The notes under the pieces: generated by a model
Databases searched by the model: none
What the model was told of the DNA's origin: nothing
Seen by the model: only the letters and a program-made list of their open reading frames with translations
Made by a program: the position numbers and the translations under genes
In this document: positions 1-64,000 of the stretch, piece after piece
Layout of the letters: each line of letters begins with the position of its first letter
Position numbering within the stretch: position 1 is the first letter of the stretch
Source: Coleofasciculaceae cyanobacterium
GTDB taxonomy: Bacteria; Cyanobacteriota; Cyanobacteriia; Cyanobacteriales; Xenococcaceae
Direction: 5' to 3'
NCBI GenBank assembly: GCA_036703275.1
Contig: DATNPK010000070.1
Span: 1 to 64,000, forward strand
DNA length: 64,000 bases

Positions 1-103
1 CGCCAAACCAACCGATATAGATTCGGTTGTTGGTGCTAGTAATCCACTGACAGAAGTTCTCCCATGCTCCGCGGGTTTCGCGTTGCTGTAAAGTAGTTGT
101 CAT
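1..103 (-). CDS. psbA: Photosystem II D1 protein, 5' end only
   Basis: Read on the minus strand from the ATG at 101-103, the first 34 codons give a peptide starting MTTTLQQRE and ending [13 protein letters not shown]. This is the conserved stromal N-terminus of PsbA, just before its first transmembrane helix. D1 binds the primary donor, pheophytin, the QB plastoquinone and most ligands of the manganese cluster. The gene runs off the left edge, so the copy type (standard or stress D1) cannot be judged. The long AT-rich leader separates it from leuC, which ends 219 bp upstream on the same strand, so psbA probably has its own promoter. Confidence 0.93.
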
Positions 104-131
104 CTGTTTTATGATTGCGTTTTATTTATTT

Positions 132-230
132 GTCTAGGTTCGTTCTTTTAGGAACTAGACTTGAGACGGGATAATAATGTGTCTCTTTTGTCTATATATA
201 TAGACTAGCTAACTTTAAAAGACTCGTCAA
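132..230 (-). promoter_or_regulatory. Candidate psbA promoter and 5'-UTR hairpin
   Basis: On the minus strand a TTGACG (225-230) lies upstream of an AT-rich box at 190-204 and could be the -35 region; the -10 is ambiguous. Nearer the start codon, 132-160 forms a stem-loop: GTCTAG pairs with CTAGAC and TTC with GAA, with one bulge. psbA leaders in cyanobacteria are known for light-dependent control of transcript stability, so a leader hairpin is plausible. The promoter assignment is inferred from spacing only. Confidence 0.35.
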
Positions 231-322
231 GTTTTGTAACACAATTCTTGACGATCTCCATCGAAAGTTATACGAACGCTTAATAATGACCATTGCTTCA
301 ACAAACACAGTAAAGACATTAG

Positions 323-1726
323 CTAAACTAACTCTCTTACATCAGTAACTTTACCTTTTACTGCTGCTGCTACCACCATTGCAGGACTCATCAGTAAGGT
401 TCTACCTGTAGATGAGCCTTGACGGCCTTTAAAATTACGATTAGAAGAAGAGGCACTAATCTGATCGCCTTGTAACTTGTCTGGATTCATTGCCAAACAC
501 ATAGAGCAGCCTGGTTCACGCCATTCAAATCCAGCTTGTTTAAAAATTTTGTCCAAACCTTCGGCTTCAGCTTCTTGTTTAACTCGTTCCGAACCAGGAA
601 CCACAAACGCCTTAACCTCTGATGCAACATGATGCCCTTGAGCTACTTTAGCTGCTTCCCTGAGATCGCTAATCCTGCCGTTGGTACAGCTACCGATAAA
701 GCAAATGTCCACCTTAGTTCCTTTGAGAGGTTTACCTGGAGTTAGTTTCATATAACTATAGGCTTCTTGGGCGATCGCCTGATCGCTTGGAGGTAACTCA
801 TTAGCAACGGGAATAGTTTCGCTAATGCCTAATCCCTGTCCTGGAGTAATACCCCAGGTTACAGTAGGTTCAATCTCAGCAGCGTTAAAAGACACGACAT
901 CGTCATATACAGCAGCGTCATCACTGCGAATACTGCGCCACCACCGTACTGCCTTCTCCCAAGCTTCTCCTTGGGGAGCAAAATCTCGACCTTTAAGATA
1001 AGAAAAGGTAGTTTCATCGGGGTTTATATAGCCGCAGCGCGCACCACCTTCAATCGACATATTGCAAACGGTCATTCGTTCTTCCATACTCATGGCTTCA
1101 AAGGTAGAGCCTGCAAATTCATAGGCAAAGCCAACACCACCTTTGACACCTAGCTTGCGAATAATATGGAGAATTACATCTTTGGCAAAAACACCATGAG
1201 GTAGTTTGCCGTTAATTTCAATTTTGCGTACTTTTAACTTAGCTAGAGCCAGAGTCTGAGAAGCCAGGACATCTCTTACCTGAGAAGTTCCAATCCCAAA
1301 AGCGATCGCGCCAAACGCGCCATGAGTTGAAGTATGAGAGTCACCACAGGCTACGGTCATTCCTGGTTGAGTTAAACCCTGTTCGGGGGCAATAACGTGG
1401 ACGATACCTTGGTTTCCCGAACCAACATTGTAAAATTGGATTCCGTAATCTTTAGTGTTTTGTTCCAGAGCCTGAATCATTTCTTCTGCTAGCACGTCAA
1501 CAAAAGGGCGATCCTGGTTTTGGGTTGGCACAATATGATCTACCGTAGCGACTGTTCTTTTAGGAAATAAGACCTTAAGCTTTCTCTCCCGCAGCATCGC
1601 AAAAGCTTGGGGGCTGGTCACTTCATGAATTAAATGCAAACCAATAAATAGCTGAGTTTGGCCAGAAGGTAATCTACCAACGGTATGCAAATCCCAAACC
1701 TTATCAAACAATGTTCCCTGACTCAT
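323..1726 (-). CDS. leuC: 3-isopropylmalate dehydratase large subunit
   Basis: LeuC (467 aa) with LeuD isomerises 2-isopropylmalate to 3-isopropylmalate in leucine synthesis in the cytoplasm. The aconitase-type [4Fe-4S] ligands are present: C347 in GSCTNG, and C407 and C410 in GCSMC, at the same positions as in the E. coli enzyme. The N-terminus ([10 protein letters not shown]) and the length are typical. leuD is not adjacent: psbA follows downstream and ftsH lies upstream, so the subunits are encoded apart or leuD lies elsewhere. The ATG start at 1726 fits family alignments. Confidence 0.97.
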
Positions 1727-1937
1727 ATAACTAAAGGCTGCTGATGCTCAATATTAAAAGTATCTGTCGTCTATTTTACAATTTTTAGCTGAAGCACAAA
1801 TATTTTAGAGCTGAATATCACTTTTTATTACAATTTTTCTGGTCAAAACTAGAAATAGCCATAGTTAAAAGGCAGTACTCAGGTACTGAGTACTGCCAAT
1901 GTTGAGCTGACAAATATTTAGTTTGAACTAAATTAAT

Positions 1938-3788
1938 TTAAGCTAAAGATGCCATTTTCACATCATTGTTTGCTAAAACATCTTGTAACTCGTCTGCTTC
2001 TACCGTTTCCTTCTCGATTAGCATTTCTGCCAAACGGTCTAGGATATGGCGATTTTCAGTCAAAACTTTTTTCGCACGACTATAAGCCTGATCGACATAG
2101 TTACGAACTTCTTCGTCGATCGCTGCTGCGGTTTCATTCGAGAAATCGCGGTCAGAAGCAATATCGCGACCCATAAAAACGTTACCGTTCTGGCGACCCA
2201 AAGCTACAGGACCTAAGCGATCGCTCATGCCAAAGCGAGTTACCATTTGACGCGCTACTCTAGTTACCTGCTGAAGGTCATTAGAAGCACCAGTAGTTAC
2301 TTCTTCTTCACCGTAGATAATTTCTTCTGCTAGACGACCACCCAAAGCGACCGCCATCTGGTTTTGCAGATAAGAGCGAGAATACAAACCAGACTCCATC
2401 CGTTCTTCACTAGGAGTAAACCAGGTCAAACCGCCAGCACGTCCACGGGGGATAATGCTAATTTTTTGTACGGGGTCGTAGTCGGGCATTAAAGCACCAA
2501 TTAAAGCATGACCAGCCTCATGATAAGCAACTAGCTCTTTGCGTTTTTCGCTCATGACGCGGTTTTTCTTCTCAGGTCCTGCCATAACGCGATCGATTGC
2601 GTCATTAACCTCATCCATCGAGATTTCGGTCAAACTACGACGAGCAGCCAAGATTGCCGCTTCGTTGAGCAAGTTAGCCAAGTCTGCACCTGTAAAGCCA
2701 GGAGTACGACGAGCAACTTTGTTGAGGTCTACGTCTTTGGCTAGGGTTTTGCCACGAGCGTGAACGTTAAGAATTTCTTGACGACCTGAATAGTCAGGAC
2801 GATCTACTACTACCTGACGGTCGAAACGACCAGGACGCATTAAGGCAGAGTCCAATACGTCGGGACGGTTGGTAGCAGCAATAAGGATAATGCCTGTATT
2901 GCCTTCAAAACCATCCATTTCAGTTAGCAGTTGGTTGAGAGTTTGTTCGCGCTCATCGTTACCACCGCCAAGACCTGCACCACGTTGACGACCCACCGCA
3001 TCGATCTCATCGATAAACACGATACAGGGCGCGTTAGCTTTTGCTTGCTCGAATAGGTCACGGACGCGAGAAGCACCGACACCGACAAACATTTCAACAA
3101 ATTCCGAACCAGAAATACTAAAGAAAGGTACGCCAGCTTCACCAGCAACTGCTTTAGCGAGTAAAGTTTTACCTGTCCCTGGAGGGCCAACTAACAGCAC
3201 CCCTTTAGGAATTTTGGCTCCAATTGCTGTAAAGCGATCGGCGTTTTTCAGAAAGTCTACTACTTCGGTAAGTTCTAGCTTTGCCTGTTCGATACCAGCA
3301 ACATCACCAAAAGTTACCTGTGTTTTTGGCTCCATTTGGACTCTAGCTTTGGATTTACCAAAGTTCATTGCCTGAGAGCCAGGTCCACTTTGCGCTCTTC
3401 TAAGCAAGAAGAATAATCCAACTAGTAATAGGATTGGGAATAATAGGCTGCTCAAAGCTCTAAATAACCATCCTTCATCACTTTGCGGCAACACAGATAT
3501 GTCAACGCCGTTGTCGCTCAAAATGTCAATTAACTGAGGATCGTTGGGGAGGTTAACCAAAATGGGTGTGCCTTCTCGATCTATAACCTGCGCTTTAGTA
3601 CGGTCTGCACTAATTTTGACGGTTTCTACTTTGCTGTTTTGAACTTCATCAATTAACCGACTATAAGGCCAGGTTTGACTAGCTTGGGGTTGTTTATCTA
3701 AAAAGGCAGTACCCAACGCAACTACCACTATGGCTAACAGAACATATAGTCCTGCATTACGCCACTTTTTGTTATTATCTTTGCTCAC
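1938..3788 (-). CDS. ftsH: ATP-dependent zinc metalloprotease FtsH
   Basis: Membrane-anchored AAA+ protease of 616 aa. Two transmembrane segments (about 13-30 and 112-130) flank the lumenal domain. The Walker A GPPGTGKT is at 201-208, Walker B IVFIDEID at about 256-263, and the zinc site HEAGH at 423-427. In cyanobacteria such hexamers degrade damaged D1 during photosystem II repair; the length and the N-terminal KKWRNAGLY resemble the FtsH1/FtsH3 branch, but paralogue identity is not settled. The start is GTG at 3786-3788, supported by a GGGAGG ribosome site a few bases upstream. Its closeness to psbA is suggestive only. Confidence 0.96.
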
Positions 3789-4343
3789 TCTGACAGCCTC
3801 CCTTAGCTGAAGATATAAGAATCTCTGTTTTTATTTTAACGAGTGTTACCTTGTCGAACTCCATGGATTGGCGGAGTTAAATCTGACTGGTTACACTAAC
3901 GAAGCAGGGCAGATAAAATTTTGAATTAAGTTCAGCATCATTGCCCCTTGTGAATGCCAGCCCTACTCAAAACGGCAGGGTACGGTTCACATAAAATAGT
4001 CCGATTAAGTACAGTTTAAGATATGTAAAGACAAAGGAATACCAGTATTTATCGCTTTTTCATTTTAACGTTGTTAACTTATGTTAACGTTTCTCAGGAA
4101 AAATTTACCAAAGAATTTTCAAAAACTAGCAAAATTGTTTCATAGCTAATATTAATAATATTAAAAATTCAAATTATTAATATTTAAAAAATAAGCGTGG
4201 CTTATGTTGCTGTTGACCAATCACATAAAACCACGCATGGCAAGAATATTACACATCGCTTTTATCTACTACATTGCCAATCGACAAACAACTATAAGCT
4301 AGTAAACACTCACTACAGTCGATCAACAGTATTAAAAAGCAGT
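3789..4343. other. Intergenic region, imperfect hairpin, no gene
   Basis: This 555-bp spacer lies between ftsH and the orphan gene. No credible reading frame was found. An imperfect stem at about 3952-3992 begins GTGAA and closes with TTCAC, with inner CCCT/AGGG pairing. It falls in the upstream region of ftsH and could be a structured leader or a decayed repeat. The rest is AT-rich. Confidence 0.4.
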
Positions 4344-4829
4344 TTAAGATTGAACTAAACTCCATCCCCTGCTACATTTAACTTTACCTTGAATAACAGT
4401 ATTGAGGTACTGTAGCCTGATGCCATACTTATTACCTAGCTCTTTGGCAGTGCAATGCTCTAAAATATTTCTTTTCTCGTTTTTCCAGCTGTAGGTGTTT
4501 TGATCGAGATGCAAATCGCTCTGTTTAACGGAAGACGAAGCTTCCACCATAGGAATTAATTCAAGAGCTGAATCTTCTACTAAAACTACTTGAGCAACTA
4601 GCTCTCCTATCTCTTGATTAGTAGCTGCTAAATTCAATCTTTTTATACCATCCTTGACATTAAGTTTTTTCATGCCAAATCTACTTTTTGTACCATCTGT
4701 AGCAAAGATAATTGGATCGGTTACACCAGATTCTAAGAGGCTTTTAGCTAATTCTGGATTGTGATAATTCTTTGTAGGTACAAGAAGAGTCAGATCTTTA
4801 AGGGCAGCTTGATAGGTAATCTTTTTCAT
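4344..4829 (-). CDS. Hypothetical protein, possible C-terminal helix-turn-helix
   Basis: I do not recognise this 161-aa protein. The first 100 residues form a mixed alpha/beta region without clear motifs. The C-terminal part (about 125-161) reads ILEHCTAKELGNKYGIRLQ, then a GKV..SRGWSLV ending, which resembles the short helix-turn-helix repeats at the ends of some homing-endonuclease-associated proteins (NUMOD/IENR type). That resemblance is weak. It has no signal peptide or membrane segment. It stands alone between two long AT-rich spacers, which suggests an acquired gene. The ATG at 4829 is the only good start. Confidence 0.55.
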   Translation of the reverse strand: MKKITYQAALKDLTLLVPTKNYHNPELAKSLLESGVTDPIIFATDGTKSRFGMKKLNVKDGIKRLNLAATNQEIGELVAQVVLVEDSALELIPMVEASSSVKQSDLHLDQNTYSWKNEKRNILEHCTAKELGNKYGIRLQYLNTVIQGKVKCSRGWSLVQS

Positions 4830-5633
4830 AGTTAATTAAGCTCTGTCACTATTAGAAGAACATTGGCTAGAAGTATTCTTATATAAAGCGGTTAATATTA
4901 TTTTCAGGAAAATTTTTCTTTGAGGCTACTACGATCTTGATTGTTTGATAAGAGATTTGTAGCTACCAAAGAATTTAAAATAATTTAATGGTCTGTTAAG
5001 GTCGTCTCAAGCAATTTTCCTGATTACTATACAATCGCAACTTAAGAACTTTCTAAGTATAAACTCTTTGAAACAAAAGAAGCATTGACTTGTCCATTGT
5101 ATTCATCTGCGCAATTTTACTCATCCGTATTTGTACTGATTTTTAATTAAATTTAATAAAAATGTTGGCACACTTAATTAAAAAAAATTAAAGCCTTAGT
5201 TTATATATACAAACTAAATTTAGTTAATCCAGATTAAGACAAAATAGCCTAATTTTATTTCGATTAAAGTAGCTTAAGTTTAGAGAGTTAAGGCTAAACG
5301 ATCCAAGACTATGACTTGATTTAAATACATTCAAGGTAATATGGGATACTAAAATTAAGTTTTAGAATAACATTGTTGAGCGCAAATCCAAAAAACAGCC
5401 AAGATAATAAAATAAAGGTGGGAACATAGAAATAAATATTTATGATGAGACACAAAATTTGATTATTTTATCTTTTAACAAAATTAACTTAAATATGGTA
5501 ACTCCACTTGAGCAAGACTTGGCGATCGCGTATTTTCACGTTAGAACAATTACGCAGAAGAATACAAAACTAGATAATTTATTGGATTAACCGCATCAAG
5601 CCTTGGCGATCGCATATTTTGCCAAAAATTGAA
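4830..5633. other. AT-rich gene-poor spacer
   Basis: About 800 bp with no convincing coding region. Two near-copies of a HIP1-centred phrase, TTGGCGATCGC followed by a TATTTT tail, occur at about 5519 and 5603. A 31-codon frame at 5495-5590 has no ribosome site and no recognisable product. No tRNA-like or terminator-like structure stood out. Confidence 0.5.
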
Positions 5634-6074
5634 CTAGTCAAAAGCTGACCGCAAGTAATTTTTAAGCGTAAATCGATAATTTTGGATCAAGACTGGCTGA
5701 CCAATTTTAAGCTGATTGAGGTTCTCAAGTTTTATACTGTTAGGCACACCATAATAAATTTGGTAACTAACTAAAGCAACATCAAAGCGACAGGGCAAAT
5801 CTGCAAGACGAGGATATTCAGCCAGATACAAAGCTGCTGTTTGCAGGATTTTATGCTGTTTAACCGAATCGATAGCGAGTAAACCATCTTCATCCCAATT
5901 ATTTTGACTGCGAGTTTTTACTTCGACAAAAGCGATCGCGCCTTTTACTCGATCTTGAGCTATCAAATCGATTTCTCCCCAACGGCATCGCCAGTTTTGC
6001 TGTAATAATTCGTAGTTTTGTAGCTGTAACCATCGCCCAATTAGCTGTTCGCCTAAAGTACCGATCTCTTTCAT
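5634..6074 (-). CDS. YraN/UPF0102 family nuclease-fold protein
   Basis: Small soluble protein (146 aa from the ATG at 6074; a TTG three codons upstream is less likely). The conserved YraN core is clear: GTLGEQLIGRWLQ, then NWRCRWGEIDLIAQD and AFVEVKTRS, which carry the Asp and Glu-x-Lys residues of the Holliday-junction-resolvase/restriction-endonuclease fold. The family is widespread in bacteria and is presumed to act on DNA, but its role is not defined. It is divergent from the ATP-grasp gene that follows, with about 130 bp between them. Confidence 0.85.
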   Translation of the reverse strand: MKEIGTLGEQLIGRWLQLQNYELLQQNWRCRWGEIDLIAQDRVKGAIAFVEVKTRSQNNWDEDGLLAIDSVKQHKILQTAALYLAEYPRLADLPCRFDVALVSYQIYYGVPNSIKLENLNQLKIGQPVLIQNYRFTLKNYLRSAFD

Positions 6075-6202
6075 TAAATACAATCTTTAGCTAAAAAATC
6101 GCCGAATGGTGACTTGAAACATTGTCTGTTTGGCTACAGTGAAGAACACCCATTTAAGAGAAGTTGAAAGAGTAGTTCAACAGTTTTGAGTGCAAACCAA
6201 AC

Positions 6203-7309
6203 ATGAGTGGGAAGAGAATTTTCAATCACGATATCATGCACTGTACCCATGATGCGGTAGTCGGTAACTATTTGTATTCTGGCAGGGTATTAGGTATGAC
6301 TGAACCTGATGACTCGATTCAATTGCATCGGGATCTTCAATCTCAATGGACAGCAATTACGGCTCATTATCATAATATAGGTCTAAGTCATAGTCAAAAT
6401 CCGATTTGGGATGTTTCTTTTGAGCAATTGAGACAACATCCAGACTATGAGCCATCAGTGTTTATTTTTTGTGGCGCGCTTCATGACTCCAGTCAAGGTG
6501 ACAACTGGTTTCGCGAGCGCAATCAAGATTGGCAAGATGTAGTTGAATTTATCAATTCCAAAAATAATTTTATCCGTTTGGCAGAAGAGTTAGGCGTTAA
6601 TGTACCTCGAACTCTTTGTGCAGAAAATCAAACACAACTTAAAAATCATCCCGATATTCCTTATCCTTGTTATCTTAAGCCTGCCGTATCGGTAGATGGT
6701 GTAGGGATATATCGTTGTGCTAATTCAGAGGAGTTGAACAAAGCACTGGCTAAATTAGATGAACATATTCCCCTACAGTTGCAGCAAGAAGTAACGGCTA
6801 TCAAATTTCTCAACCTACAATATCAGGCAGAAGCAGAAAAAGCTGAACCATTGGCTGCTACCGAGCAAATCTTAGATGGCTTTGCCCATCAAGGTAATCG
6901 TTATCCAACCGCCGATCAACCTTGGGAATTAGTTCAGCCTCTGGCACAGTGGATGACCAACAAAGGAATGAAAGGAATTTTTGCCTTTGATGTAGCTACC
7001 GTAGAAACAAAAACTGGCATGGATTATTTTGCGATCGAATGTAATCCTAGATTTAATGGAGCTTCATATCCTACGGGCATAGCTCAAAAGCTGGACATCA
7101 ATCGTTGGTGTAGCGATAACTTTAGTACTAAGTATCATTCTTTAGCTGAGATAAAGCTAGGAGATTTGGAATATACTCCCTCTACAGGAACAGGAGTGAT
7201 TATAGTTAATTGGGGTAGTGTATTGGTAGGTAAGCTGGGAGTTCTTTTGGCTGGTTCAATTGAGCAACAAGAAGAACTTCGGCAATTACTCAAACAAAAG
7301 CTCAATTGA
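6203..7309 (+). CDS. ATP-grasp superfamily ligase, substrate unknown
   Basis: Predicted cytoplasmic ligase of 368 aa. The ATP-grasp nucleotide-binding lysine region is visible at about 153-166 (YPCYLKPAVSVDGVGIYRC). The metal-binding FAIECNPRFNGASYP follows at about 275-290. ATP-grasp enzymes join a carboxylate to an amine or thiol through an acyl phosphate. The substrate cannot be read from sequence. The N-terminal 100 residues (GKRIFNHDIMHCTHDA) are unlike RimK or D-Ala ligase and may define a cyanobacterial subfamily. It is convergent with the PNPOx-like gene downstream. Confidence 0.75.
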   Translation: MSGKRIFNHDIMHCTHDAVVGNYLYSGRVLGMTEPDDSIQLHRDLQSQWTAITAHYHNIGLSHSQNPIWDVSFEQLRQHPDYEPSVFIFCGALHDSSQGDNWFRERNQDWQDVVEFINSKNNFIRLAEELGVNVPRTLCAENQTQLKNHPDIPYPCYLKPAVSVDGVGIYRCANSEELNKALAKLDEHIPLQLQQEVTAIKFLNLQYQAEAEKAEPLAATEQILDGFAHQGNRYPTADQPWELVQPLAQWMTNKGMKGIFAFDVATVETKTGMDYFAIECNPRFNGASYPTGIAQKLDINRWCSDNFSTKYHSLAEIKLGDLEYTPSTGTGVIIVNWGSVLVGKLGVLLAGSIEQQEELRQLLKQKLN

Positions 7310-7340
7310 TTATTGATTCCTGTAAGTTGCTGACATATTG

Positions 7341-7370
7341 CCCCCTAAATCTGGGGGACTAACTTTATTT
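7341..7370. terminator. Possible bidirectional terminator hairpin
   Basis: CCCCC (7341-7345) pairs with GGGGG (7353-7357) across a 7-nt loop, between the convergent ends of the ATP-grasp and PNPOx-like genes. A T-rich stretch follows on the plus side. The same CCCCCTAAATCTGGGGG phrase is a common short repeat in cyanobacteria, so a role as terminator is only likely by position. Confidence 0.4.
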
Positions 7371-7437
7371 CTTGACCTGTAATTGTAATGTGACTTGTAT
7401 CAAACGGACTTATGATAATTATTAAATTAGGAATTTA

Positions 7438-8019
7438 CTAGGGATTTACTGGCTCAGTTGTCCAAGTTTGATCGCTCTGCAAAATATACCAGCAGCGTTG
7501 CTGAGGCTTGCTGCTTAATTGTAGATGATCGATTTTTTTAGGCGTTAATAATAGTAGGCAAAAATTGTTCAAAGGAGTATCGGCATCGGGAGGATCTACC
7601 TCAAAGGCAGACTTATCTGCTGCGGGTTGGGCGGGGTTGGGCCAAGCAAATTGCGATCGCGCTGAATCGGAAAGATTCTGCCAAGTAGTTTTACGTGCTT
7701 GCTGTAGGCTGTCATCTGCATCTATAACGGTGACTAACTGAAGACTTCCTGTAATCCTAAACTGTTCGCGAGTTTTGGTAAAGTACCAACAGACTTCGGC
7801 TAATGACTGATACTTGATGTCTTGAATTTTCGCGCTGCGAGAATCGGTAATTGTTTTCAGGCGATTTTGCTCATCATCCAAGAATCCGCGAAAAACTACG
7901 GTACGGTTAGCAGGATAGCCTTCAGGGGTAACGGTAGCCAATTGAAAATAACGCGAATGAGGTTTAGAACGGTTGCGGTGTATGGCACTGGATAAAGGCG
8001 ATCGCCAGGGAGCAAGCAT
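7438..8019 (-). CDS. Pyridoxamine-phosphate-oxidase-like FMN protein (Alr4036 type)
   Basis: Predicted 193-aa flavin-binding split-barrel protein. The N-terminus (APWRSPLSSAIHRN) and the strand pair QLATVTPEGYPANRTVVFRG match the Alr4036-type FMN-binding domain found in cyanobacteria. The segment CWYFTKTREQFRITG and the C-terminal NFCLLLLTP..IDHLQL are typical of this fold. It may oxidise pyridoxine/pyridoxamine phosphate or simply bind FMN; the true PdxH residues cannot be confirmed here. It is shorter than classical PdxH (about 215 aa). Confidence 0.82.
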   Translation of the reverse strand: MLAPWRSPLSSAIHRNRSKPHSRYFQLATVTPEGYPANRTVVFRGFLDDEQNRLKTITDSRSAKIQDIKYQSLAEVCWYFTKTREQFRITGSLQLVTVIDADDSLQQARKTTWQNLSDSARSQFAWPNPAQPAADKSAFEVDPPDADTPLNNFCLLLLTPKKIDHLQLSSKPQQRCWYILQSDQTWTTEPVNP

Positions 8020-8387
8020 AAATAATTGTTAATAATTGATGAGCGTTAATCAACAAGATTGATTTTAAACTTTTTAGGCAGTGTATTTATTTTTTGTCGA
8101 TTAAAAAGATTAACTAGTTTGAGGTTTACTTTTAAGCTAAACTCAGTCATTTTTTCTTGCGATCGCGAGCCTTTAATTTAGACAACATATAGATCTGAGC
8201 CAAAATGATCGATTGAATCTTTACAGTATGAAAATGAAATCAGGATGAAATTGCTTTGCTGCTTTAGTTATAAATTACGGTTCATTCATTAGCAAGATGT
8301 GATGAATATTCAGGGCTTATAGCTTAAATATTGTAGGCAACTACAAACTAGATCACTTTGAACTAAATAATTAGGAGAATCAAAATT
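8020..8387. other. Divergent promoter region, no gene seen
   Basis: This 368-bp spacer separates the PNPOx-like gene and the copper-storage gene. One HIP1-type site lies near 8160. A GGAG ribosome site (TAGGAGAATC) precedes the ATG at 8388. No operator palindrome was recognised. Confidence 0.4.
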
Positions 8388-8735
8388 ATGACAGCTACTC
8401 AAACTCAATCATCTAACTTGGAAACTTGTATTCAGGCTTGTTTGGAGTGCCTGAAAGACTGTGAAAACTGCGCCACGGCTTGTCTAAACAGCGACATGGT
8501 GCAAATGATGTCCCAATGTATTCAATTATGCCGTGACTGTTCCGATACTTGCGATCTATGCGCTCGTTTGATGATGCGCCAATCGGGTATTTATGCTCAA
8601 ATGTGCGGTGTTTGCGCTGAAGTTTGCGATCGCTGTGCTGAAGAGTGTAGCAGTCACGACAGCGACCACTGTAAACGCTGTGCCGAATCCTGCCGTCGTT
8701 GTGCTGAGTCTTGCCGTCAAATGGCAGCAGCATAG
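8388..8735 (+). CDS. Cytosolic four-helix-bundle copper-binding protein (Csp/DUF326)
   Basis: A 115-aa protein with 21 cysteines arranged as repeated CxxC and CxxxC pairs along amphipathic helices (CIQACLECLKDC, CIQLCRDC, CGVCAEVCDRC, CKRCAESCRRC). This is the pattern of Csp copper-storage bundles, where thiols lining the core bind many Cu(I) ions. There is no Tat or Sec signal peptide, so it should be cytosolic like Csp3. It would buffer copper needed for plastocyanin and oxidase. It stands just upstream of the AAA/WD40 gene and the peroxiredoxin-ZIP-Dps-Gor block, suggesting a metal/redox neighbourhood. Confidence 0.9.
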   Translation: MTATQTQSSNLETCIQACLECLKDCENCATACLNSDMVQMMSQCIQLCRDCSDTCDLCARLMMRQSGIYAQMCGVCAEVCDRCAEECSSHDSDHCKRCAESCRRCAESCRQMAAA

Positions 8736-8931
8736 ATAAATTTTAGAGCGTTGTGCATCCGCTGGTGAGATTACTCAAGTCGATTAAAAGACTCGGAGAC
8801 TAATTATTTGCGACTCTTCATTCATATCCTAATCGCATTTAACATTCATCATTTATCAACAACTTGTTCAATGTTCAATGTTTAGTTAAAAAACAACTAA
8901 AATTGATTATGGCAAAATGGTCATGATTTAA

Positions 8932-11900
8932 ATGTCTGAATATCAAGTTGGAGGCAGTCTTCGGGTAGATGCTGCTACTTACGTAACCAGAAAGGCAGAT
9001 ACTCAGCTTTATCAAGCATTATGTCAAGGAGAGTTTTGCTATATATTTAACTGTCGTCAGATGGGTAAATCTAGTCTCCGAGTCCAGGTCAAAAATCGTT
9101 TAGAACATCAAGGATATGCCTGTGTATCTCTAGATATGACCAACATTGGCAGTCAAGCGATTTCTCCCTGGCAATGGTATAAAAGTATTGCTTCAGAAAT
9201 TTGGCGTGGTTTGAATTTGATGGGGCAAGTCTCGCTAAAAAAATGGTGGCAGCAACATTCAGAACTATCTCCCCTGCAACAGCTTAATTTGTTTATTAGC
9301 GACGTGGTTTTGTCAGCGATCGCAGCAGATAAAATATTTATCTTTATCGATGAGATTGATAGTGTTCTTAGTTTAGATTTCGCTACCGATGATTTTTTTG
9401 CCTTAATTCGCTATTTTTACAATTCTAGAGCCGAAAAGCCCGAATTTAATCGTCTTTGTTTTGCTTTATTTGGAGTAGCTACTCCTGGCGAGTTAATTAG
9501 AGATTCAAGTCGTACTCCGTTTAATGTGGGTAAAGCGATCGAATTAACAGGATTTAAACTAGATGAAGCCAAGCCTTTGGTTGGTGGGTTAGATAGTCGA
9601 TTTGAAAGTCCCGACTTAGTTTTAGCAGAAATTTTAAACTGGACAGGTGGGCAACCGTTTCTGACGCAAAAGCTCTGTCAGCTGGCTGAAGCAGAGTCTC
9701 AACAAGCTAATAACTGCCTTTTACCTGGTCAAGAAGCGGAGTGGGTTGAAAAACTAGCTCAAGCAAAAATCATTGATAATTGGGAATCTCAAGACGAACC
9801 AGAACATCTCAAGACAATACGCGATCGCCTATTAAGAAATGAATCGACAGTTAGCCGTCTATTAGGTCTGACCGAACAAATTCTCAGCAATGGTTCAATT
9901 CCTGCGGATGAAAGTTTAGAGCAAAGGCAGCTATTGTTAACTAATCTAGTAATTAAACACCGCGATCGGCTAGTTATTCGCAATCCCATCTACCAACAGA
10001 TTTTTAATTTAGATTGGATCTATCAACAATCAGATAAGTTATGTCCCTACAGTCGAGAGGTGAAATTATGGTTCGCTTCTAAGGGTCAAGATAATTCTCG
10101 TTTGCTTCGTGGTCGAGCTTTACAAGATGCTCAGGCATGGGCAAATGGTCATAATATTAGCCAAGAAGAATATCAGTTTTTAAATGCTTCTCAGGAGCAA
10201 GAACAATCAACAATTCGTCAAGGGCTAGAATTCAAAAGGCTTCAGGAGTTGGAAATTCGTTTAGTTCAGGAGCAAAAGCTAGCCAAAATTCAAAGATTTT
10301 TACTGAGTACAGTTGGCATGGCTTTTGCGGTTACCTCTCTTTCCAGCATTGCTGCTTACCGCAACTATCAGCGGGCAAAAAACAATCAAATTACAGCCGA
10401 AAAGAATAGTCTTAGAGCCCACGTTGTCTCTGCCGAAAGTTTGTTTGATTCAGAACAACATTTTGCTTCTTTAATCCATGCCATCGAAGCCAAAGAAGAA
10501 ATGTCTAATATTACAGATGAAGTAAATCGAGCTACCAGATTAGACGTAAATTTGGCACTACAGCAGGCAGTTTATAATGTTGTTGAAAAAAATACTCTGA
10601 CTGGACATCAAGATGTAGTCAATAGCGTTAGCTATAGTCCTGATGGTCAACTGATTGCCTCGGCAAGTGCCGACACCACCGTCAAAATTTGGCGACGAGA
10701 CGGTAAACTACTTCATACTCTTAAAGGACACCAAGATTCGGTAATTGATGTGGCTTTCAGTCCTTTAGGCAACGTCATCGCTTCAGCAGGAGAAGACAGT
10801 GTAGTCAATCTATGGAGTATTGAAGGTGAGTTAAAGGATACTTTGAATGGACATCGAGGCAGCGTACGTCAAATTGCGTTTAGTCCTCAGGGAGACATTA
10901 TTGCCTCAGCAGGGGAAGATAAAACTGTCAGGCTCTGGAATCTTCAAGGTGAATTAGTTAATGTTCTGGCATTACAGAAAAAGGAAGTATTAGCCGTTGC
11001 TTTTTCCCCTAATGGTCAGACAATTGCTACAGGAGATCGCTCTGGTACTCTGAAACTTTGGAATCGTTCTGGGCAGATATTAGGTATTTTTTTAGCGAGT
11101 AGTCTGCCGATTCGTAGTGTTGATTTTAGTCCCGATGGTCAGCAATTGGTTTCTGGGGGTGACGATAACTTAGCTAAAATTTGGCAGCGAGACGGTAAAT
11201 TACTCCGAGTTTTGCGTGGCTATGATGCACCTGTTACAGGGGTAGAATTTTCTCCTGATGGCAGCATTATTGGCACTACTAGCTGGGATAAAACGGTCAA
11301 GCTTTGGTATCCTAACGGCACTTTATACTCTAATTTAGCAGGGCATCAAGAGCGAGTTTGGGGATTATCTTGGTCACCTGACGGCACTCATTTGGTTACC
11401 GCTGGCTGGGATAACGTGGCGAAATTATGGCAGGTTAAAAACCCTTTGGTCAAAACTTTTTATGGACACAAAGCAAGTGTTCTCAGCGTTGCGTTCCAAC
11501 CTCAAGGTCAACTAATTGCTACCTCATCTGACGATCGCACCGTAAAATTATGGCAGCTTGATGGGACTCTAAAAACTAATTTTACCGGCCATGATGCTGA
11601 AACTTACGATGTAGCCTTTAGCAATGATGGAAAGTTGGTTGCTTCTAGTAGTCTCGATCGCACCATCAAACTCTGGCATCCTGACGGTAGCTTGGTTGAT
11701 ACTTTCAAGGGTCATAAAGGTTCAGTTGTTAGTGTAGACTTTCTCTTTGGTGCTGAATCGTTTGTTTCGGCTGGATTCGATAAAACTATCCGCTTCTGGC
11801 AGTTGCCAAAACCCGCTGATGGAAGCCAAACCATTCCTCGAAAAACTATTTTTGCTCACCAAGCGACAATTAGCGATCTTGACGCTAGTTCAGATGGCAG

Positions 11901-12435
11901 TTTGCTCGTCTCTGTCAGTCACGATCGCTATCTCAAACTATGGCAGTCTAATGGTAAATTAATCCAAACTATATACATCAATAATACAAGATTAAAAACA
12001 GTAGCGATCGCGCCCGATAATCGCACAATTGCTACTAGCGGCAAAAAGCAAAAGATCAAACTATGGAATTTTAAGGGAGAACTGATTAAAACTATTGCAG
12101 GTCATGAGGGAATTATTCTCGACCTTGAATTTAGTCCTGATGGCACCAAAATAGCTTCTGCCAGCGCAGACAATACGATTAAAATTTGGAATCGGCAGGG
12201 TCAATTATTGACTACGCTTCAGGGTCATCATGGTCCTGTCTGGGATGTGGCGTTTAGCCCAAATAGTGAACAGTTGGTTAGCGTATCCGAAGATAAGCTC
12301 GTCAAACTTTGGGATTTAAAGCAAATTTTAGCCTTGAATCCCCTAAAATACGGCTGTACCTGGGTCAAAGACTATTTAAAGAATCATGCTGAGTTACGAC
12401 AAGAAACTGAAACTAACGATATTGTTTGCCGTTAA
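8932..12435 (+). CDS. AAA-like ATPase fused to a double WD40 propeller
   Basis: Large 1167-aa cyanobacterial signalling-type protein. Residues 1-370 form an AAA_35-like NTPase with a P-loop variant CRQMGKSSL (about 42-50) and a Walker B IFIFIDEIDSV (about 134-144). A hydrophobic segment at about 460-480 (FLLSTVGMAFAVTSLSSIAA) may anchor it in the membrane. From about 555 to 1140 there are 14 WD40 units, most with GH...V..V.FSPDG and ..W endings, enough for two seven-bladed propellers. Such proteins are thought to be NTP-driven scaffolds; the partner is unknown. No protease or kinase domain is present. Confidence 0.9.
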   Translation: MSEYQVGGSLRVDAATYVTRKADTQLYQALCQGEFCYIFNCRQMGKSSLRVQVKNRLEHQGYACVSLDMTNIGSQAISPWQWYKSIASEIWRGLNLMGQVSLKKWWQQHSELSPLQQLNLFISDVVLSAIAADKIFIFIDEIDSVLSLDFATDDFFALIRYFYNSRAEKPEFNRLCFALFGVATPGELIRDSSRTPFNVGKAIELTGFKLDEAKPLVGGLDSRFESPDLVLAEILNWTGGQPFLTQKLCQLAEAESQQANNCLLPGQEAEWVEKLAQAKIIDNWESQDEPEHLKTIRDRLLRNESTVSRLLGLTEQILSNGSIPADESLEQRQLLLTNLVIKHRDRLVIRNPIYQQIFNLDWIYQQSDKLCPYSREVKLWFASKGQDNSRLLRGRALQDAQAWANGHNISQEEYQFLNASQEQEQSTIRQGLEFKRLQELEIRLVQEQKLAKIQRFLLSTVGMAFAVTSLSSIAAYRNYQRAKNNQITAEKNSLRAHVVSAESLFDSEQHFASLIHAIEAKEEMSNITDEVNRATRLDVNLALQQAVYNVVEKNTLTGHQDVVNSVSYSPDGQLIASASADTTVKIWRRDGKLLHTLKGHQDSVIDVAFSPLGNVIASAGEDSVVNLWSIEGELKDTLNGHRGSVRQIAFSPQGDIIASAGEDKTVRLWNLQGELVNVLALQKKEVLAVAFSPNGQTIATGDRSGTLKLWNRSGQILGIFLASSLPIRSVDFSPDGQQLVSGGDDNLAKIWQRDGKLLRVLRGYDAPVTGVEFSPDGSIIGTTSWDKTVKLWYPNGTLYSNLAGHQERVWGLSWSPDGTHLVTAGWDNVAKLWQVKNPLVKTFYGHKASVLSVAFQPQGQLIATSSDDRTVKLWQLDGTLKTNFTGHDAETYDVAFSNDGKLVASSSLDRTIKLWHPDGSLVDTFKGHKGSVVSVDFLFGAESFVSAGFDKTIRFWQLPKPADGSQTIPRKTIFAHQATISDLDASSDGSLLVSVSHDRYLKLWQSNGKLIQTIYINNTRLKTVAIAPDNRTIATSGKKQKIKLWNFKGELIKTIAGHEGIILDLEFSPDGTKIASASADNTIKIWNRQGQLLTTLQGHHGPVWDVAFSPNSEQLVSVSEDKLVKLWDLKQILALNPLKYGCTWVKDYLKNHAELRQETETNDIVCR

Positions 12436-12763
12436 TCTTATGGATACAGATTGGCTAGCTAAATTTTAATTCATTACAGTTACAGTGATGTATATATAAA
12501 TTGGGCGATCGCTTTTATGATCCTAAATCCGATTCGGAAAACCCACTTTCGGTCAGTAATCTCTGACTTGGCTAAAAACCTGTTGCCTTGACTCAATTTT
12601 AACCAGGTGTATCTCCACGGGATTCGGTATTAGATCTGGCTGTATAAAAGTCCCCTAAAGGATACCGCTCCGCATATCCTTTAGGGCATATCGCACAGAT
12701 AAACACAGATGAACACAGATGATTGATTTGCTTACCAACCACATATTTTTTTCCTGATTACAC
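12436..12763. repeat. Spacer with a perfect TCCTTTAGG-family palindrome and ACAGAT triplets
   Basis: The spacer contains a hairpin with a perfect 12-bp stem: CCCTAAAGGATA (12653-12664) and TATCCTTTAGGG (12675-12686), with loop CCGCTCCGCA. It belongs to the dispersed repeat family found through the window. Just after it, near 12692-12723, a short unit ACACAGAT occurs about three times in tandem. No gene was seen. Confidence 0.75.
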
Positions 12764-12795
12764 TTGACAACTCATAGTCGTTATGAGTATGATTT
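12764..12795 (+). promoter_or_regulatory. Peroxiredoxin promoter with embedded operator
   Basis: TTGACA (12764-12769) and TATGAT (12788-12793) are spaced by 18 bp and form a near-consensus promoter. The spacer holds a perfect inverted repeat: ACTCATA (12770-12776) and TATGAGT (12782-12788) around GTCGT. A regulator bound there would block polymerase. The 18-mer at 12778-12795 recurs, with two mismatches, in front of the FMN reductase gene near 20.4 kb. A redox-responsive repressor is a reasonable inference; its identity is unknown. Confidence 0.65.
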
Positions 12796-12849
12796 ATTTA
12801 TGGAATTCACCATGAGTAAGAGATAGTTAAGTAAGGAATTAATATTCAC

Positions 12850-13377
12850 ATGAGAGATACAGTACCAAACGTAGTATTCAAAACTAGAGTACGTGATGAA
12901 TCTGTCGAAGGGCCAAATCCTTTCCGTTGGCAAGACACTACTACGGAAGAAATTTTTAAAGGCAAAAAAGTAATTATATTTTCCCTTCCTGGTGCATTTA
13001 CTCCTACTTGTTCTTCCACTCATTTACCTGGATATGAAAAGTACTACGAAGAGTTTAAATCATTAGGAATTGACCAAATTATTTGCGTGTCTGTTAACGA
13101 TGCCTTTGTTATGTTCCAATGGGGCAAACAGCAGGGAGTTAAAAACGTATTCTTGCTTCCTGATGGCAGCGCTGAATTTACCCGCAAAATGGGAATGTTG
13201 GTAGATAAAAGCAACCTGGGCTTTGGGATGCGTTCTTGGCGTTACTCAATGTTGGTTAACGACATGAAGATCGAAAAAATGTTTATCGAACCAGATTTTG
13301 GCGATAATTGCCCCACCGATCCGTTTGAAGTTTCTGATGCCGATACTATGCTGGCATATTTAAAAGGAACGGAATAA
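12850..13377 (+). CDS. Type II peroxiredoxin (Prx5 family)
   Basis: Thiol peroxidase of 175 aa that reduces H2O2 and organic peroxides with thioredoxin, glutathione or glutaredoxin. The peroxidatic cysteine is C54 in PGAFTPTC. C79 (QIICVSVND) lies 25 residues further on and fits the resolving cysteine of type II Prx. The length is usual for a type II form. It has no signal peptide, so it is cytosolic. A palindrome-bearing promoter lies upstream, and ZIP, Dps and Gor genes follow on the same strand, making an oxidative-stress cluster. Confidence 0.93.
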
Positions 13378-13402
13378 TCATCCTAATTATGTAGGAATTC
13401 TC

Positions 13403-13428
13403 GAGGAACATCCCACAAAATGTTCCTC
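13403..13428 (+). terminator. Intergenic hairpin between prx and zip
   Basis: GAGGAACAT (13403-13411) pairs perfectly with ATGTTCCTC (13420-13428) over an 8-nt loop. There is no following T-run, so it may act as an RNA-stability or attenuation element rather than a full terminator. The ZIP start codon lies only 13 bp further on. Confidence 0.45.
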
Positions 13429-13441
13429 TCAACCTGAAACT

Positions 13442-14215
13442 ATGGGAACAATCTATCTCGGTACTATCGCAAGTCTATTTGCAGGTTTGGCTACCGTAGT
13501 GGGCGCACTGCCGATTCTATTTACCGATAATTTGAGCCAAAAATGGCAAGGTATTCTTTTGGGCATAGGTGGTGGCGTAATGTTAGCTGCAACCGCATTT
13601 TCTCTGATTATTCCAGGAAAAGAAGCAGCAGGTGAGTTGGGTTATTCTCAGGCTGAATCTGCCCTAATAGTTAGTATAGGGATGGTTGTAGGGGCAAGCT
13701 TACTCTGGTTGATGCACAATTATTTTCCTCACGAACATTTCCAAAAAGGTAAAGAAGGTAAAGTCACAGAAAACTTTGAGCGTCTCTGGTTATTTATTAT
13801 TGCGATTACAATTCACAACTTTCCTGAAGGTTTAGCAGTGGGTGTAGGCTTTGGCGATGGCAGCATTAGCCATGGATTACCATTAGCACTGGGCATTGGC
13901 TTACAAAATATACCTGAAGGTTTAGTAGTAGCACTAGCATTAAGAGAACTAAAGTATTCCATCAACTATGCACTGGGAATATCTTTACTGACAGGTTTAG
14001 TCGAACCAATCGGTGGTTTTTTTGGGGCGAGTATCGTCAACTTTGGTCAGTCTTTTCTGCCTTGGGGAATGGCGATCGCCGCAGGTTCAATGCTATTTAT
14101 CATTGTCGATGAAATTATTCCCGAAATTGACCGAGAAAGCGTTGCTCAAGAAGGCACTTTAGGTATTATGACTGGCTTTGTTGGCATGATGTTTTTAGAT
14201 ATTGCCTTTGGCTAA
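13442..14215 (+). CDS. ZIP family metal transporter
   Basis: Inner-membrane divalent-metal importer (257 aa) of the GufA/ZupT-like branch with about eight hydrophobic segments. The metal-site motifs are present in TM4, HNFPEG (about 123-128), and in TM5, QNIPEG (about 155-160). A histidine-bearing loop, HNYFPHEHFQ, sits between TM3 and TM4. Substrate could be zinc, iron or manganese. Placed between peroxiredoxin and Dps, it may supply or balance metal during oxidative stress. The ATG at 13442 gives the usual short lumenal N-terminus. Confidence 0.92.
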   Translation: MGTIYLGTIASLFAGLATVVGALPILFTDNLSQKWQGILLGIGGGVMLAATAFSLIIPGKEAAGELGYSQAESALIVSIGMVVGASLLWLMHNYFPHEHFQKGKEGKVTENFERLWLFIIAITIHNFPEGLAVGVGFGDGSISHGLPLALGIGLQNIPEGLVVALALRELKYSINYALGISLLTGLVEPIGGFFGASIVNFGQSFLPWGMAIAAGSMLFIIVDEIIPEIDRESVAQEGTLGIMTGFVGMMFLDIAFG

Positions 14216-14315
14216 ATTAACGTTCGGTTATCGGTAACTAACTATCAGTAATTATTTACTTGAATCTTGAAGGCTGAATTTTCTAAACTTAATAAACACA
14301 AAGGAGAGCTAAATT

Positions 14316-14819
14316 ATGGTTTCTACTGTTTTTAAGCAAAAGCTTTATGCAACTCGGATCGATATTGCCGAAGATGTTCGAGCTAAGGTAGTCGGGATTT
14401 TGAATCAAACCCTGGCAGCAACACTAGATCTTAAAACCCAGACCAAACAGGCTCATTGGAACGTTAAGGGGATGGACTTTTATCAGCTACATGAACTGTT
14501 TGATGAGATGGCAACCGAACTAGAAGAATATACCGATATGGTTGCTGAGCGTGTTACTGCTTTGGCTGGCGTCGCCATGGGAACTGCCCGTCTTGCTGCT
14601 GAATCGTCAATCTTGCCTGAATATGCTTTAGATGCTGTTGCGGGTGCAGATCATGTAGCTGCTTTAGCCGATCGCTATGCTATTTATGCCCAGCATCTGC
14701 GCGAGTCAATTGACGCAACTGATGAGCTTGGTGATGCTGATACAGCAGATCTCTACACTGAAATTTCTCGCACTATTGATAAGCGTCTGTGGTTCTTAGA
14801 AGCACATTTGGTTGGATAG
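14316..14819 (+). CDS. Dps family ferritin-like protein
   Basis: Predicted 167-aa Dps miniferritin forming a dodecamer that oxidises and stores iron using H2O2 and may shield DNA. The inter-subunit ferroxidase signature is clear: TKQAHWNVKGMDFYQLHELFDE, then LEEYTDMVAERVTALAG (His, Asp and Glu positions conserved). The N-terminus carries a few basic residues (KQKLYATR) but no long lysine tail. A strong AAAGGAGAG ribosome site precedes the ATG. It lies directly upstream of glutathione reductase. A terminator-like hairpin follows. Confidence 0.93.
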   Translation: MVSTVFKQKLYATRIDIAEDVRAKVVGILNQTLAATLDLKTQTKQAHWNVKGMDFYQLHELFDEMATELEEYTDMVAERVTALAGVAMGTARLAAESSILPEYALDAVAGADHVAALADRYAIYAQHLRESIDATDELGDADTADLYTEISRTIDKRLWFLEAHLVG

Positions 14820-14835
14820 TAGACAGCGAATAAGC

Positions 14836-14874
14836 GGCAATTGATAGTTAACTCTCGGGTAATTATCAATTGCC
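14836..14874 (+). terminator. Hairpin after dps
   Basis: GGCAATTGATA (14836-14846) and TATCAATTGCC (14864-14874) make a perfect 11-bp stem with a 17-nt loop immediately 3' of dps. Only a weak T-rich stretch follows, so partial termination before gor is possible. Confidence 0.45.
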
Positions 14875-15007
14875 AGTTGTTTGATTAGCGTTTATTTGCT
14901 CAATACGGGTTTCTGTTTAAAAATCGCGATATTTAACTATTTTTCGTCTTAACTTTAAACAATTTATCAATTAAGCTGCATATTATTACTTAAGGAGATA
15001 TACAAAC

Positions 15008-16363
15008 ATGAGTTATGATTTCGATTTATTTGTCATTGGTGCGGGTTCAGGGGGAATTGCCACCGCCAGACGTGCTGCACAATATGGAGCAAAAGTCGGG
15101 ATAGTAGAAAGCGATCGCCTTGGTGGTACTTGTGTCAACCGAGGCTGTGTCCCTAAAAAACTAATGGTCTATGCTTCTCATTTTCCTAATGGGTTTGAGG
15201 AGTCGGCAGGTTATGGTTGGACAGTGGGAGAAACCAGCTTTGATTGGCTAAAGATGATTACGGCGGTAAATAACGAAGTCGATCGCCTTAATGGTATTTA
15301 TCAACGAATGTTAGATAACTCTAAAGTAACGCTATACAAAGGATATGGTAAATTCATTGACTCCCATACAATTGAAATTGGCACTCAAAAAGTTACCGCC
15401 GAAAAGATTTTGATTGCGGTGGGTGGTAAACCAGTCAAGCCCGACGATATTCCTGGTGTGGAACACGCAATTACTTCCAGAGAAATATTTCACGTCAAAG
15501 AACAACCAAAGCGCATCGTAATTATTGGCGGGGGATATATCGGCGTTGAGTTTGCCTGTATTCTCAATGGTTTAGGCACAGAAGTAACCATGGTGATTCG
15601 CGGCCATAAAATCTTGCGCGGTTTTGACGATGATTTGCGTAATGAAATTCAAGACGGTATGGAAAGACACGGTATTCGTATTCTAGCTAATAAGCCCAAA
15701 CTGGCGATCGCCAAAAAAGAGTATGGTTTAGAAATTACGATACCGACTCATGACGGGCAAGAAGAGGTCATTGTAGCTGATGCTGCAAGCTTGGCAGCTA
15801 CAGGCAGAAAACCAGATTTAGCCAACCTGGGGCTAGAAAATACTAAAGTGGAAATAGTCAACGGTGCGGTAGCAGTAGATGAATATAACCAAACTGCCGA
15901 AGATCATATTTATGCCGTAGGTGACTGTACCGATCGCATTAATTTAACTCCTGTAGCTATTAACGAGGGTAGAGCTTTTGCTGATACTCATTTTGGTGGG
16001 CAATCTCGACACATGAGCTATGAAAACATTCCTACTGCTGTCTTTAGCACACCCGAAGCTGCCACGGTAGGTTTAACCGAAGCCGAAGCTAGGGAAAAAT
16101 TTGGCGACGCGATCAAAGTTTACCGTAGTAAGTTCCGTTCCATGTATTACACCCTACCCGATAAACAGGAAAAAACCTTGATGAAGCTGATTGTCGATAC
16201 TAATACCGACAAAGTAGTAGGCGCGCACATGGTGGGAGATAGTGCCGCAGAAATTATTCAAGGAGTGGCGATTGCCGTAAAAATGGGTGCAACCAAAGCT
16301 AATTTTGATGCCACTGTCGGAATTCATCCTAGTTCGGCCGAAGAATTTGTCACCATGAGATAG
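15008..16363 (+). CDS. gor: Glutathione reductase
   Basis: FAD enzyme (451 aa) that regenerates GSH from GSSG. The FAD-binding GAGSGGIATARRAAQYG is at about 11-27, and the redox disulfide GGTCVNRGCVPKK follows at about 42-54. The second nucleotide fold is GGGYIGVEFA (about 178-187), and the C-terminal catalytic HPSSAEE is present. The sequence KLMVYAS after the disulfide is typical of cyanobacterial GR. A strong AAGGAGATA ribosome site precedes the ATG. It closes the Prx-ZIP-Dps-Gor block and would supply the thiol reductant for the peroxiredoxin. Confidence 0.94.
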   Translation: MSYDFDLFVIGAGSGGIATARRAAQYGAKVGIVESDRLGGTCVNRGCVPKKLMVYASHFPNGFEESAGYGWTVGETSFDWLKMITAVNNEVDRLNGIYQRMLDNSKVTLYKGYGKFIDSHTIEIGTQKVTAEKILIAVGGKPVKPDDIPGVEHAITSREIFHVKEQPKRIVIIGGGYIGVEFACILNGLGTEVTMVIRGHKILRGFDDDLRNEIQDGMERHGIRILANKPKLAIAKKEYGLEITIPTHDGQEEVIVADAASLAATGRKPDLANLGLENTKVEIVNGAVAVDEYNQTAEDHIYAVGDCTDRINLTPVAINEGRAFADTHFGGQSRHMSYENIPTAVFSTPEAATVGLTEAEAREKFGDAIKVYRSKFRSMYYTLPDKQEKTLMKLIVDTNTDKVVGAHMVGDSAAEIIQGVAIAVKMGATKANFDATVGIHPSSAEEFVTMR

Positions 16364-16593
16364 GTAAAAATTCGTTTTCAGTTGAATAGACTACGTTTTC
16401 TTGAAGCAGTCGCTCATGGGGCTTGCACCGCTTAGTTTGGTGGAAACCCCCAAGACCGCCCTAAAGGATTAGCTCCTTACGTCGCGTCCGCTGCTTCGCT
16501 TTCAACTAGTTAGTTTGTAGCTATTAGCTGCGCAAAGCCTTGCTTTGCCAGTCGTCTTACGACGACGACGCGCAGCGCGTACGCGCTGCGCTA
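16364..16593. repeat. Mosaic palindromic repeat block A, variable part
   Basis: No gene is present between gor and the COP23 gene. This segment has shared modules and hairpins: GGAAACCCCCAAGACCG near 16442, CCTAAAGGA at 16460-16468, the hairpin GCAAAGC-CTT-GCTTTGC (16532-16548), the stem GTCGT-CTT-ACGAC just after it, and a perfect 22-bp palindrome at 16570-16591. The CCCCCAAGACCG module is found again, inverted, near 59.7 kb. The order suggests a composite dispersed element. Confidence 0.75.
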
Positions 16594-16689
16594 TTAGCTT
16601 TTTTAAATTTTATTATTGTGGTCTACTGATTTGAGCGCGGGGGATGCTGACTCAGGTTCAGCATCCCCCGCGCTGTTGAAAAGCGCAGT
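16594..16689 (+). repeat. Dispersed hairpin element, copy 1
   Basis: A 96-bp unit whose left flank (TTAGC, T-run, AAATTTTATTATTGTGG) and right flank (GTTGAAAAGCGCAGT) recur inverted at 59503-59601. The centre is a perfect 17-bp stem: AGCGCGGGGGATGCTGA (16634-16650) and its complement (16658-16674), with loop CTCAGGT. The second copy has a different upper stem that still pairs and keeps CAGGT in the loop. No T-run follows the stem, so it is not a simple terminator. Confidence 0.85.
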
Positions 16690-16819
16690 GAAATGGCGAT
16701 CGCTTTTTTTGTTTTACTCAAATATTGGCATCTGACTAAAAAATTTACCTGGTTTGCATAGTATTAATTAACAAACGTAATACCTAACCATAACCTTACT
16801 GTTTTCAGTTGAGTTTTGC

Positions 16820-17344
16820 ATGAAAATACCAACTTTAAAATCTCAAATAAGCCTAACTGTATTGGCGATCGCTAGTAGCTGGACGGCATTTAATTTTAAT
16901 TCGGCTCAAGCTCAGACACCAAAAGGGTTTAAATGCGATAATAGTGCGACTATTCCCACTACTATGTATCATAATTCTCAAGGAAGCAAAGAACCCTGGA
17001 TTCAATGGATTTCCGAACATTTTTCCGACTCTAGCTGGACTCCTCTATCTCGCTGTCAAGCAGTGAGCGAACGCTTAGAAGAATATAGACTTAATGGCAA
17101 ACTAAAATACGTTACTTTAGGAATACAAAACAACCAGCAGGTAATTTGCGTTGCCAGTCGTGATAATGGTCCGTGTGAAGGTGTTGTCTACACTCTCAGA
17201 CCAGAACAAGACGGGATTGCTGCACTAAATAATTTGTTTGCTTGGGGCAGCGGACAACAAAACTTAGATTCTAATTACGAATCCTCTACTGAAGTTCCTT
17301 ATATTAATGTAGAAGAAAAGTTAATGCAAGCAGAAAATAATTAA
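16820..17344 (+). CDS. COP23 domain protein, secreted
   Basis: Predicted exported 174-aa protein. A Sec signal peptide ends at about residue 31 (AQAQT). The mature part fits the COP23 (circadian oscillating polypeptide) family: FKCDNSATIPTTMYHN near the N-terminus, WTPLSRCQAVSERLEEY in the middle, and VICVASRDNGPCEGVVYTLRP later, with conserved cysteines that could form disulfides. The biochemical role is unknown; the first member was described as a membrane protein with rhythmic synthesis. It heads a cluster with two trypsin-like proteases, a pairing that recurs in cyanobacteria. Confidence 0.85.
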   Translation: MKIPTLKSQISLTVLAIASSWTAFNFNSAQAQTPKGFKCDNSATIPTTMYHNSQGSKEPWIQWISEHFSDSSWTPLSRCQAVSERLEEYRLNGKLKYVTLGIQNNQQVICVASRDNGPCEGVVYTLRPEQDGIAALNNLFAWGSGQQNLDSNYESSTEVPYINVEEKLMQAENN

Positions 17345-17391
17345 TTATTTTAGACCGCAGCCTTTAGTAATTAATTTTCTGGTTCTTGCTT

Positions 17392-18192
17392 ATGAAAGAC
17401 GGCAATCTTGGCTCATTTTTGCTTAAACTCGGCTTGTTTTGCCTAATAGCGATCGCCTTTTGGGCGAGGGATCTGAACTGGTATTCTCATGCTCCAACAT
17501 CAGCACAGTCAGTGCCGACTGTTAATGTTTTACCTGAAGCTAGTCGCCACAGCGAAATTTATCAACGATCTCAATCAGCTACGGTTCGAGTTGTCAAAGC
17601 CGATTCTGCTGGATCGGGGGTAATTATCAATCGCAATGGTAATATCTATTCAGTTTTAACCAATTGGCACGTAGTAGATTCTAGTAATCCCATAATTTTG
17701 ACTGTCGATAATGAGCAGCATCAGTTAGTCGAAGCACCTCAACAAGTCGCAAATGCAGATTTGGCCGTGCTGCAATTTTATAGTGAAATTGAATATTTTG
17801 CTGCCCAACTAGAAACAACCATGCCTCAGATCGGAGATACAGTTTATGCTGCCGGGTTTCCTCTAGAAATTGCTCAGTCCAATAGCTTAGATTTAGGTAA
17901 TAAAGCATTCCGTTTCACCCAGGGAAAAGTATCCATAATCCCTGTTAAATCCTTCCCCCAAGGCTATCAGCTAGGCTATACCAATGATACAGAAATGGGC
18001 ATGAGCGGTAGTCCAGTTTTTAATGCCGAGGGATTGTTGGTGGCAATTCATGGACGGGGCAAGTATCGCGATCCTGGTTTTGGAGTTTATATTTTTGAAG
18101 ACGGTAGTGAACCCCCAGCAGAACAGCTGGAACAAATGGTTAAATCTAGCTGGGGAATTCCAATCGGTAATTATTCCGAGTTATTTAATTAG
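17392..18192 (+). CDS. Trypsin-like serine protease, membrane-anchored or secreted
   Basis: Serine protease of about 266 aa. I choose the ATG at 17392; a TTG two codons upstream is also in frame. A hydrophobic N-terminal segment (about 8-24) is a signal or anchor. The catalytic triad is visible: His in TNWHVV, Asp in NADLAVLQF, Ser in GMSGSPVF. There is no PDZ domain, unlike DegP/HhoA. It is short for the family. It lies 47 bp after the COP23 gene and about 110 bp before the second protease, so the three may be co-transcribed. Confidence 0.87.
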   Translation: MKDGNLGSFLLKLGLFCLIAIAFWARDLNWYSHAPTSAQSVPTVNVLPEASRHSEIYQRSQSATVRVVKADSAGSGVIINRNGNIYSVLTNWHVVDSSNPIILTVDNEQHQLVEAPQQVANADLAVLQFYSEIEYFAAQLETTMPQIGDTVYAAGFPLEIAQSNSLDLGNKAFRFTQGKVSIIPVKSFPQGYQLGYTNDTEMGMSGSPVFNAEGLLVAIHGRGKYRDPGFGVYIFEDGSEPPAEQLEQMVKSSWGIPIGNYSELFN

Positions 18193-18300
18193 TTATTTAA
18201 GGTCTAATTTCAAAAATAAACATGACAATAAAAGTTATTTAAAGCTAAAAGCCATTTCAAACATCACGCAAATTAACCTATACCAAATCTCACTGATAAA

Positions 18301-19686
18301 ATGCTGATTAATCATCGATTACTCAATGCTTATCTGGCTACTGCAATTACAGGTACAGTAGCAGTAGCTATAATTATTACTCCTTCAAGGGCGATCGCTA
18401 AAAGTCCCACGGAGATAGCTGCGATCGCTGAAACCGTTACGGTCAAAGTTGAAAATAATCTTGGTATTCCAGGAGGTTCAGGAGTAATTGTTGCCCGAGA
18501 AAATAATATTTATACAGTTTTAACGGCAAATCACGTAGTCAAAAACGTTAATATCGGCTATTTAGTCAATACTCCTGACAATCAACAGCATAAAGTAATT
18601 AACGTTAAACCCCTGGCTCAAAACGGCTTGGATTTGGCTTACATTACTTTTAAAAGTACTAATCCTTATTCGGTTGTAACCATCGGTAATTCTGAATATG
18701 CTACCCCAGGTGCTTCTATTTTTGTCTCTGGTTATCCTTTAACTGCCGAAGTTAACCAAGAGCGTCACTGGGAGTTTACGACTGGCACAATTACTAGCAT
18801 TCGTGAAGCTGCCTCTGAAGGCTATTCTATGCGTTATCAGGCTCTGACTCGTCGGGGAATGAGTGGCGGTGCGGTGTTTGATACCAACGGTCATCTGGTG
18901 GGAATTCATGGTCAAGGGGACGTAATCGGCAGCGTTAAAAATGAATCTTCTAGTATTCCTGAATCTCTGAAAACAGGATTTAATGCAGCGATACCGACTC
19001 AGAACTTTACCGAATCTTTAAAGAATATAGGTTTGAGTGAGTCGGCTTTAATTGTCGATGGCGCTCAGCCAGAGTCAGAAGATAGCGATATAGATGGTGA
19101 GGCAACCAAGGACTACGTTGAGGGGATTGAACTACTTGCCAAAGGAGATATTACCAGGGCAAATGATTATCTAATTGAAGCAGCCGACAAAAATCCGAAC
19201 AACGTACTAGCAGTATATTATCAGGGCTTAATTGATTATACTGAACGAGACATGGCTGCAGCGATCGCTAATTACGATCGGGCAATTAAGAATAATCCTA
19301 ATTTCGCTTTGGCATATTTTAGTCGCGGATTAGCTCACTACCGTCAGGGAAATAAACCCCAGGCTTTATCAGATTACAATAGCTCGATTCAAATTAATCC
19401 CACAGATCCCTGGTCATATTTAAACCGAGGACTAATCAAAGAGGAGCTAAATGATTTAACAGGAGCATTAGCTGATTATAATCGTGCCATTCGCATTGCT
19501 CCAGACTATGGCAAGCCATACCATAACCGTGGCGCAATTTTATATTCCCGTAGAGACTTTGAAGCAGCAAGTGCTGATTTTAAAAAAGCCTCAGAAATTT
19601 TTATGCAGGATGGAGATACCGAAAGCTACAACGTGGCGATTGATGGTCTGAATAAAGCTCAGCAAGCTCTGCAAAATTCTCAATAA
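18301..19686 (+). CDS. Trypsin-like protease with C-terminal TPR domain
   Basis: Exported protein of 461 aa. The signal peptide is about residues 1-33 (SRAIAKS). The protease domain has His in TANHVV, Asp in NGLDLAYITF and Ser in GMSGGAVF. From about residue 270 to the end there are five TPR-like units, with repeated A..YYQGL, A..YFSRGL and PYHNRGA..Y patterns. The TPRs probably bind a substrate or partner in the periplasm or lumen. It is the third member of the COP23-protease cluster. The ATG is preceded by an AT-rich spacer with no strong ribosome site. Confidence 0.87.
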   Translation: MLINHRLLNAYLATAITGTVAVAIIITPSRAIAKSPTEIAAIAETVTVKVENNLGIPGGSGVIVARENNIYTVLTANHVVKNVNIGYLVNTPDNQQHKVINVKPLAQNGLDLAYITFKSTNPYSVVTIGNSEYATPGASIFVSGYPLTAEVNQERHWEFTTGTITSIREAASEGYSMRYQALTRRGMSGGAVFDTNGHLVGIHGQGDVIGSVKNESSSIPESLKTGFNAAIPTQNFTESLKNIGLSESALIVDGAQPESEDSDIDGEATKDYVEGIELLAKGDITRANDYLIEAADKNPNNVLAVYYQGLIDYTERDMAAAIANYDRAIKNNPNFALAYFSRGLAHYRQGNKPQALSDYNSSIQINPTDPWSYLNRGLIKEELNDLTGALADYNRAIRIAPDYGKPYHNRGAILYSRRDFEAASADFKKASEIFMQDGDTESYNVAIDGLNKAQQALQNSQ

Positions 19687-19869
19687 GGTTATCTAAGGTT
19701 AGGTGTATTCCTGCTTAAGGCGATCGCCAAAATTAAACATAGGTTAAACATAGTTTAATATTTACTATTAGTAACAGTAAATCGGATTGATAAAGACTCG
19801 TACAAGGCACTGCCTTGTCCCTGACTTCTGACTTACTGTAGTATATTGCGCGATCGCACTCTAGATAAT

Positions 19870-20409
19870 TTAATTTTTCAATTTAACCGAATTCTCTACC
19901 AAGCTTTGAGCAAAACTATCAAATCTTTGGGCTAGTTTTTCATCTTTTAATTTTCCTTCGGGGTCAAAAGCCTGCCATGCTTGTCCGATCGCAATTTGTT
20001 CGGGAATTACCCAACCATGTACCCAACGCACGATAATCCTCAAATCGTTGAGAGCATTGCTATTAGGCTGTCCACCTAAAACACTAATCAATCCTGTTAC
20101 TTTGTCCGATAGATGCTCAAAGCTCATCAAATCCAAAGCATTTTTTAGCACCCCGCTAACGCTACCATGATACTCAGGAGTTGCCAAAATTAGACCATCC
20201 GCAGCCTTCACTTTTGACCGCAATAACTCTACATCAGGATAGTCAGGATATTCACTACCGCCATCACAAAAAGGTAACTTCATTTCTTTGAGATCGAGCA
20301 TTTCTGCTTCTGCACCCAGTGCTTGAACTCTATCTAGTGCTTGCTGTAACGCTAAAGCACTGTAAGAATCAGTGCGAAGACTGCCTAAGATACCAACAAC
20401 TTTGACCAT
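19870..20409 (-). CDS. NADPH-dependent FMN reductase family protein
   Basis: Flavodoxin-fold oxidoreductase (179 aa). GILGSLRTDSYS (about 6-17) forms the FMN-phosphate loop and ATPEYHGSVSGVLKNALD (about 76-93) is the conserved family motif. Relatives reduce FMN, quinones, azo dyes or chromate with NAD(P)H and protect against redox cycling. The gene is single and faces away from the protease cluster. Its upstream region carries the same 18-bp element as the peroxiredoxin promoter, so shared redox control is inferred. Confidence 0.88.
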   Translation of the reverse strand: MVKVVGILGSLRTDSYSALALQQALDRVQALGAEAEMLDLKEMKLPFCDGGSEYPDYPDVELLRSKVKAADGLILATPEYHGSVSGVLKNALDLMSFEHLSDKVTGLISVLGGQPNSNALNDLRIIVRWVHGWVIPEQIAIGQAWQAFDPEGKLKDEKLAQRFDSFAQSLVENSVKLKN

Positions 20410-20428
20410 TTATTATTCCTCTTTGATC

Positions 20429-20446
20429 AACTCATACTCATTACGA
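20429..20446 (-). promoter_or_regulatory. Candidate operator shared with the peroxiredoxin promoter
   Basis: On the minus strand, 20 bp upstream of the FMN reductase ATG, the 18-mer TCGTAATGAGTATGAGTT differs at two bases from TCGTTATGAGTATGATTT at 12778-12795 and has the same orientation to its gene. The TATGAG inside it could be the -10 box. The left half-site is less symmetric than at the peroxiredoxin. Confidence 0.5.
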
Positions 20447-20506
20447 TTACGTATAAGCTAACAAATTTTTTGGTTTATTGCCAAATCAGCGATCGTTATT
20501 CAGTTA

Positions 20507-21694
20507 TTACCAGGTAATGCGCGATCGCTCGAAAGCAATTTGACCATAAACGGCGATCGTTTGTTTAGCCAGATCATCCCAGTTAAAATTTTCGGCTATG
20601 GACTTGTAGGCATTATTAACTAACTGTTGAGAACGTTTGGGGTTTTTTAACACTTCCAAAATTCCCCAAGTCAAAGAATAAGGATCGTTGGTACGAGTCA
20701 CAATACCTGTATGGTTATGTTGCACTACTTCTGGAAGTCCGCCCGTATCAGATACAACCACGGGAACACGAGCAGCAAAGCTTTCTAAGGCAACTATGCC
20801 AAAAGGTTCGTATAAACTAGGAAAAACCGCACAGTCGGCAATGGTCTGAAACTTATCCAAATCGGCATCGGACATAAAGCCTGTAAAGTAGCATTGTTGC
20901 CAGATATTAAGCATACTCGCCTGATGTTTGAGATAGCCAGTATTGCCTCCACCAATAATGACAAATTTAACATTACCCCCCATTTCTTGTAGTACCATTG
21001 GAGCTGCATTAAGCAAAACCGAAACTCCTTTTTCGTAAGTCATGCGCCCTACATAGTAAATAATTTTTTCTTTATCATTGGCAAAGCGACGGCGAAATTT
21101 GACCCGATCAAAGTTGTTACTGTGGTGTTTTTTTTCAGGACGAATACCGTTATAAATCACATCAATCTTATTTATCGGAGATTGAAAAACACGCTGAATT
21201 TCGTCGTGCATATATTGACTACAGACAATTACTCTCCAGGCTTCGTGAGCTAATAACTTTTCTTTGCCATTAATATATTGTTGACTCGTGTTGTGTATTC
21301 CGTTATAGCGACCATATTCGGTGGCATGAATAGTCGCAGCTATAGGAAGTTTAAAGCAGTGCTTGAGGGCGATCGCAGCATCTCCTACTAGCCAATCATG
21401 AGCATGAATCAAATCAAAGTCGCCATGCTTTTGCAGCAGTTCTCCGCCGAGGCTACCCATACTATCATTCATATTAGCTACCCAGTGAAAAAAATCATTG
21501 CCATGGGCAACAGAACAACGATAGAGATGAATCCCTTCTACTATTTCATATTTCGGGGCAGAACCAAATTCGACGGTGAGCAGATGAACTTCGTATCCTA
21601 GTTTGACTATTTCTGGGTATAATTCCGCTACGTGGCGAGCGATTCCTCCAACTATACGAGGTGGGAATTCCCAAGCTAGTGCTAAAATTTTCAT
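20507..21694 (-). CDS. GT4 family glycosyltransferase
   Basis: Cytoplasmic retaining glycosyltransferase of 395 aa with two Rossmann-type domains. The N-terminal donor/acceptor part begins KILALAWEFPPRIVGGIARHVAEL, as in glycogen-synthase-like GT4 enzymes. HAHDWLVGDAA follows at about 95-105. The C-terminal nucleotide-sugar site is EPFGIVALESFAARVPVV. The product could be an exopolysaccharide, a glycolipid or a disaccharide. It is divergent from the SLC45-like sugar transporter gene, which may hint at sugar metabolism, though the link is inference. Confidence 0.88.
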   Translation of the reverse strand: MKILALAWEFPPRIVGGIARHVAELYPEIVKLGYEVHLLTVEFGSAPKYEIVEGIHLYRCSVAHGNDFFHWVANMNDSMGSLGGELLQKHGDFDLIHAHDWLVGDAAIALKHCFKLPIAATIHATEYGRYNGIHNTSQQYINGKEKLLAHEAWRVIVCSQYMHDEIQRVFQSPINKIDVIYNGIRPEKKHHSNNFDRVKFRRRFANDKEKIIYYVGRMTYEKGVSVLLNAAPMVLQEMGGNVKFVIIGGGNTGYLKHQASMLNIWQQCYFTGFMSDADLDKFQTIADCAVFPSLYEPFGIVALESFAARVPVVVSDTGGLPEVVQHNHTGIVTRTNDPYSLTWGILEVLKNPKRSQQLVNNAYKSIAENFNWDDLAKQTIAVYGQIAFERSRITW

Positions 21695-22043
21695 CTTTTT
21701 GAATCCTCACTCGATCGCCTTATTGACAGCTATAACTCTACCTAACTTATGACTTTATAGCAGGTTTTAAAATTTACTTTAAATTTCTTTTTATTTTGGC
21801 TTAATTATTTGCTAATAATACACAACTGTCCAGTAAAGCGGTGGACTTAGCTTATTTCCAGCTCGAGCGAGATAAATGCGATCGTTTCACAACCATGGCA
21901 AGTGAACTATAGATTAGGACATTATTTATAAAACGAGCTATTAGTTATTAGTTATTAGTTATTAGTTATCAATAAGGTTGCACTAAGTTCACATTATTAC
22001 TAAGCTTTCAAAGTTGCCTCAGTGTCTATTCAATTCTCTTTTT
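21695..22043. other. Divergent spacer with a short heptad tandem repeat
   Basis: This region between the GT4 gene and the SLC45-like gene holds a tandem run of the unit TTATTAG, about four copies, at 21939-21969. No gene or operator was recognised. Promoters for both flanking genes should lie here. Confidence 0.5.
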
Positions 22044-23450
22044 ATGTCAATCACCCCACAATCTACTGCCAAATCTTTATTCAATTTTCGTGAACTTTGG
22101 AATATGAATTTGGGCTTTTTGGGTATTCAGTTTGGCTGGGGACTACAGATGGCCAATATGAGTGCTATTTTCGAGCATTTAGGAGCAGATGCCGCTCAAT
22201 TACCAATTCTTTGGTTAGCTGCACCTTTGACTGGTTTATTGGTACAGCCAATCATCGGCAATTTAAGTGACTATACCTGGAATTTTTTGGGTAGAAGACG
22301 GCCTTATTTTTTAGCAGGGGCAATTCTAGCATTTATTGCCTTGGTGTTGATGCCTTGCTCTTCTAGTCTGTGGATGGCAGCAGGGTTACTCTGGATTTTA
22401 GACACTAGTGCCAATATCAGCATGGTACCGTTTCGCGCTTTCGTAGGAGATTTATTACCTAAGGAGCAACTAACGAAGGGTTTTGCAATGCAAAGCATTA
22501 TGCTAGGTTTGGGTGCGGTTTTCGCTTCGGCTTTGCCTTGGATCTTGAATAATATTTTCCACGTCAGCAATGTTGGCGATGCGGTGCATAAGATCCCCCT
22601 GACGGTAGAAGTGTCTTTTTATGTTGGCGGGATATTATTTTTAGGTACTGTATTGTGGACAATCGTGACCACTCCCGAATCTCCACCTGTAAATTTGGCT
22701 CAGTTTAAGCAGCTAAAGGCCGATCGGGGCGGTATTGTTAGCAGCCTAAAAGAGTCTTGGCAAACTCTAGGACAAATGCCTCAGATAATGCAGCAGTTAG
22801 CTAGGGTACAGTTTTTTACCTGGTTGGGAATATTTTGCTTTATTCTTTATTTTCCTCCCGCGGTGGCGCGTAATATTTTTGGGGCAACTAATCAAAATTC
22901 AGTACTCTATAGCGACGGTATAGAATGGGCAGGAATTTGTTTTGCTGTTTACAATGCTGTTTGCATTGGTTTTTCACTTGTGCTACCGCGTATTGCTCAA
23001 TACTTGGGTGGTCCCACAACTCATAGTCTATGTTTACTCTGTGGTGGGATCAGTTTAGTTTCATTGTTAAGAATTAGCAATCAATATATTTTGCTCCTGG
23101 CAATGGTGGGATTAGGCATAGCTTGGACAAGCTCGCTAATTATGCCTTACGCTATGTTAAGCGATTCAATTCCGCCGCAACGAAGGGGAATTTATCAGGG
23201 AATATTTAATTTTTTTGTAGTGCTACCAGAAATCGTCGCCTCTTTGGGTTTTGGCTGGATTATGCAGCATTTACTCCATGAAGATCGTCTGTTGGGGGTA
23301 GTGATGGGGGGAGTATGCCTAATTATTGCCGCAGGCTTGACTTTATTTATTCAGACCTCTAGCAGTAATTTGAACACAGAGATGGCAACTAGAGAAAATG
23401 AGACTTCTAAACTGACAGAAACTAAAGCAGGTGAGCAAAAAGTATCATGA
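22044..23450 (+). CDS. SLC45/GPH-like MFS sugar transporter
   Basis: Polytopic inner-membrane protein, 468 aa from the ATG at 22044 (a TTG at 22014 is in frame but less likely). Twelve hydrophobic segments are expected. The family signature is the TM2-3 loop, QPIIGNLSDYTWNFLGRRRP, resembling plant sucrose and animal SLC45 H+/sugar symporters. The N-terminal MNLGFLGIQFGWGLQMANMS also fits. Substrate is probably a disaccharide such as sucrose or maltose. It overlaps the next gene by four bases (ATGA), showing translational coupling with the transporter-HEAT-cNMP fusion. Confidence 0.85.
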   Translation: MSITPQSTAKSLFNFRELWNMNLGFLGIQFGWGLQMANMSAIFEHLGADAAQLPILWLAAPLTGLLVQPIIGNLSDYTWNFLGRRRPYFLAGAILAFIALVLMPCSSSLWMAAGLLWILDTSANISMVPFRAFVGDLLPKEQLTKGFAMQSIMLGLGAVFASALPWILNNIFHVSNVGDAVHKIPLTVEVSFYVGGILFLGTVLWTIVTTPESPPVNLAQFKQLKADRGGIVSSLKESWQTLGQMPQIMQQLARVQFFTWLGIFCFILYFPPAVARNIFGATNQNSVLYSDGIEWAGICFAVYNAVCIGFSLVLPRIAQYLGGPTTHSLCLLCGGISLVSLLRISNQYILLLAMVGLGIAWTSSLIMPYAMLSDSIPPQRRGIYQGIFNFFVVLPEIVASLGFGWIMQHLLHEDRLLGVVMGGVCLIIAAGLTLFIQTSSSNLNTEMATRENETSKLTETKAGEQKVS

Positions 23451-26400
23451 TTAATCAACTTGGTCGCTTACCGCAACTGGCACTGTTAGCCGTAACGGTG
23501 TTGACTTATAACGTTATCGCCATGGCGATCGCCAATTCTTTGTTTGTCACTCAGGTGGGTGCAGGAAAACTGCCCATAGCCTTCATCTTGATTGGGTTAT
23601 GTTCTCTGCCTGTTTATGGTCTTTTTTCTCAGATTGCCGATCGCTATAGTCGTCCTCAAATGTTTCGCTATGTAATGTTGGTGTCCATGTTAGCGATGCT
23701 GGGGTTAAGGCTACTAGTCAATTTAGATGTAGTCTGGGTTTATTATGTGTTGCTGATTGTAATTTTTTTTCAGTGGGATTTTAATAATAACCTGCTTTAT
23801 CCTGGGCTACTGACGGACTATTTCACCACTATAGAATACAAGCAATACGCTCCCTTAATCGGCATTGCTCAGGCGGTGGGAACTTTGGTAGGCGGTGGGG
23901 CAACGATTCTACTGTCCCATTATTTTCCTAGTCGAGAGTTATTATGGAGTTTGCCTTTATTAATGGCGATCGCCTTTGGACAACTGGTTTATTTGGAAAG
24001 TTCTCAGCGTCGTCTCGAAATCTCAGTTCAAAAAACTAATTTTAGCATCAGAGAATCTGGAAAAACTCTGCTCGATTTGGGGAAACGCTATCCTCTGGTG
24101 TTATTTTTAGCGACCAGCAGCTTTTTACTAGTAATAATTTATATTTGCTCCGAGTTCCTTTGGTTTAATATTTATGGACAGCGCTTTAATGAATCTGAAC
24201 TAACAAGTTTCTTGGGACTGATGCGGATGGTGATCTCTTTGATCCAGGTGATGTTTCTCTACGGGATTACTCGCCCACTACTCAAATGGGTAGGGGTAGC
24301 GAGGCTGAACGCAGTCTATCCTGTGACCACTCTTTTAAGCTTGGTCGGACTATTACTCAATTTCCAACTACCCGCAGCTATTGGTTTGCAAATCAACGCA
24401 GACGCACTGTATAAGTCGATTAACCTCCCCGTTCATCAGTTAAACTACAACGGCATTCCTCATCAATATGTGGGCAGAATTAGAGCCTTAAGCGATGGCT
24501 TGATCTATTCTTTGGGACTAACTTTGGCAGGAATAGTGTTGTGGCTGTGCCATCTTTATCTCAGCCTGCCACAAATTACCTTATTGGCAATTGCCTTAAC
24601 CGTAGTGCTGCTGCTAGTACGCTTACCGATGGGCAGGTTTTATACCCAAGGTTTAGAAGAGATGATTCGCGCTGATACAATTAATCTGGATGATTTAGAC
24701 TTGAAAAGTACTCAGCTACCTTCTCAGTCCAGCAAGGCGATCCGAGAATTTTTAATTGATAGCGATCGCTTTACCCAAATTAAGGGTTTAGAATTGGCTG
24801 CTAATGTTGGCAATCCGAGTCAGTTTTTTAACGAAGTTAAGGCTTTATTACCCGAAGCAGATAGTTCCGTGCGTGAGGGAATTTTAAAGTTGTTTAGAAG
24901 CAGCGATCGCGCAACTCTACAGCAGTTTGCCAATTTATTAAGTGATACCAATTCTACAGTAAGGGCAGCTGCGCTTGAAGTTTTAATTGCCAATCAATAT
25001 ACTTTTGAGCCAGACCACCTCCAAGTTTTGATTGCCGATAGTAACCAAGAAGTAAAGGCGTTGGGTTTAGTTGCTACATTTCAAGCCACCTCAGCCGAAG
25101 TATTAGATTCCAGCATTGCCGAACAGTTTTGGCAGTTAGAATTAACCGACACTACAGCAAAAGCGATCGCCTCAGTTGTGCGCCATAGTAAAAACCCAGA
25201 ATTTATTACTCTGATTGAATATTTACTACCCCAAGCTAGCCCCGAAGCAAAGCAAGAAGCACTTAATGCTTTGGTCAATCTGGCTTCTCCTCAAGACCAT
25301 AATTTAGCGAAAATTGCTGCGGCTGAAATTGAACATCACGATCCAGCAGTTCGGGTTGGCGCGTTCAAAATATTAGAGATTACCCATTGCTCTGAAGCTT
25401 TGCAGCAAGTTACTAAAGGATTTGATGATGATGATGTACGAGTGCGGCAACAGGTAGCCAGTACTATATCCGCTTATGGTAAATTAGGCTTAACTATAGC
25501 TCAAGGACATTTAACCTCAGAAGATCCTAATGTAGTTAATACAGCGATCGCCGCGATCGCGCTGTTTAAAAGCAAACAAGCTAACGAAATTCTCTTCAAG
25601 CACCTTACCCCAGAATTTAGACAGTTTAACCTGGTTCGTAAGTGGCAACAACAGATACCAAGACAAGATCCTAGCTGGCGATTATTGGCAGTGGCAATTG
25701 AAGATTATCAGCAGCGGTTATTGCAAAAGGTGTTGTATATTTTGTCTTGTTTGGGATATTCCCGCACCGTTAACTTAGTCAAACGTATTTTAGCAACTGG
25801 CGATCGCCGTGATTTAGCTAATGCAGTGGAGGTTCTCGCTTCAATCAATCATCGTCGCTTTGTTCAACCCCTGATGCCTTTACTAGAACAGACAGTATCA
25901 GAACAACAACCCCAAACCAAGATAGAGCCTACTCCTCAATGGCTGCAAAATAAAGGCTATAAAATACTTTTAGAGGCGTTAAATTCGAGCGATCGCTGGA
26001 TTAGAACTGGCGCGTCTTTAGCCCTGGCGACTGTACCTAAGGCTCTAATCAAAGATCCTCATCCCATCGTACAATCAGTTGCACCAGAAATTATTCCTGT
26101 ACAGCCGCTTAGCTGTTCCGTTAGCACTTCTATGAATCGATTACTTTTACTACGCAACGTTGCTTTATTTAAAAATTTAACTCTTGATGAACTATTTCCA
26201 ATCGACCAGGCTTTAGAACAAAGACAAGTGCTAGCTGGAGAAACTATCTACACAGAAGGAAGTTGGGGCGGGCATCTATATATTATTGCCACAGGCAAAG
26301 TACAAATTGTCAAAGAGCTTGATGGCGAACCACAAGAGATTAAACAGTTGATTACAGGACAGTATTTTGGCGAGATTGCCCTGTTTGATGAAGCTCCTCG

Positions 26401-26569
26401 TTGGGATAGTGCGATCGCAATTGAAGACACTGTATTATTCTGTCTAGAAAAGAAACGTTTTATTAGCCTGATTACTCAACGCCCTCATATTATTTTAGAA
26501 ATCTGTCGATTTTTAAGTCAGAGATTACGGGAAACTGATAAATATATGTCTGCGAAAAGACCCTGTTGA
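23447..26569 (+). CDS. Fusion of MFS/ATP-ADP-antiporter-like domain, HEAT repeats and cNMP-binding domain
   Basis: Unusual 1040-aa protein. Residues 1-405 contain about 11-12 hydrophobic segments like an MFS or nucleotide-antiporter core (LADRYSRPQ-type loop QIADRYSRPQMF at about 62-73). Residues about 430-890 are helical HEAT/Armadillo-like repeats rich in VR.AAL.VL. Residues about 915-1035 form a cyclic-nucleotide-binding fold: ETIYTEGSWGGHLYIIATGKVQIV and the cassette YFGEIALFDEAPRWDSAIA. The glutamate and arginine of the phosphate-binding cassette are kept, but the residue after Arg is Trp, not the usual Ala, so ligand binding is uncertain. Translationally coupled to the SLC45-like gene. 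Confidence 0.82.
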   Translation: MINQLGRLPQLALLAVTVLTYNVIAMAIANSLFVTQVGAGKLPIAFILIGLCSLPVYGLFSQIADRYSRPQMFRYVMLVSMLAMLGLRLLVNLDVVWVYYVLLIVIFFQWDFNNNLLYPGLLTDYFTTIEYKQYAPLIGIAQAVGTLVGGGATILLSHYFPSRELLWSLPLLMAIAFGQLVYLESSQRRLEISVQKTNFSIRESGKTLLDLGKRYPLVLFLATSSFLLVIIYICSEFLWFNIYGQRFNESELTSFLGLMRMVISLIQVMFLYGITRPLLKWVGVARLNAVYPVTTLLSLVGLLLNFQLPAAIGLQINADALYKSINLPVHQLNYNGIPHQYVGRIRALSDGLIYSLGLTLAGIVLWLCHLYLSLPQITLLAIALTVVLLLVRLPMGRFYTQGLEEMIRADTINLDDLDLKSTQLPSQSSKAIREFLIDSDRFTQIKGLELAANVGNPSQFFNEVKALLPEADSSVREGILKLFRSSDRATLQQFANLLSDTNSTVRAAALEVLIANQYTFEPDHLQVLIADSNQEVKALGLVATFQATSAEVLDSSIAEQFWQLELTDTTAKAIASVVRHSKNPEFITLIEYLLPQASPEAKQEALNALVNLASPQDHNLAKIAAAEIEHHDPAVRVGAFKILEITHCSEALQQVTKGFDDDDVRVRQQVASTISAYGKLGLTIAQGHLTSEDPNVVNTAIAAIALFKSKQANEILFKHLTPEFRQFNLVRKWQQQIPRQDPSWRLLAVAIEDYQQRLLQKVLYILSCLGYSRTVNLVKRILATGDRRDLANAVEVLASINHRRFVQPLMPLLEQTVSEQQPQTKIEPTPQWLQNKGYKILLEALNSSDRWIRTGASLALATVPKALIKDPHPIVQSVAPEIIPVQPLSCSVSTSMNRLLLLRNVALFKNLTLDELFPIDQALEQRQVLAGETIYTEGSWGGHLYIIATGKVQIVKELDGEPQEIKQLITGQYFGEIALFDEAPRWDSAIAIEDTVLFCLEKKRFISLITQRPHIILEICRFLSQRLRETDKYMSAKRPC

Positions 26570-26694
26570 TTCTGAGAATGAGACTATTTTTAGCTATTAG
26601 CTTCATTATTACCTACGTGTATAATGCCTCTGGACTGAGCGACATTTTATGGCAACATTTTATGGCGATCGCTCTTCTAGATTTACGGAAAGGA

Positions 26695-26756
26695 GCTTAT
26701 ATCCGTGTGACTTTAGTCACACGGATATAAGCGAGCGACAGATAGAGTATCTGTCG
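26695..26756. repeat. Left-end hairpins of the IS608-like element
   Basis: The first stem is GCTTATATCCGTGTGACT (26695-26712) with its exact complement (26715-26732), separated by TT. A second perfect stem, CGACAGATA-GAG-TATCTGTCG, spans 26736-26756. IS608 TnpA binds an imperfect subterminal hairpin; a perfect 18-bp stem is longer than usual. It could also stop transcription entering or leaving tnpA. Confidence 0.7.
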
Positions 26757-26782
26757 AGCCAAATTTATTTGGCAGTAAAATA

Positions 26783-27184
26783 TTATCCGTGATGAGGATC
26801 GTTGATATATTCTGTTATTTTAGCGGTGCTAACCTTGCCTGTTGTATCGAACATATAAGAGTGAGTCCAAAGGCTAGGAAGCTTCATCAATACGGGAAAT
26901 TCTTTTCTTAGATATCGCGACGATCTGCCTTTGAAAGCTTTGACTACTTGAGAGATTGAATGTTTTGGATCGTATTCTACTAGTAGATGCACATGATCGG
27001 GTGCTACTTCTAAGGCTTTAATTATCCATTGTTTATCTTTAGCCACGCTATTAAATAAATCAATACATCTAGATTTGATAGCTTCATTTTTAGCCGTAAA
27101 TATTCTTTTCCTACGGCAAGGAATCCAAACCAAATGAACCGTACATCTTCCCAGTGCGTGATTATAGTGGCGATATTCACTCAT
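26783..27184 (-). CDS. tnpA: IS200/IS605 family Y1 transposase TnpA
   Basis: HUH-type single-strand DNA transposase of 133 aa. The metal-binding HxH is in APDHVHLLVEY and the catalytic tyrosine in KITEYINDP near the C-terminus. The N-terminus (YNHALGRCTVHLVWIPCRRKRIF) is normal. It cuts and rejoins single-stranded ends as a dimer with a peel-and-paste mechanism. The gene lies inside the left end, divergent from tnpB with 51 bp between their start codons. Length is near the family norm, so it looks functional. Confidence 0.92.
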   Translation of the reverse strand: MSEYRHYNHALGRCTVHLVWIPCRRKRIFTAKNEAIKSRCIDLFNSVAKDKQWIIKALEVAPDHVHLLVEYDPKHSISQVVKAFKGRSSRYLRKEFPVLMKLPSLWTHSYMFDTTGKVSTAKITEYINDPHHG

Positions 27185-27235
27185 TTCCTTCTGTAGATAC
27201 CATATTCTCTTCTACAAATATGGGATCATTAAAGT

Positions 27236-28429
27236 ATGAAAGTTAGATACGCATACAGAATTTACCCTACCTCACCGCAGCAACGAGCATTGGCTCGGTT
27301 GTTTGGTTGTGTGCGGACGGTTTGGAATGATTCTCTAGCTTTGTGTCGTATGAGTAGCAAACTACCTAAGACCTCAGCACTACAAAAGCTGTTTATCACG
27401 TTAGCCAAGAAAACCCAAGATAGGGCATGGCTAAAAGATGTTTCGGCTATACCGTTGCAGCAATCAATTAACGATTTAGGAGTAGCATTCAAAAACTTCT
27501 TTTCTGGTTTAAATAAGAACAGAAAAATAGGCTATCCTAAATTTAAAAAACGCAGTAACAAGCAAAGTGCGAGATTTACAAAAGGCGTTTTTTCTATCAA
27601 AGGCGATTCAGTATATTTAGCCAAAATAGGACAGCTTAAAACCAAATGGTCTAGAGAATTACCATCACCGCCATCCTCTGTAACAGTTATTAAAGACTGC
27701 GCTAATCGTTATTTCCTAAGCTTTGTAGTTGAGATTGAACTGATATCCAAGCCCACGCCAAAAGAATCAATTGGGGCTGATTTGGGCATCAAGATATTTG
27801 CTGCATTGAGTAATGGAGAAAAAATATATGCACCGTGTCTCAAACAGCTAGACCGTAAGATTAGATGCACCCAAAAGCAACTAGCTAGATGTATCAAAGG
27901 TAGCAACAGAAGAGATAAAGTCAGGCTCAAACTAGCTCAACTTCATGCAAAATTAGCTGATACAAGAAAAGACTTTTTGCACAAACTATCTACTCGTTTG
28001 GTACGGGACAACAAGTTAGTAGTTTTAGAGGACTTGGCTGTCTCTAATATGGTTAAAAACCGAAGATTGGCTCGTGTTATATCCCAACAGGGTTGGAGTA
28101 TGTTTCGGACTATGTGCCAGGCAAAAGCTAATCAATACCAAGATAGAGAAGTGCGGGTAATAGATAGGTGGCAACCTACATCTCAAGTTTGTTCTAGCTG
28201 CGGATACAAATGGGGCAAGTTGAATTTGTCTGTGCGGGAGGTGGTTTGCTCAGGATGCAAGGTATCACATTGTCGCGATATTAATGCAGCTAAAGTTATA
28301 AATAATGTCGGGGTAGGGCATATCCACGACACAAAACGGACGGTGAGCCACAGTAAGACCGACTTGTCGGCAAGTTGCAACGAAACGTCAACTCGTAAAT
28401 TAGATATAGTTCAATTGAAACTATTCTAG
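27236..28429 (+). CDS. tnpB: RNA-guided nuclease-like accessory protein TnpB
   Basis: TnpB of 397 aa, the ancestor-type relative of Cas12. The split RuvC residues are present: Asp in GADLGIKIF, Glu in VVLEDLAVSNM, and Asp in CRDINAAKVI. The zinc finger CSSCG...CSGC lies between the last two. The N-terminal KVRYAYRIYPTSPQQRALARLFGC is standard. TnpB proteins cut DNA guided by an RNA from the element's right end; here that RNA would cover the 3' end of the gene and the right hairpin. The frame is intact. Confidence 0.93.
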   Translation: MKVRYAYRIYPTSPQQRALARLFGCVRTVWNDSLALCRMSSKLPKTSALQKLFITLAKKTQDRAWLKDVSAIPLQQSINDLGVAFKNFFSGLNKNRKIGYPKFKKRSNKQSARFTKGVFSIKGDSVYLAKIGQLKTKWSRELPSPPSSVTVIKDCANRYFLSFVVEIELISKPTPKESIGADLGIKIFAALSNGEKIYAPCLKQLDRKIRCTQKQLARCIKGSNRRDKVRLKLAQLHAKLADTRKDFLHKLSTRLVRDNKLVVLEDLAVSNMVKNRRLARVISQQGWSMFRTMCQAKANQYQDREVRVIDRWQPTSQVCSSCGYKWGKLNLSVREVVCSGCKVSHCRDINAAKVINNVGVGHIHDTKRTVSHSKTDLSASCNETSTRKLDIVQLKLF

Positions 28430-28470
28430 ATTTGGAATCCCCCGTATTTTCAATCGGGGGAGGATGTCAA
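28330..28470 (+). ncRNA. Expected omega RNA of TnpB at the right end
   Basis: By analogy with characterised IS200/IS605 elements, the 3' part of tnpB plus the right end encodes the guide RNA, with the guide taken from DNA just beyond TCAA at 28470. The hairpin TCCCCCG...CGGGGGA (about 28438-28461) supports the RNA 3' scaffold. The 5' boundary is a guess. Confidence 0.4.
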
Positions 28471-28479
28471 TGATAAATG

Positions 28480-28986
28480 TTACTCAGAGTTTAAACTATA
28501 CATTTCTACATTTAAGCCATGATAAATTAGCTTTTTTTCTAGCTTCATGCCTAACTTTTTAGCTACTTTAACCGACCGAATATTTTCAGGATCGATTAAA
28601 CAGATAAAACGTTGAAAATTAAATCTTTGCTGACCATATTCTAAGACTGCTTTAGCTGCTTCGGTAGCCAATCCCTGTCCCCAATATTTTTTTGCCAAAC
28701 GATAGCCAATTTCTACTTCTTGCTGCTGCTCCACCGATTGAATAAAAAAACCGCAGTAGCCAATCAACTCCTGAGTTTGCTTATGAATTAAAGCATATAA
28801 ACCAAACCCAGGTTCAAGATAAGATAGCAATCTCTGTTCGATAAACTGCCTAATTTGCTGGCGATTATGTACTCCAATAATGGAATATCGCATCACTTCA
28901 GCATCACTCAAAATTGGTATCAAAGCTTCTCGATCCCTAATGGTAATGTATCTAAGGGTTAATCTAGAAGTCTCGATGATCTTCAT
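28480..28986 (-). CDS. RimJ/RimL-type GNAT acetyltransferase
   Basis: Predicted 168-aa N-acetyltransferase using acetyl-CoA. Typical order: IIETSRLTLRYITIRDREALIPIL at the N-terminus, then EIGYRLAKKYWGQGLATEAAKAVLEYG, containing the acetyl-CoA P-loop (WGQGLATEA), and NIRSVKVAKKLGMKLEK, the helix that closes the site. Substrate could be a ribosomal protein N-terminus or a small amine. I use the ATG at 28986. Its 3' end lies 9 bp beyond the transposon's right end, so the element inserted just downstream without breaking it. Confidence 0.88.
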   Translation of the reverse strand: MKIIETSRLTLRYITIRDREALIPILSDAEVMRYSIIGVHNRQQIRQFIEQRLLSYLEPGFGLYALIHKQTQELIGYCGFFIQSVEQQQEVEIGYRLAKKYWGQGLATEAAKAVLEYGQQRFNFQRFICLIDPENIRSVKVAKKLGMKLEKKLIYHGLNVEMYSLNSE

Positions 28987-29065
28987 CAATAGTCACTCAA
29001 TATAGAGTAAAGCCAATATTAACAACAGATAGCAATTATACTTTGAAAATTAATTAGCCACACGA

Positions 29066-30976
29066 TTAATTAACCTCGTTAGTATCTATTTTGCTACTAG
29101 GTGGTATTCCTTCAAGATTAATTATGCCTTGAATGACTGAGCCTACTATCGGTGCAGCAACGGTAGAGCCATAAGTATATTCTCCATGAGGTTCATCAAC
29201 TACGGCTAAAACTGCATAACGAGGAGCTTCAACTGGAAATAAAGCGACAAAGCTGGTCATCTTAGCTGTTTCATCATATCCACCTTGATTAACCGCCTTT
29301 TGAGAAGTTCCTGTTTTTCCAGCAATTCTGTAGCCTGGAATTTTGGCTGCATAACCACTACCTTCTTCAACTACCGTTTCCATCATTTCTAAAACAGTAC
29401 TGGCAGTTTCAGGAGAAAATATTTGCTTACTATTGGAGGGCTGAAAATAGTGGAGATAGCCTTGATAATCTGACAAACCCCTAACTACATGAGGCGTAAT
29501 TAATTTACCTTTGTTGGCTAATGCTGCATGAAGTTGAATTAGCTTGAGGGGTGTTAAAGAAAAACCTTGACCAAAGGCTGTGGTGGCAGGTTCAATTTCC
29601 CTAACGGTAAATTCTACTTCGTTTTTTAATCTACCCGTAGTATATCCTGGGATATCAAATTCCACCTCATCCTCAATGCCCAATTTCTGTAGATCTTGAT
29701 AGTAGTCGAGAGGTTTCATCCGACGCATGATCTTAATCATCCCCACGTTACTAGAGTACTGGAGAATTTCTGACAAAGTTAATTCTCCTCGCGCCCCTTT
29801 TTTTTCAAAATCATGGTTACGCACCAAAGCATCTTCGATCTGAATTTCTCCCGTATCATCAAAAGTATCCTGGGGCGAAATAACGCCCGCATCTAAAGCA
29901 AGAGCAATATTAATTGGCTTAAAAGTAGAACCAGGCTCGTAAAGATCCGTAATTGCCCAATTTTTAAACAGTCGAAAATCAGTAGTTTCATAGTAGGTGT
30001 TGGGATCGTAAGTCGGCTCGGATACCAAAGCAGCGATCGCGCCATCGCGAACATCCATGACAATCACAGTACCCTGTTTCGCCTGATACTTGTCCATCTG
30101 CTGCTTTAAGGCATTACGGGCAATTTGTTGTAAACGCAGATCGATGGTCAACTGTAACCGTAGATCGTCAAAGTTAAATAGCTGTTGCGATCGATCTAAA
30201 TCACCTGGATGAAATATGGCTTCTTCTCGCTCAAAGCTGCGCTTCATTTTCCAGCTAATTGGCTGGCGTTCGAGGAGTTTGTTTTGAGTATACTCAACTC
30301 CAGCCTGAGGAACACGACTGCTATCACGATTAACATACCCTGTCACTTCTGCTGCCATTTTTTGATGAGGGTAGAAACGGGTGTAGTTTTGCTTGAGATC
30401 TAAACCGTCAATTTGTAGTGCCGTGATTTTTTCTTGGACAGATTCAGGTAAATCTTCCGCCAAAAGAATACCCCAATCTTGTTGAGCAAAAATTTGTAAT
30501 AATTCTTCAGGGGTTTTATTGCCTAAGATTTCTGACAGCTTTTCGGCGATTTCTTCGGCTGGTACTGGCTGCGAATTTCGTTTGAATAAATGAGGATGAA
30601 CGTAGAGAGTATAGGTAATTCGATCTGTGGCTAAAACATTTTGTTGACGGTCAACAATCTGACGGCGAGGAATATAGAAATTTAGCCTAGTGGTTTGCTG
30701 ATCTTGAGCTATCTGGGTTAATCTTTTCCCCTGTGGAGCTTGTTCATATACAATCACAGGATCGACAATTTGGAGATAGTAAAGTCTTGAGCCTAAACCC
30801 AGAGCACCGATAACTAATATGCCCCATACCAAAAACAGCTTGAATATAGGTTTTCTTTGGCGATGATTCTCAGAAGCATGATTAACAGTATGGCGATTAT
30901 ACGGCCGCTTGCTCTGAGTTGGTTGGATCGAATTGCGGTTAGGCAATCTGAGAAGTTGAAACCTAGATTTGGACAT
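29066..30976 (-). CDS. ftsI: Penicillin-binding protein, septal transpeptidase FtsI type
   Basis: Class B PBP of 636 aa. One N-terminal transmembrane helix (about 47-66, FLVWGILVIGALGLGSRLYYL) follows a basic cytoplasmic tail. The pedestal domain covers about 100-270. The transpeptidase motifs are intact: STFK (in EPGSTFKPIN), SSN (YSSNVGM) and KTGTS (AGKTGTSQK). It cross-links septal peptidoglycan with FtsW. No PASTA domain. A small membrane protein of FtsL-like layout lies upstream on the same strand. Confidence 0.92.
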   Translation of the reverse strand: MSKSRFQLLRLPNRNSIQPTQSKRPYNRHTVNHASENHRQRKPIFKLFLVWGILVIGALGLGSRLYYLQIVDPVIVYEQAPQGKRLTQIAQDQQTTRLNFYIPRRQIVDRQQNVLATDRITYTLYVHPHLFKRNSQPVPAEEIAEKLSEILGNKTPEELLQIFAQQDWGILLAEDLPESVQEKITALQIDGLDLKQNYTRFYPHQKMAAEVTGYVNRDSSRVPQAGVEYTQNKLLERQPISWKMKRSFEREEAIFHPGDLDRSQQLFNFDDLRLQLTIDLRLQQIARNALKQQMDKYQAKQGTVIVMDVRDGAIAALVSEPTYDPNTYYETTDFRLFKNWAITDLYEPGSTFKPINIALALDAGVISPQDTFDDTGEIQIEDALVRNHDFEKKGARGELTLSEILQYSSNVGMIKIMRRMKPLDYYQDLQKLGIEDEVEFDIPGYTTGRLKNEVEFTVREIEPATTAFGQGFSLTPLKLIQLHAALANKGKLITPHVVRGLSDYQGYLHYFQPSNSKQIFSPETASTVLEMMETVVEEGSGYAAKIPGYRIAGKTGTSQKAVNQGGYDETAKMTSFVALFPVEAPRYAVLAVVDEPHGEYTYGSTVAAPIVGSVIQGIINLEGIPPSSKIDTNEVN

Positions 30977-31203
30977 AAATTAAGCTTTAAGCTATCCGAC
31001 TTGGAAAACTAGCTACTGGCTATTTTAGACATAAAAGCAAATTTAGCGCATATCTTTTAAATAAATGATTTTTAGCAAACATAATATTGCCAAAATCAAA
31101 CATATTTTCAATTTAACTTAAACGAACTTAACTTATATGTCCGTTAAAAAGACACCTTATTGATGGTTACAAATAATAGCTAAGATGGTCAAATTGCTGA
31201 AGC

Positions 31204-31713
31204 TTAATATCCCAAACTATTAAGCTCCAGCTCGACTATTTCTGCTTGGTTTTTGCTAATATTGGACTTGTTTTTGACTCCAATTTTTGCAGGAGGAATA
31301 AATACTGCTGATTCTGGTTTTGATACAGATAAATGCTTATCTTGGCTAGCTTCTTGAGCAAGTTGATATTTTATAGTCTCGTTGAATGCTATTAACTGAC
31401 GCTCTTGACGTTGTAAGTTTTCTAGATGCCGATATTCTTGACTCCAAATCTTAGGAATATGCACCGTAGATATATAAAGACCAATGCTAGCTGACATAGA
31501 AACTATGGCTAAAGCAAACGAACCCTGTTGCAATAATGAGAGTGTTTTAAGATTATTAGATAGAGTATTTGGTGACGAAAAACTCTTAGGCTTGACTAAT
31601 TTTGTTGGTTTGGCTGGGGTTTGTCTAACTAATTGACGTTGATTACCAGTTTTTTCTGGTTGTGTTTGAGGAGAATAATTAGGATAAAAATCAGGCTGGC
31701 GAAGAGCAGACAT
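31204..31713 (-). CDS. Small bitopic membrane protein, FtsL-like candidate
   Basis: Not recognised by sequence. The 169-aa chain has a proline/lysine-rich cytoplasmic N-terminus (1-58), one hydrophobic helix (about 65-86, GSFALAIVSMSASIGLYIST), then a Gln/Glu-rich coiled-coil-like stretch (EYRHLENLQRQERQLIAFNETIKYQLAQEA) and a short periplasmic tail. This topology, and the place directly upstream of ftsI, is that of FtsL in many bacteria. FtsL sequences diverge strongly, so the assignment is by layout. A GGAG ribosome site precedes the ATG. Confidence 0.6.
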   Translation of the reverse strand: MSALRQPDFYPNYSPQTQPEKTGNQRQLVRQTPAKPTKLVKPKSFSSPNTLSNNLKTLSLLQQGSFALAIVSMSASIGLYISTVHIPKIWSQEYRHLENLQRQERQLIAFNETIKYQLAQEASQDKHLSVSKPESAVFIPPAKIGVKNKSNISKNQAEIVELELNSLGY

Positions 31714-31868
31714 TTAATAATCTCCATATTTTATCAGGAAGTCGTTGGGCGAATTTTAACTCATATTTGGAAAAATGATAAGAGGAGACGGCAAAAATTA
31801 ACCCGATCGCTTTTTCTCCTTTAATGTTTTGGTAATAGTAAATTTAATTTGGCATAAATATTTTAACA

Positions 31869-33071
31869 ATGGCGCAGGTGGTAATTGTTGGAGCAGGTCC
31901 TACTGGTGCAGTAACAGCACTATTATTAGTACAAAGGGGTATTAAAGTAAAGCTGATTGAGGCATCTCGCGATTTTAAACGGTTGTTTCGCGGAGAAGGA
32001 TTAATGCCTAGTGGGTTAGATGCTTTAGAACAAATGGGATTGCTGGAATTATTAACAGATATTCCCCATCAGACTATTGATGCCTGGGAGTTTTTATTAT
32101 CTAATCAAAGTTTGTTTCGGGTTGATGAACCGATAGAAACTAACGGAAGGCACTGCACGACAGTTTCTCAACCTGACTTATTAGAAGCGATTATTAAGCA
32201 AGCTGAGGCATATTCTCAGTTTGAATTTATTCAAGGTGAGTCTGTACAAGATCTTGTCCGCAAGTCTGGAAGAGTTTGCGGCGTTAAATTAAGTTCTGGA
32301 GTAGAAATTAGTGCCGCTCTCGTAATAGCTGGTGATGGGCGTAATTCTGTAATCAGAAAAAAAGCTGGTATAAATTTGACTAAGTTGCAAAATAATGTTG
32401 ATATTTTGTGGTTTCAGCTCGATTCTGGGGCGCGATCGCCATCCCAGAATATTTTTTATTCAATTCTGCAAGGAAGAGAGGGATTTGGTCTATTTAGAGG
32501 CTCATCAGGTAAGCTACATATTGGTTGGGGACTACACGCGGATGATAATTATGCTGTTCAAGAGCTTGACTGGGCAGCCAAACTGGCGGCAACTTCTCCT
32601 CCCGGGCTAGCCGAACATATCTTAAATCATCAGGACAGTTTAACTAAGCCCATGCACTTATCTGTAGTTGTGGGACGTTGCGAGCGCTGGTCAATTCCTG
32701 GACTACTTTTGCTAGGAGATGCAGTTCATCCAATGTCGCCAATCCGCGCTCAGGGTATAAATATGGCGTTTCGTGATGCGATCGTGGCGGTTAACCATTT
32801 AGTCCCGTTATTGAGTCAAACAGAATTTAATTTAAGCCAAATTGATGCAGCACTACCTATAATTCAACAGGAAAGAGAACCTGAAATTGTCCGTATCCAA
32901 AAGTTACAGGCGCAAGAAATGGGTCAAGCTGAATTATTACATAACAGTGCTTTTGTTCGTTGGGGTGCTAAAACTTTTACTCCCATTATTCGTCCTGGCA
33001 TTCGAGCATCATGGTTAAGGAGACAAAAGCAGTTACGTCAGGGTGTGACGGATGTTCACCTAATTGTATAG
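31869..33071 (+). CDS. FAD-dependent monooxygenase (PHBH/UbiH fold)
   Basis: Flavoprotein of 400 aa. The FAD-binding GxGxxG is GAGPTGAVTALLL at about 8-20, the DG motif is VIAGDGRNSVIRKKAG (about 154-169), and the second FAD motif is LLLGDAVHPMSPIRAQGINMAFRDA. These define the aromatic-hydroxylase group, which oxidises aromatic or isoprenoid substrates with NAD(P)H and O2. The substrate is unknown. It is convergent with cpcF; the two stop codons are only 14 bp apart, so read-through between them is likely. Confidence 0.85.
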   Translation: MAQVVIVGAGPTGAVTALLLVQRGIKVKLIEASRDFKRLFRGEGLMPSGLDALEQMGLLELLTDIPHQTIDAWEFLLSNQSLFRVDEPIETNGRHCTTVSQPDLLEAIIKQAEAYSQFEFIQGESVQDLVRKSGRVCGVKLSSGVEISAALVIAGDGRNSVIRKKAGINLTKLQNNVDILWFQLDSGARSPSQNIFYSILQGREGFGLFRGSSGKLHIGWGLHADDNYAVQELDWAAKLAATSPPGLAEHILNHQDSLTKPMHLSVVVGRCERWSIPGLLLLGDAVHPMSPIRAQGINMAFRDAIVAVNHLVPLLSQTEFNLSQIDAALPIIQQEREPEIVRIQKLQAQEMGQAELLHNSAFVRWGAKTFTPIIRPGIRASWLRRQKQLRQGVTDVHLIV

Positions 33072-33085
33072 AGCAAAAATAGTGA

Positions 33086-33730
33086 TTAATTGTCTACAAT
33101 CGACTGCCCATTGTCCATCGCGTATTTAATTCGAGCCTGAATAACTGCTTCTGGTTCACGATCGATCAATTCTTGAAATCTAGTCGTAATTTCTGACAAT
33201 AATTGGGGCTGAGTATCTACTAAAGTATTACCTAATGCTTCCAGCCCAACTATAGCAGCATAACGAACTACCCATTCTCCGTCTTCTGTTGCCAGTAAGA
33301 GAGTTTTTAATACTTTCTGCTGTGCTGAGACAACTTCATCGACTGGTAGCTTAGACCAGATAATACTACCTAATCCCTTGGCTGCTGCACGCCGCACACT
33401 TTGAGAAAAGTCCGAAACCGCAGCTTTTAATAACAAATCTAAAGCAGCAGGATCGCCAATACCTGCAAATACTCGCGTAGCCCAGGCTCTTGCACCGTAG
33501 TTGTAGCTGTCTAGGTTCTCTAGCAAATAAGGAACAACAGGTTCGCCAATTTTAATTAAACCATCAACCGCAGCTACCGCAGCACCAGGATTATTGAATC
33601 CTAAAACCTCTACTAAGGTAGGTATTGCATCTCGATCGCTGGCTTCTGCTAGATCTTCTACAGTTTTTAATAGTAAATCGGCAGAGTCGGCTTGGTTTAC
33701 TGCCTCAATTAATTCTTGAACATCGGACAT
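33086..33730 (-). CDS. cpcF: Phycocyanin alpha-subunit phycocyanobilin lyase subunit CpcF
   Basis: HEAT-repeat protein of 214 aa from the ATG at 33730 ([11 protein letters not shown]); an upstream TTG extension is less likely. With CpcE it forms the heterodimeric lyase that attaches phycocyanobilin to Cys84 of CpcA. The repeats have the [12 protein letters not shown] and [14 protein letters not shown] patterns characteristic of the E/F lyase clan. It is the last gene of the cpcBAEF series, 110 bp after cpcE, and is convergent with a flavin monooxygenase gene. Confidence 0.9.
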
Positions 33731-33840
33731 TGACAATTTGTAACCGGTTAAACGTCTGAAATATATTGCAGTCAAAGATAATTTTACTACTTTTTATTTG
33801 TTAGGCAAAATGCGATCGCTTTTACTGCGATAACCATCAA

Positions 33841-34653
33841 TCACAGAAGCGAATCCATTAAGTTCATTATGTTAATACTCTCGGTAGATATTTCTAGCTC
33901 CTGATTTGATAAATTGGTTTCTAATAATCCTTTAAGCGCAATCAACTTCATGCTATTTTCAGCTAAAGTATCAGCGATCGCCTGACCCGCTTTGAGATAG
34001 CCCACAGCACCCAGATCCATTAAAGCTGAACGACGCAGCTGCAAATCATCTCCAGATAATGCTTCAATCAACATCTCTCCATACCTGTCTTTTCTAGTTA
34101 GCTGATACATCGCCCTGGCAGCAGCATATTTTACCTTTTCGGTCGGGTGCTGCGTAAATGGCTCGATAAGCTCAATTGCCTCGGTTGCTCCTAATGTTCC
34201 CAAGGCTTCAATTACTGCTTCATAAGGCTGGACTAAATGGGGTCTACCGGTCACTCTAGTAGCTGCTGCTACTCCTCCATTTAATAGCTCGATCAACGAA
34301 GGAATACATTGACCATCATTCAACATTTCTAAAGCTTGAGCAGCAGCTTCTCTGACGTAAAAATCAGGAAACTTTAAACAACGAGTTAACGGCTCTACAG
34401 CATTTTTGTCTCCCAGTTTACCTAAAGCTCTAGCAGCATTGCGGCGCAAGGGATACCCCCCATCGGGAGCGCGGTCTTGTTCATCTTCCAATGCCATCAA
34501 TAAAGCTGCGATCGCCTCGCTTTCTCGCACTCTAAATTTTCCCAGCCACCATGCAGCATAATATCGCGCACCTAAATCTTCTTTTTGTTTCAGGTTGGCG
34601 ATCGCTTGCTCTACCGTTAGCTGTTCCGCGTCATTTTTTTCCTCATTTTTCAT
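33841..34653 (-). CDS. cpcE: Phycocyanin alpha-subunit phycocyanobilin lyase subunit CpcE
   Basis: HEAT-repeat lyase subunit of 270 aa, usual length. The N-terminal AIANLKQKEDLGARYYAAWWLGKFRV is a hallmark of CpcE, followed by repeats such as PLRRNAARALGKLGDKNAV and FYVREAAAQALEML. It pairs with CpcF to ligate phycocyanobilin to CpcA Cys84. It lies 181 bp after cpcA; the rod linkers cpcC and cpcD, commonly found between, are missing here. A pair of small stems in that spacer could reduce read-through from the abundant cpcBA message. Confidence 0.93.
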   Translation of the reverse strand: MKNEEKNDAEQLTVEQAIANLKQKEDLGARYYAAWWLGKFRVRESEAIAALLMALEDEQDRAPDGGYPLRRNAARALGKLGDKNAVEPLTRCLKFPDFYVREAAAQALEMLNDGQCIPSLIELLNGGVAAATRVTGRPHLVQPYEAVIEALGTLGATEAIELIEPFTQHPTEKVKYAAARAMYQLTRKDRYGEMLIEALSGDDLQLRRSALMDLGAVGYLKAGQAIADTLAENSMKLIALKGLLETNLSNQELEISTESINIMNLMDSLL

Positions 34654-34834
34654 CTTTTATCTCTCTTTGCTTCAAACATGACAATACTCAGAAAAGTAAA
34701 CAAATACTAGCCTCAATGCTGGCATTCGCATACTCCTCTGAGTATCGCTTCATCTAATCAAATATTTTGATTTTTGTTGGGTGTCTATCTTCTTTAGGAC
34801 AGACTAATAACCTGTAGCTAAAATTTAGCCAATT

Positions 34835-35323
34835 CTAGCTTAGTGTGTTAATCGCGTAGTCTAAGTAACTCTCTGCTTCAGTAGCAGCATCTCCACTCAA
34901 ACCATGATTACTCTTAATATATTTAAGAGCTTCAATATACCAGCTAGGAGAAAGTTCGTAAGCGCGATTGATTTCGTCTAGACCAGCTACTAAGTATTCA
35001 TCCAGAGGACCAGTACCACCAGAAACTAGGCAGTAAGTTACCATTCTGATGTAGTAGCCGATGTCACGAGAACATTTTGCTTTACCTTCAGGTGTAGAAG
35101 CATATTGAGGACCAGGAGTACTAGTAGTGTAAGGGAATTTGGAATACACTGCGTTGGCTGCACCATCAATCAATTTTTGAGAATTGCTAGTCAACGCTTT
35201 AGCTGCTTCTAAAGAAGCATTAGCCTGTTTAAAACGACCAAAAGCGGTTTGAATTTCAGTGCTGCTTAAGAAACGACCCTGGGAATCAGCAGAAGATACT
35301 GCTTCAGTTAGAGGAGTTTTCAT
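34835..35323 (-). CDS. cpcA: C-phycocyanin alpha subunit
   Basis: Light-harvesting globin-like biliprotein of 162 aa in phycobilisome rods. The chromophore cysteine is C84 ([12 protein letters not shown]), the target of CpcE/CpcF. The start [20 protein letters not shown] and the end [11 protein letters not shown] are typical phycocyanin alpha. It pairs with CpcB in trimers and hexamers. It lies 87 bp after cpcB and is certainly co-transcribed. No unusual residue was seen around the pigment site. Confidence 0.98.
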
Positions 35324-35410
35324 AGTTGTGATGTTACCTTATTTTACTAATTTTTTCTAAACAACCAAAAGTTGATTTGCGTTGTCCAAAAGAGCAATTG
35401 CTCTTCTTCA

Positions 35411-35929
35411 CTAGGCTACTGAGGAAGCAGCACGGTCAAAGTAGCCAGCAATTTCCGAAGAAATAGCACTACAGTCGCCAGTGGTGATGTTGTTGGGATC
35501 GTTAATAATTGCTAAAGCTGCTTCTTTCATTTTTTGAACGCCAACTGCTACGGAAGCACCAGGAGTACCCAAAGCTAAATAAGTTTCACGTAGCCCATTT
35601 AGACAACGATCTTCTAAAACACTTGCGTCACCAGTGAAGACAGCGTAAGTGATATAGCGCAAAATGATTTCCATGTCACGTAAGCAGGCTGCATTACGGC
35701 GACTAGTGTAAGCATTACCACCAGGAGAAATTAACTGAGGTTGCTCAGCAAATAAAGCGCGAGCTGCGTTTGTCACAAGAGCGGAAGCGTTACCAGTAAT
35801 GCGGTTAACTGAATCCATACGTTTGTTGCTTGCTGCAACCATTGCACTTAGAGCATCTAATTGGCTAGTGGATAGAAACTCACCACGAGCATCAGCTTGA
35901 GACACTACTCTAGTAAATGCGTCGAACAT
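35411..35929 (-). CDS. cpcB: C-phycocyanin beta subunit
   Basis: Biliprotein of 172 aa carrying two phycocyanobilins, on C82 (NAACLRDME) and C153 ([10 protein letters not shown]). Asn72 (GGNAY), the site of gamma-N-methylation, is present. The N-terminus [20 protein letters not shown] is standard. C82 and C153 need S- and T-type lyases, which are not encoded in this window. The ATG at 35929 is preceded by a GGAGA ribosome site. A long upstream region of 775 bp probably holds a strong promoter. Confidence 0.98.
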
Positions 35930-36704
35930 TATAAATAATCTCCTACTCGAATTAAATTTGGTTTAGTTGAACTTCAAAAAGGAATCTTAACTTAAAAACT
36001 ACTTTCGGCCACTAGCTAAAGCTAGCTTAGAGAAAGCGGTCAGTTGTCGAAGGTGCTAAATTACTATTCTCTAGCCACCCAGCAAGAGTTTATTAAGTCA
36101 CCTAATAAAACTTTACACTCTTAATAAAAAACCCTAAAAGTGATAAATTTACCGCGCTCGCTCATAGCATTTCGCCAACCTTGATGGTACTGAACCTGCA
36201 CTGTACGATTCCTACTTAGGCTTCGCCAACAGGCATTTCCCCCTCAGATAACTTTTATACAACGACAACGAACCATTATTTGTTACATCTTGTTAATTTT
36301 CCTAGTTTGACCAACGGTCACAGACTTTCTCTGACTGAATATATTTTAACAAAAATTCATTTTTGTTAAGTTTTTAGCCAGCTTTTGTTTCTTATTACGT
36401 TGAATGATTAATTATTTGTTGACTCAAAATCAAAGACAAAGCTTCAATTCTTTACTGTTTAGCAAATAGCTAACCTGTTGAGAACAAATATAATCGACTA
36501 GATAAGGTAAAGACTTATAAGAAACAAGTATTGTCATAGTTTATTATCTTAGCCTTTTGTAATTTAAAGCAATCGACTGTTACTTTTATCAACAATTAGC
36601 TGATTGGCTGCCACCATAGCAATTAAATATTTAATCAGAAAAAATTAGGCTAATTATGGCATTACCAGTAAATTAGCTTAGTTTAAATAGTTTATTCGAG
36701 ACAT
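35930..36704. promoter_or_regulatory. Upstream region of the cpc genes, promoter not resolved
   Basis: This 775-bp stretch between pebB and cpcB has no credible gene. It contains a small hairpin CTAGCT-AA-AGCTAG near 36012, a GC-richer, possibly structured part at about 36150-36245, and AT-rich DNA upstream. Because cpcB is highly expressed, one or more strong promoters and a long 5' leader on the minus strand are expected. I could not choose -10 and -35 boxes with confidence. Confidence 0.45.
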
Positions 36705-37451
36705 TTAGCTAGCTATAGCTAAAGTTCGCTCCAAGTCAAACAGAAAACCATGAATATATTCTTCTGTCCATTGTGAGCCATATAAACGAGTTAACATCCC
36801 CCTAGCCGGATCTTTTTCAGCTCGATAGTTGGTGTAGCTTTTTTGAGCCTGAAGAATCGCTGATAATTGCTGTCGGTCCTGCACTTCTTCAGCTTGTTCT
36901 ACAAAGTTTATATAGGCATCTAGATAATCGCTGAAAGCCTTAAATACCTTAGTTTCAACTACTTCGGTTTCTGAAGGACGAGTCCACAAAAAAGCAGGCG
37001 AAAAGTATTGTTGAGCTTCTTGGGGAAAATCTCCACCCCAAGGTAAATCTTGTTGGTATTTATGGAACATTGGCAGAATCGGCTCAGTATATTTAGCCTG
37101 ATAAGCTTCATTTTGACTAAATAAAGGCTGCATATCGATCGCAATCAAATGTCCCCCAGGCAGGGTAACTAAATCTGCGCCAAAGAATGGTAAATCATAG
37201 TTAAGCTTCGGAAAAATTACCAAATTTAGCACCTGAAGCGAGCTTCCTCCTTGAACATGAGCTGCCCTGATTTGTCTTAGTTTGTCAGATTTAAAGCCGT
37301 GACTAGTTGTGATTACAGACTCTTGCTTTTTGCCTTTGCCCATCACTCCTTCTTTGTGTTCAAACCCAGCGGGAATGGGATAAGGCTGTAAGTCTAATCT
37401 AGATTGTAAAGTAGCGATCGCATGATCGATAAAAGGCTGATATAAGGTCAT
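36705..37451 (-). CDS. pebB: Phycoerythrobilin:ferredoxin oxidoreductase
   Basis: Ferredoxin-dependent bilin reductase of 248 aa from the ATG at 37451. It converts 15,16-dihydrobiliverdin to 3Z-phycoerythrobilin. Family signatures are [12 protein letters not shown] near the N-terminus, [25 protein letters not shown], the central [23 protein letters not shown], and a C-terminal [16 protein letters not shown]. It follows pebA with a repeat-bearing spacer. Its presence means phycoerythrobilin is made for phycoerythrin or for other bilin proteins, although no cpeBA genes lie in this window. Confidence 0.93.
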
Positions 37452-37603
37452 ATTGTTCAAAGCTTTTAGCTTTTCCTATAAGGACGACGCAAAGGACGCG
37501 CCTCCAGGCGCTAATCCTTTAGGGCTAGTGCTTTAGCATACCGCTACGCATATAGCTCTTAGCTTTTGATTAACTATGTTCAATGTTTAGATTTATTAGG
37601 TAA
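37452..37603. repeat. TCCTTTAGG-family repeat between pebA and pebB
   Basis: The 152-bp spacer has TCCTTTAGG at 37515-37523, with GCGCC/GGCGC and GCATACCGCTACGC modules of the same dispersed family as at 12.65 kb and 40.9 kb. A transcript spanning pebA-pebB would carry it as an internal hairpin. Confidence 0.7.
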
Positions 37604-38338
37604 CTATTTTCTAGCAGATGATACTGCCAAAGGAGAAGCATATTCAAACAAAAATTTATACAAGAATTTTTCTGACCATTCTGCGCCAAAATAGCTGCTA
37701 AACAAGCCATGAGCAGGATCTCTTTCAGCACTATACTGATCGTATTCTTTTTGCGCTGTAACGATACGCTGGATATCTTCTGGATTAGTTAAAGGTTCAG
37801 CATCTGCCAGCATCTGCCAATATAAATCAAGATATTCTTGGAAAGCGGGAAACAGTCGATTAACTACGGCTTCCGAATCAAGTTTGGCAAACAGTAAATA
37901 TTTAGAGAAATATTGATTAGCATCATAGAATTTCATTTCTAGATCTTGGGCTAATTCATTATATTTATCCCGAATATCCCGCATTGGCTCAATATACTTG
38001 TCGATGTAAGCGCGATCGCGAAATAATGGTTGAAAGTCCATTACCACTAAAATTTTCTTCTTGCCAAAGGAAAGAAAATCCACCCCTAATAGAGGAATAT
38101 CGTAATGATGAGCAGGATAAATAACGCTATTAAATACTTGAGCAGTTTCTCCTGCATCTATATATGAATAGCGGATCTTCCTCAGTTGCTCCGACTGATA
38201 GCACCAACTCTGAATAGTGGCGGAGTTTTTGCCCCTAGCACTAACGTTAGATTCTAATCCTGCGGGAATAGAGCGACTACGTAAATCAAAGCGTTTAAAA
38301 AGTTCTTCTTCTAAATATTCTTTAAAGGGCGCGAACAT
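37604..38338 (-). CDS. pebA: 15,16-dihydrobiliverdin:ferredoxin oxidoreductase
   Basis: Bilin reductase of 244 aa from the ATG at 38338 (MFAPFKEYLEE). A GTG far upstream at 38449 is in frame, but the extra 37 residues have no family match and lie over repeat DNA. PebA reduces biliverdin IXalpha at the 15,16 double bond, giving the substrate for PebB. Signatures are NSATIQSWCYQSEQLRKIRYSYIDAG, the central LLGVDFLSFGKKKILVVMDFQPL and EMKFYDANQYFSKYLLFAK. The pair pebA-pebB is in the usual order. Confidence 0.94.
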   Translation of the reverse strand: MFAPFKEYLEEELFKRFDLRSRSIPAGLESNVSARGKNSATIQSWCYQSEQLRKIRYSYIDAGETAQVFNSVIYPAHHYDIPLLGVDFLSFGKKKILVVMDFQPLFRDRAYIDKYIEPMRDIRDKYNELAQDLEMKFYDANQYFSKYLLFAKLDSEAVVNRLFPAFQEYLDLYWQMLADAEPLTNPEDIQRIVTAQKEYDQYSAERDPAHGLFSSYFGAEWSEKFLYKFLFEYASPLAVSSARK

Positions 38339-38713
38339 ATAATTATTGCTATATACAGTATGCCTCCGTACCAGAATAAAAAAGGAGTTGGCTATTAGTC
38401 TCTTTTTATGAGGACAAAGCAACAAAGCTTTACGAAAACCGTAAGTCACAGATTACTCCGCCGCATATCCTTTAGGGCATATCGACGTAAGGCGTTTATC
38501 CTCATTGCGGTAAGGACAAGCACCCACCGCATTGGGTGCGACACGAAGTTAGTCCTTTAGGGCAAGGACCTCGGTGCGGTTTAACCGTGAATGCTCGCCA
38601 AGACACGACGGAAACGGCATGGACCGTTGGTCAGCAATAGCAATGCAAAACCTTACTTTGATTACGATCCTTATGAGCATTAAATTAATTAGGCGATCGC
38701 CATTTAAATAACT
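38339..38713. repeat. Repeat-rich spacer upstream of pebA
   Basis: Two TCCTTTAGG cores lie at 38468-38476 and 38553-38561. Between and after them are modules seen elsewhere: a CACCCA...TGGGTGCGAC hairpin near 38522-38543, GGTGCGGTTTAACCGTGAAT near 38574, and GACCGTTGGTCA near 38622, also found at about 40.94 kb. No gene is present until the Uma2 stub. Confidence 0.7.
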
Positions 38714-38800
38714 ATGCTACTAGAAGTAAAAAAAATTATAGTTCCACCAGGACAAACAATAGTACTGAATGATATTAGTTGGGACGAAAAAGAATCGTAG
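38714..38800 (+). pseudogene. Truncated Uma2 (DUF820) family stub
   Basis: A 28-codon frame begins MLLEVKKIIVPPGQTIVLND and then ISWDE before a TAG. This is the typical N-terminus of cyanobacterial Uma2-family nuclease-fold proteins, which normally extend to about 190 aa. The rest of the domain is absent. A short frame at about 38854-38931 (starting MKKTFALPQ) downstream may be another remnant. The family is often multicopy in cyanobacteria and prone to decay. Confidence 0.7.
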
Positions 38801-38993
38801 CAAATAACCAAGCTCAAACAAGAAATCAGGTAAAGCAAGAGATTATTAAAGAAATGAAAAAAACTTTTGCTTTACCACAAGCAAATGAAAATACTATTAT
38901 TTACTGTCCACAACAAACAATTGAGGAATGAATCGCTCAGCACTTCGATTGAGATAACTAAATACTCGTTAATAATAGATTAGGCTAGAATAT

Positions 38994-39428
38994 TTAATCA
39001 TTCAAAATATCTTCTAAACTGTATTTTCTAGCTAGAGGAAAGCGATCGCCTTGGATACTACTTTTAGTTTTTTTGATTGCAGCTTTACGTGCTTTATCAT
39101 AGAGAAAATCAAGGCGATCACTAAGATGTTTGTGTAGATTAGTTGTTAATTTATTATTTAGCTGTAAACGAAATCCTGTGATTTCTGCCTCCCAGCGATC
39201 GCGAGTCCATTCAGCTTGTTCGTGCCAATAATCAACCAATAAAAGATGAAGCATGATTAGATAAGCAAACTGCTCTATTGATGATTTTTCACCCCTTACC
39301 AAAGCTTCTAACTCCTCAATTAGGTTGTTCACATCTAAATTTTCAAAATCTCTCTGGCGCAGTATTTCGACTTGCTCTAGCAACCAAGAATCATATTCTC
39401 GATCAATATCATTTTTATTCTGTAACAT
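38994..39428 (-). CDS. DUF29 family protein
   Basis: Soluble 144-aa protein of the DUF29 family, abundant in cyanobacteria and of unknown function. The family pattern is visible: YDSWLLEQVEILRQRDFENLDVNNLIEELEAL at the N-terminus, then a hydrophobic helix FAYLIMLHLLLVDYW and WEAEITGFRLQLNNKL. The C-terminus FPLARKYSLEDILND is typical. It lies beside the Uma2 stub in a degraded accessory zone. Some DUF29 proteins are found with mobile or toxin-like genes, which fits the setting but proves nothing. Confidence 0.82.
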   Translation of the reverse strand: MLQNKNDIDREYDSWLLEQVEILRQRDFENLDVNNLIEELEALVRGEKSSIEQFAYLIMLHLLLVDYWHEQAEWTRDRWEAEITGFRLQLNNKLTTNLHKHLSDRLDFLYDKARKAAIKKTKSSIQGDRFPLARKYSLEDILND

Positions 39429-39627
39429 TTTTAAAATATTTTTTTAAATCAAATATATAAGTATTTAGTAATCATAAACAGTTCGCAAACTCTAATTTAT
39501 CTTTGTTTAAGTAGGTAGGCGAAATAATTTATAACGAAGTGTATCCTTTAGGATAAAACTCGAACCTTCAATTTTTTCTTTAAACCCTAACCTCGATCAT
39601 CACTATTTTCTATTTAATTATACCCAC

Positions 39628-40305
39628 CTACTTAATTACCAACATTTTGTTTGCTCCTGGTTGAAGTTCGTAAGATACTTTTACTATTGAAGCTGAATAT
39701 CCCAAATTACTAAATTTGTTGATGACAAAATCCAAATAGGGAGAAGTTTCCTGCATTAAGGTTAATAAAGGAAATATTCTGACTTCTTGGCTGACTCTTA
39801 GCATTTCCTCGATCGCAGCTACATGAAAATCGCAATCGCATTGTTCGGAATATAAAAACAAAAAATGGGAACACAATGCTAAATCGTAACTTTGAGCGGC
39901 AAAATCTAAATTAGGTAATTCTTGAGCTTGATATCTATTTTCTTGCTTACCCAGTTGATAATCTTGAAGAAAAGTTTCTAGGGTTTTAATTCGGCTAACC
40001 TTCAACTCTTGAGGGTTTTTGTGATAGCTCCACACCCAATTGTTGGGCGTAGCAATTATCTGCTCGATAATATTGTCTACTACTGCATCAAATCTTTGTT
40101 TGATTTCTGCACCATCAAACTGATAAATCGGATCGATGGAAGTAATTTTGTATCCCTTTACCGTACCTTCGGCGTTAAAGCTAGCAGGACCATCTCCCAC
40201 TCCTAAAATACCTTTTTGCAGATCTTCAGAAGATAGATCGAACATCTTAGTATATTCATCAAGCGATCGCCCGAAGGGAACTACCTTGTCTAGTTTCATC
40301 ACCAT
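39628..40305 (-). CDS. SAM-dependent methyltransferase-like protein
   Basis: Predicted 225-aa protein. GILGVGDGPASFNAE (about 33-47) resembles the glycine-rich AdoMet loop, and LDFAAQSYDLALCSHFLFLYSE (about 131-152) with AAIEEMLRVSQEVRIFPLL follows the order of class I methyltransferases. The spacing between these motifs is unusual and the canonical acidic loop is unclear, so activity is uncertain. Its relatives in cyanobacteria are usually annotated as hypothetical or methyltransferase. The flanking DNA is repeat-rich. Confidence 0.7.
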   Translation of the reverse strand: MVMKLDKVVPFGRSLDEYTKMFDLSSEDLQKGILGVGDGPASFNAEGTVKGYKITSIDPIYQFDGAEIKQRFDAVVDNIIEQIIATPNNWVWSYHKNPQELKVSRIKTLETFLQDYQLGKQENRYQAQELPNLDFAAQSYDLALCSHFLFLYSEQCDCDFHVAAIEEMLRVSQEVRIFPLLTLMQETSPYLDFVINKFSNLGYSASIVKVSYELQPGANKMLVIK

Positions 40306-40523
40306 AATGTATTACTTCTCCATGCCTGATAAATTTCTATACTAGTGATTACAGTCATAATGATCAAATCAGCATTTATTATGCTTATTTGGTCGAATTT
40401 ACCAATTGATCGCCATAAATTTGCTCAAAATGACCAAATATTGACTATTAATGAAGCTAACTGGTTAGACTATCAGCATTTAGATTCTCAAGAATATCCA
40501 GGTTATCGGGTTTCTTATTTCAA

Positions 40524-40836
40524 GTGTTTCATGATGTGGCAAAAAAGATGAATATGCAAATTTTGGAGATGAATGTAGAGAAAGAAGATCTCCACGCCCT
40601 GATTGAGTATCCACCTAAGCTATCTGTTTCTAAAATAGTTAATGCTCTAAAAGGTGTATCCAGTCGTAGATATGGACAAGCGGGATTTACCAAACCTAGA
40701 GGCGGAAAAGCATTATGGAGTCCTAGCTACTTTGCAGTGTCGGTAGGAGGTGCGCCCATCGAAGTTTTAATAAAGTATATTAGAAAAAGAAAGTCGCCCT
40801 TCAGCGTAGCGTAGGGCGAGGCTTGTATCCCAAAGT
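40524..40836 (+). pseudogene. Decayed IS200-family transposase remnant
   Basis: A 97-codon frame (to 40814) has the C-terminal two thirds of a Y1 transposase: VAKKMNMQILEMN, PPKLSVSKIVNALKGVSSRR and ALWSPSYFAVSVGGAP, with the tyrosine in IKYIRKR. The first 40-50 residues of the family are missing. The HxH motif is altered (DLHAL instead of DHVHL), so it is inactive. A right-end-like hairpin CGCCCT...AGGGCG follows at about 40793-40818. Confidence 0.8.
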
Positions 40837-40932
40837 TTTGGTCAGGTTCCCTGCCGTCCTAAAGGACTAGCTTCGCGTCGTCCTTTAGGGCATATAAAAC
40901 GACAGGGCTTCCTAAAGGATACCGCTTCGCAT
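40837..40932. repeat. TCCTTTAGG-family repeat cluster
   Basis: Three cores occur: CCTAAAGGA at 40859-40867, TCCTTTAGG at 40881-40889 and CCTAAAGGA at 40911-40919, with GCTTCGCG and ACCGCTTCGCATAT modules. The sequence bridges the IS200 remnant and the broken PIN gene. Confidence 0.75.
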
Positions 40933-41280
40933 ATGCCTGACCGTTGGTCAAACAACTATCACATATTTATAGTCTACCGACTGCCATTACATCATCGCGA
41001 TCCTTTTGACCGCATTTTAATAGCAACGGCGATGCCTTCGGCTACACCCATTCGGGTGCGACGCGAGGCTAGTCCTAAAGACTCAGCTAGTCCTAAAGGA
41101 TAAGCTACGAGACCGAAGGGCGGAGTGCGGTTTATCCGTGAATCCGTGATTGGCAAATCATGCACGGGCATATCCTTTAGGGCAAGCGCTTGGAGCGTAA
41201 TCGCCGAAAATATTTATTTGATGAGTGCAGATGAGCAGTTTCGCCTTTATGAGGTGGATTTAATTTGGGGATTAGATTGA
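40933..41280 (+). pseudogene. PIN-domain (VapC-like) toxin remnant split by a repeat
   Basis: Frame 40933-41034 ends with RLPLHHRDPFDRILIATAM, the conserved C-terminal core of PIN-domain ribonucleases. The expected continuation, VIAENIYLMSADEQFRLYE and VDLIWGLD then stop, resumes in the same frame at 41197-41280. The 160 bp between is dispersed repeat DNA with an in-frame TAA. The N-terminal half of the gene, with the first catalytic Asp residues, is missing. No antitoxin gene remains. It is a toxin-antitoxin relic interrupted by the repeat family. Confidence 0.8.
41035..41196. repeat. Dispersed repeat inserted in the PIN gene
   Basis: Contains ACCCATTCGGGTGCGACGCG, a degenerate and a full CCTAAAGGA core, and a 61-bp unit (41098-41158) that recurs inverted at 62993-63053 with 59 identities. 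The tail ATCATGCACGGGCATATCC matches 59778 onward. Its length is a multiple of three, but it brings a stop codon. Confidence 0.8.
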
Positions 41281-41412
41281 GCATTAATAAATTTTTTTAC
41301 CTGATAATAGTTTTAAGATCGGGTGGGGAATAGTTGATAACATAAACAACGTAGGTAGAATAAACTATTTCATTCCTGACGCGAAGCTAATCCTTTAGGA
41401 CATCCTTGCACC

Positions 41413-43731
41413 ATGACTGACTTTCTGAGCCATCTCAATCCTTCACAACGCCTTGCTGTAGAACATTACTGTGGCCCAATGTTGGTAGTGGCAGGGGCAG
41501 GATCGGGTAAAACTAGAGCTTTAACCTATCGTATTGCTAATTTGATTCGTAATCGTGGTGTCGATCCAGAACATATTTTGGCAGTGACTTTTACCAATAA
41601 AGCTGCGCGGGAGATGCGTGAAAGGATTGAGTATATTTTTGCCACAGAGTTGGCCCTACAACAACATGGACAACGGCTGGAGTTTTTAACTGAGTACGAA
41701 CAAAAGGCGTTAAAGTCCAGGGTATATAAAAGAACGACTAAGAAGCTGTGGATTGGTACTTTCCATAGTCTTTTTGCCAAGCTATTACGCTTCGATATTA
41801 ATAAGTATCAGGATGAGCGGGGACGTACTTGGAAACGCAATTTTTCGATCTTTGACGAATCGGATGTTCAGAGTTTATTCAAGAACATTGTTACTAAAGA
41901 ATTAAATTTAGATAACAAGAAGTTTGACCCCCGCAAGATTCGCTACACAGTGAGTAATGCCAAAAACCAGGGTTTGACTCCCGAAGATTTTGCCAAACAA
42001 GAGCCTGGTTATCGCGGGCGAGTCGTCTCAGAAATTTATAATGAATATCAGTCTCGGCTAGCTGCGAATAATGCTTTGGATTTTGATGATTTAATCTGGG
42101 TTCCTGTCAAGTTATTTCAGCAGAATGAGTCTATTCTGGGCTATTGGCATATGCAATTTCAGCATATTCTCGTCGATGAATATCAGGACACCAACCGTAT
42201 TCAGTATGATTTAATTCGGTTGCTGGCGACTAATGGCGAGACTAATAAAAGTGAGTGGAATTGGAATAGGCGATCGCTTTTTGTGGTCGGAGATGCGGAT
42301 CAGTCTATTTACTCTTTCCGTCTAGCTGACTTTACGATTTTGCTAGATTTTCAAAAAGATTTTGGTGATGGTTTACCTGATGAAGATACCCGCACCATGA
42401 TTAAGCTGGAAGAAAACTATCGTTCCCGCGAGAATATATTGCAAGCAGCCAACCACTTGATTGCTCACAATAGCCAAAGGATTGATAAAGTTCTTAAGCC
42501 TACGCGAGGAGTCGGAGAACAAATATATCTGTATAAAGCGGATGAAGAACAAGAAGAGGCGCGGTTTGTCGTGCAGCAGATGCAGCAAATTAAGGAAAAC
42601 AATCCTGAAATAGACTGGGGCGATTTTGCGATTTTATATCGTACTAACGCTCAGTCTCGCCCTTTTGAAGATTTACTGCTGCACAATAATATTCCCTACA
42701 ATATTGTGGGGGGTTTGAAATTCTATGACCGTAAAGAAATTAAAGATGCGATCGCTTATCTGCGCATTATTGTTAACCCTGAAGATACGGTTAGTCTGCT
42801 GCGAATTATCAATAGTCCTCGTCGGGGTATCGGTAAAACAACCATGGACAGGCTGATGGATGCGTCTCAACAGATGGGTATTCCCCTCTGGGAAATAGTT
42901 AACGATCAAACCTCCGTTAATACTATGGGGGGACGCGCTGCTAAATCCTTGAATCAGTTTGCACAGATGATTCAAGAGACTAGAGATCAGCTAGAAAATC
43001 TGACGGCGGCAGAAGTATTGAGTCATATCATCGAACAGTCGGGTTACGTCAAAGAGTTACAGCAGCAGGGAACAGACGAAGCCGATAACCGTATTGCTAA
43101 CATTTATGAGCTATATAATGCAGTGCAGCAGTTTCAGGAAGACAATGAAGAAACTAGCTTAGATGCATTTCTCTCCAGTGCCTCTCTTGCGTCAGATTTA
43201 GATGGTTTAGACCAAGAACAGCAAAAAGTCTCGATGATGACGCTTCATTCGGCTAAAGGTTTAGAATTTCCTGTAGTTTTTCTAGTAGGTATGGAACAGG
43301 GTTTATTACCCCACAACCGAACTTTAAACGATCCTTTAGAAATAGAAGAAGAACGTCGTTTATGCTACGTGGGAGTTACCCGCGCTCAAGAACAGCTATT
43401 TCTCACTTACACCAGAGAACGCCGTCTTTGGGGAACTAGAGAACTTGCCGTATCTTCCCAATTTTTAATGGAACTTCCAGGGGAGTTAATTAATAGTAAT
43501 ATCAATGTAGCTAGTACCTATCGCCGCCGTACTCGCGCTCAAAAAACACTCCCTGGTCAAGAAATTGATTGGAGTGTGGGCGATCGCATTTTGCATTCTG
43601 AGTTTGGCGCTGGAGAAATTACTCATGTTCTGGGAAGCGGCAAGAAAGCCACTTTAGCCGTCAAATTTCTGAGCATGGGAGTAACTAAGATCATTCCTAA
43701 AGTCGCCCCGATGGAGAAAGTGGAAGATTAA
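41413..43731 (+). CDS. pcrA: ATP-dependent DNA helicase PcrA/UvrD
   Basis: SF1A 3'-5' helicase of 772 aa for repair and for clearing replication conflicts. Motifs in order: GAGSGKTRALTYRI (Walker A, about 27-40), TFTNKAAREMRER, VDEYQDTN (Walker B), VGDADQSIYSFR, and LHSAKGLEFPVVFLVG and VTRAQEQL near the C-terminus. A C-terminal Tudor-like domain (VGDRILHSEFGAGEITHV) that contacts RNA polymerase is present. A TCCTTTAGG repeat core (41391-41399) sits only 13 bp upstream of the ATG, inside the expected leader. Confidence 0.95.
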   Translation: MTDFLSHLNPSQRLAVEHYCGPMLVVAGAGSGKTRALTYRIANLIRNRGVDPEHILAVTFTNKAAREMRERIEYIFATELALQQHGQRLEFLTEYEQKALKSRVYKRTTKKLWIGTFHSLFAKLLRFDINKYQDERGRTWKRNFSIFDESDVQSLFKNIVTKELNLDNKKFDPRKIRYTVSNAKNQGLTPEDFAKQEPGYRGRVVSEIYNEYQSRLAANNALDFDDLIWVPVKLFQQNESILGYWHMQFQHILVDEYQDTNRIQYDLIRLLATNGETNKSEWNWNRRSLFVVGDADQSIYSFRLADFTILLDFQKDFGDGLPDEDTRTMIKLEENYRSRENILQAANHLIAHNSQRIDKVLKPTRGVGEQIYLYKADEEQEEARFVVQQMQQIKENNPEIDWGDFAILYRTNAQSRPFEDLLLHNNIPYNIVGGLKFYDRKEIKDAIAYLRIIVNPEDTVSLLRIINSPRRGIGKTTMDRLMDASQQMGIPLWEIVNDQTSVNTMGGRAAKSLNQFAQMIQETRDQLENLTAAEVLSHIIEQSGYVKELQQQGTDEADNRIANIYELYNAVQQFQEDNEETSLDAFLSSASLASDLDGLDQEQQKVSMMTLHSAKGLEFPVVFLVGMEQGLLPHNRTLNDPLEIEEERRLCYVGVTRAQEQLFLTYTRERRLWGTRELAVSSQFLMELPGELINSNINVASTYRRRTRAQKTLPGQEIDWSVGDRILHSEFGAGEITHVLGSGKKATLAVKFLSMGVTKIIPKVAPMEKVED

Positions 43732-43815
43732 TAGACTTCAAATAGCAGATTTTTAGGTTCTGCCTAGTTACGAATTAAAAGGCAAAGGGTTTTTCTTTGC
43801 TTACTTGCTGCAAAA

Positions 43816-44412
43816 TTAGTCAAGAAAAGTTTCTTTGGTAAGAACAAAAACATTCCCTTCATTTCCTCGACCAATTCGCATATCCTCATCTAAGTAGGTA
43901 ATATCTAGCCAGCCTTTTTGGTCTCCACGGTCAATTTTGAAGTCAAAGGGAAAAAACTTTTTGCCAGACTCAATTTGCTGAATAAGTTTAGCTGGACTGT
44001 TGTAGCTAAGTAGACGCTGTAAGCCAACAATCGAGCGTTCAAACATTACGTTAACTCGGTTTTCGGAAACGGGTTCAAAAGTTGCAGCAACGCTGACTAA
44101 TCCCTCTAGCATTGGTAAGCCGATAATTTCCGCAATATTATAAACTTTGGCTTCTGAGACGCGAATACATTGATAGATTTGTCCCAACTTAAACAGGGGA
44201 AAACGGTCTAAACCAAGAAGACCTTTGCTCGTAGTATATAACAAACGCCAGTCACCATTAAGCAAATCCTTAGCTTCTAAAGGTTTTTGAGTCGGATTAT
44301 CATCTTCTAACCGTTGAATTGCCGAGAGAACTCGAACATTATCAATTTCGTTAACCAGCAAACCACGATTCTTTCCAGCGATCGCTTCTAACAATTCTGC
44401 TTTTTTACTCAT
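43816..44412 (-). CDS. PAP/fibrillin family protein
   Basis: Plastid-lipid-associated protein homologue, 198 aa from the ATG at 44412. Signatures are KAELLEAIAGKNRGL at the start, LNGDWRLLYTTSKGLLGLDRFPLFKLGQIYQCI in the middle and WLDITYLDEDMRIGRGNEGNVFVL at the end. Fibrillins are lipocalin-like and bind thylakoid or plastoglobule lipids and quinones, aiding photoprotection. No signal or membrane helix. It is downstream of, and convergent with, pcrA. Confidence 0.88.
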   Translation of the reverse strand: MSKKAELLEAIAGKNRGLLVNEIDNVRVLSAIQRLEDDNPTQKPLEAKDLLNGDWRLLYTTSKGLLGLDRFPLFKLGQIYQCIRVSEAKVYNIAEIIGLPMLEGLVSVAATFEPVSENRVNVMFERSIVGLQRLLSYNSPAKLIQQIESGKKFFPFDFKIDRGDQKGWLDITYLDEDMRIGRGNEGNVFVLTKETFLD

Positions 44413-44578
44413 AATCCCTTGTCCCAAATCAACAATTCTAATCCGACTAACTATAATATTTTATCGACTTATTTAAGTTTATGATTATCTTAAAAACAGA
44501 AAAACGACCAGGGAAATTAAGATTCCGCGATCGCTTGTTTTTAAATAATTCAACCAGATGCTTGCTGTTGGCTCAATT

Positions 44579-45346
44579 CTAGTTTAAAGAAATACTAGAT
44601 ACCCAAGTTTTGTTGCTCAGAGTTTTTTCAGGCAAAGAACTAAGATCTCCGTTGGCCGCTTCTGAAGTTTCACCAATTGTTTTAGATACCTCTATCCCCG
44701 ATTGCTCCAAAATAACTAAGGGTAAAGATAACTGATTTTGAACGATTCTCTTAACTAATACTTGACCATTAGATAAGTATTCCCCAACCTCAACATAACG
44801 ACTCGTGCTTTCTTCTGGTGCTTGAACAATTAATCTTGTTCTACCATTAGCTTGATACAGCCCTGAAACAACGACATTTTGTGCCAAAGTTGGCTCTACT
44901 GGCGGTTTGGGTTGGGGCAAATCTGCATTTGTATTGTTGTCCTGGTTCGTCTGTTGAGCAGGTTGGCTTGGCGTATTGGTAGGAACTGTTGGAGAACTTG
45001 CAGGCTTTTCTTCTTTTGGCTCAATTTTGATGCGTGGATTTAAAGTGACTACGGAGAAAGGATCATTCCTACCACGAATAATACTTCTAACTCTAACATC
45101 AGGATTAGTTGCCGGAATTAGATTAACAATTTCTTGAGTAGGCTCAACTTCCTCTTCTAAATCAGTAAATTCTGCTTCCACTTCTTGATTCTCAGCCTGT
45201 TGTGAGGCATTTATCTCCGAAGGAATAGGCTTAGCTGTATTTTCATCTAGTTCTTTTTTAGAATCAGCAAAGTCAGCGAAAAAAGAACAGCTTTGAGTTA
45301 GCAAAGCTAACGTTCCTGTTAATATCAACAATACAGCTTTATTCAT
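44579..45346 (-). CDS. Predicted lipoprotein, function unknown
   Basis: I do not recognise this 255-aa protein. A lipoprotein signal ends in the lipobox LTQSC (Cys20). A low-complexity Glu/Pro/Gln-rich linker follows (about 30-160). A compact C-terminal part (VVVSGLYQANGRTRLIVQAPEE...YVEVGEYLSNGQVLVKRI) looks like a beta-rich domain of the kind found in type IV pilus PilP-like proteins, but I hold that loosely. It lies about 100 bp downstream of sigF on the same strand. As SigF controls pili in Synechocystis, a surface role is possible. Confidence 0.7.
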   Translation of the reverse strand: MNKAVLLILTGTLALLTQSCSFFADFADSKKELDENTAKPIPSEINASQQAENQEVEAEFTDLEEEVEPTQEIVNLIPATNPDVRVRSIIRGRNDPFSVVTLNPRIKIEPKEEKPASSPTVPTNTPSQPAQQTNQDNNTNADLPQPKPPVEPTLAQNVVVSGLYQANGRTRLIVQAPEESTSRYVEVGEYLSNGQVLVKRIVQNQLSLPLVILEQSGIEVSKTIGETSEAANGDLSSLPEKTLSNKTWVSSISLN

Positions 45347-45450
45347 AATAATTATCTAAGTATCGATTAAGATTACCTAATTTAATCTGTAACCAAACAA
45401 TTCCGACTTCAAGATAATAGTTGATTTTCAAATCAGCTAGAGCCTAAAAA

Positions 45451-46227
45451 TTAAGGGGTTTCTTGTGTCATAGACTTCTTTAGTAAATTCAAACCTTTTT
45501 TTAATTGACGAGAAACGGTTACCACGCTAATACCAAGCATTTTTGCGGTTTCCTTCTGAGTCAAGTCATGTAAAAAAACAAACTCCAAAACATTTCTAGT
45601 ACGGTCTTCTAATTCAGCCAAACTTTGCTGAAGACGAACCCGATCTTCATAAACTAAATGAAAGCTGCGATGTTTAGGATCGGCAACAAGATCGCATAAA
45701 CTGATCTGACTATTTAAGTCGTTATTAACCGAAACATCTAAACTCAAAGGTTTACGATTTTGATACGCTAATTTAATATCTTGCCATTCTTTGACAGATA
45801 CTTCTAAGTACTGAGCAATTTCCAAATTAGTAGGCTGACGATGATGTTCTTCGCGAAAATCATGGACAAAAGCGATCGATTGTTGCCGTAATTCTAACCA
45901 ACGTCGCGGAATCCTTAAAGTACAACTTTTATCTCTCAAATAGTGTTGAATTTCGCCTCGTATGTAGGGTATAGCAAAAGAACTAAAAGCATTTCCTTTC
46001 TCGACATTAAAACGTTCTATCGCTCTAATTAATCCTATTGAACCAACTTGTAATAGGTCTTCAAAGCTCTCATTACATTGACTTATCCAATGATACGCTT
46101 CTTTTTTAACTAGACCAAAATTCAGCTCCATAATCTCATTTCTTACCTTGGTCAATGGTGTTTTTTGGTATTGCTGGAATAGATAAAGACTGTCTAGTTT
46201 TATATTTTTATTAACACAAGTTGTCAT
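45451..46227 (-). CDS. sigF: Group 3 RNA polymerase sigma factor SigF
   Basis: Alternative sigma factor of 258 aa from the ATG at 46227. Region 2 is seen at about 40-105 (LVKKEAYHWISQCNESFEDLLQVGSIGLIRAIERFNVEKGNAF, with the pattern SSFAIPYIRGEIQHYLRD). Region 3 follows, and region 4 ends with LTQKETAKMLGISVVTVSRQLKKGL, a helix-turn-helix that reads the -35. This matches cyanobacterial SigF, which drives pilA1 and motility genes in Synechocystis. No anti-sigma gene is next to it; the downstream gene encodes a lipoprotein. Confidence 0.88.
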   Translation of the reverse strand: MTTCVNKNIKLDSLYLFQQYQKTPLTKVRNEIMELNFGLVKKEAYHWISQCNESFEDLLQVGSIGLIRAIERFNVEKGNAFSSFAIPYIRGEIQHYLRDKSCTLRIPRRWLELRQQSIAFVHDFREEHHRQPTNLEIAQYLEVSVKEWQDIKLAYQNRKPLSLDVSVNNDLNSQISLCDLVADPKHRSFHLVYEDRVRLQQSLAELEDRTRNVLEFVFLHDLTQKETAKMLGISVVTVSRQLKKGLNLLKKSMTQETP

Positions 46228-46230
46228 CAA

Positions 46231-46886
46231 ATTTAGTCCCTAGATAGAGAATAATTTATAATTTTAAAGTTACTAATTTACTTGATTTGAATAAAGCTGG
46301 TTCAGAAACAATTACAGCTTATTGTTTCTTTGGTCTATAAAACAACAGCATTTATACTATTTTTATTTAATAAGGTTTAAATCTAGACCAGAATTACACT
46401 TAGTTTTATGTAAGAACACTCACTATTCTAAGTAGATTTACTAATAGTAATTTGAGATTATATAAAGATATATAGTAGATAGCTATGTAATTTGAGAAGA
46501 ATATCGAACTATAGCCGTAGAAAATTAGATTAGGATAGAAAACGGACATCACGAGCTTTTGAGGAAACCTCAAAAGACGTGTCCTCAACTATTGGCTCGT
46601 AAGTAGTAAGTAGCAATCAAATAAAATTATCCTAACTTTTATACGTAGTGCTATATATAGAAAAAAACTGACTATTGATTTTATTTAAAATGTTACTTTT
46701 ATGGCACTTAGAACACAAAATTTTCAACTAGTAAGCTGAAAAAATAGTCTGACAAATATAGAGTAATATGCTTGATTAAATTGAGCGCTAAATCGAGCAA
46801 AAATTATTTTTAAGTTTACTCTTGGTATCTATTTGCTTGATTTACCCTGAATTTTTATTGAACAGTCTGTGTCTTTTCAAAGGCAT
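46231..46886. other. AT-rich spacer with a long hairpin
   Basis: No gene is supported between sigF and the psbO terminator; the one 60-codon minus frame is low-complexity and hydrophobic. A striking hairpin lies at 46544-46583: CTTTTGAGG-AAA-CCTCAAAAG in the core, continued by GGACA/TGTCC-type pairing below. It is about 320 bp upstream of the sigF start. Confidence 0.5.
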
Positions 46887-46908
46887 AAAAAAAGGGGCAT
46901 TTGCCCCC
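46887..46908 (-). terminator. Rho-independent terminator of psbO
   Basis: On the minus strand, a GC-rich stem made of TGCCCC (46902-46907) and GGGGCA (46894-46899), with a two-base loop, is followed by seven T residues (46887-46893 as A on the plus strand). It lies 66 bp past the psbO stop. This is the clearest intrinsic terminator in the window. Confidence 0.85.
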
Positions 46909-46973
46909 AATAATTGCTAATTTATTTAGAATTGACTGCTTAATTAAATAGCATATATTTATTTAATTGATTA

Positions 46974-47801
46974 TTAAGCATTGGATTCAATTCTGCCATA
47001 GAAAATACCGCGAACTTTTACTTCTTCTGGTTCTTCTGCTCCTAAGTCAGTTGCAGAAGGCTGTTCGCTTTCAAATACCCCAGCAATTTCTCCCGTTTCG
47101 CTATCTATCTTAGTAACGTTAAGAGACATTTTTCCTTTACGAGAAACAAATTCTTTTACGTTAGCGTTAGAAAATCTTGCGTCATCAGCTAGTCCAGGCA
47201 AAGCCACGGCATTATCATAACCACTAGCAAGACTACGACCTTTAGGATCTAAAAATACCTGTCCGCGATAAGAAGGTACCTTAAACTCACCTTCAAAGTC
47301 AGTCGAGGTATTGATACTGTTAGCATTTGCTACGGTAGTACCTTGAAATTGTTTCATCGTGAAGAGGAAGGGAACTTCTTTGCCTCCAGGTAACAAAACA
47401 GTAGCAGGCTGAAAATCAATACCATCAATTTCAGTAAAGGTTAAAGTTCCATCATCGTTGGCGTCAATAATGCCTTGGATCTGATCGAGGGTAGAGGTGT
47501 ATCTAGTTAATAATTTGCCTTGAATAAACTCAGCTTTTTGGCGTTTGCTAACTGGTTCTTCTTTAACAAAGTATTCCCTAGGTTCCAGACATAAGTCTCG
47601 GATAGTATATTTTTCACCTGCTTTAACAGGAATAGTGCCACGACTGCTATTAGGTAGTTCTAGGCAAGTATTAGCAATTCCAGTATTTACAATATCATCG
47701 TACGTAAGTTCGTTTCTACCTACGTCACTAGAATTACTACAGGCACTCAGTACTCCTAAGCATAATGCTAGAAGACTGGCAATAATTGTACGGTATCTCA
47801 T
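46974..47801 (-). CDS. psbO: Photosystem II manganese-stabilising protein PsbO
   Basis: Lumenal extrinsic 33-kDa protein of the oxygen-evolving complex, 275 aa from the ATG at 47801 (MRYRTIIASLLA); an ATG four codons upstream is also possible. The signal peptide ends near LSACS. The mature part starts LTYDDIVNTGIANTCLELP and has the disulfide cysteines (NTCLELP and IRDLCLEPREYFVKEE), then GKEVPFLFTMKQFQGTT and FEGEFKVPSYRG. It stabilises the Mn4CaO5 cluster. It has its own terminator and a 240-bp upstream region. Confidence 0.97.
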   Translation of the reverse strand: MRYRTIIASLLALCLGVLSACSNSSDVGRNELTYDDIVNTGIANTCLELPNSSRGTIPVKAGEKYTIRDLCLEPREYFVKEEPVSKRQKAEFIQGKLLTRYTSTLDQIQGIIDANDDGTLTFTEIDGIDFQPATVLLPGGKEVPFLFTMKQFQGTTVANANSINTSTDFEGEFKVPSYRGQVFLDPKGRSLASGYDNAVALPGLADDARFSNANVKEFVSRKGKMSLNVTKIDSETGEIAGVFESEQPSATDLGAEEPEEVKVRGIFYGRIESNA

Positions 47802-48057
47802 AGTCAACTTCATTTTGTCAATTTTAGATTTAACATCGAGCGCGAAAGATGTTGAAAATAGGCTCTTCTTAAGAAATTAGCCATTTTTATAGATGCTATC
47901 TACTCTACCAAATAAGGACTACCAATAATTCGATCGCTCAAAAATATCTTTTTAACAACGTGCTTAACTTAGCAACAAGTATTCGCTAATCGGTTTATGA
48001 TTATGGTAAATTTTGGCTAAAGTAGACAAAAAGTTCATTTTTACTCTTACATGGCAA

Positions 48058-48420
48058 ATGACTCAAGACCAAGATATAAACTCGATTGATTCAGATAGCC
48101 TTCTAAAAGAAACCGCAAAAGATCTATGTGCCTTGGCAGAGAAACATCAGAACGATAGTTTATTTTTGTTGTCTTTGTTACGCGATTTAGAACAAATCCA
48201 TCGCCAAATTAGAGTGAGGTATTTTGAATCTGCACTGCCTCAAACTCGCAACGATTTATATCAATTTGTTAAAGATATAGAAGAAAAAGGTGGCTGGCCG
48301 TACATAGAAAGAATGAAATTAAAAGATTTGTTACAAAACATAGAAATCATCAAATCTAAAGTTGATTACCCTCAAAAAAAGGCTAGCTTCCCGCAGCAAA
48401 CTGAATCAGAAGAACTTTAG
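48058..48420 (+). CDS. Hypothetical helical protein
   Basis: Not recognised. The preferred start is the ATG at 48058, giving 120 aa; a TTG 15 codons upstream is in frame. The protein is acidic at the ends and helical (DSDSLLKETAKDLCALAEKHQNDSLFLLSLLRDLEQIHRQIRV), with an internal LPQTRNDLYQFVKDIEEKGGWPYIERMKLKDLL. No signal, no membrane segment. It is conserved-looking but of unknown role. It lies 110 bp before the phosphohexomutase gene and divergent from psbO. Confidence 0.65.
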   Translation: MTQDQDINSIDSDSLLKETAKDLCALAEKHQNDSLFLLSLLRDLEQIHRQIRVRYFESALPQTRNDLYQFVKDIEEKGGWPYIERMKLKDLLQNIEIIKSKVDYPQKKASFPQQTESEEL

Positions 48421-48530
48421 AAAATGAGTTGAAGATCGATAATTTGGCGGTAACTCTTTTTTAGTGTTCAAACTTCAGAGAAACGGTTAATCTGGAAGGT
48501 GTTATTCTTAATTGTTAAATTTTTGGTTAT

Positions 48531-49970
48531 ATGGCTTTTACTGTTAATCCAATTAAATTTGGTACAGACGGTTGGCGTGGGGTAATTGCTGCTGACTTTA
48601 CCTTTGAGCGAGTAGCTATGCTAGCACCGATAGCAGCTCAAGTCTTAGCAGATAATTATGGAGATACCGCTAATAATCGTACCGTGATTGTTGGCTATGA
48701 TCGCCGTTTTATGGCAGAAGATTTTGCCCAACTGACCGCAGAAGCACTACAAGAAGCGGGATTTGATGTATTATTATCTGAGTGTTTTGCTCCTACCCCC
48801 GCATTTAGTTGGGCAGCAAAAGCTCATAATGCTCTTGGAGCAATTGTGATGACCGCATCTCATAACCCTGCTGCATATTTAGGATTAAAAGTTAAAAGTG
48901 CTTTTGGTGGTTCTGTGCCGCCAGAAATTACCGAACAGATTGAGGCGAAAATTGGTCAGCCTGTACCCAAAGCTGAAAAACCAGGAAAACTAGAAAAATT
49001 CGATCCTTGGACGAGTTATTGTCAAGGATTGCAGCAAAAAGTAGATATTGCAGCCATTAAAAATGCGATCGCTTCAGGAAAATTAAAAGTATACGTAGAC
49101 GTAATGCACGGCGCAGCAGCTACTGGTTTGGAACGTCTTTTAGGCTGTGCGGTAGAAGAGATCAATAGCGATCGAGATCCGCTGTTTAACGGAGGCGCGC
49201 CCGAACCTCTGCCGAAATATCTCCCTGACTTTTTTAAGGCGATTAAATCAGGAGCAAGCCAATATCCTGATAGCATCAGAGTTGGGCTGGTATTTGATGG
49301 AGATAGCGATCGTATTGCTGGTGCAGACGCAGAAGGTAATTTCCTGAGTTCCCAAGTATTGATTCCCATTTTGATCGAGCATCTAGCAGAACGTAAAGGC
49401 TTTACAGGAGAAATTGTCAAGACTGTCAGCGGTTCAGATTTAATTCCTCGTTTGGCTCAAATATATGGACGTTCTGTCTATGAGACACCTATTGGCTATA
49501 AATACATCGGCGACAGAATGCTCAACGCCGAAGTGATGATCGGTGGAGAAGAATCTGGGGGGATTGGTTACGGTACGCATATTCCCGAACGGGATGCTTT
49601 GTTATCAGCTCTTTATGTCTTAGAAGCAGTTGTCGAGTCTGGAGAAGATTTAGGGGCTATATATGCTCGGCTACAGCAGAAAACCAATTTTACGGCTTAC
49701 TACGATCGCATCGATCTTCCCCTAGCTAGTATGGATGTCCGCGCTAAGTTATTGAAGCGTTTGCAAAATGCGACTCCCAAGGAAGTTGCAGGAATGCCTG
49801 TGAGCGATTGTCTCGATGTTGATGGCTATAAATTTAGGCTGGATGATAATACTTGGTTGCTAATTCGCTTTAGTGGTACAGAGCCAGTATTACGCCTTTA
49901 TTGTCAAGCTCCCACTATGCCAGAAGTACACAAGGTTTTAGAATGGGCGAAAGATTGGGCAAACTCTTAA
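48531..49970 (+). CDS. Phosphoglucomutase/phosphomannomutase
   Basis: Alpha-D-phosphohexomutase of 479 aa. The substrate and metal sites are KFGTDGWRG at the N-terminus, MTASHNPAAYLG (phosphoserine loop), FDGDSDRIAG (Mg2+ loop), GGEESGG (sugar loop) and RFSGTEPVLRLYC (phosphate site). It interconverts 1- and 6-phosphates of glucose or mannose for glycogen and polysaccharide synthesis. Which sugar is preferred cannot be told. It is shorter than the 540-aa Pgm form. Confidence 0.92.
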   Translation: MAFTVNPIKFGTDGWRGVIAADFTFERVAMLAPIAAQVLADNYGDTANNRTVIVGYDRRFMAEDFAQLTAEALQEAGFDVLLSECFAPTPAFSWAAKAHNALGAIVMTASHNPAAYLGLKVKSAFGGSVPPEITEQIEAKIGQPVPKAEKPGKLEKFDPWTSYCQGLQQKVDIAAIKNAIASGKLKVYVDVMHGAAATGLERLLGCAVEEINSDRDPLFNGGAPEPLPKYLPDFFKAIKSGASQYPDSIRVGLVFDGDSDRIAGADAEGNFLSSQVLIPILIEHLAERKGFTGEIVKTVSGSDLIPRLAQIYGRSVYETPIGYKYIGDRMLNAEVMIGGEESGGIGYGTHIPERDALLSALYVLEAVVESGEDLGAIYARLQQKTNFTAYYDRIDLPLASMDVRAKLLKRLQNATPKEVAGMPVSDCLDVDGYKFRLDDNTWLLIRFSGTEPVLRLYCQAPTMPEVHKVLEWAKDWANS

Positions 49971-49972
49971 TA

Positions 49973-50028
49973 GGCGATCTCCAAAGATCGCTCATTTAAC
50001 AGTAGGGGTAAGCAATGCCTTACCCCTA
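49973..50028. repeat. Two short hairpins after the mutase gene
   Basis: GCGATC-TCCAAA-GATCGC (49973-49990) is followed by a perfect 10-bp stem TAGGGGTAAG (50003-50012) / CTTACCCCTA (50019-50028). The second is a short repeat type common in cyanobacterial spacers. A weak role in ending transcription is possible. Confidence 0.6.
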
Positions 50029-50067
50029 CAATATTTATGGTCTTTTTAATTAATAGCAAAATCAATC

Positions 50068-50652
50068 ATGGCAAAAAAACTGGTGGTTGCTACAGGAAAT
50101 CCTGGTAAGTTGCAAGAGATGCAGGAGTACCTAACTGGTTTGCCTTGGCAGTTAGAATTAAAACCTGCGGTAATAGATATAGAAGAAACGGAGACTACTT
50201 TTATCGCCAATGCTCGTTTAAAAGCATCAGAAGTAGCAAAGGCAGTAGGAAAGTGGGCGATCGCCGATGATTCGGGTTTAGCGGTAGATGCCCTTGATGG
50301 TGCGCCAGGAATTTATTCGGCACGTTATGGTCAGACTGACGAAGCTCGGATTAATCGTTTATTGCAAGAATTAGATGATACCAGTAACCGACAGGCAAAA
50401 TTTATCTGTGCAGTAGCGATCGCCAATCCTGATGGTGAGATTGTTTTAGAAACTGAAGGGATATGTCCAGGTGAAATATTATATTCTCCTCGTGGCGATA
50501 ATGGTTTTGGTTACGATCCAATCTTTTTTGTCCCAGCGCAACAACAGACTTTTGCCGAAATGTCTGCTTCAACCAAAGGAAAAGTTAGTCATCGGGGGGT
50601 TGCATTTGCCCAACTAATGCCTGAGTTAAAACAATTGAGCGAACAAGTATAA
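50068..50652 (+). CDS. rdgB: RdgB/HAM1 non-canonical purine NTP pyrophosphatase
   Basis: House-cleaning enzyme of 194 aa that hydrolyses ITP, dITP and XTP. The N-terminal substrate loop is ATGNPGKLQEMQEYL (about 8-22). The catalytic and metal part is ADDSGLAVDALDGAPGIYSARY. The C-terminal NGFGYDPIFF and MSASTKGKVSHRGVA are typical. Length is normal. It follows the phosphohexomutase gene on the same strand, with a hairpin repeat between. Confidence 0.94.
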   Translation: MAKKLVVATGNPGKLQEMQEYLTGLPWQLELKPAVIDIEETETTFIANARLKASEVAKAVGKWAIADDSGLAVDALDGAPGIYSARYGQTDEARINRLLQELDDTSNRQAKFICAVAIANPDGEIVLETEGICPGEILYSPRGDNGFGYDPIFFVPAQQQTFAEMSASTKGKVSHRGVAFAQLMPELKQLSEQV

Positions 50653-50673
50653 ATACTTATTATTTATTACTGA

Positions 50674-50853
50674 TTACTTCAGAAATAGCCAGCCGTAACC
50701 GAGAAAAGCGATCGCCCAAAGTCCAGCATAAATATAACCCAGTCTTTTCTTGTAACTATTAGATTCAGCTTGGTTTATGGCCAGGTGAATTGTTAGAGCA
50801 ACAGGGGCAAACCAAAATAATAAAGATAGGGCGATCATTATGTTACCTTGCAT
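50674..50853 (-). CDS. Small two-helix membrane protein
   Basis: A 59-aa frame, MQGNIMIALSLLFWFAPVA through GYGWLFLK, with two hydrophobic segments (about 6-25 and 41-57) joined by a polar loop (INQAESNSYKKRLG). The codon choice is like that of real genes and a HIP1-type site lies within. An internal Met at residue 6 is an alternative start. It is shorter than the usual gene-calling cut-off and sits between rdgB and the ABC exporter. No family is recognised, and it could be a thylakoid or envelope microprotein. Confidence 0.6.
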   Translation of the reverse strand: MQGNIMIALSLLFWFAPVALTIHLAINQAESNSYKKRLGYIYAGLWAIAFLGYGWLFLK

Positions 50854-50998
50854 TATTAAAACTTTTCTTGATTAACTCCATGTTTGGTCTAAATAACTCC
50901 TGTAGGGGCGATATGTCTATGCCTTCGGCAGCTACGCAACGGCAGAAGGCATAGGCACTGCCTTGCCCCTTCTGACTTCTGACTTCAACTTGATACGA

Positions 50999-52843
50999 TC
51001 ACTGACCTAGCATCTGTAACTTATAAAGGTTGGCATACAAACCTTCAGCTTCTAATAATTCATCGTGACTACCAGATTCTACTAGTTCTCCTCGCTTTAA
51101 CACCAAAATTTTATCTACGTTGCGGATTGTCGAAAGGCGGTGGGCGATAATAATTGCCGAACGATTAATTAATAACTGTTCCAAAGCTTGTTGAATCAAA
51201 GCTTCGGTAGAGACATCTAAGCTGGAAGTAGCCTCATCCAAAATCAAGACGTGTGGATTACGAATGGCTACCCGTGCGAAAGCTAAAAGCTGTTTTTGTC
51301 CTCCAGAAAGGTTTGTGCCTCGCTCCCGCAAGATTGTATTGTAACCCTCGGGTAAATCTTCAATAAAGCGATCGATATTCACTAACTTAGCAGCCTGTTT
51401 AACTTCTTCAAGAGAATAATTATCGCCCAAGGTGATATTTCGTTTGACATCTCCTGCAAACAAAAAGCTTTCCTGTAAGATTACGCCAATATAGCGTCGT
51501 AAATCTGCTTGGGGAATGTCTCTGATATCAATTCCATCTACTAAAATTCTGCCTTGACTAGGTTCATAAAGACGGCACAACAAACGAATAATCGAGCTTT
51601 TTCCCGCACCCGTAGGACCAACTAACGCTACTTTTTCTCCAGGCTTGATCGTGAAATCGAGATTTTTAATTATATACTCACCGCTTTTGTAGCCAAACCA
51701 AACATTTTCAAAGCGAATTTCGCCAGTTTTGGCTGTCCCAGAATCATCAGCTGTCTCTGTTAATAAAGTACGGTGTCCTTCAGCGATAGAAATGACTTTA
51801 TCCCTAATTTCAATCGGTTCGTTTAACAATTCAGTAATCCGTTCGATCGCCGTAAATCCAGACTGGAACATGGTGAATTTATCAGCAAACTGACGCAGAG
51901 GATTAAATAACCGTTGAGCATACAGAATAAACGCCGATAATGCTCCATAAGTCATGGTGTCTTGTAGCACCAAAATACCCCCAGCCCAAAGAACTGCGGC
52001 GATTGCCACTAGAGCAATCCATTCTAACGTTGCGGATACAGCCGAATCATGAAATATAGTTTTATCAACCTCTAGGCGGTAACGTTCATTAATTGAGCGG
52101 TACATTTCGCTGTTATATTTTTCCCGTCGAAATAACTGAACAACATTAATTCCGGCAATATTTTCTTGCAGCATGGAATTGAGCTTTGAAAGTTCTTCTC
52201 TAGCTTTGTAGTTGGCTTTGCGATACTGCTGCTGAAAATAGATAATTAGTACCGTGACAGGAATCAGCATTGCAACCAAAATAGACGCTAGTTTCCAGTT
52301 AGTGACGTAGATGAACCCTAAAATTGCCAGAATAGAAACAAAATCGCTCACTATCCCAATTGCACCACTAGCAAAAACATTTCCTAAAGCTTCTACATCG
52401 CTAGCAATACGGGTAATCAGCCTACCAACGGGAGTGCGATCAAAAAAGCTCGATGCTAAAGCAGTCACGTGAGTAAATAAATCTTGTCGAACTTCGGCAG
52501 TAATTTCTTGTCCAATTTTCTGGACTAAGTAGCCTTGAACCGAAGCAAACATTAGCCTGATTAAAACTGTTAATAACAACAAACCAGTTAAGAGATTAAT
52601 ACCCTCCGCATTGGATACTCCGTCGATAAAACTCCAGGTTGGCTCATCTTTTAACAATGATATAGCTTGACCGATAATCAAAGGCTGAATTGAACCTGCT
52701 ACTGCTAACGGTATTAATAAAATTAAACAAAATATTAATGTTCCTTTGCTTTCACGAGCATAGGGTATTAGCTTGAGAAATAATCGCCAGTCATTGTCTT
52801 GATTTTTAATTTTAGTTTTTGGATTTGGAGAAGCGACAGTCAT
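50999..52843 (-). CDS. ABC-type multidrug/lipid exporter (half-transporter)
   Basis: Fused permease-ATPase of 614 aa working as a homodimer or heterodimer. Six membrane helices are predicted over about 35-330. The ATPase has Walker A GPTGAGKSS (about 415-423), signature LSGGQKQ, Walker B VLILDEATSSLD and H-loop IIAHRLSTI. It resembles MsbA/LmrA-type exporters for lipids or hydrophobic compounds. The substrate is unknown. It lies 137 bp downstream of hisG on the same strand. Confidence 0.92.
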   Translation of the reverse strand: MTVASPNPKTKIKNQDNDWRLFLKLIPYARESKGTLIFCLILLIPLAVAGSIQPLIIGQAISLLKDEPTWSFIDGVSNAEGINLLTGLLLLTVLIRLMFASVQGYLVQKIGQEITAEVRQDLFTHVTALASSFFDRTPVGRLITRIASDVEALGNVFASGAIGIVSDFVSILAILGFIYVTNWKLASILVAMLIPVTVLIIYFQQQYRKANYKAREELSKLNSMLQENIAGINVVQLFRREKYNSEMYRSINERYRLEVDKTIFHDSAVSATLEWIALVAIAAVLWAGGILVLQDTMTYGALSAFILYAQRLFNPLRQFADKFTMFQSGFTAIERITELLNEPIEIRDKVISIAEGHRTLLTETADDSGTAKTGEIRFENVWFGYKSGEYIIKNLDFTIKPGEKVALVGPTGAGKSSIIRLLCRLYEPSQGRILVDGIDIRDIPQADLRRYIGVILQESFLFAGDVKRNITLGDNYSLEEVKQAAKLVNIDRFIEDLPEGYNTILRERGTNLSGGQKQLLAFARVAIRNPHVLILDEATSSLDVSTEALIQQALEQLLINRSAIIIAHRLSTIRNVDKILVLKRGELVESGSHDELLEAEGLYANLYKLQMLGQ

Positions 52844-52980
52844 AAAATTTATTTTTAACTGAGACAGAGCATATCTATAGGGTTTTGACCCTTATCTCTT
52901 AGCTGATTTAAGTAAACCGTTCATTACAAATTATGACTGATCGTAGCGAGGATGTTATATCTATCGGTTTTAGTAGCTAT

Positions 52981-53607
52981 TTAATTTTTCAGCTTTTCTA
53001 ATAAACCGCTGAGATGATCGCGATTTAAACGGTAGCTTAAGGGATGAGCAATTAATCTCGCGCTGCTTTCATACAGCACATCGATTTCAATCAAGCCATT
53101 CTCTTTGAGAGTTTTTCCTGTAGAAACTAAATCAACAATAGCTTCAGACATTCCCGTAATTGGTCCTAGTTCTACTGAGCCAGATAATGGGACAATTTCT
53201 ACAGGGAGATCGATACCATCAAAATGTTCTTTAGCACAGTTGACAAATTTAGATGCCACTCTACCATGGGGCGGTAATTCAACAGAGCGTCGATAGGAGC
53301 TGGTTTTAGGTACTGCTACAGATAGGCGACAATAGCCAAATTTAAGATCGGTCAAATTAGCAACTTCGGGTTGTTTTTCTCGCAGCACATCATAGCCGAC
53401 GATTCCTAGTTGTGCTTGACCATACTCTACGTATACGGGTACATCCTGCGCCCTTACTAGCAAAGCTCTAGCAGTATTAGTCGGCTCGACAACCTGTAGC
53501 TGGCGGTTGGTTTTATCCAAAAAGGCACTAAAATCTAAGCCGACGCTGCAAAATAATTCGATACTGTCTTTTAATAATGCGCCCTTAGGTAAGGCAATAG
53601 TAATCAT
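52981..53607 (-). CDS. hisG: ATP phosphoribosyltransferase, short form
   Basis: First enzyme of histidine synthesis, joining ATP and PRPP. The short form (208 aa) lacks the C-terminal regulatory domain and normally needs HisZ as partner, which is not in this window. Signatures are [12 protein letters not shown] at the start, [26 protein letters not shown], and [18 protein letters not shown], the PRPP-binding loop. The ATG at 53607 is well placed. It sits upstream of the ABC exporter gene. Confidence 0.95.
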
Positions 53608-53983
53608 AGGAATTATTAATTATTAATGGTTAATTGTTTATTGCTATTTTCCTAGTTTTTGAGGTGTAGTCAGTTTAACTTAAACTAGTGTGTTCTTTGC
53701 TAATACTTGATTTCACCTTAAATAGCTTATCGTGTATATAGATTAAAAAAGTAATTGTTTCTAACGTTAATTGTTCCGAGCAACAGTAAACCGAATGTCA
53801 GGAAATAGCCATACAAATCGTGCCTAATTAGCTAAAATGTGGCAATCATGGCAGTAATATAGAAAAATCCCTGAAAACATAATTTGTGTTTAGCACCACA
53901 CCCAATAAAAGCAAATTAAGCCTATTTAATGTGTAGCGTTAGGGTATTTTCCTTTAAGAATTTAGATGGAGGTATCAACTGCA
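53608..53983. other. Divergent spacer, nothing recognised
   Basis: Between hisG and the GNAT gene. AT-rich, with no gene, repeat core or clear promoter that I could support. The GGAGGT at about 53968 is a ribosome site for the ATG at 53984. Confidence 0.4.
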
Positions 53984-54457
53984 ATGGATTGTAGTCATAT
54001 TCAGTTCTGTACTGGTCAATCGAAAGTAGATTTCGGACAATTGCAATATTTATTGGCTAAAGCGGCTTTTTGGGCAAGAGAACGAAACATAGAAGATCTC
54101 AAATTGGCGATCGCCAATAGCAATCCTGTTGTCACTGTCTGGGATGGTGATCGCCTTATCGGTTTTGCCAGAGCCAATTCTGATGGTGTTTACCGCGCTG
54201 CTATTTGGGATGTGGTTATCGATCCAGATTATCAGGGAGTGGGTTTAGGTCGAAAGCTGGTGCAAACAGTCCTATCTCATCCTCTGGTTAGCAAAGTGGA
54301 AAGAGTCTATTTGACCACCACCCATCAACAGAGCTTTTACGAACGGATTGGCTTTGAGCGTAACGAAACCACAACTATGGTGTTATGTAACTCCAAATCT
54401 ACTGAAGACTTAGCCCGACGAATCCAAGAACAACTTCCAGTAACAATTGACAATTGA
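53984..54457 (+). CDS. GNAT family N-acetyltransferase
   Basis: Acetyltransferase of 157 aa. I place the start at the ATG 53984 because GGAGGT lies 10 bp upstream; an ATG at 53966 is in frame, but it would place that ribosome site inside the gene. The acetyl-CoA loop is VIDPDYQGVGLGRKLVQ (about 75-91), and the ending RVYLTTTHQQSFYERIGFER is typical. The N-terminal CTGQSKVDFGQLQYLL resembles cyanobacterial and plastid NAT proteins that acetylate protein N-termini or metabolites. Substrate is unknown. Confidence 0.87.
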   Translation: MDCSHIQFCTGQSKVDFGQLQYLLAKAAFWARERNIEDLKLAIANSNPVVTVWDGDRLIGFARANSDGVYRAAIWDVVIDPDYQGVGLGRKLVQTVLSHPLVSKVERVYLTTTHQQSFYERIGFERNETTTMVLCNSKSTEDLARRIQEQLPVTIDN

Positions 54458-54678
54458 TAATTGCTTAAAAAGCCAAGAGCTAATAGCTAAAGCCCGTGCA
54501 TGATTCCCGTGCATGGTGTATCCGTTCAGGGACACCTTCGGACGATGCCCGTGCATGACTAGCCCTAAAGGATTAGCTTCGCGTCCTTCGCGTCGCGAAG
54601 CGAGTGACTTCAGTATAAGCTTCGCGTTGTCCTTTAGGACGAACCATATTTATTCCCAACCATAAAACCCACAACGAT
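54458..54678. repeat. Dispersed repeat block with CCCGTGCATG units
   Basis: The 26 bp at 54492-54517, containing CCCGTGCATG twice, are an exact inverse match to 59764-59789. Further modules include a third CCCGTGCATG near 54549, CCTAAAGGA (54564-54572), a TTCGCG-rich part with a GCGTCGCGAAGCG palindrome near 54595, and TCCTTTAGG (54629-54637). No gene is present. Confidence 0.8.
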
Positions 54679-55509
<831 letters not shown>

Positions 55510-55586
55510 CTATCATATAGGCTAACTAGTCTCTTTAGACTAATTTTCGCTTCGCAACTCAATAAGTTATATACAAGGCGATCTCT

Positions 55587-55904
55587 ATGGCAGTTAAAAA
55601 GCAATTTTCCAGTTTTGAAGATTTATTAGAAAATTCCAGTATCCCTGTTTTAGTAGATTTCTACGCAACTTGGTGTGGTCCTTGTCAAATGATGACTCCA
55701 ATTTTAGAACAGGTAGGAGCTAATTTACGCGATCGCCTTCAAGTAGTCAAAATTGATACGGATAAATATCCAAATCTGGCTTCTAAGTATCAAATAGAGG
55801 CTTTGCCAACTTTAGTTCTCTTTAAAGACGGTCAACCAGCCGAAAGAATAGAAGGTGTATTGCAAGCACAACAGCTAATTCAGCATCTAAATACCCTGGT
55901 TTAA
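55587..55904 (+). CDS. Thioredoxin
   Basis: Thioredoxin of 105 aa with the active-site WCGPC (Cys30 and Cys33) in DFYATWCGPCQMM and the cis-proline in EALPTLVLFKDG. It reduces target disulfides using ferredoxin- or NADPH-thioredoxin reductase. The N-terminal KKQFSSFEDLLENS resembles the y-type cyanobacterial thioredoxin, which serves peroxiredoxins, but subtype is not certain. It may serve the type II peroxiredoxin encoded 42 kb away, though that is inference. Confidence 0.92.
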   Translation: MAVKKQFSSFEDLLENSSIPVLVDFYATWCGPCQMMTPILEQVGANLRDRLQVVKIDTDKYPNLASKYQIEALPTLVLFKDGQPAERIEGVLQAQQLIQHLNTLV

Positions 55905-56051
55905 ATAAAGTGGCATTAGGTGTAATTAGTTGCTACTGTTGTTTGTCAATTATTAATATCGCTTTAAACAGTAATCTGAGATAGTTGTAATTGTTTCTCT
56001 TGCCAATTTAGACTGGTTTAAATATCTTTGACTCATAAGTGACAGCCAATT

Positions 56052-57134
56052 ATGCCTAATATAACCGTTGATTTACCGCAAGATTCTTATGCGATCGCGA
56101 TCGCCCCTAATAGCCTGAAGCAGTTGGGTAGTCGAATCAAACAACTGAATATTGGCAACAAAGTATTAGTTATTTCTAGCCCAGAAATCTTTAATCATTA
56201 CGGTGATGCCTGTCTCAATTCCCTAAAAGAGGCTGGCTTTGAAACCTATACTCATTTGATACCCGCGGGGGAAACACATAAAACCCTTGAGTCGATTCAA
56301 CAGGTGTATGACACTGCACAAGCTAATCATTTAGAACGCTCGTCTACATTTATAGCTTTAGGCGGGGGGGTTATTGGCGATATGACGGGATTTGCGGCGG
56401 CAACTTGGTTGAGAGGCGTAAATTTTGTGCAAGTACCAACCTCTTTGTTAGCAATTGTCGATGCTTCTGTCGGTGGGAAAACAGGAGTCAACCATCCTCA
56501 AGGCAAAAATTTGATTGGTGCTTTTTATCAGCCAAAACTAGTGGCGATCGACCCAAATCTATTAAAAACCTTGCCTGTTAGAGAATTTCGGGCAGGAATG
56601 GCAGAGGTAATTAAATACGGAGTGATTTGGGATGAGGATCTGTTTACCAAACTAGAACACTGCGATCGCCTTGATAGTTTAGATAATGTCGGTAACGAAC
56701 TGTTGGAGATCATCATTACTCGTTCTTGTCAGGCAAAAGCCGAAGTAGTTAGCCAAGACGAAAAAGAAGCAGGATTACGGGCAATTCTTAATTACGGACA
56801 CACTATTGGTCATGCAGTAGAAAGCTTAACCCACTACAAGCAGTTTGTTCACGGCGAGGCAGTGGCTATTGGTATGGTGGCAGCCGGAAAAATTGCCGTT
56901 GAAATGGATTTATGGACTCAGCAAGAAGCCGATCACCAACATACTTTGATTGCCAAAGCAGGATTGCCCACAGAGATTCCGCCTGAGTTAAAGATCGAAG
57001 ATATTTTAGAAACTATTAAAAGCGACAAGAAAGTAAAAGCAGGAACAGTTCGCTTTATTTTGCCTATAGCGATCGGCAAGGTTACTATTAGCGATCGAGT
57101 AACTCCAGAAATAATCAGACAGGCTTTAGGATAA
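56052..57134 (+). CDS. aroB: 3-dehydroquinate synthase
   Basis: Shikimate-pathway enzyme (360 aa) converting DAHP to 3-dehydroquinate, with NAD+ and Zn2+ or Co2+. The NAD loop is [20 protein letters not shown] (about 99-118), then [25 protein letters not shown], and the metal ligands lie in [22 protein letters not shown] and the later HGEAVAIGM. Length is normal. The ATG at 56052 gives the usual start [11 protein letters not shown] small zinc-ribbon gene follows. Confidence 0.96.
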
Positions 57135-57170
57135 TGTTAAATGCTCAATGTTAAATATTAAATGTTATCT

Positions 57171-57416
57171 ATGGCTCTAGAACCTTGTAAAGTTTGCGGG
57201 ACTCTTAATGCAGCAGAAACAGAAATATGTCTTAGCTGTGGTTATCCTACAGAAGGCAAAAAAAGACCTGCTATTTTCCGTTGGGTAGCGATCGCTTTGG
57301 TAGTTTGTTTTGCCCTGCCATTCTTATCAGGAATAATCAATTGGGTTATGCTTCAGTTTCAACCCGAATCACCGACACCAACTCAACCTGAAGTTTCTTT
57401 AATTCAAGATCATTAA
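57171..57416 (+). CDS. Small zinc-ribbon membrane protein
   Basis: Protein of 81 aa from the ATG at 57171 (an ATG three codons earlier is also possible). The N-terminus has two CxxC motifs (PCKVCGTLNAAETEICLSCGYP), a zinc ribbon, and then one transmembrane helix (about 38-60, WVAIALVVCFALPFLSGIINW) and a Pro-rich tail. Function is unknown; such proteins are frequent and may sense or scaffold at membranes. It follows aroB by 36 bp and is convergent with the porin gene. Confidence 0.75.
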   Translation: MALEPCKVCGTLNAAETEICLSCGYPTEGKKRPAIFRWVAIALVVCFALPFLSGIINWVMLQFQPESPTPTQPEVSLIQDH

Positions 57417-57489
57417 ACTATTGTGATTCTTACTAACAAATGACAAATGATTGTGATCGTGACAGTTTTAAAAACTATTTGAAAACTAT

Positions 57490-59193
57490 CTAAAAACTCA
57501 AGGTAGTCCGAATTGTCCACATCACTAAATTATCAAGATCTCGAGTATTGGCGTCAGGTTTAGTAATCCAGACTACTCCAGGGGTAATCGCAATATTGTC
57601 GTTGACCTGATATTGATAAAAAGCCTCAAGATGTAGAGATTGCTCGCTGTCTTCTTGAAGATTATCAATAGTAGAATTAGTAACCTTGGGTTCACTTCCC
57701 ACTACAATCCCTGCCAAACTACCTTCTTTGCCTAAATCTGGTATAGCTAGGGTTGCTGCCCAGTTCCAGATGTCTTGTGTCCCACGATCAATTTGTTGAT
57801 TAAGGGTAGAAAGATTACTGACTTTACTTAATCCACCCCAACCACCAATGACTAGGCGATCGCTAATTGCCCAGGATAACTCTAAACCATAGGAATTGCT
57901 GATAGTGGGAACTTCTTGACCGAACAACTCAGCAGTGCGCGAGCGAAGATTTGCTCGATTTGTACCTGTTTCAGTGTCGCTTTGGTTATAGCTATGAACG
58001 TAAGTAGCCGACAAATTAAGGCTGGGAAAAGGTGTAACGGTAATTTGTCCTAACGCGCTATAAGGACCATTAAATAGACCACTTCCCGAACTTGATTCAT
58101 TGGCAGGAGAAGCTAAATAGCCAGCACTAATCTCGATTCGCTCAACGGGACGATGGGTAATTCCTAATCCAGCATCTCTTGGACCATAATACAAAGGGTT
58201 TCGCGTCCCAAAATCCGAAATTGCCCCTGAACCTCCATCGCCATCAAGAACATTAACTGTCGGAGCAATATCGTCAGCATCTATCCCCGCTGCACCTATA
58301 ATAAAGTCGAAGCGATCGCCAATACTAAAGGAGTAATGTAGTGCATCCAATTCCAAATCATCGTCATCAGGTTCGGCAAAAGCTAGATTGCCTTGCCAAG
58401 TTCCGAGCGCAGATTCAAAGCCAGGAAAGCCATTGCGGGATAATCTAGTGAACAGCAGATCGTTTCCTTGAAAGCTAGTTGCTAATTCTAGTCTGAGCCT
58501 ACTGCCTAATATAGTACTATTAGTATTATTTTCGCTGTTTCCCGATAAAATGCTACCCGAGCCAACAATAGCTTCTCCTCTTAGTTTAGTGGTAGTAGAA
58601 AATTGAGTTACTGACAAATCGTCTAATCTTGCCTGAGATCCGTCTGTCCTACCCTGTAGAATCGCTAACTCTGTTTGATACTCCTGCATTAATCGCAGAA
58701 CCGTCTCTACATCTGTTTGAGCAACATCTTCAGAAAGCGCGATCGTCTTTTCAATTTTGTTTAAACAGGCATTAAGTCCAGCAACAAATTCGGCACGAGT
58801 AACACTTTGTTGACCTCGATAAACTTGAGAGGAAACGTCTGGTAAGGTTTCTTCCCCTACTTGCGTTGTCCGTTTGGGAAATCCATCAATGCAACCATAA
58901 CGTTCAATTAGACTTTTTAAGGCTTCGTAAGACCAATCCGTAGGCTTAATATCATTCAGTTGTTCGATATTATTTACCTGAGTAATTAATAAGTTAATCT
59001 GGTTAGATTTTAAACTCAAATTATCAGCGAAATTTGCTTTACGCTCTGCAATTTTTAAGCTAATTTTATTTGGCTTATTGAAATTTATTTCCTTGTTTTT
59101 GGGTATTTCAGTTGCATCAATGCTTGATGATAACATTACATAAATAGCAAAAACAGGGGCTAATTGATAAATTCTTCCCCATAACCTAAACAT
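57490..59193 (-). CDS. Iron-uptake-type porin with SLH domain (OprB family)
   Basis: Outer-membrane channel of 567 aa from the ATG at 59193. A signal peptide is followed by one SLH domain (about 75-140: DIKPTDWSYEALKSLIERYGCIDGFP, RAEFVAGLNACLNKIE) that anchors to peptidoglycan, a short coiled coil, then a beta-barrel of alternating aromatic strands ending in TIRTTLSF, the outer-membrane C-terminal Phe. Cyanobacterial members of this family mediate iron and small-solute uptake. A FurA-like gene lies 4 kb away, but no Fur box was recognised upstream. Confidence 0.88.
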   Translation of the reverse strand: MFRLWGRIYQLAPVFAIYVMLSSSIDATEIPKNKEINFNKPNKISLKIAERKANFADNLSLKSNQINLLITQVNNIEQLNDIKPTDWSYEALKSLIERYGCIDGFPKRTTQVGEETLPDVSSQVYRGQQSVTRAEFVAGLNACLNKIEKTIALSEDVAQTDVETVLRLMQEYQTELAILQGRTDGSQARLDDLSVTQFSTTTKLRGEAIVGSGSILSGNSENNTNSTILGSRLRLELATSFQGNDLLFTRLSRNGFPGFESALGTWQGNLAFAEPDDDDLELDALHYSFSIGDRFDFIIGAAGIDADDIAPTVNVLDGDGGSGAISDFGTRNPLYYGPRDAGLGITHRPVERIEISAGYLASPANESSSGSGLFNGPYSALGQITVTPFPSLNLSATYVHSYNQSDTETGTNRANLRSRTAELFGQEVPTISNSYGLELSWAISDRLVIGGWGGLSKVSNLSTLNQQIDRGTQDIWNWAATLAIPDLGKEGSLAGIVVGSEPKVTNSTIDNLQEDSEQSLHLEAFYQYQVNDNIAITPGVVWITKPDANTRDLDNLVMWTIRTTLSF

Positions 59194-59199
59194 TGACAA

Positions 59200-59502
59200 T
59201 AATCCTCACTCACACCACAATCAGGCTCAGATTCTTATATCATTGATTTTGACTCTGAAGTTTATTTAGTAATAAACTTAAACACTGGTGTTAAACATTA
59301 GCATTTTATCGAATTAAATCATGATATTTTAATCTCTTTTTATTTTGGCATTTCTTAAAATCTATTGGTAAAAAAACGAGCATTGGGGAAAATTGTTGAA
59401 GTAAAATATTTTATTTGCAATGTTTAGCAAAATAACTAAACATTAGTTAACATTATTTTAAGATAATTTGTACGTGATTCTAATTTAGCAATACTCGCTG
59501 TT
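59200..59502. other. AT-rich upstream region of the porin gene
   Basis: No gene is supported. The stretch is very AT-rich with repeated TAAACA/TGTTTA and GTTAACATTA phrases near 59440-59455. A regulator site for iron control could lie here, but I cannot identify a 19-bp Fur box. Confidence 0.4.
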
Positions 59503-59601
59503 ACTGCGCTTTTCAACAGCACGGTTGGATATGCGCCACCTGCGGGCGCATCCCCCGCGCTCAAATCAGTAGACCACAATAATAAAATTTAAAAAAGCTA
59601 A
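59503..59601 (-). repeat. Dispersed hairpin element, copy 2
   Basis: Inverted 99-bp partner of 16594-16689. On the minus strand the flanks TTAGC...TTATTGTGGTCTACTG and GTTGAAAAGCGCAGT are the same, and the stem base AGCGCGGGGGATGC is kept on the left side. The upper stem reads GATGCGCC-CGCAGGT-GGCGCAT, pairing differently from copy 1 yet keeping CAGGT. The lower right arm has decayed. Confidence 0.85.
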
Positions 59602-59883
59602 AAGTGAGACAGTTGCGTCAAGGATATGCGGAGCTAGTCCTAAAGGACTCCTAAAGGACGACGCGAAGCGCAAAAGTGCGGTCTTGGGGGTTTCCCCCAT
59701 GAGCAACTTTTGTAAGAAGCTAGTGTGACCGAAGGTGTCTATAGCGGATACACCTACGGATATACCATGCACGGGAATCATGCACGGGCATATCCTTTAG
59801 GGGACTTTTCTAATGACTCAAATAAAGCCTGACGCGCCACTACCTAATTTGTAAGTTATTTAATTCACAATCCTAAACATATT
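59602..59883. repeat. Mosaic palindromic repeat block B
   Basis: Contains two CCTAAAGGA cores (59639-59647, 59650-59658), GACGCGAAGCGC, the module CGGTCTTGGGGGTTTCC (shared, inverted, with about 16440), CATGCACGGGAATCATGCAC (59766 onward, inverse of 54492-54517) and TCCTTTAGG (59793-59801). An 71-codon minus frame across it is an artefact of the repeats. No gene. Confidence 0.8.
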
Positions 59884-61320
59884 TTATTTAAAGACAGATT
59901 TATTTGCAGCTAGATAATAAACTAAAACACTAGCCAACAAAATAAAAGGAACAAAAATCATTGTATAAAAAAGCTGCTGATATCTAATAATGTCAAATTC
60001 TTTAAGATTAATCTTCCAGTTTTGCTTTTGCCAAGGAAAACAAACTAAAAAAGTAATAGCGGGGGTGAATTTGAACGAATATTTACGCTCAAAATTATCT
60101 ACATAGAAATTCAGCTGGTTATTGACAAAAGTAATTAGAATCTGGTGAAAATTATTGGTATCAAAAACTTTCGGGATAATAAACTCTGGTTGAGTAGCAT
60201 TGCTTCCAGTAATCGGAGTTCGCAAACGAAAATTTAAGCCTGTTTTTTCCTGACCAATGATCAGATTTTGAGTATAAATTCCATCTGATAAGGCTAGAAT
60301 TCTAGCTGGCCCGTCTTGATTAATATCATTAGTAGAAATAGTCAGAAACAGAGTTAACTCGTCAGTTTTCTTTAATTTTTCAGTAAGAAAAGTTGCTGGT
60401 TGAGCGGTTTTTAGCCATTGTTTTGAATTTACTAAAACTCCTAATTTTTGTGGTATTAGGTTATTTGCTGATTCTTGATGTTTAGATAAATTACTTAGTA
60501 TATCTTGATGATTTGTTGGCGATGAATCTGGCGATTGCCACAATAATTTGGCAACATGATGGCTATTATCAAGATAATAGTTTTGTGGATTATCAAAATT
60601 AAAAACCGTTACCAAGCTGGATAATTGCGGGAAAAAAGCATCTGCTTGCTCAAATGCCTTTTCTACTTCAAATTTGCTTAAACTACGATCGCAAATATAC
60701 AAATTATTAATATACCCGTTCCAGGGACGATCGCCTGTTGCCTCATTGCCAATTACTAGGGGAAAGTCTTCATTCCAATTAGATAAATTAACGTTAATTA
60801 ATAAAATCCATACTCCTAAAATAACTATCGAACAATAGCTAAAAATTGCCACAAGTAAAGACTTTAAACTAAGCTTGCGGCGATCGCCTTTGATTATACC
60901 AATTGCTAGCTGAATAATATCGCTACGCCAACAGTATAAAATACCTCCGAGAGTAGCCCCCAAGCTGTTATAAATGATGTCGGTAAGGTTAGAAACACGA
61001 ATGGGTAAGAAAAACTGTGTTAGTTCAATAGCAGTTGATACCATCGCACCACTTAAACCAACAATTAAAATGATCGCAGTGTTGCGCTGTGGGCGATCGA
61101 CAATAAAAGCTAAACTGATACCAAACGGAATAAACAACAAAATGTTCTGTAAATAATCCTTGACGTTGCTGCCAAAGTTAAATTCCTCAATGACAAACCG
61201 TCCCGAAAATCCTGGCGGAATTACAAATTTAAAGGGAAATATCGTAGCAACGCAGATTGCAGACAAGCTAGCAATAAGCAATAGATAACCCCGGCGTTGA
61301 TGTCTTTTTTTAATACTCAT
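59884..61320 (-). CDS. VanZ-like membrane protein fused to a LamG-type domain
   Basis: Unusual 478-aa protein. The N-terminal 130 residues have VanZ-like helices, with KDYLQNILLFIPFGISLAF and STAIELTQFFLPIRVSNLTDIIYNSLGATLGGIL, the family core. A further transmembrane helix lies at about 155-178. Residues about 180-440 form a beta-rich concanavalin/LamG-like domain (NNLYICDRSLSKFEVEKAFEQA, QILITFVNNQLNFYVDNFERKY) facing the periplasm. A final helix (about 450-472) closes the chain. VanZ proteins are linked to glycopeptide resistance and surface processes. The LamG part suggests glycan binding. Confidence 0.82.
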   Translation of the reverse strand: MSIKKRHQRRGYLLLIASLSAICVATIFPFKFVIPPGFSGRFVIEEFNFGSNVKDYLQNILLFIPFGISLAFIVDRPQRNTAIILIVGLSGAMVSTAIELTQFFLPIRVSNLTDIIYNSLGATLGGILYCWRSDIIQLAIGIIKGDRRKLSLKSLLVAIFSYCSIVILGVWILLINVNLSNWNEDFPLVIGNEATGDRPWNGYINNLYICDRSLSKFEVEKAFEQADAFFPQLSSLVTVFNFDNPQNYYLDNSHHVAKLLWQSPDSSPTNHQDILSNLSKHQESANNLIPQKLGVLVNSKQWLKTAQPATFLTEKLKKTDELTLFLTISTNDINQDGPARILALSDGIYTQNLIIGQEKTGLNFRLRTPITGSNATQPEFIIPKVFDTNNFHQILITFVNNQLNFYVDNFERKYSFKFTPAITFLVCFPWQKQNWKINLKEFDIIRYQQLFYTMIFVPFILLASVLVYYLAANKSVFK

Positions 61321-61527
61321 TATCTAGAAAGATTTTTGGTTCAATTCCCGCTTCAATAATCTCTCAGAAAAAATTGCGATAAGCTCGAGCATATCCCTGA
61401 CAAAACAATAATTCTCCTGCATCTAACAAAGCTGCATATCATTCCGCTACATTGTATCAAGGTTGAGGTGCTTGATTCATAAGCTTAATCAGAAAAAAAA
61501 TTCCCAAGCGATCGCTTTTTTCGAGGT
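61321..61527. other. Spacer with a possible degraded coding remnant
   Basis: On the minus strand a stop-broken frame reads YAALLDAGELLFCQGYAR, AYRNFF, stop, EIIEAGIEP at about 61330-61435. It has the look of a real protein interrupted by a stop, but I cannot name the family. The rest is unremarkable. Confidence 0.3.
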
Positions 61528-61962
61528 TTATTTATTTATCTTTCTTTGCCACAGAAATTTCCTGTCCGCTTCTTGAATGGGAACGTCATTAATGCTGGCT
61601 TCTCTTCTTTTCATCAAGCCATTTTCGGCAAATTCCCAATTTTCGTTACCGTAAGCACGATACCAAAAGCCACCGTCGTCGTGCCATTCATATTCAAAAC
61701 AGACAGAAATACGATTATCCGTAAAAGTCCAGAGTCTTTTTTGGAGACGATAGTCTAATTCTTTAGCCCATTTACGCTTGAGAAAAACAATAATTTCCTC
61801 TCGACCATTGATAAACTCGGCACGATTGCGCCATTGGGAATCAACTGTATATGCAAGGGCGACTTTTTCGGGGTTACGCCCATTCCAGCCATCTTCGGCG
61901 GTTTGGACTTTAGCTTTGGCGGTTTCGAGGGTAAATGGGGGAAAAGGTGGTTTGGTTTCCAT
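61528..61962 (-). CDS. DUF1348 / NTF2-like protein
   Basis: Small 144-aa protein of the NTF2-like superfamily, DUF1348 group. The motifs are [67 protein letters not shown], and [27 protein letters not shown], which form the cone-shaped cavity. The C-terminal [13 protein letters not shown] is typical. Function is unknown, perhaps an enzyme on small organics. It lies next to the cyanase gene, with a 91-bp spacer, and both are on the minus strand. Confidence 0.88.
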
Positions 61963-62053
61963 TGTTGTCTTTGTATCGTCATTTATAACAAAACAAGATG
62001 ACAGACTAGCAATAGGTTAATCTCGCTATTTGCTAGTTCATCTCTTCAAGAAG

Positions 62054-62497
62054 CTACCACTTTTTGTAGGGTAAGAATTTACCACACATAACGATCTGGA
62101 CGCGATCGCCTTGAGGATCTTCAACCTTTTCAACTTCTACCGAAAAGTCGATTGCACTCATGATGCCATCACCAAATTTCTCGTGAACTACCGCTTTGAT
62201 CGGCATTCCGTATACCTGCATAATTTCATAAAACCGATAAATTAAGGGATCGGTAGGAATTTGAGGCTCAAGCGAACCTTTAAGCGGTGGGATAGTCAGA
62301 GGTTCAGCCATTGATTCGGGTAAACCCAAGGTGGTGACGATTTTAGTGGCTTCTTTTAAGCTGGCACTAGCTTGACGATAGATCACTGATGCGATCCAGG
62401 TTTCATCTAGTCCAACTGCTTGTTCCAAGTCTTCAAAGGTTATTCCCTTTTCTTTTTTTGCTGCTAATAATTTTTCGGTAATTTCCGAAATTGCCAT
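62054..62497 (-). CDS. cynS: Cyanate hydratase (cyanase)
   Basis: Cyanase of 147 aa that turns cyanate and bicarbonate into ammonia and CO2, protecting from cyanate and supplying nitrogen. The catalytic triad is conserved: R88 and E91 in LIYRFYEIM and S114 in [10 protein letters not shown], with the same spacing as R96, E99 and S122 of E. coli. The N-terminal helix-turn-helix-like part ([25 protein letters not shown]) is normal. A ribosome site AAGGAGC precedes the ATG. No cynA/B/D transporter genes are beside it. Confidence 0.96.
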
Positions 62498-62641
62498 AAT
62501 TTTTGCTCCTTAATTTTCTGTCAAAATCAACTAATTGTGAGGGCATGTCGCCAAACGTCCCTACGGTTTGATTTAGGCTTCTTTTACTGCCCTGGTTTCT
62601 CGATTTGAACCTCCCATCGCTCTTTCGCGCGAGGGATTCCC

Positions 62642-62981
62642 TTATAGGCTCGACTCTACACACTTAAATGCTTCCCAAGCATTATGCAGTCGTTTAACCA
62701 CGTCTTGAGTTACTTGAAAATGAACAGCTTGTAACCAAGGATTAGTTTTTTTCCATTAGGCTAAGTTGTCTTTTTTGTTCAAAGTAACTAGGGAAGAGAA
62801 CATCTGCCGATGTTATGTATTCGCGATTCAAAAAGCAAGAGTAAAAACTACACTTTCTCGAATTAAGCCAATCCTTGAGGTCGCGCAAACATCTATTATA
62901 CAACCGACGACAAATTTCCAACCATTCAAGCATCAATGCTTGCTGGTCGGCCGGTGGGTAAATTCGATAAATAAGTATAGT
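62642..62981 (-). pseudogene. TnpB (IS605 OrfB) N-terminal fragment, frameshifted
   Basis: The minus strand gives ILIYRIYPPADQQALMLEW, then LEICRRLYNRCLRDLKDWLNSRK and NREYITSADVLFPSYFEQKRQL, the start of an IS605-type TnpB. Near 62750 a run of A residues shifts the frame: the next part, KKTNPWLQAVHFQVTQDVV and KRLHNAWEAFKC, is one base out of phase and ends at a stop at 62642. About 300 residues of the RuvC domain are missing. The 5' side is cut off at the repeat at 62993. It is a relic. Confidence 0.82.
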
Positions 62982-63306
62982 TTAAATTTAGCATTTGCCA
63001 ATCGCGGATTCACGGATAAACCGCACTCCGCCCTTCGGTCTCGAAGCTTATCCGTGATAGACGCTCGTGCGATCTTACAGAGCGTGGGGCTTCCCGTCGG
63101 GAAAGCTAAAATATTTATTGGTATTGGTATTGCTTTGACTTTAAATTAAATTAGATGCGGGTAAACTCTTGGTCGCATCTAATACCCCTTTCTTTTACTG
63201 ATATTCTAAATTTTCTGCTAATAAGAAATATTGGCTAATTAGTATAGATCGATCCTGCTCGATCGCACTTTTGCTTAACTATTTTGCCCTGGATGGGACG
63301 CAATAT
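62982..63306. repeat. Repeat unit and hairpins upstream of the broken tnpB
   Basis: 62993-63053 is the inverted 61-bp partner of 41098-41158. It contains a 9-bp stem CACGGATAA...TTATCCGTG (63011-63056). A second hairpin, GCTTCCCG-TCG-GGAAAGC, lies near 63090-63107. A 127-codon plus-strand frame across this area is not supported because it overlaps transposon and repeat DNA. No gene. Confidence 0.7.
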
Positions 63307-63822
63307 TTATTTCTTTTTAGCTTCTCTTTCGGAAACAACCCGCGTACAGCACCAGTCTATGGGCAAAGCTGATGGCCAACCCATACGAATCGCTTCGGGG
63401 CAAATAGTCATTACCGTTAATTGACAATCAATTAATTGAAACCCCTCTTTTTTGCACTGCTTTAAACTGTGTTTTAAAATAGTGTCGTCTCTAAACTCAA
63501 TTGTATTGTTGCATTGAATACAAACAACATGATGATGATGGTGGGGGTAAGGTTGATTTAACTCATAATGTTTGTGTCCTTCTGCTAGTTCTAATTCTCG
63601 CAGAATTCCCATACGTGCCATTAATTTTACACTACGGTAAATAGTGGACAGGCTAATCGGTTCTCCCCGTTGTTCCACCAAAGCGTGCAATTCTTCCGCG
63701 CTGAGGTGATCGCCTTTCGGCAAATTTTGAAATACGTGCAGGATTTTTTCTCTCTGAGGTGTCATGCGCCAACCTCGAGAATTGAGTTCGGCTTTTAAAG
63801 AAGATGCCGTATAGTCAACCAT
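63307..63822 (-). CDS. FurA-like ferric uptake regulator with variant C-terminus
   Basis: Fur-family DNA-binding repressor of 171 aa. The winged helix includes LNSRGWRMTPQREKILHVF and ISLSTIYRSVKLMARMGILRELEL, and the metal site has HKHYE and PYPHHHHHVVCIQC (Cys101 and Cys104). This is closest to cyanobacterial FurA. The second thiol pair of FurA, CPKC, is changed to CPEA (Cys141 kept, 144 is Ala), and 27 further residues (IRMGWPSALPIDWCCTRVVS...) replace the usual short end. Fur proteins repress iron-uptake genes with Fe2+. A porin gene 4 kb away is a possible target. A new gene starts divergently at 63995. Confidence 0.88.
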   Translation of the reverse strand: MVDYTASSLKAELNSRGWRMTPQREKILHVFQNLPKGDHLSAEELHALVEQRGEPISLSTIYRSVKLMARMGILRELELAEGHKHYELNQPYPHHHHHVVCIQCNNTIEFRDDTILKHSLKQCKKEGFQLIDCQLTVMTICPEAIRMGWPSALPIDWCCTRVVSEREAKKK

Positions 63823-63980
63823 ACCAATCTTTTATCAATTATTTGCTGCTTATTGACAATAATAAGATTTTTAATCAACCTTTGCAATAAAGTTTAGTTA
63901 CAGAATACTTAGCTGCGATTTTGCTTGACTCTAATAAAAATGCGATCGCTTAATCTTAATTTTAACACTATTGCCTAATT

Positions 63981-64000
63981 AGGAGGAACTAACCATGACA
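63981..64000 (+). CDS. 5' end of a further gene, truncated by the window
   Basis: A strong AGGAGG ribosome site (63981-63986) precedes an ATG at 63995-63997, followed by ACA. Only two codons (Met-Thr) are inside the window. It reads away from fur, so promoters for both must lie in the 170 bp between them. The product cannot be told. Confidence 0.7.

Follow-up and report, generated by a model that had tools for sequence, protein, structure and literature searches.

The window (the whole 64,000-nucleotide stretch of cyanobacterial DNA that was analysed) carries two related units in inverted orientation, each composed of a short hairpin within a longer repeat. The features are as follows.

16366-16395, forward strand: left end of the outer, MITE-like repeat, copy 1 (5 mismatches in 30 positions to the left-end consensus)
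16594-16692, forward strand: unit copy 1, the right-hand portion of the outer repeat with the hairpin lying inside it (87% identity to copy 2)
16631-16634, forward strand: TTGA, the 5' foot of hairpin copy 1 and its presumed target (columns 5-8 of the covariance model)
16635-16679, forward strand: hairpin copy 1, 45 bp (covariance-model match at 16627-16681, 38.1 bits)
59503-59604, reverse strand: unit copy 2, the right-hand portion of the outer repeat with the hairpin lying inside it (assigned by its identity to copy 1 as an inverted pair)
59513-59560, reverse strand: hairpin copy 2, 48 bp, typical, with unpaired bases on its 3' arm (model match at 59511-59568, 62.4 bits)

A reading of the letters alone (hereafter the sequence-only reading) had placed the units at 16594-16689 and, inverted, at 59503-59601, and we confirmed both positions. 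The flanks of the units are as similar as that reading stated, with 87% identity over query positions 1-96, and a repeat finder returns an inverted pair of 74 nt at the two units. The hairpins match those it quoted, and the difference between their stems (TGA/TCA versus GCC/GGC) is a true two-sided change. The search of the complete genome for further copies that it had proposed (5.62 Mb in 116 contigs) revealed eight full copies together with one, L009, that lacks the hairpin. Copy 1 of the window is atypical among these; its hairpin is a perfect palindrome without unpaired 3'-arm bases, whereas GCATATCCAACC, which includes unpaired bases, is present in the 3' arm of the other seven full copies. 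Beside both units (about 16458-16600 and 59604-59800) lie dense, short palindromic repeats of two types, CCTTTAGG and GCTATTAGC. Another inverted repeat pair (41098-41158 and 62993-63053; 61 nt, 97% complementary) bears no relation to the hairpin as far as we looked.

The single unit of the sequence-only reading is real, but it resolves into two nested layers, an outer repeat and a hairpin of about 48 bp. The conserved flanks, counted there as part of the hairpin unit, constitute a second repeat that is also present without the hairpin. With up to 3 mismatches allowed, the hairpin-free right end was found at 36 places, in all six genomes searched, and controls returned 0. On these sequence comparisons, a dispersed, MITE-like outer repeat supplies the flanks as its right end, and its left and right ends read by eye as mutual inverted repeats; a search with the left-end consensus returned no left end for copy 2. 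The point at which the hairpin interrupts the outer repeat lies between TTTGA and AAAG. In other genomes, the hairpin occurs alone in unrelated surroundings. Because the outer repeat and the hairpin each exist without the other, the hairpin is an element of its own, and the eight copies, the hairpin-free L009, and the solitary hairpins of other genomes place the repeat beyond chance.

From foot to core, the hairpin folds into a variable foot of 4 bp, two pairs, a G that faces two unpaired A residues, and four core pairs; a 2-nt bulge in the 3' arm, one pair, a variable tip of 5 bp, and a 5-nt loop complete the structure. The core stem is almost invariant; the sequences of tip and foot are free to differ between copies, yet each remains self-complementary. 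Further copies were collected with a pattern confined to the core (GGGGGATG, 7-25 free bases, CATATCCAAYC). A scan of genome contigs yielded 106 stretches, and 80 loci were sorted by record title into 47 that are cyanobacterial and 33 that are not. The cyanobacterial matches come from Xenococcaceae, Pleurocapsa, Xenococcus, Hyella, Okeania, Spirulina, and 'Cyanobacteria bacterium SBLK'. Comparison of tip and foot serves as an internal control, since neither belonged to the search pattern. The free stretch that forms the tip is 15 nt long in 44 of 47 cyanobacterial matches versus 1 of 33 others; at least four of the five tip pairs form in 43 of 47 versus 3 of the 29 others whose length allowed scoring; and at least three of the four foot pairs form in 44 of 47 versus 6 of 33. 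In the 44 equal-length rows (36 distinct; three cyanobacterial rows were dropped), pairing is seen in 96.4% of cells, and two-sided changes occur in 9 of the 16 pairs.

A covariance model, R1, built from the 44 rows and applied at E ≤0.01 matched all 18 genomes searched from the window's family and none of nine genomes from other families of the order. Copies per genome ranged from at least 3 to at least 49, with at least 31 in the window's genome; these are lower bounds because 150 candidates were scored per genome. Across 292 genomes spread evenly over the phylum, R1 matched in two, both of the window's genus, a result that says little about rarity elsewhere because this search applied tighter filters and about 19 candidates were scored in each genome. 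Of the 94 R1 hits, at 86 loci, two duplicated another position and five were partial or on the reverse strand; the other 87 were kept. Joined to the 44 pattern rows, with which they overlap, they make 131 records. A model length of 58 columns, which corresponds to a 48-bp insert, is shared by 122 of the 131; the remaining 9 were dropped, and the 122 represent 96 distinct 58-mers and 87 distinct cores.

The ends of the hairpin are recurrent. NTGA, usually TTGA, immediately precedes the element on its 5' side in 77 of 96 distinct copies, and TGTTGA stands at the 3' end of 59. A second end type has AGC-like feet, in most cases with AAGA at the 3' side, and accounts for 14 of the 96 (CCTGTG in two of these). 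In the 10 copies preceded by ATGA, CTGA, or GTGA, the last four 3' bases never equal the 5' four; these unequal tetranucleotides rule out target duplication. The sucrose-phosphate phosphatase of one genome (G003) contains 16 extra residues that are absent in all 16 other orthologs aligned (17 sequences aligned among at least 20 loci). The closest ortholog aligned preserves a precise empty site in which GTATTTTGA runs directly into CCAGCAAGAG. Similarly, PntB at locus L120 has a 16-residue insert that is absent from 15 of 15 orthologs aligned (among at least 20 loci), and the DNA around this site has diverged. Inspection by eye of the empty site in sucrose-phosphate phosphatase, and of two further sites that were inferred, did not support derivation of the foot stem from the target. 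The apparent right end of an element that is presumably IS605/TnpB closely follows the hairpin at L027, L040, and L243, and in one case the hairpin is a tandem pair. The first tandem copy is absent at L243, where the empty site is visible.

Seventeen of the 131 loci, drawn from overlapping collections, place the hairpin within an open frame under a limit of 40 codons on each side. By our own count these represent 14 events, with the hairpin on the coding strand in 10 and on the opposite strand in 4. Pfam assigns the host frames to RRXRR/HNH (IscB-like, with a HEARO RNA beside it), UvrD, DDE_5, S6PP, C5 methylase, CobW, PNTB, D12 methylase, ISL3 transposase, DUF5906, DDE_Tnp_1_2, 23S_rRNA_IVP, and a cNMP-binding protein; the host frame of L096 has no Pfam match. 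We infer movement from comparison of such sites. A family of small mobile hairpins is well supported by the collected copies, and the hairpin itself is very probably mobile.

The sequence-only reading rested its case for structure on a single compensatory difference, and covariation bears this out across the family. Among the 87 distinct cores, two-sided changes are present in 15 of 16 stem pairs. Pairing reaches 95.1% of 1392 cells versus 69.4% in shuffles, and the covariation score is 0.669, compared with 0.192 for shuffles and no more than 0.141 for slid versions, although collection by core pattern or model favours the core and the paired state; none of 500 shuffles reached the observed pairing or score. 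Pairs within the core also covary (columns 18-40, AT 78 and GC 8; columns 14-45, GC 49 and AT 29). The unpaired bases are retained: G15 and A43 each occur in 86 of 87 cores, and A44 in all 87. Compensatory change holds for the family because 15 of 16 pairs are two-sided and 95% of cells are paired.

Several features of individual hairpins were also observed. In feet of the CCGA/GAGG kind (L248-L252, L215, L221, L264), columns 11-12 form tandem G-A/A-G with columns 47-48, which may be a structured mismatch rather than a broken stem. L212 and L213 share tip and core and differ in their feet (TGGC/GCCA versus AGTC/GACT), each of which is self-complementary; feet and tips look like exchangeable modules in this pair. 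In two genomes (L029 and L038, both at 1499-1557), GGACA/TGTCC flanks the hairpin and could form a larger stem.

The conclusion that selection maintains the structure of each resident copy fared less well. At one orthologous site present in four genomes (L031, L044, L045, L205), the changes in columns 21 and 48 affect one side only and disrupt some of the pairs, which is the observation that the sequence-only reading had named as contrary to its proposal. No two-sided change was seen at this site. Because of these one-sided changes, admittedly at a single site and in a small sample, selection in place is not borne out.

These changes also bear on a model in which the hairpin is selected, and perhaps moved, as RNA, either as a structured transcript converted back into DNA or as a cis-acting segment of messages. 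On the given strand, G.T exceeds A.C by 45 to 11 in 86 copies and by 23 to 9 in 21 clusters (p=0.02), as a strand-specific fold would give, and there is a precedent in the RNA route that Elhai reportedly proposed in 2008 for the SDR repeats of Nostoc. The excess weakens under looser clustering (p=0.05 and p=0.11), however, and may be inflated by collection with a covariance model. It suggests a strand-specific fold, which single-stranded DNA would explain equally well, and does not decide between DNA and RNA. At the Rfam gathering score, no match was obtained in the window, and 16 hairpin loci yielded only HEARO, beside iscB and off the hairpin; with no match on the hairpin itself, a known RNA family is ruled out. 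Considering also that the hairpin occupies the non-coding strand in 4 of 14 in-gene events, and that changes at the orthologous site are one-sided, we regard the RNA model as unlikely.

The loop provides a second departure from the sequence-only reading, in which it was held to be constant. The eight full genome copies exhibit two loop sequences, each in both orientations: CTCAGGT in one copy (L001) and its reverse complement ACCTGAG in two (L002, L004), CGCAGGT in three (L003, L005, L006) and its reverse complement ACCTGCG in two (L007, L008). The two copies that had been compared have the same loop orientation. In a set of 86 rows, both orientations occur within five groups of identical arms, giving 6 pairs; a loop-flip permutation test gave a mean of 2.3 and reached 6 in 45 of 5000 trials, and reverse-only and complement-only controls gave 0. 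Two copies of iscB that carry the hairpin at an identical position have loops GGTTA (L241) and TAACC (L242). Moreover, the first 39 bases of copy 1 in the window are the exact predicted product of one DNA template switch, in which the left arm and loop of an L002-type sister copy would be copied back as the reverse complement. L209 is a second perfect palindrome. We infer that resident copies change by template switching during replication, which would generate flipped loops and like arms such as those of copy 1.

This process raises the question of whether structural selection is needed at all. The hairpins might simply hitch-hike in MITEs and transposons, with template switching producing their two-sided stem changes; the loops inverted within five groups of identical arms, the flip between L241 and L242, and the palindromes of copy 1 and L209 are what such a process would leave, and two published studies report compensatory changes and loop inversions through template switching (PMC8794818, PMC8604942). 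Template switching alone should erase one-sided unpaired bases as one arm is copied onto the other, yet the AA persists in nearly all of the 87 cores, which suggests a need for it in movement. Hitch-hiking does not explain insertion at unrelated sites with empty orthologs, and the repeated NTGA and TGTTGA ends require a site-specific step. We therefore consider an origin by hitch-hiking and switching alone to be quite improbable. For the proposal of a structured mobile repeat, the covariation and the occupied and empty sites stand, and the compensatory signal is real at the level of the family; the copies compared bear out neither a constant loop nor selection in place.

We favour, at roughly even odds, a model in which the hairpin is a non-autonomous mobile DNA element that is recognised as a folded single strand and moved in trans, its structure being selected during movement. 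In this model, a recombinase would recognise the folded strand, which the one-sided unpaired bases would mark; the hairpin would be cleaved beside TTGA and then joined on the 3' side of a second TTGA; and selection would act on the structure at that step rather than at each resident site. The cutting enzyme would most likely be a Y1 (HUH) transposase of the IS200/IS605 type acting in trans. IS200/IS605 elements insert 3' of a fixed short target without duplication and fold back as single strands with unpaired bases on one side. Y1 transposase matches number 14 in the window's genome and 106 in six relatives. Within the window, Pfam identifies an IS200/IS605-type pair at 26783-28429 (Y1 transposase, 26783-27184, reverse strand; OrfB/TnpB-like protein, 27236-28429, forward strand). 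Another Y1 match in the window, a partial one, is at 40506-40787. When similar Y1 loci were paired, the stretch they share was bounded by TTGAC in 3 of the 10 pairs and not in the other 7, and a TTGACANACTCC-like word with at most one mismatch occurs in 9 of 44 Y1 loci. No hairpin was found near Y1 genes in these 44 loci of 1.7-3.4 kb, which include all 14 from the window's genome and 30 of the 106 from relatives. We recognised no IS200/IS605 guide sequence in the hairpin, and the search returned no autonomous partner or mobiliser. That two end types (NTGA/TGTTGA and AGC/AAGA) share one core argues against the Y1 model. By eye, 15 positions in one genome (G007), whose origin was not located, displayed no clear replication-strand bias. 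The assignment of the moving step to a Y1 transposase is accordingly tentative, somewhat short of an even chance.

The same observations could be accommodated by a site-specific recombination substrate of a different enzyme, such as a tyrosine recombinase working on folded single strands in the way integrases work on attC sites. Such an enzyme would fit the unpaired bases on one arm, the variable tip, and stems that are kept more in shape than in sequence, as well as the pairing of one core with two end types and, in the loci scanned, the lack of Y1 linkage. IS200/IS605 elements, on the other hand, are the ones that insert 3' of a fixed tetranucleotide and leave no duplication, and we judge the non-Y1 enzyme improbable, even more so than hitch-hiking with template switching. 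It is tempting to speculate further that this 48-bp single-strand-folding unit represents an undescribed class of codon-sized mobile hairpin with a dedicated recombinase, that its length permits 16-amino-acid inserts to spread through housekeeping genes, and that NTGA and AGC on one core reflect a modular targeting code; we hold this reading to be less likely than not.

Several known systems resemble the hairpin. Elhai et al. reportedly described in 2008 the SDR repeats of Nostoc punctiforme, said to be 21-27 nt in length, to undergo compensatory changes, and often to be nested in minitransposons. The hairpin is likewise a very small cyanobacterial mobile repeat with a structure supported by compensatory change, nested in minitransposons and precisely inserted. 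It differs from SDR repeats in its length of 48 bp, its NTGA/AGC targets, and its unpaired G/AA, a distinction drawn from descriptions of SDR repeats, and in its hosts, which are Xenococcaceae, Okeania, and Spirulina rather than Nostoc. SDR5 inserts precisely between bases 3 and 4 of HIP1 (PMC4390886). Rickettsia palindromic elements, in the source cited, lie in frame in unrelated protein genes and measure about 150 bp (PMC10969869). The hairpin shares their in-frame occurrence in unrelated protein genes (17 of 131 loci, 14 events), a likeness of description, but is 48 bp long with a short target. REP/REPIN sequences, as described in two papers, are short, imperfect hairpins present in many copies, as this one is, and are thought to be moved in trans by a Y1-type RAYT (PMC3733652, PMC3116915). 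Membership in the REP/RAYT group was rejected, with no GTAG or CGTC among the listed feet of 96 distinct copies and no hairpin beside Y1 genes in 44 loci. The hairpin resembles IS200/IS605 elements and their miniature derivatives in its insertion 3' of a fixed short target without duplication and in its unpaired bases; it differs in that the hairpin is nearly the whole element and in that neither a guide sequence nor an autonomous partner was found. An earlier description of the 48-bp hairpin was not encountered in the literature searched, a scope that excludes Elhai 2008 and most subscription journals.

The hairpin would rank among the smallest mobile elements that have both precise empty sites and strong structural covariation. 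Its behaviour also advises caution in applying covariation tests to DNA repeats, inasmuch as template switching can yield two-sided changes and flipped loops. Finally, its in-frame inserts of 16 codons, which lie in transposases, a UvrD-type helicase, a CobW protein, PntB, and sucrose-phosphate phosphatase, are a counterpart in cyanobacteria of the Rickettsia elements and provide a natural experiment in the insertion of residues into proteins.
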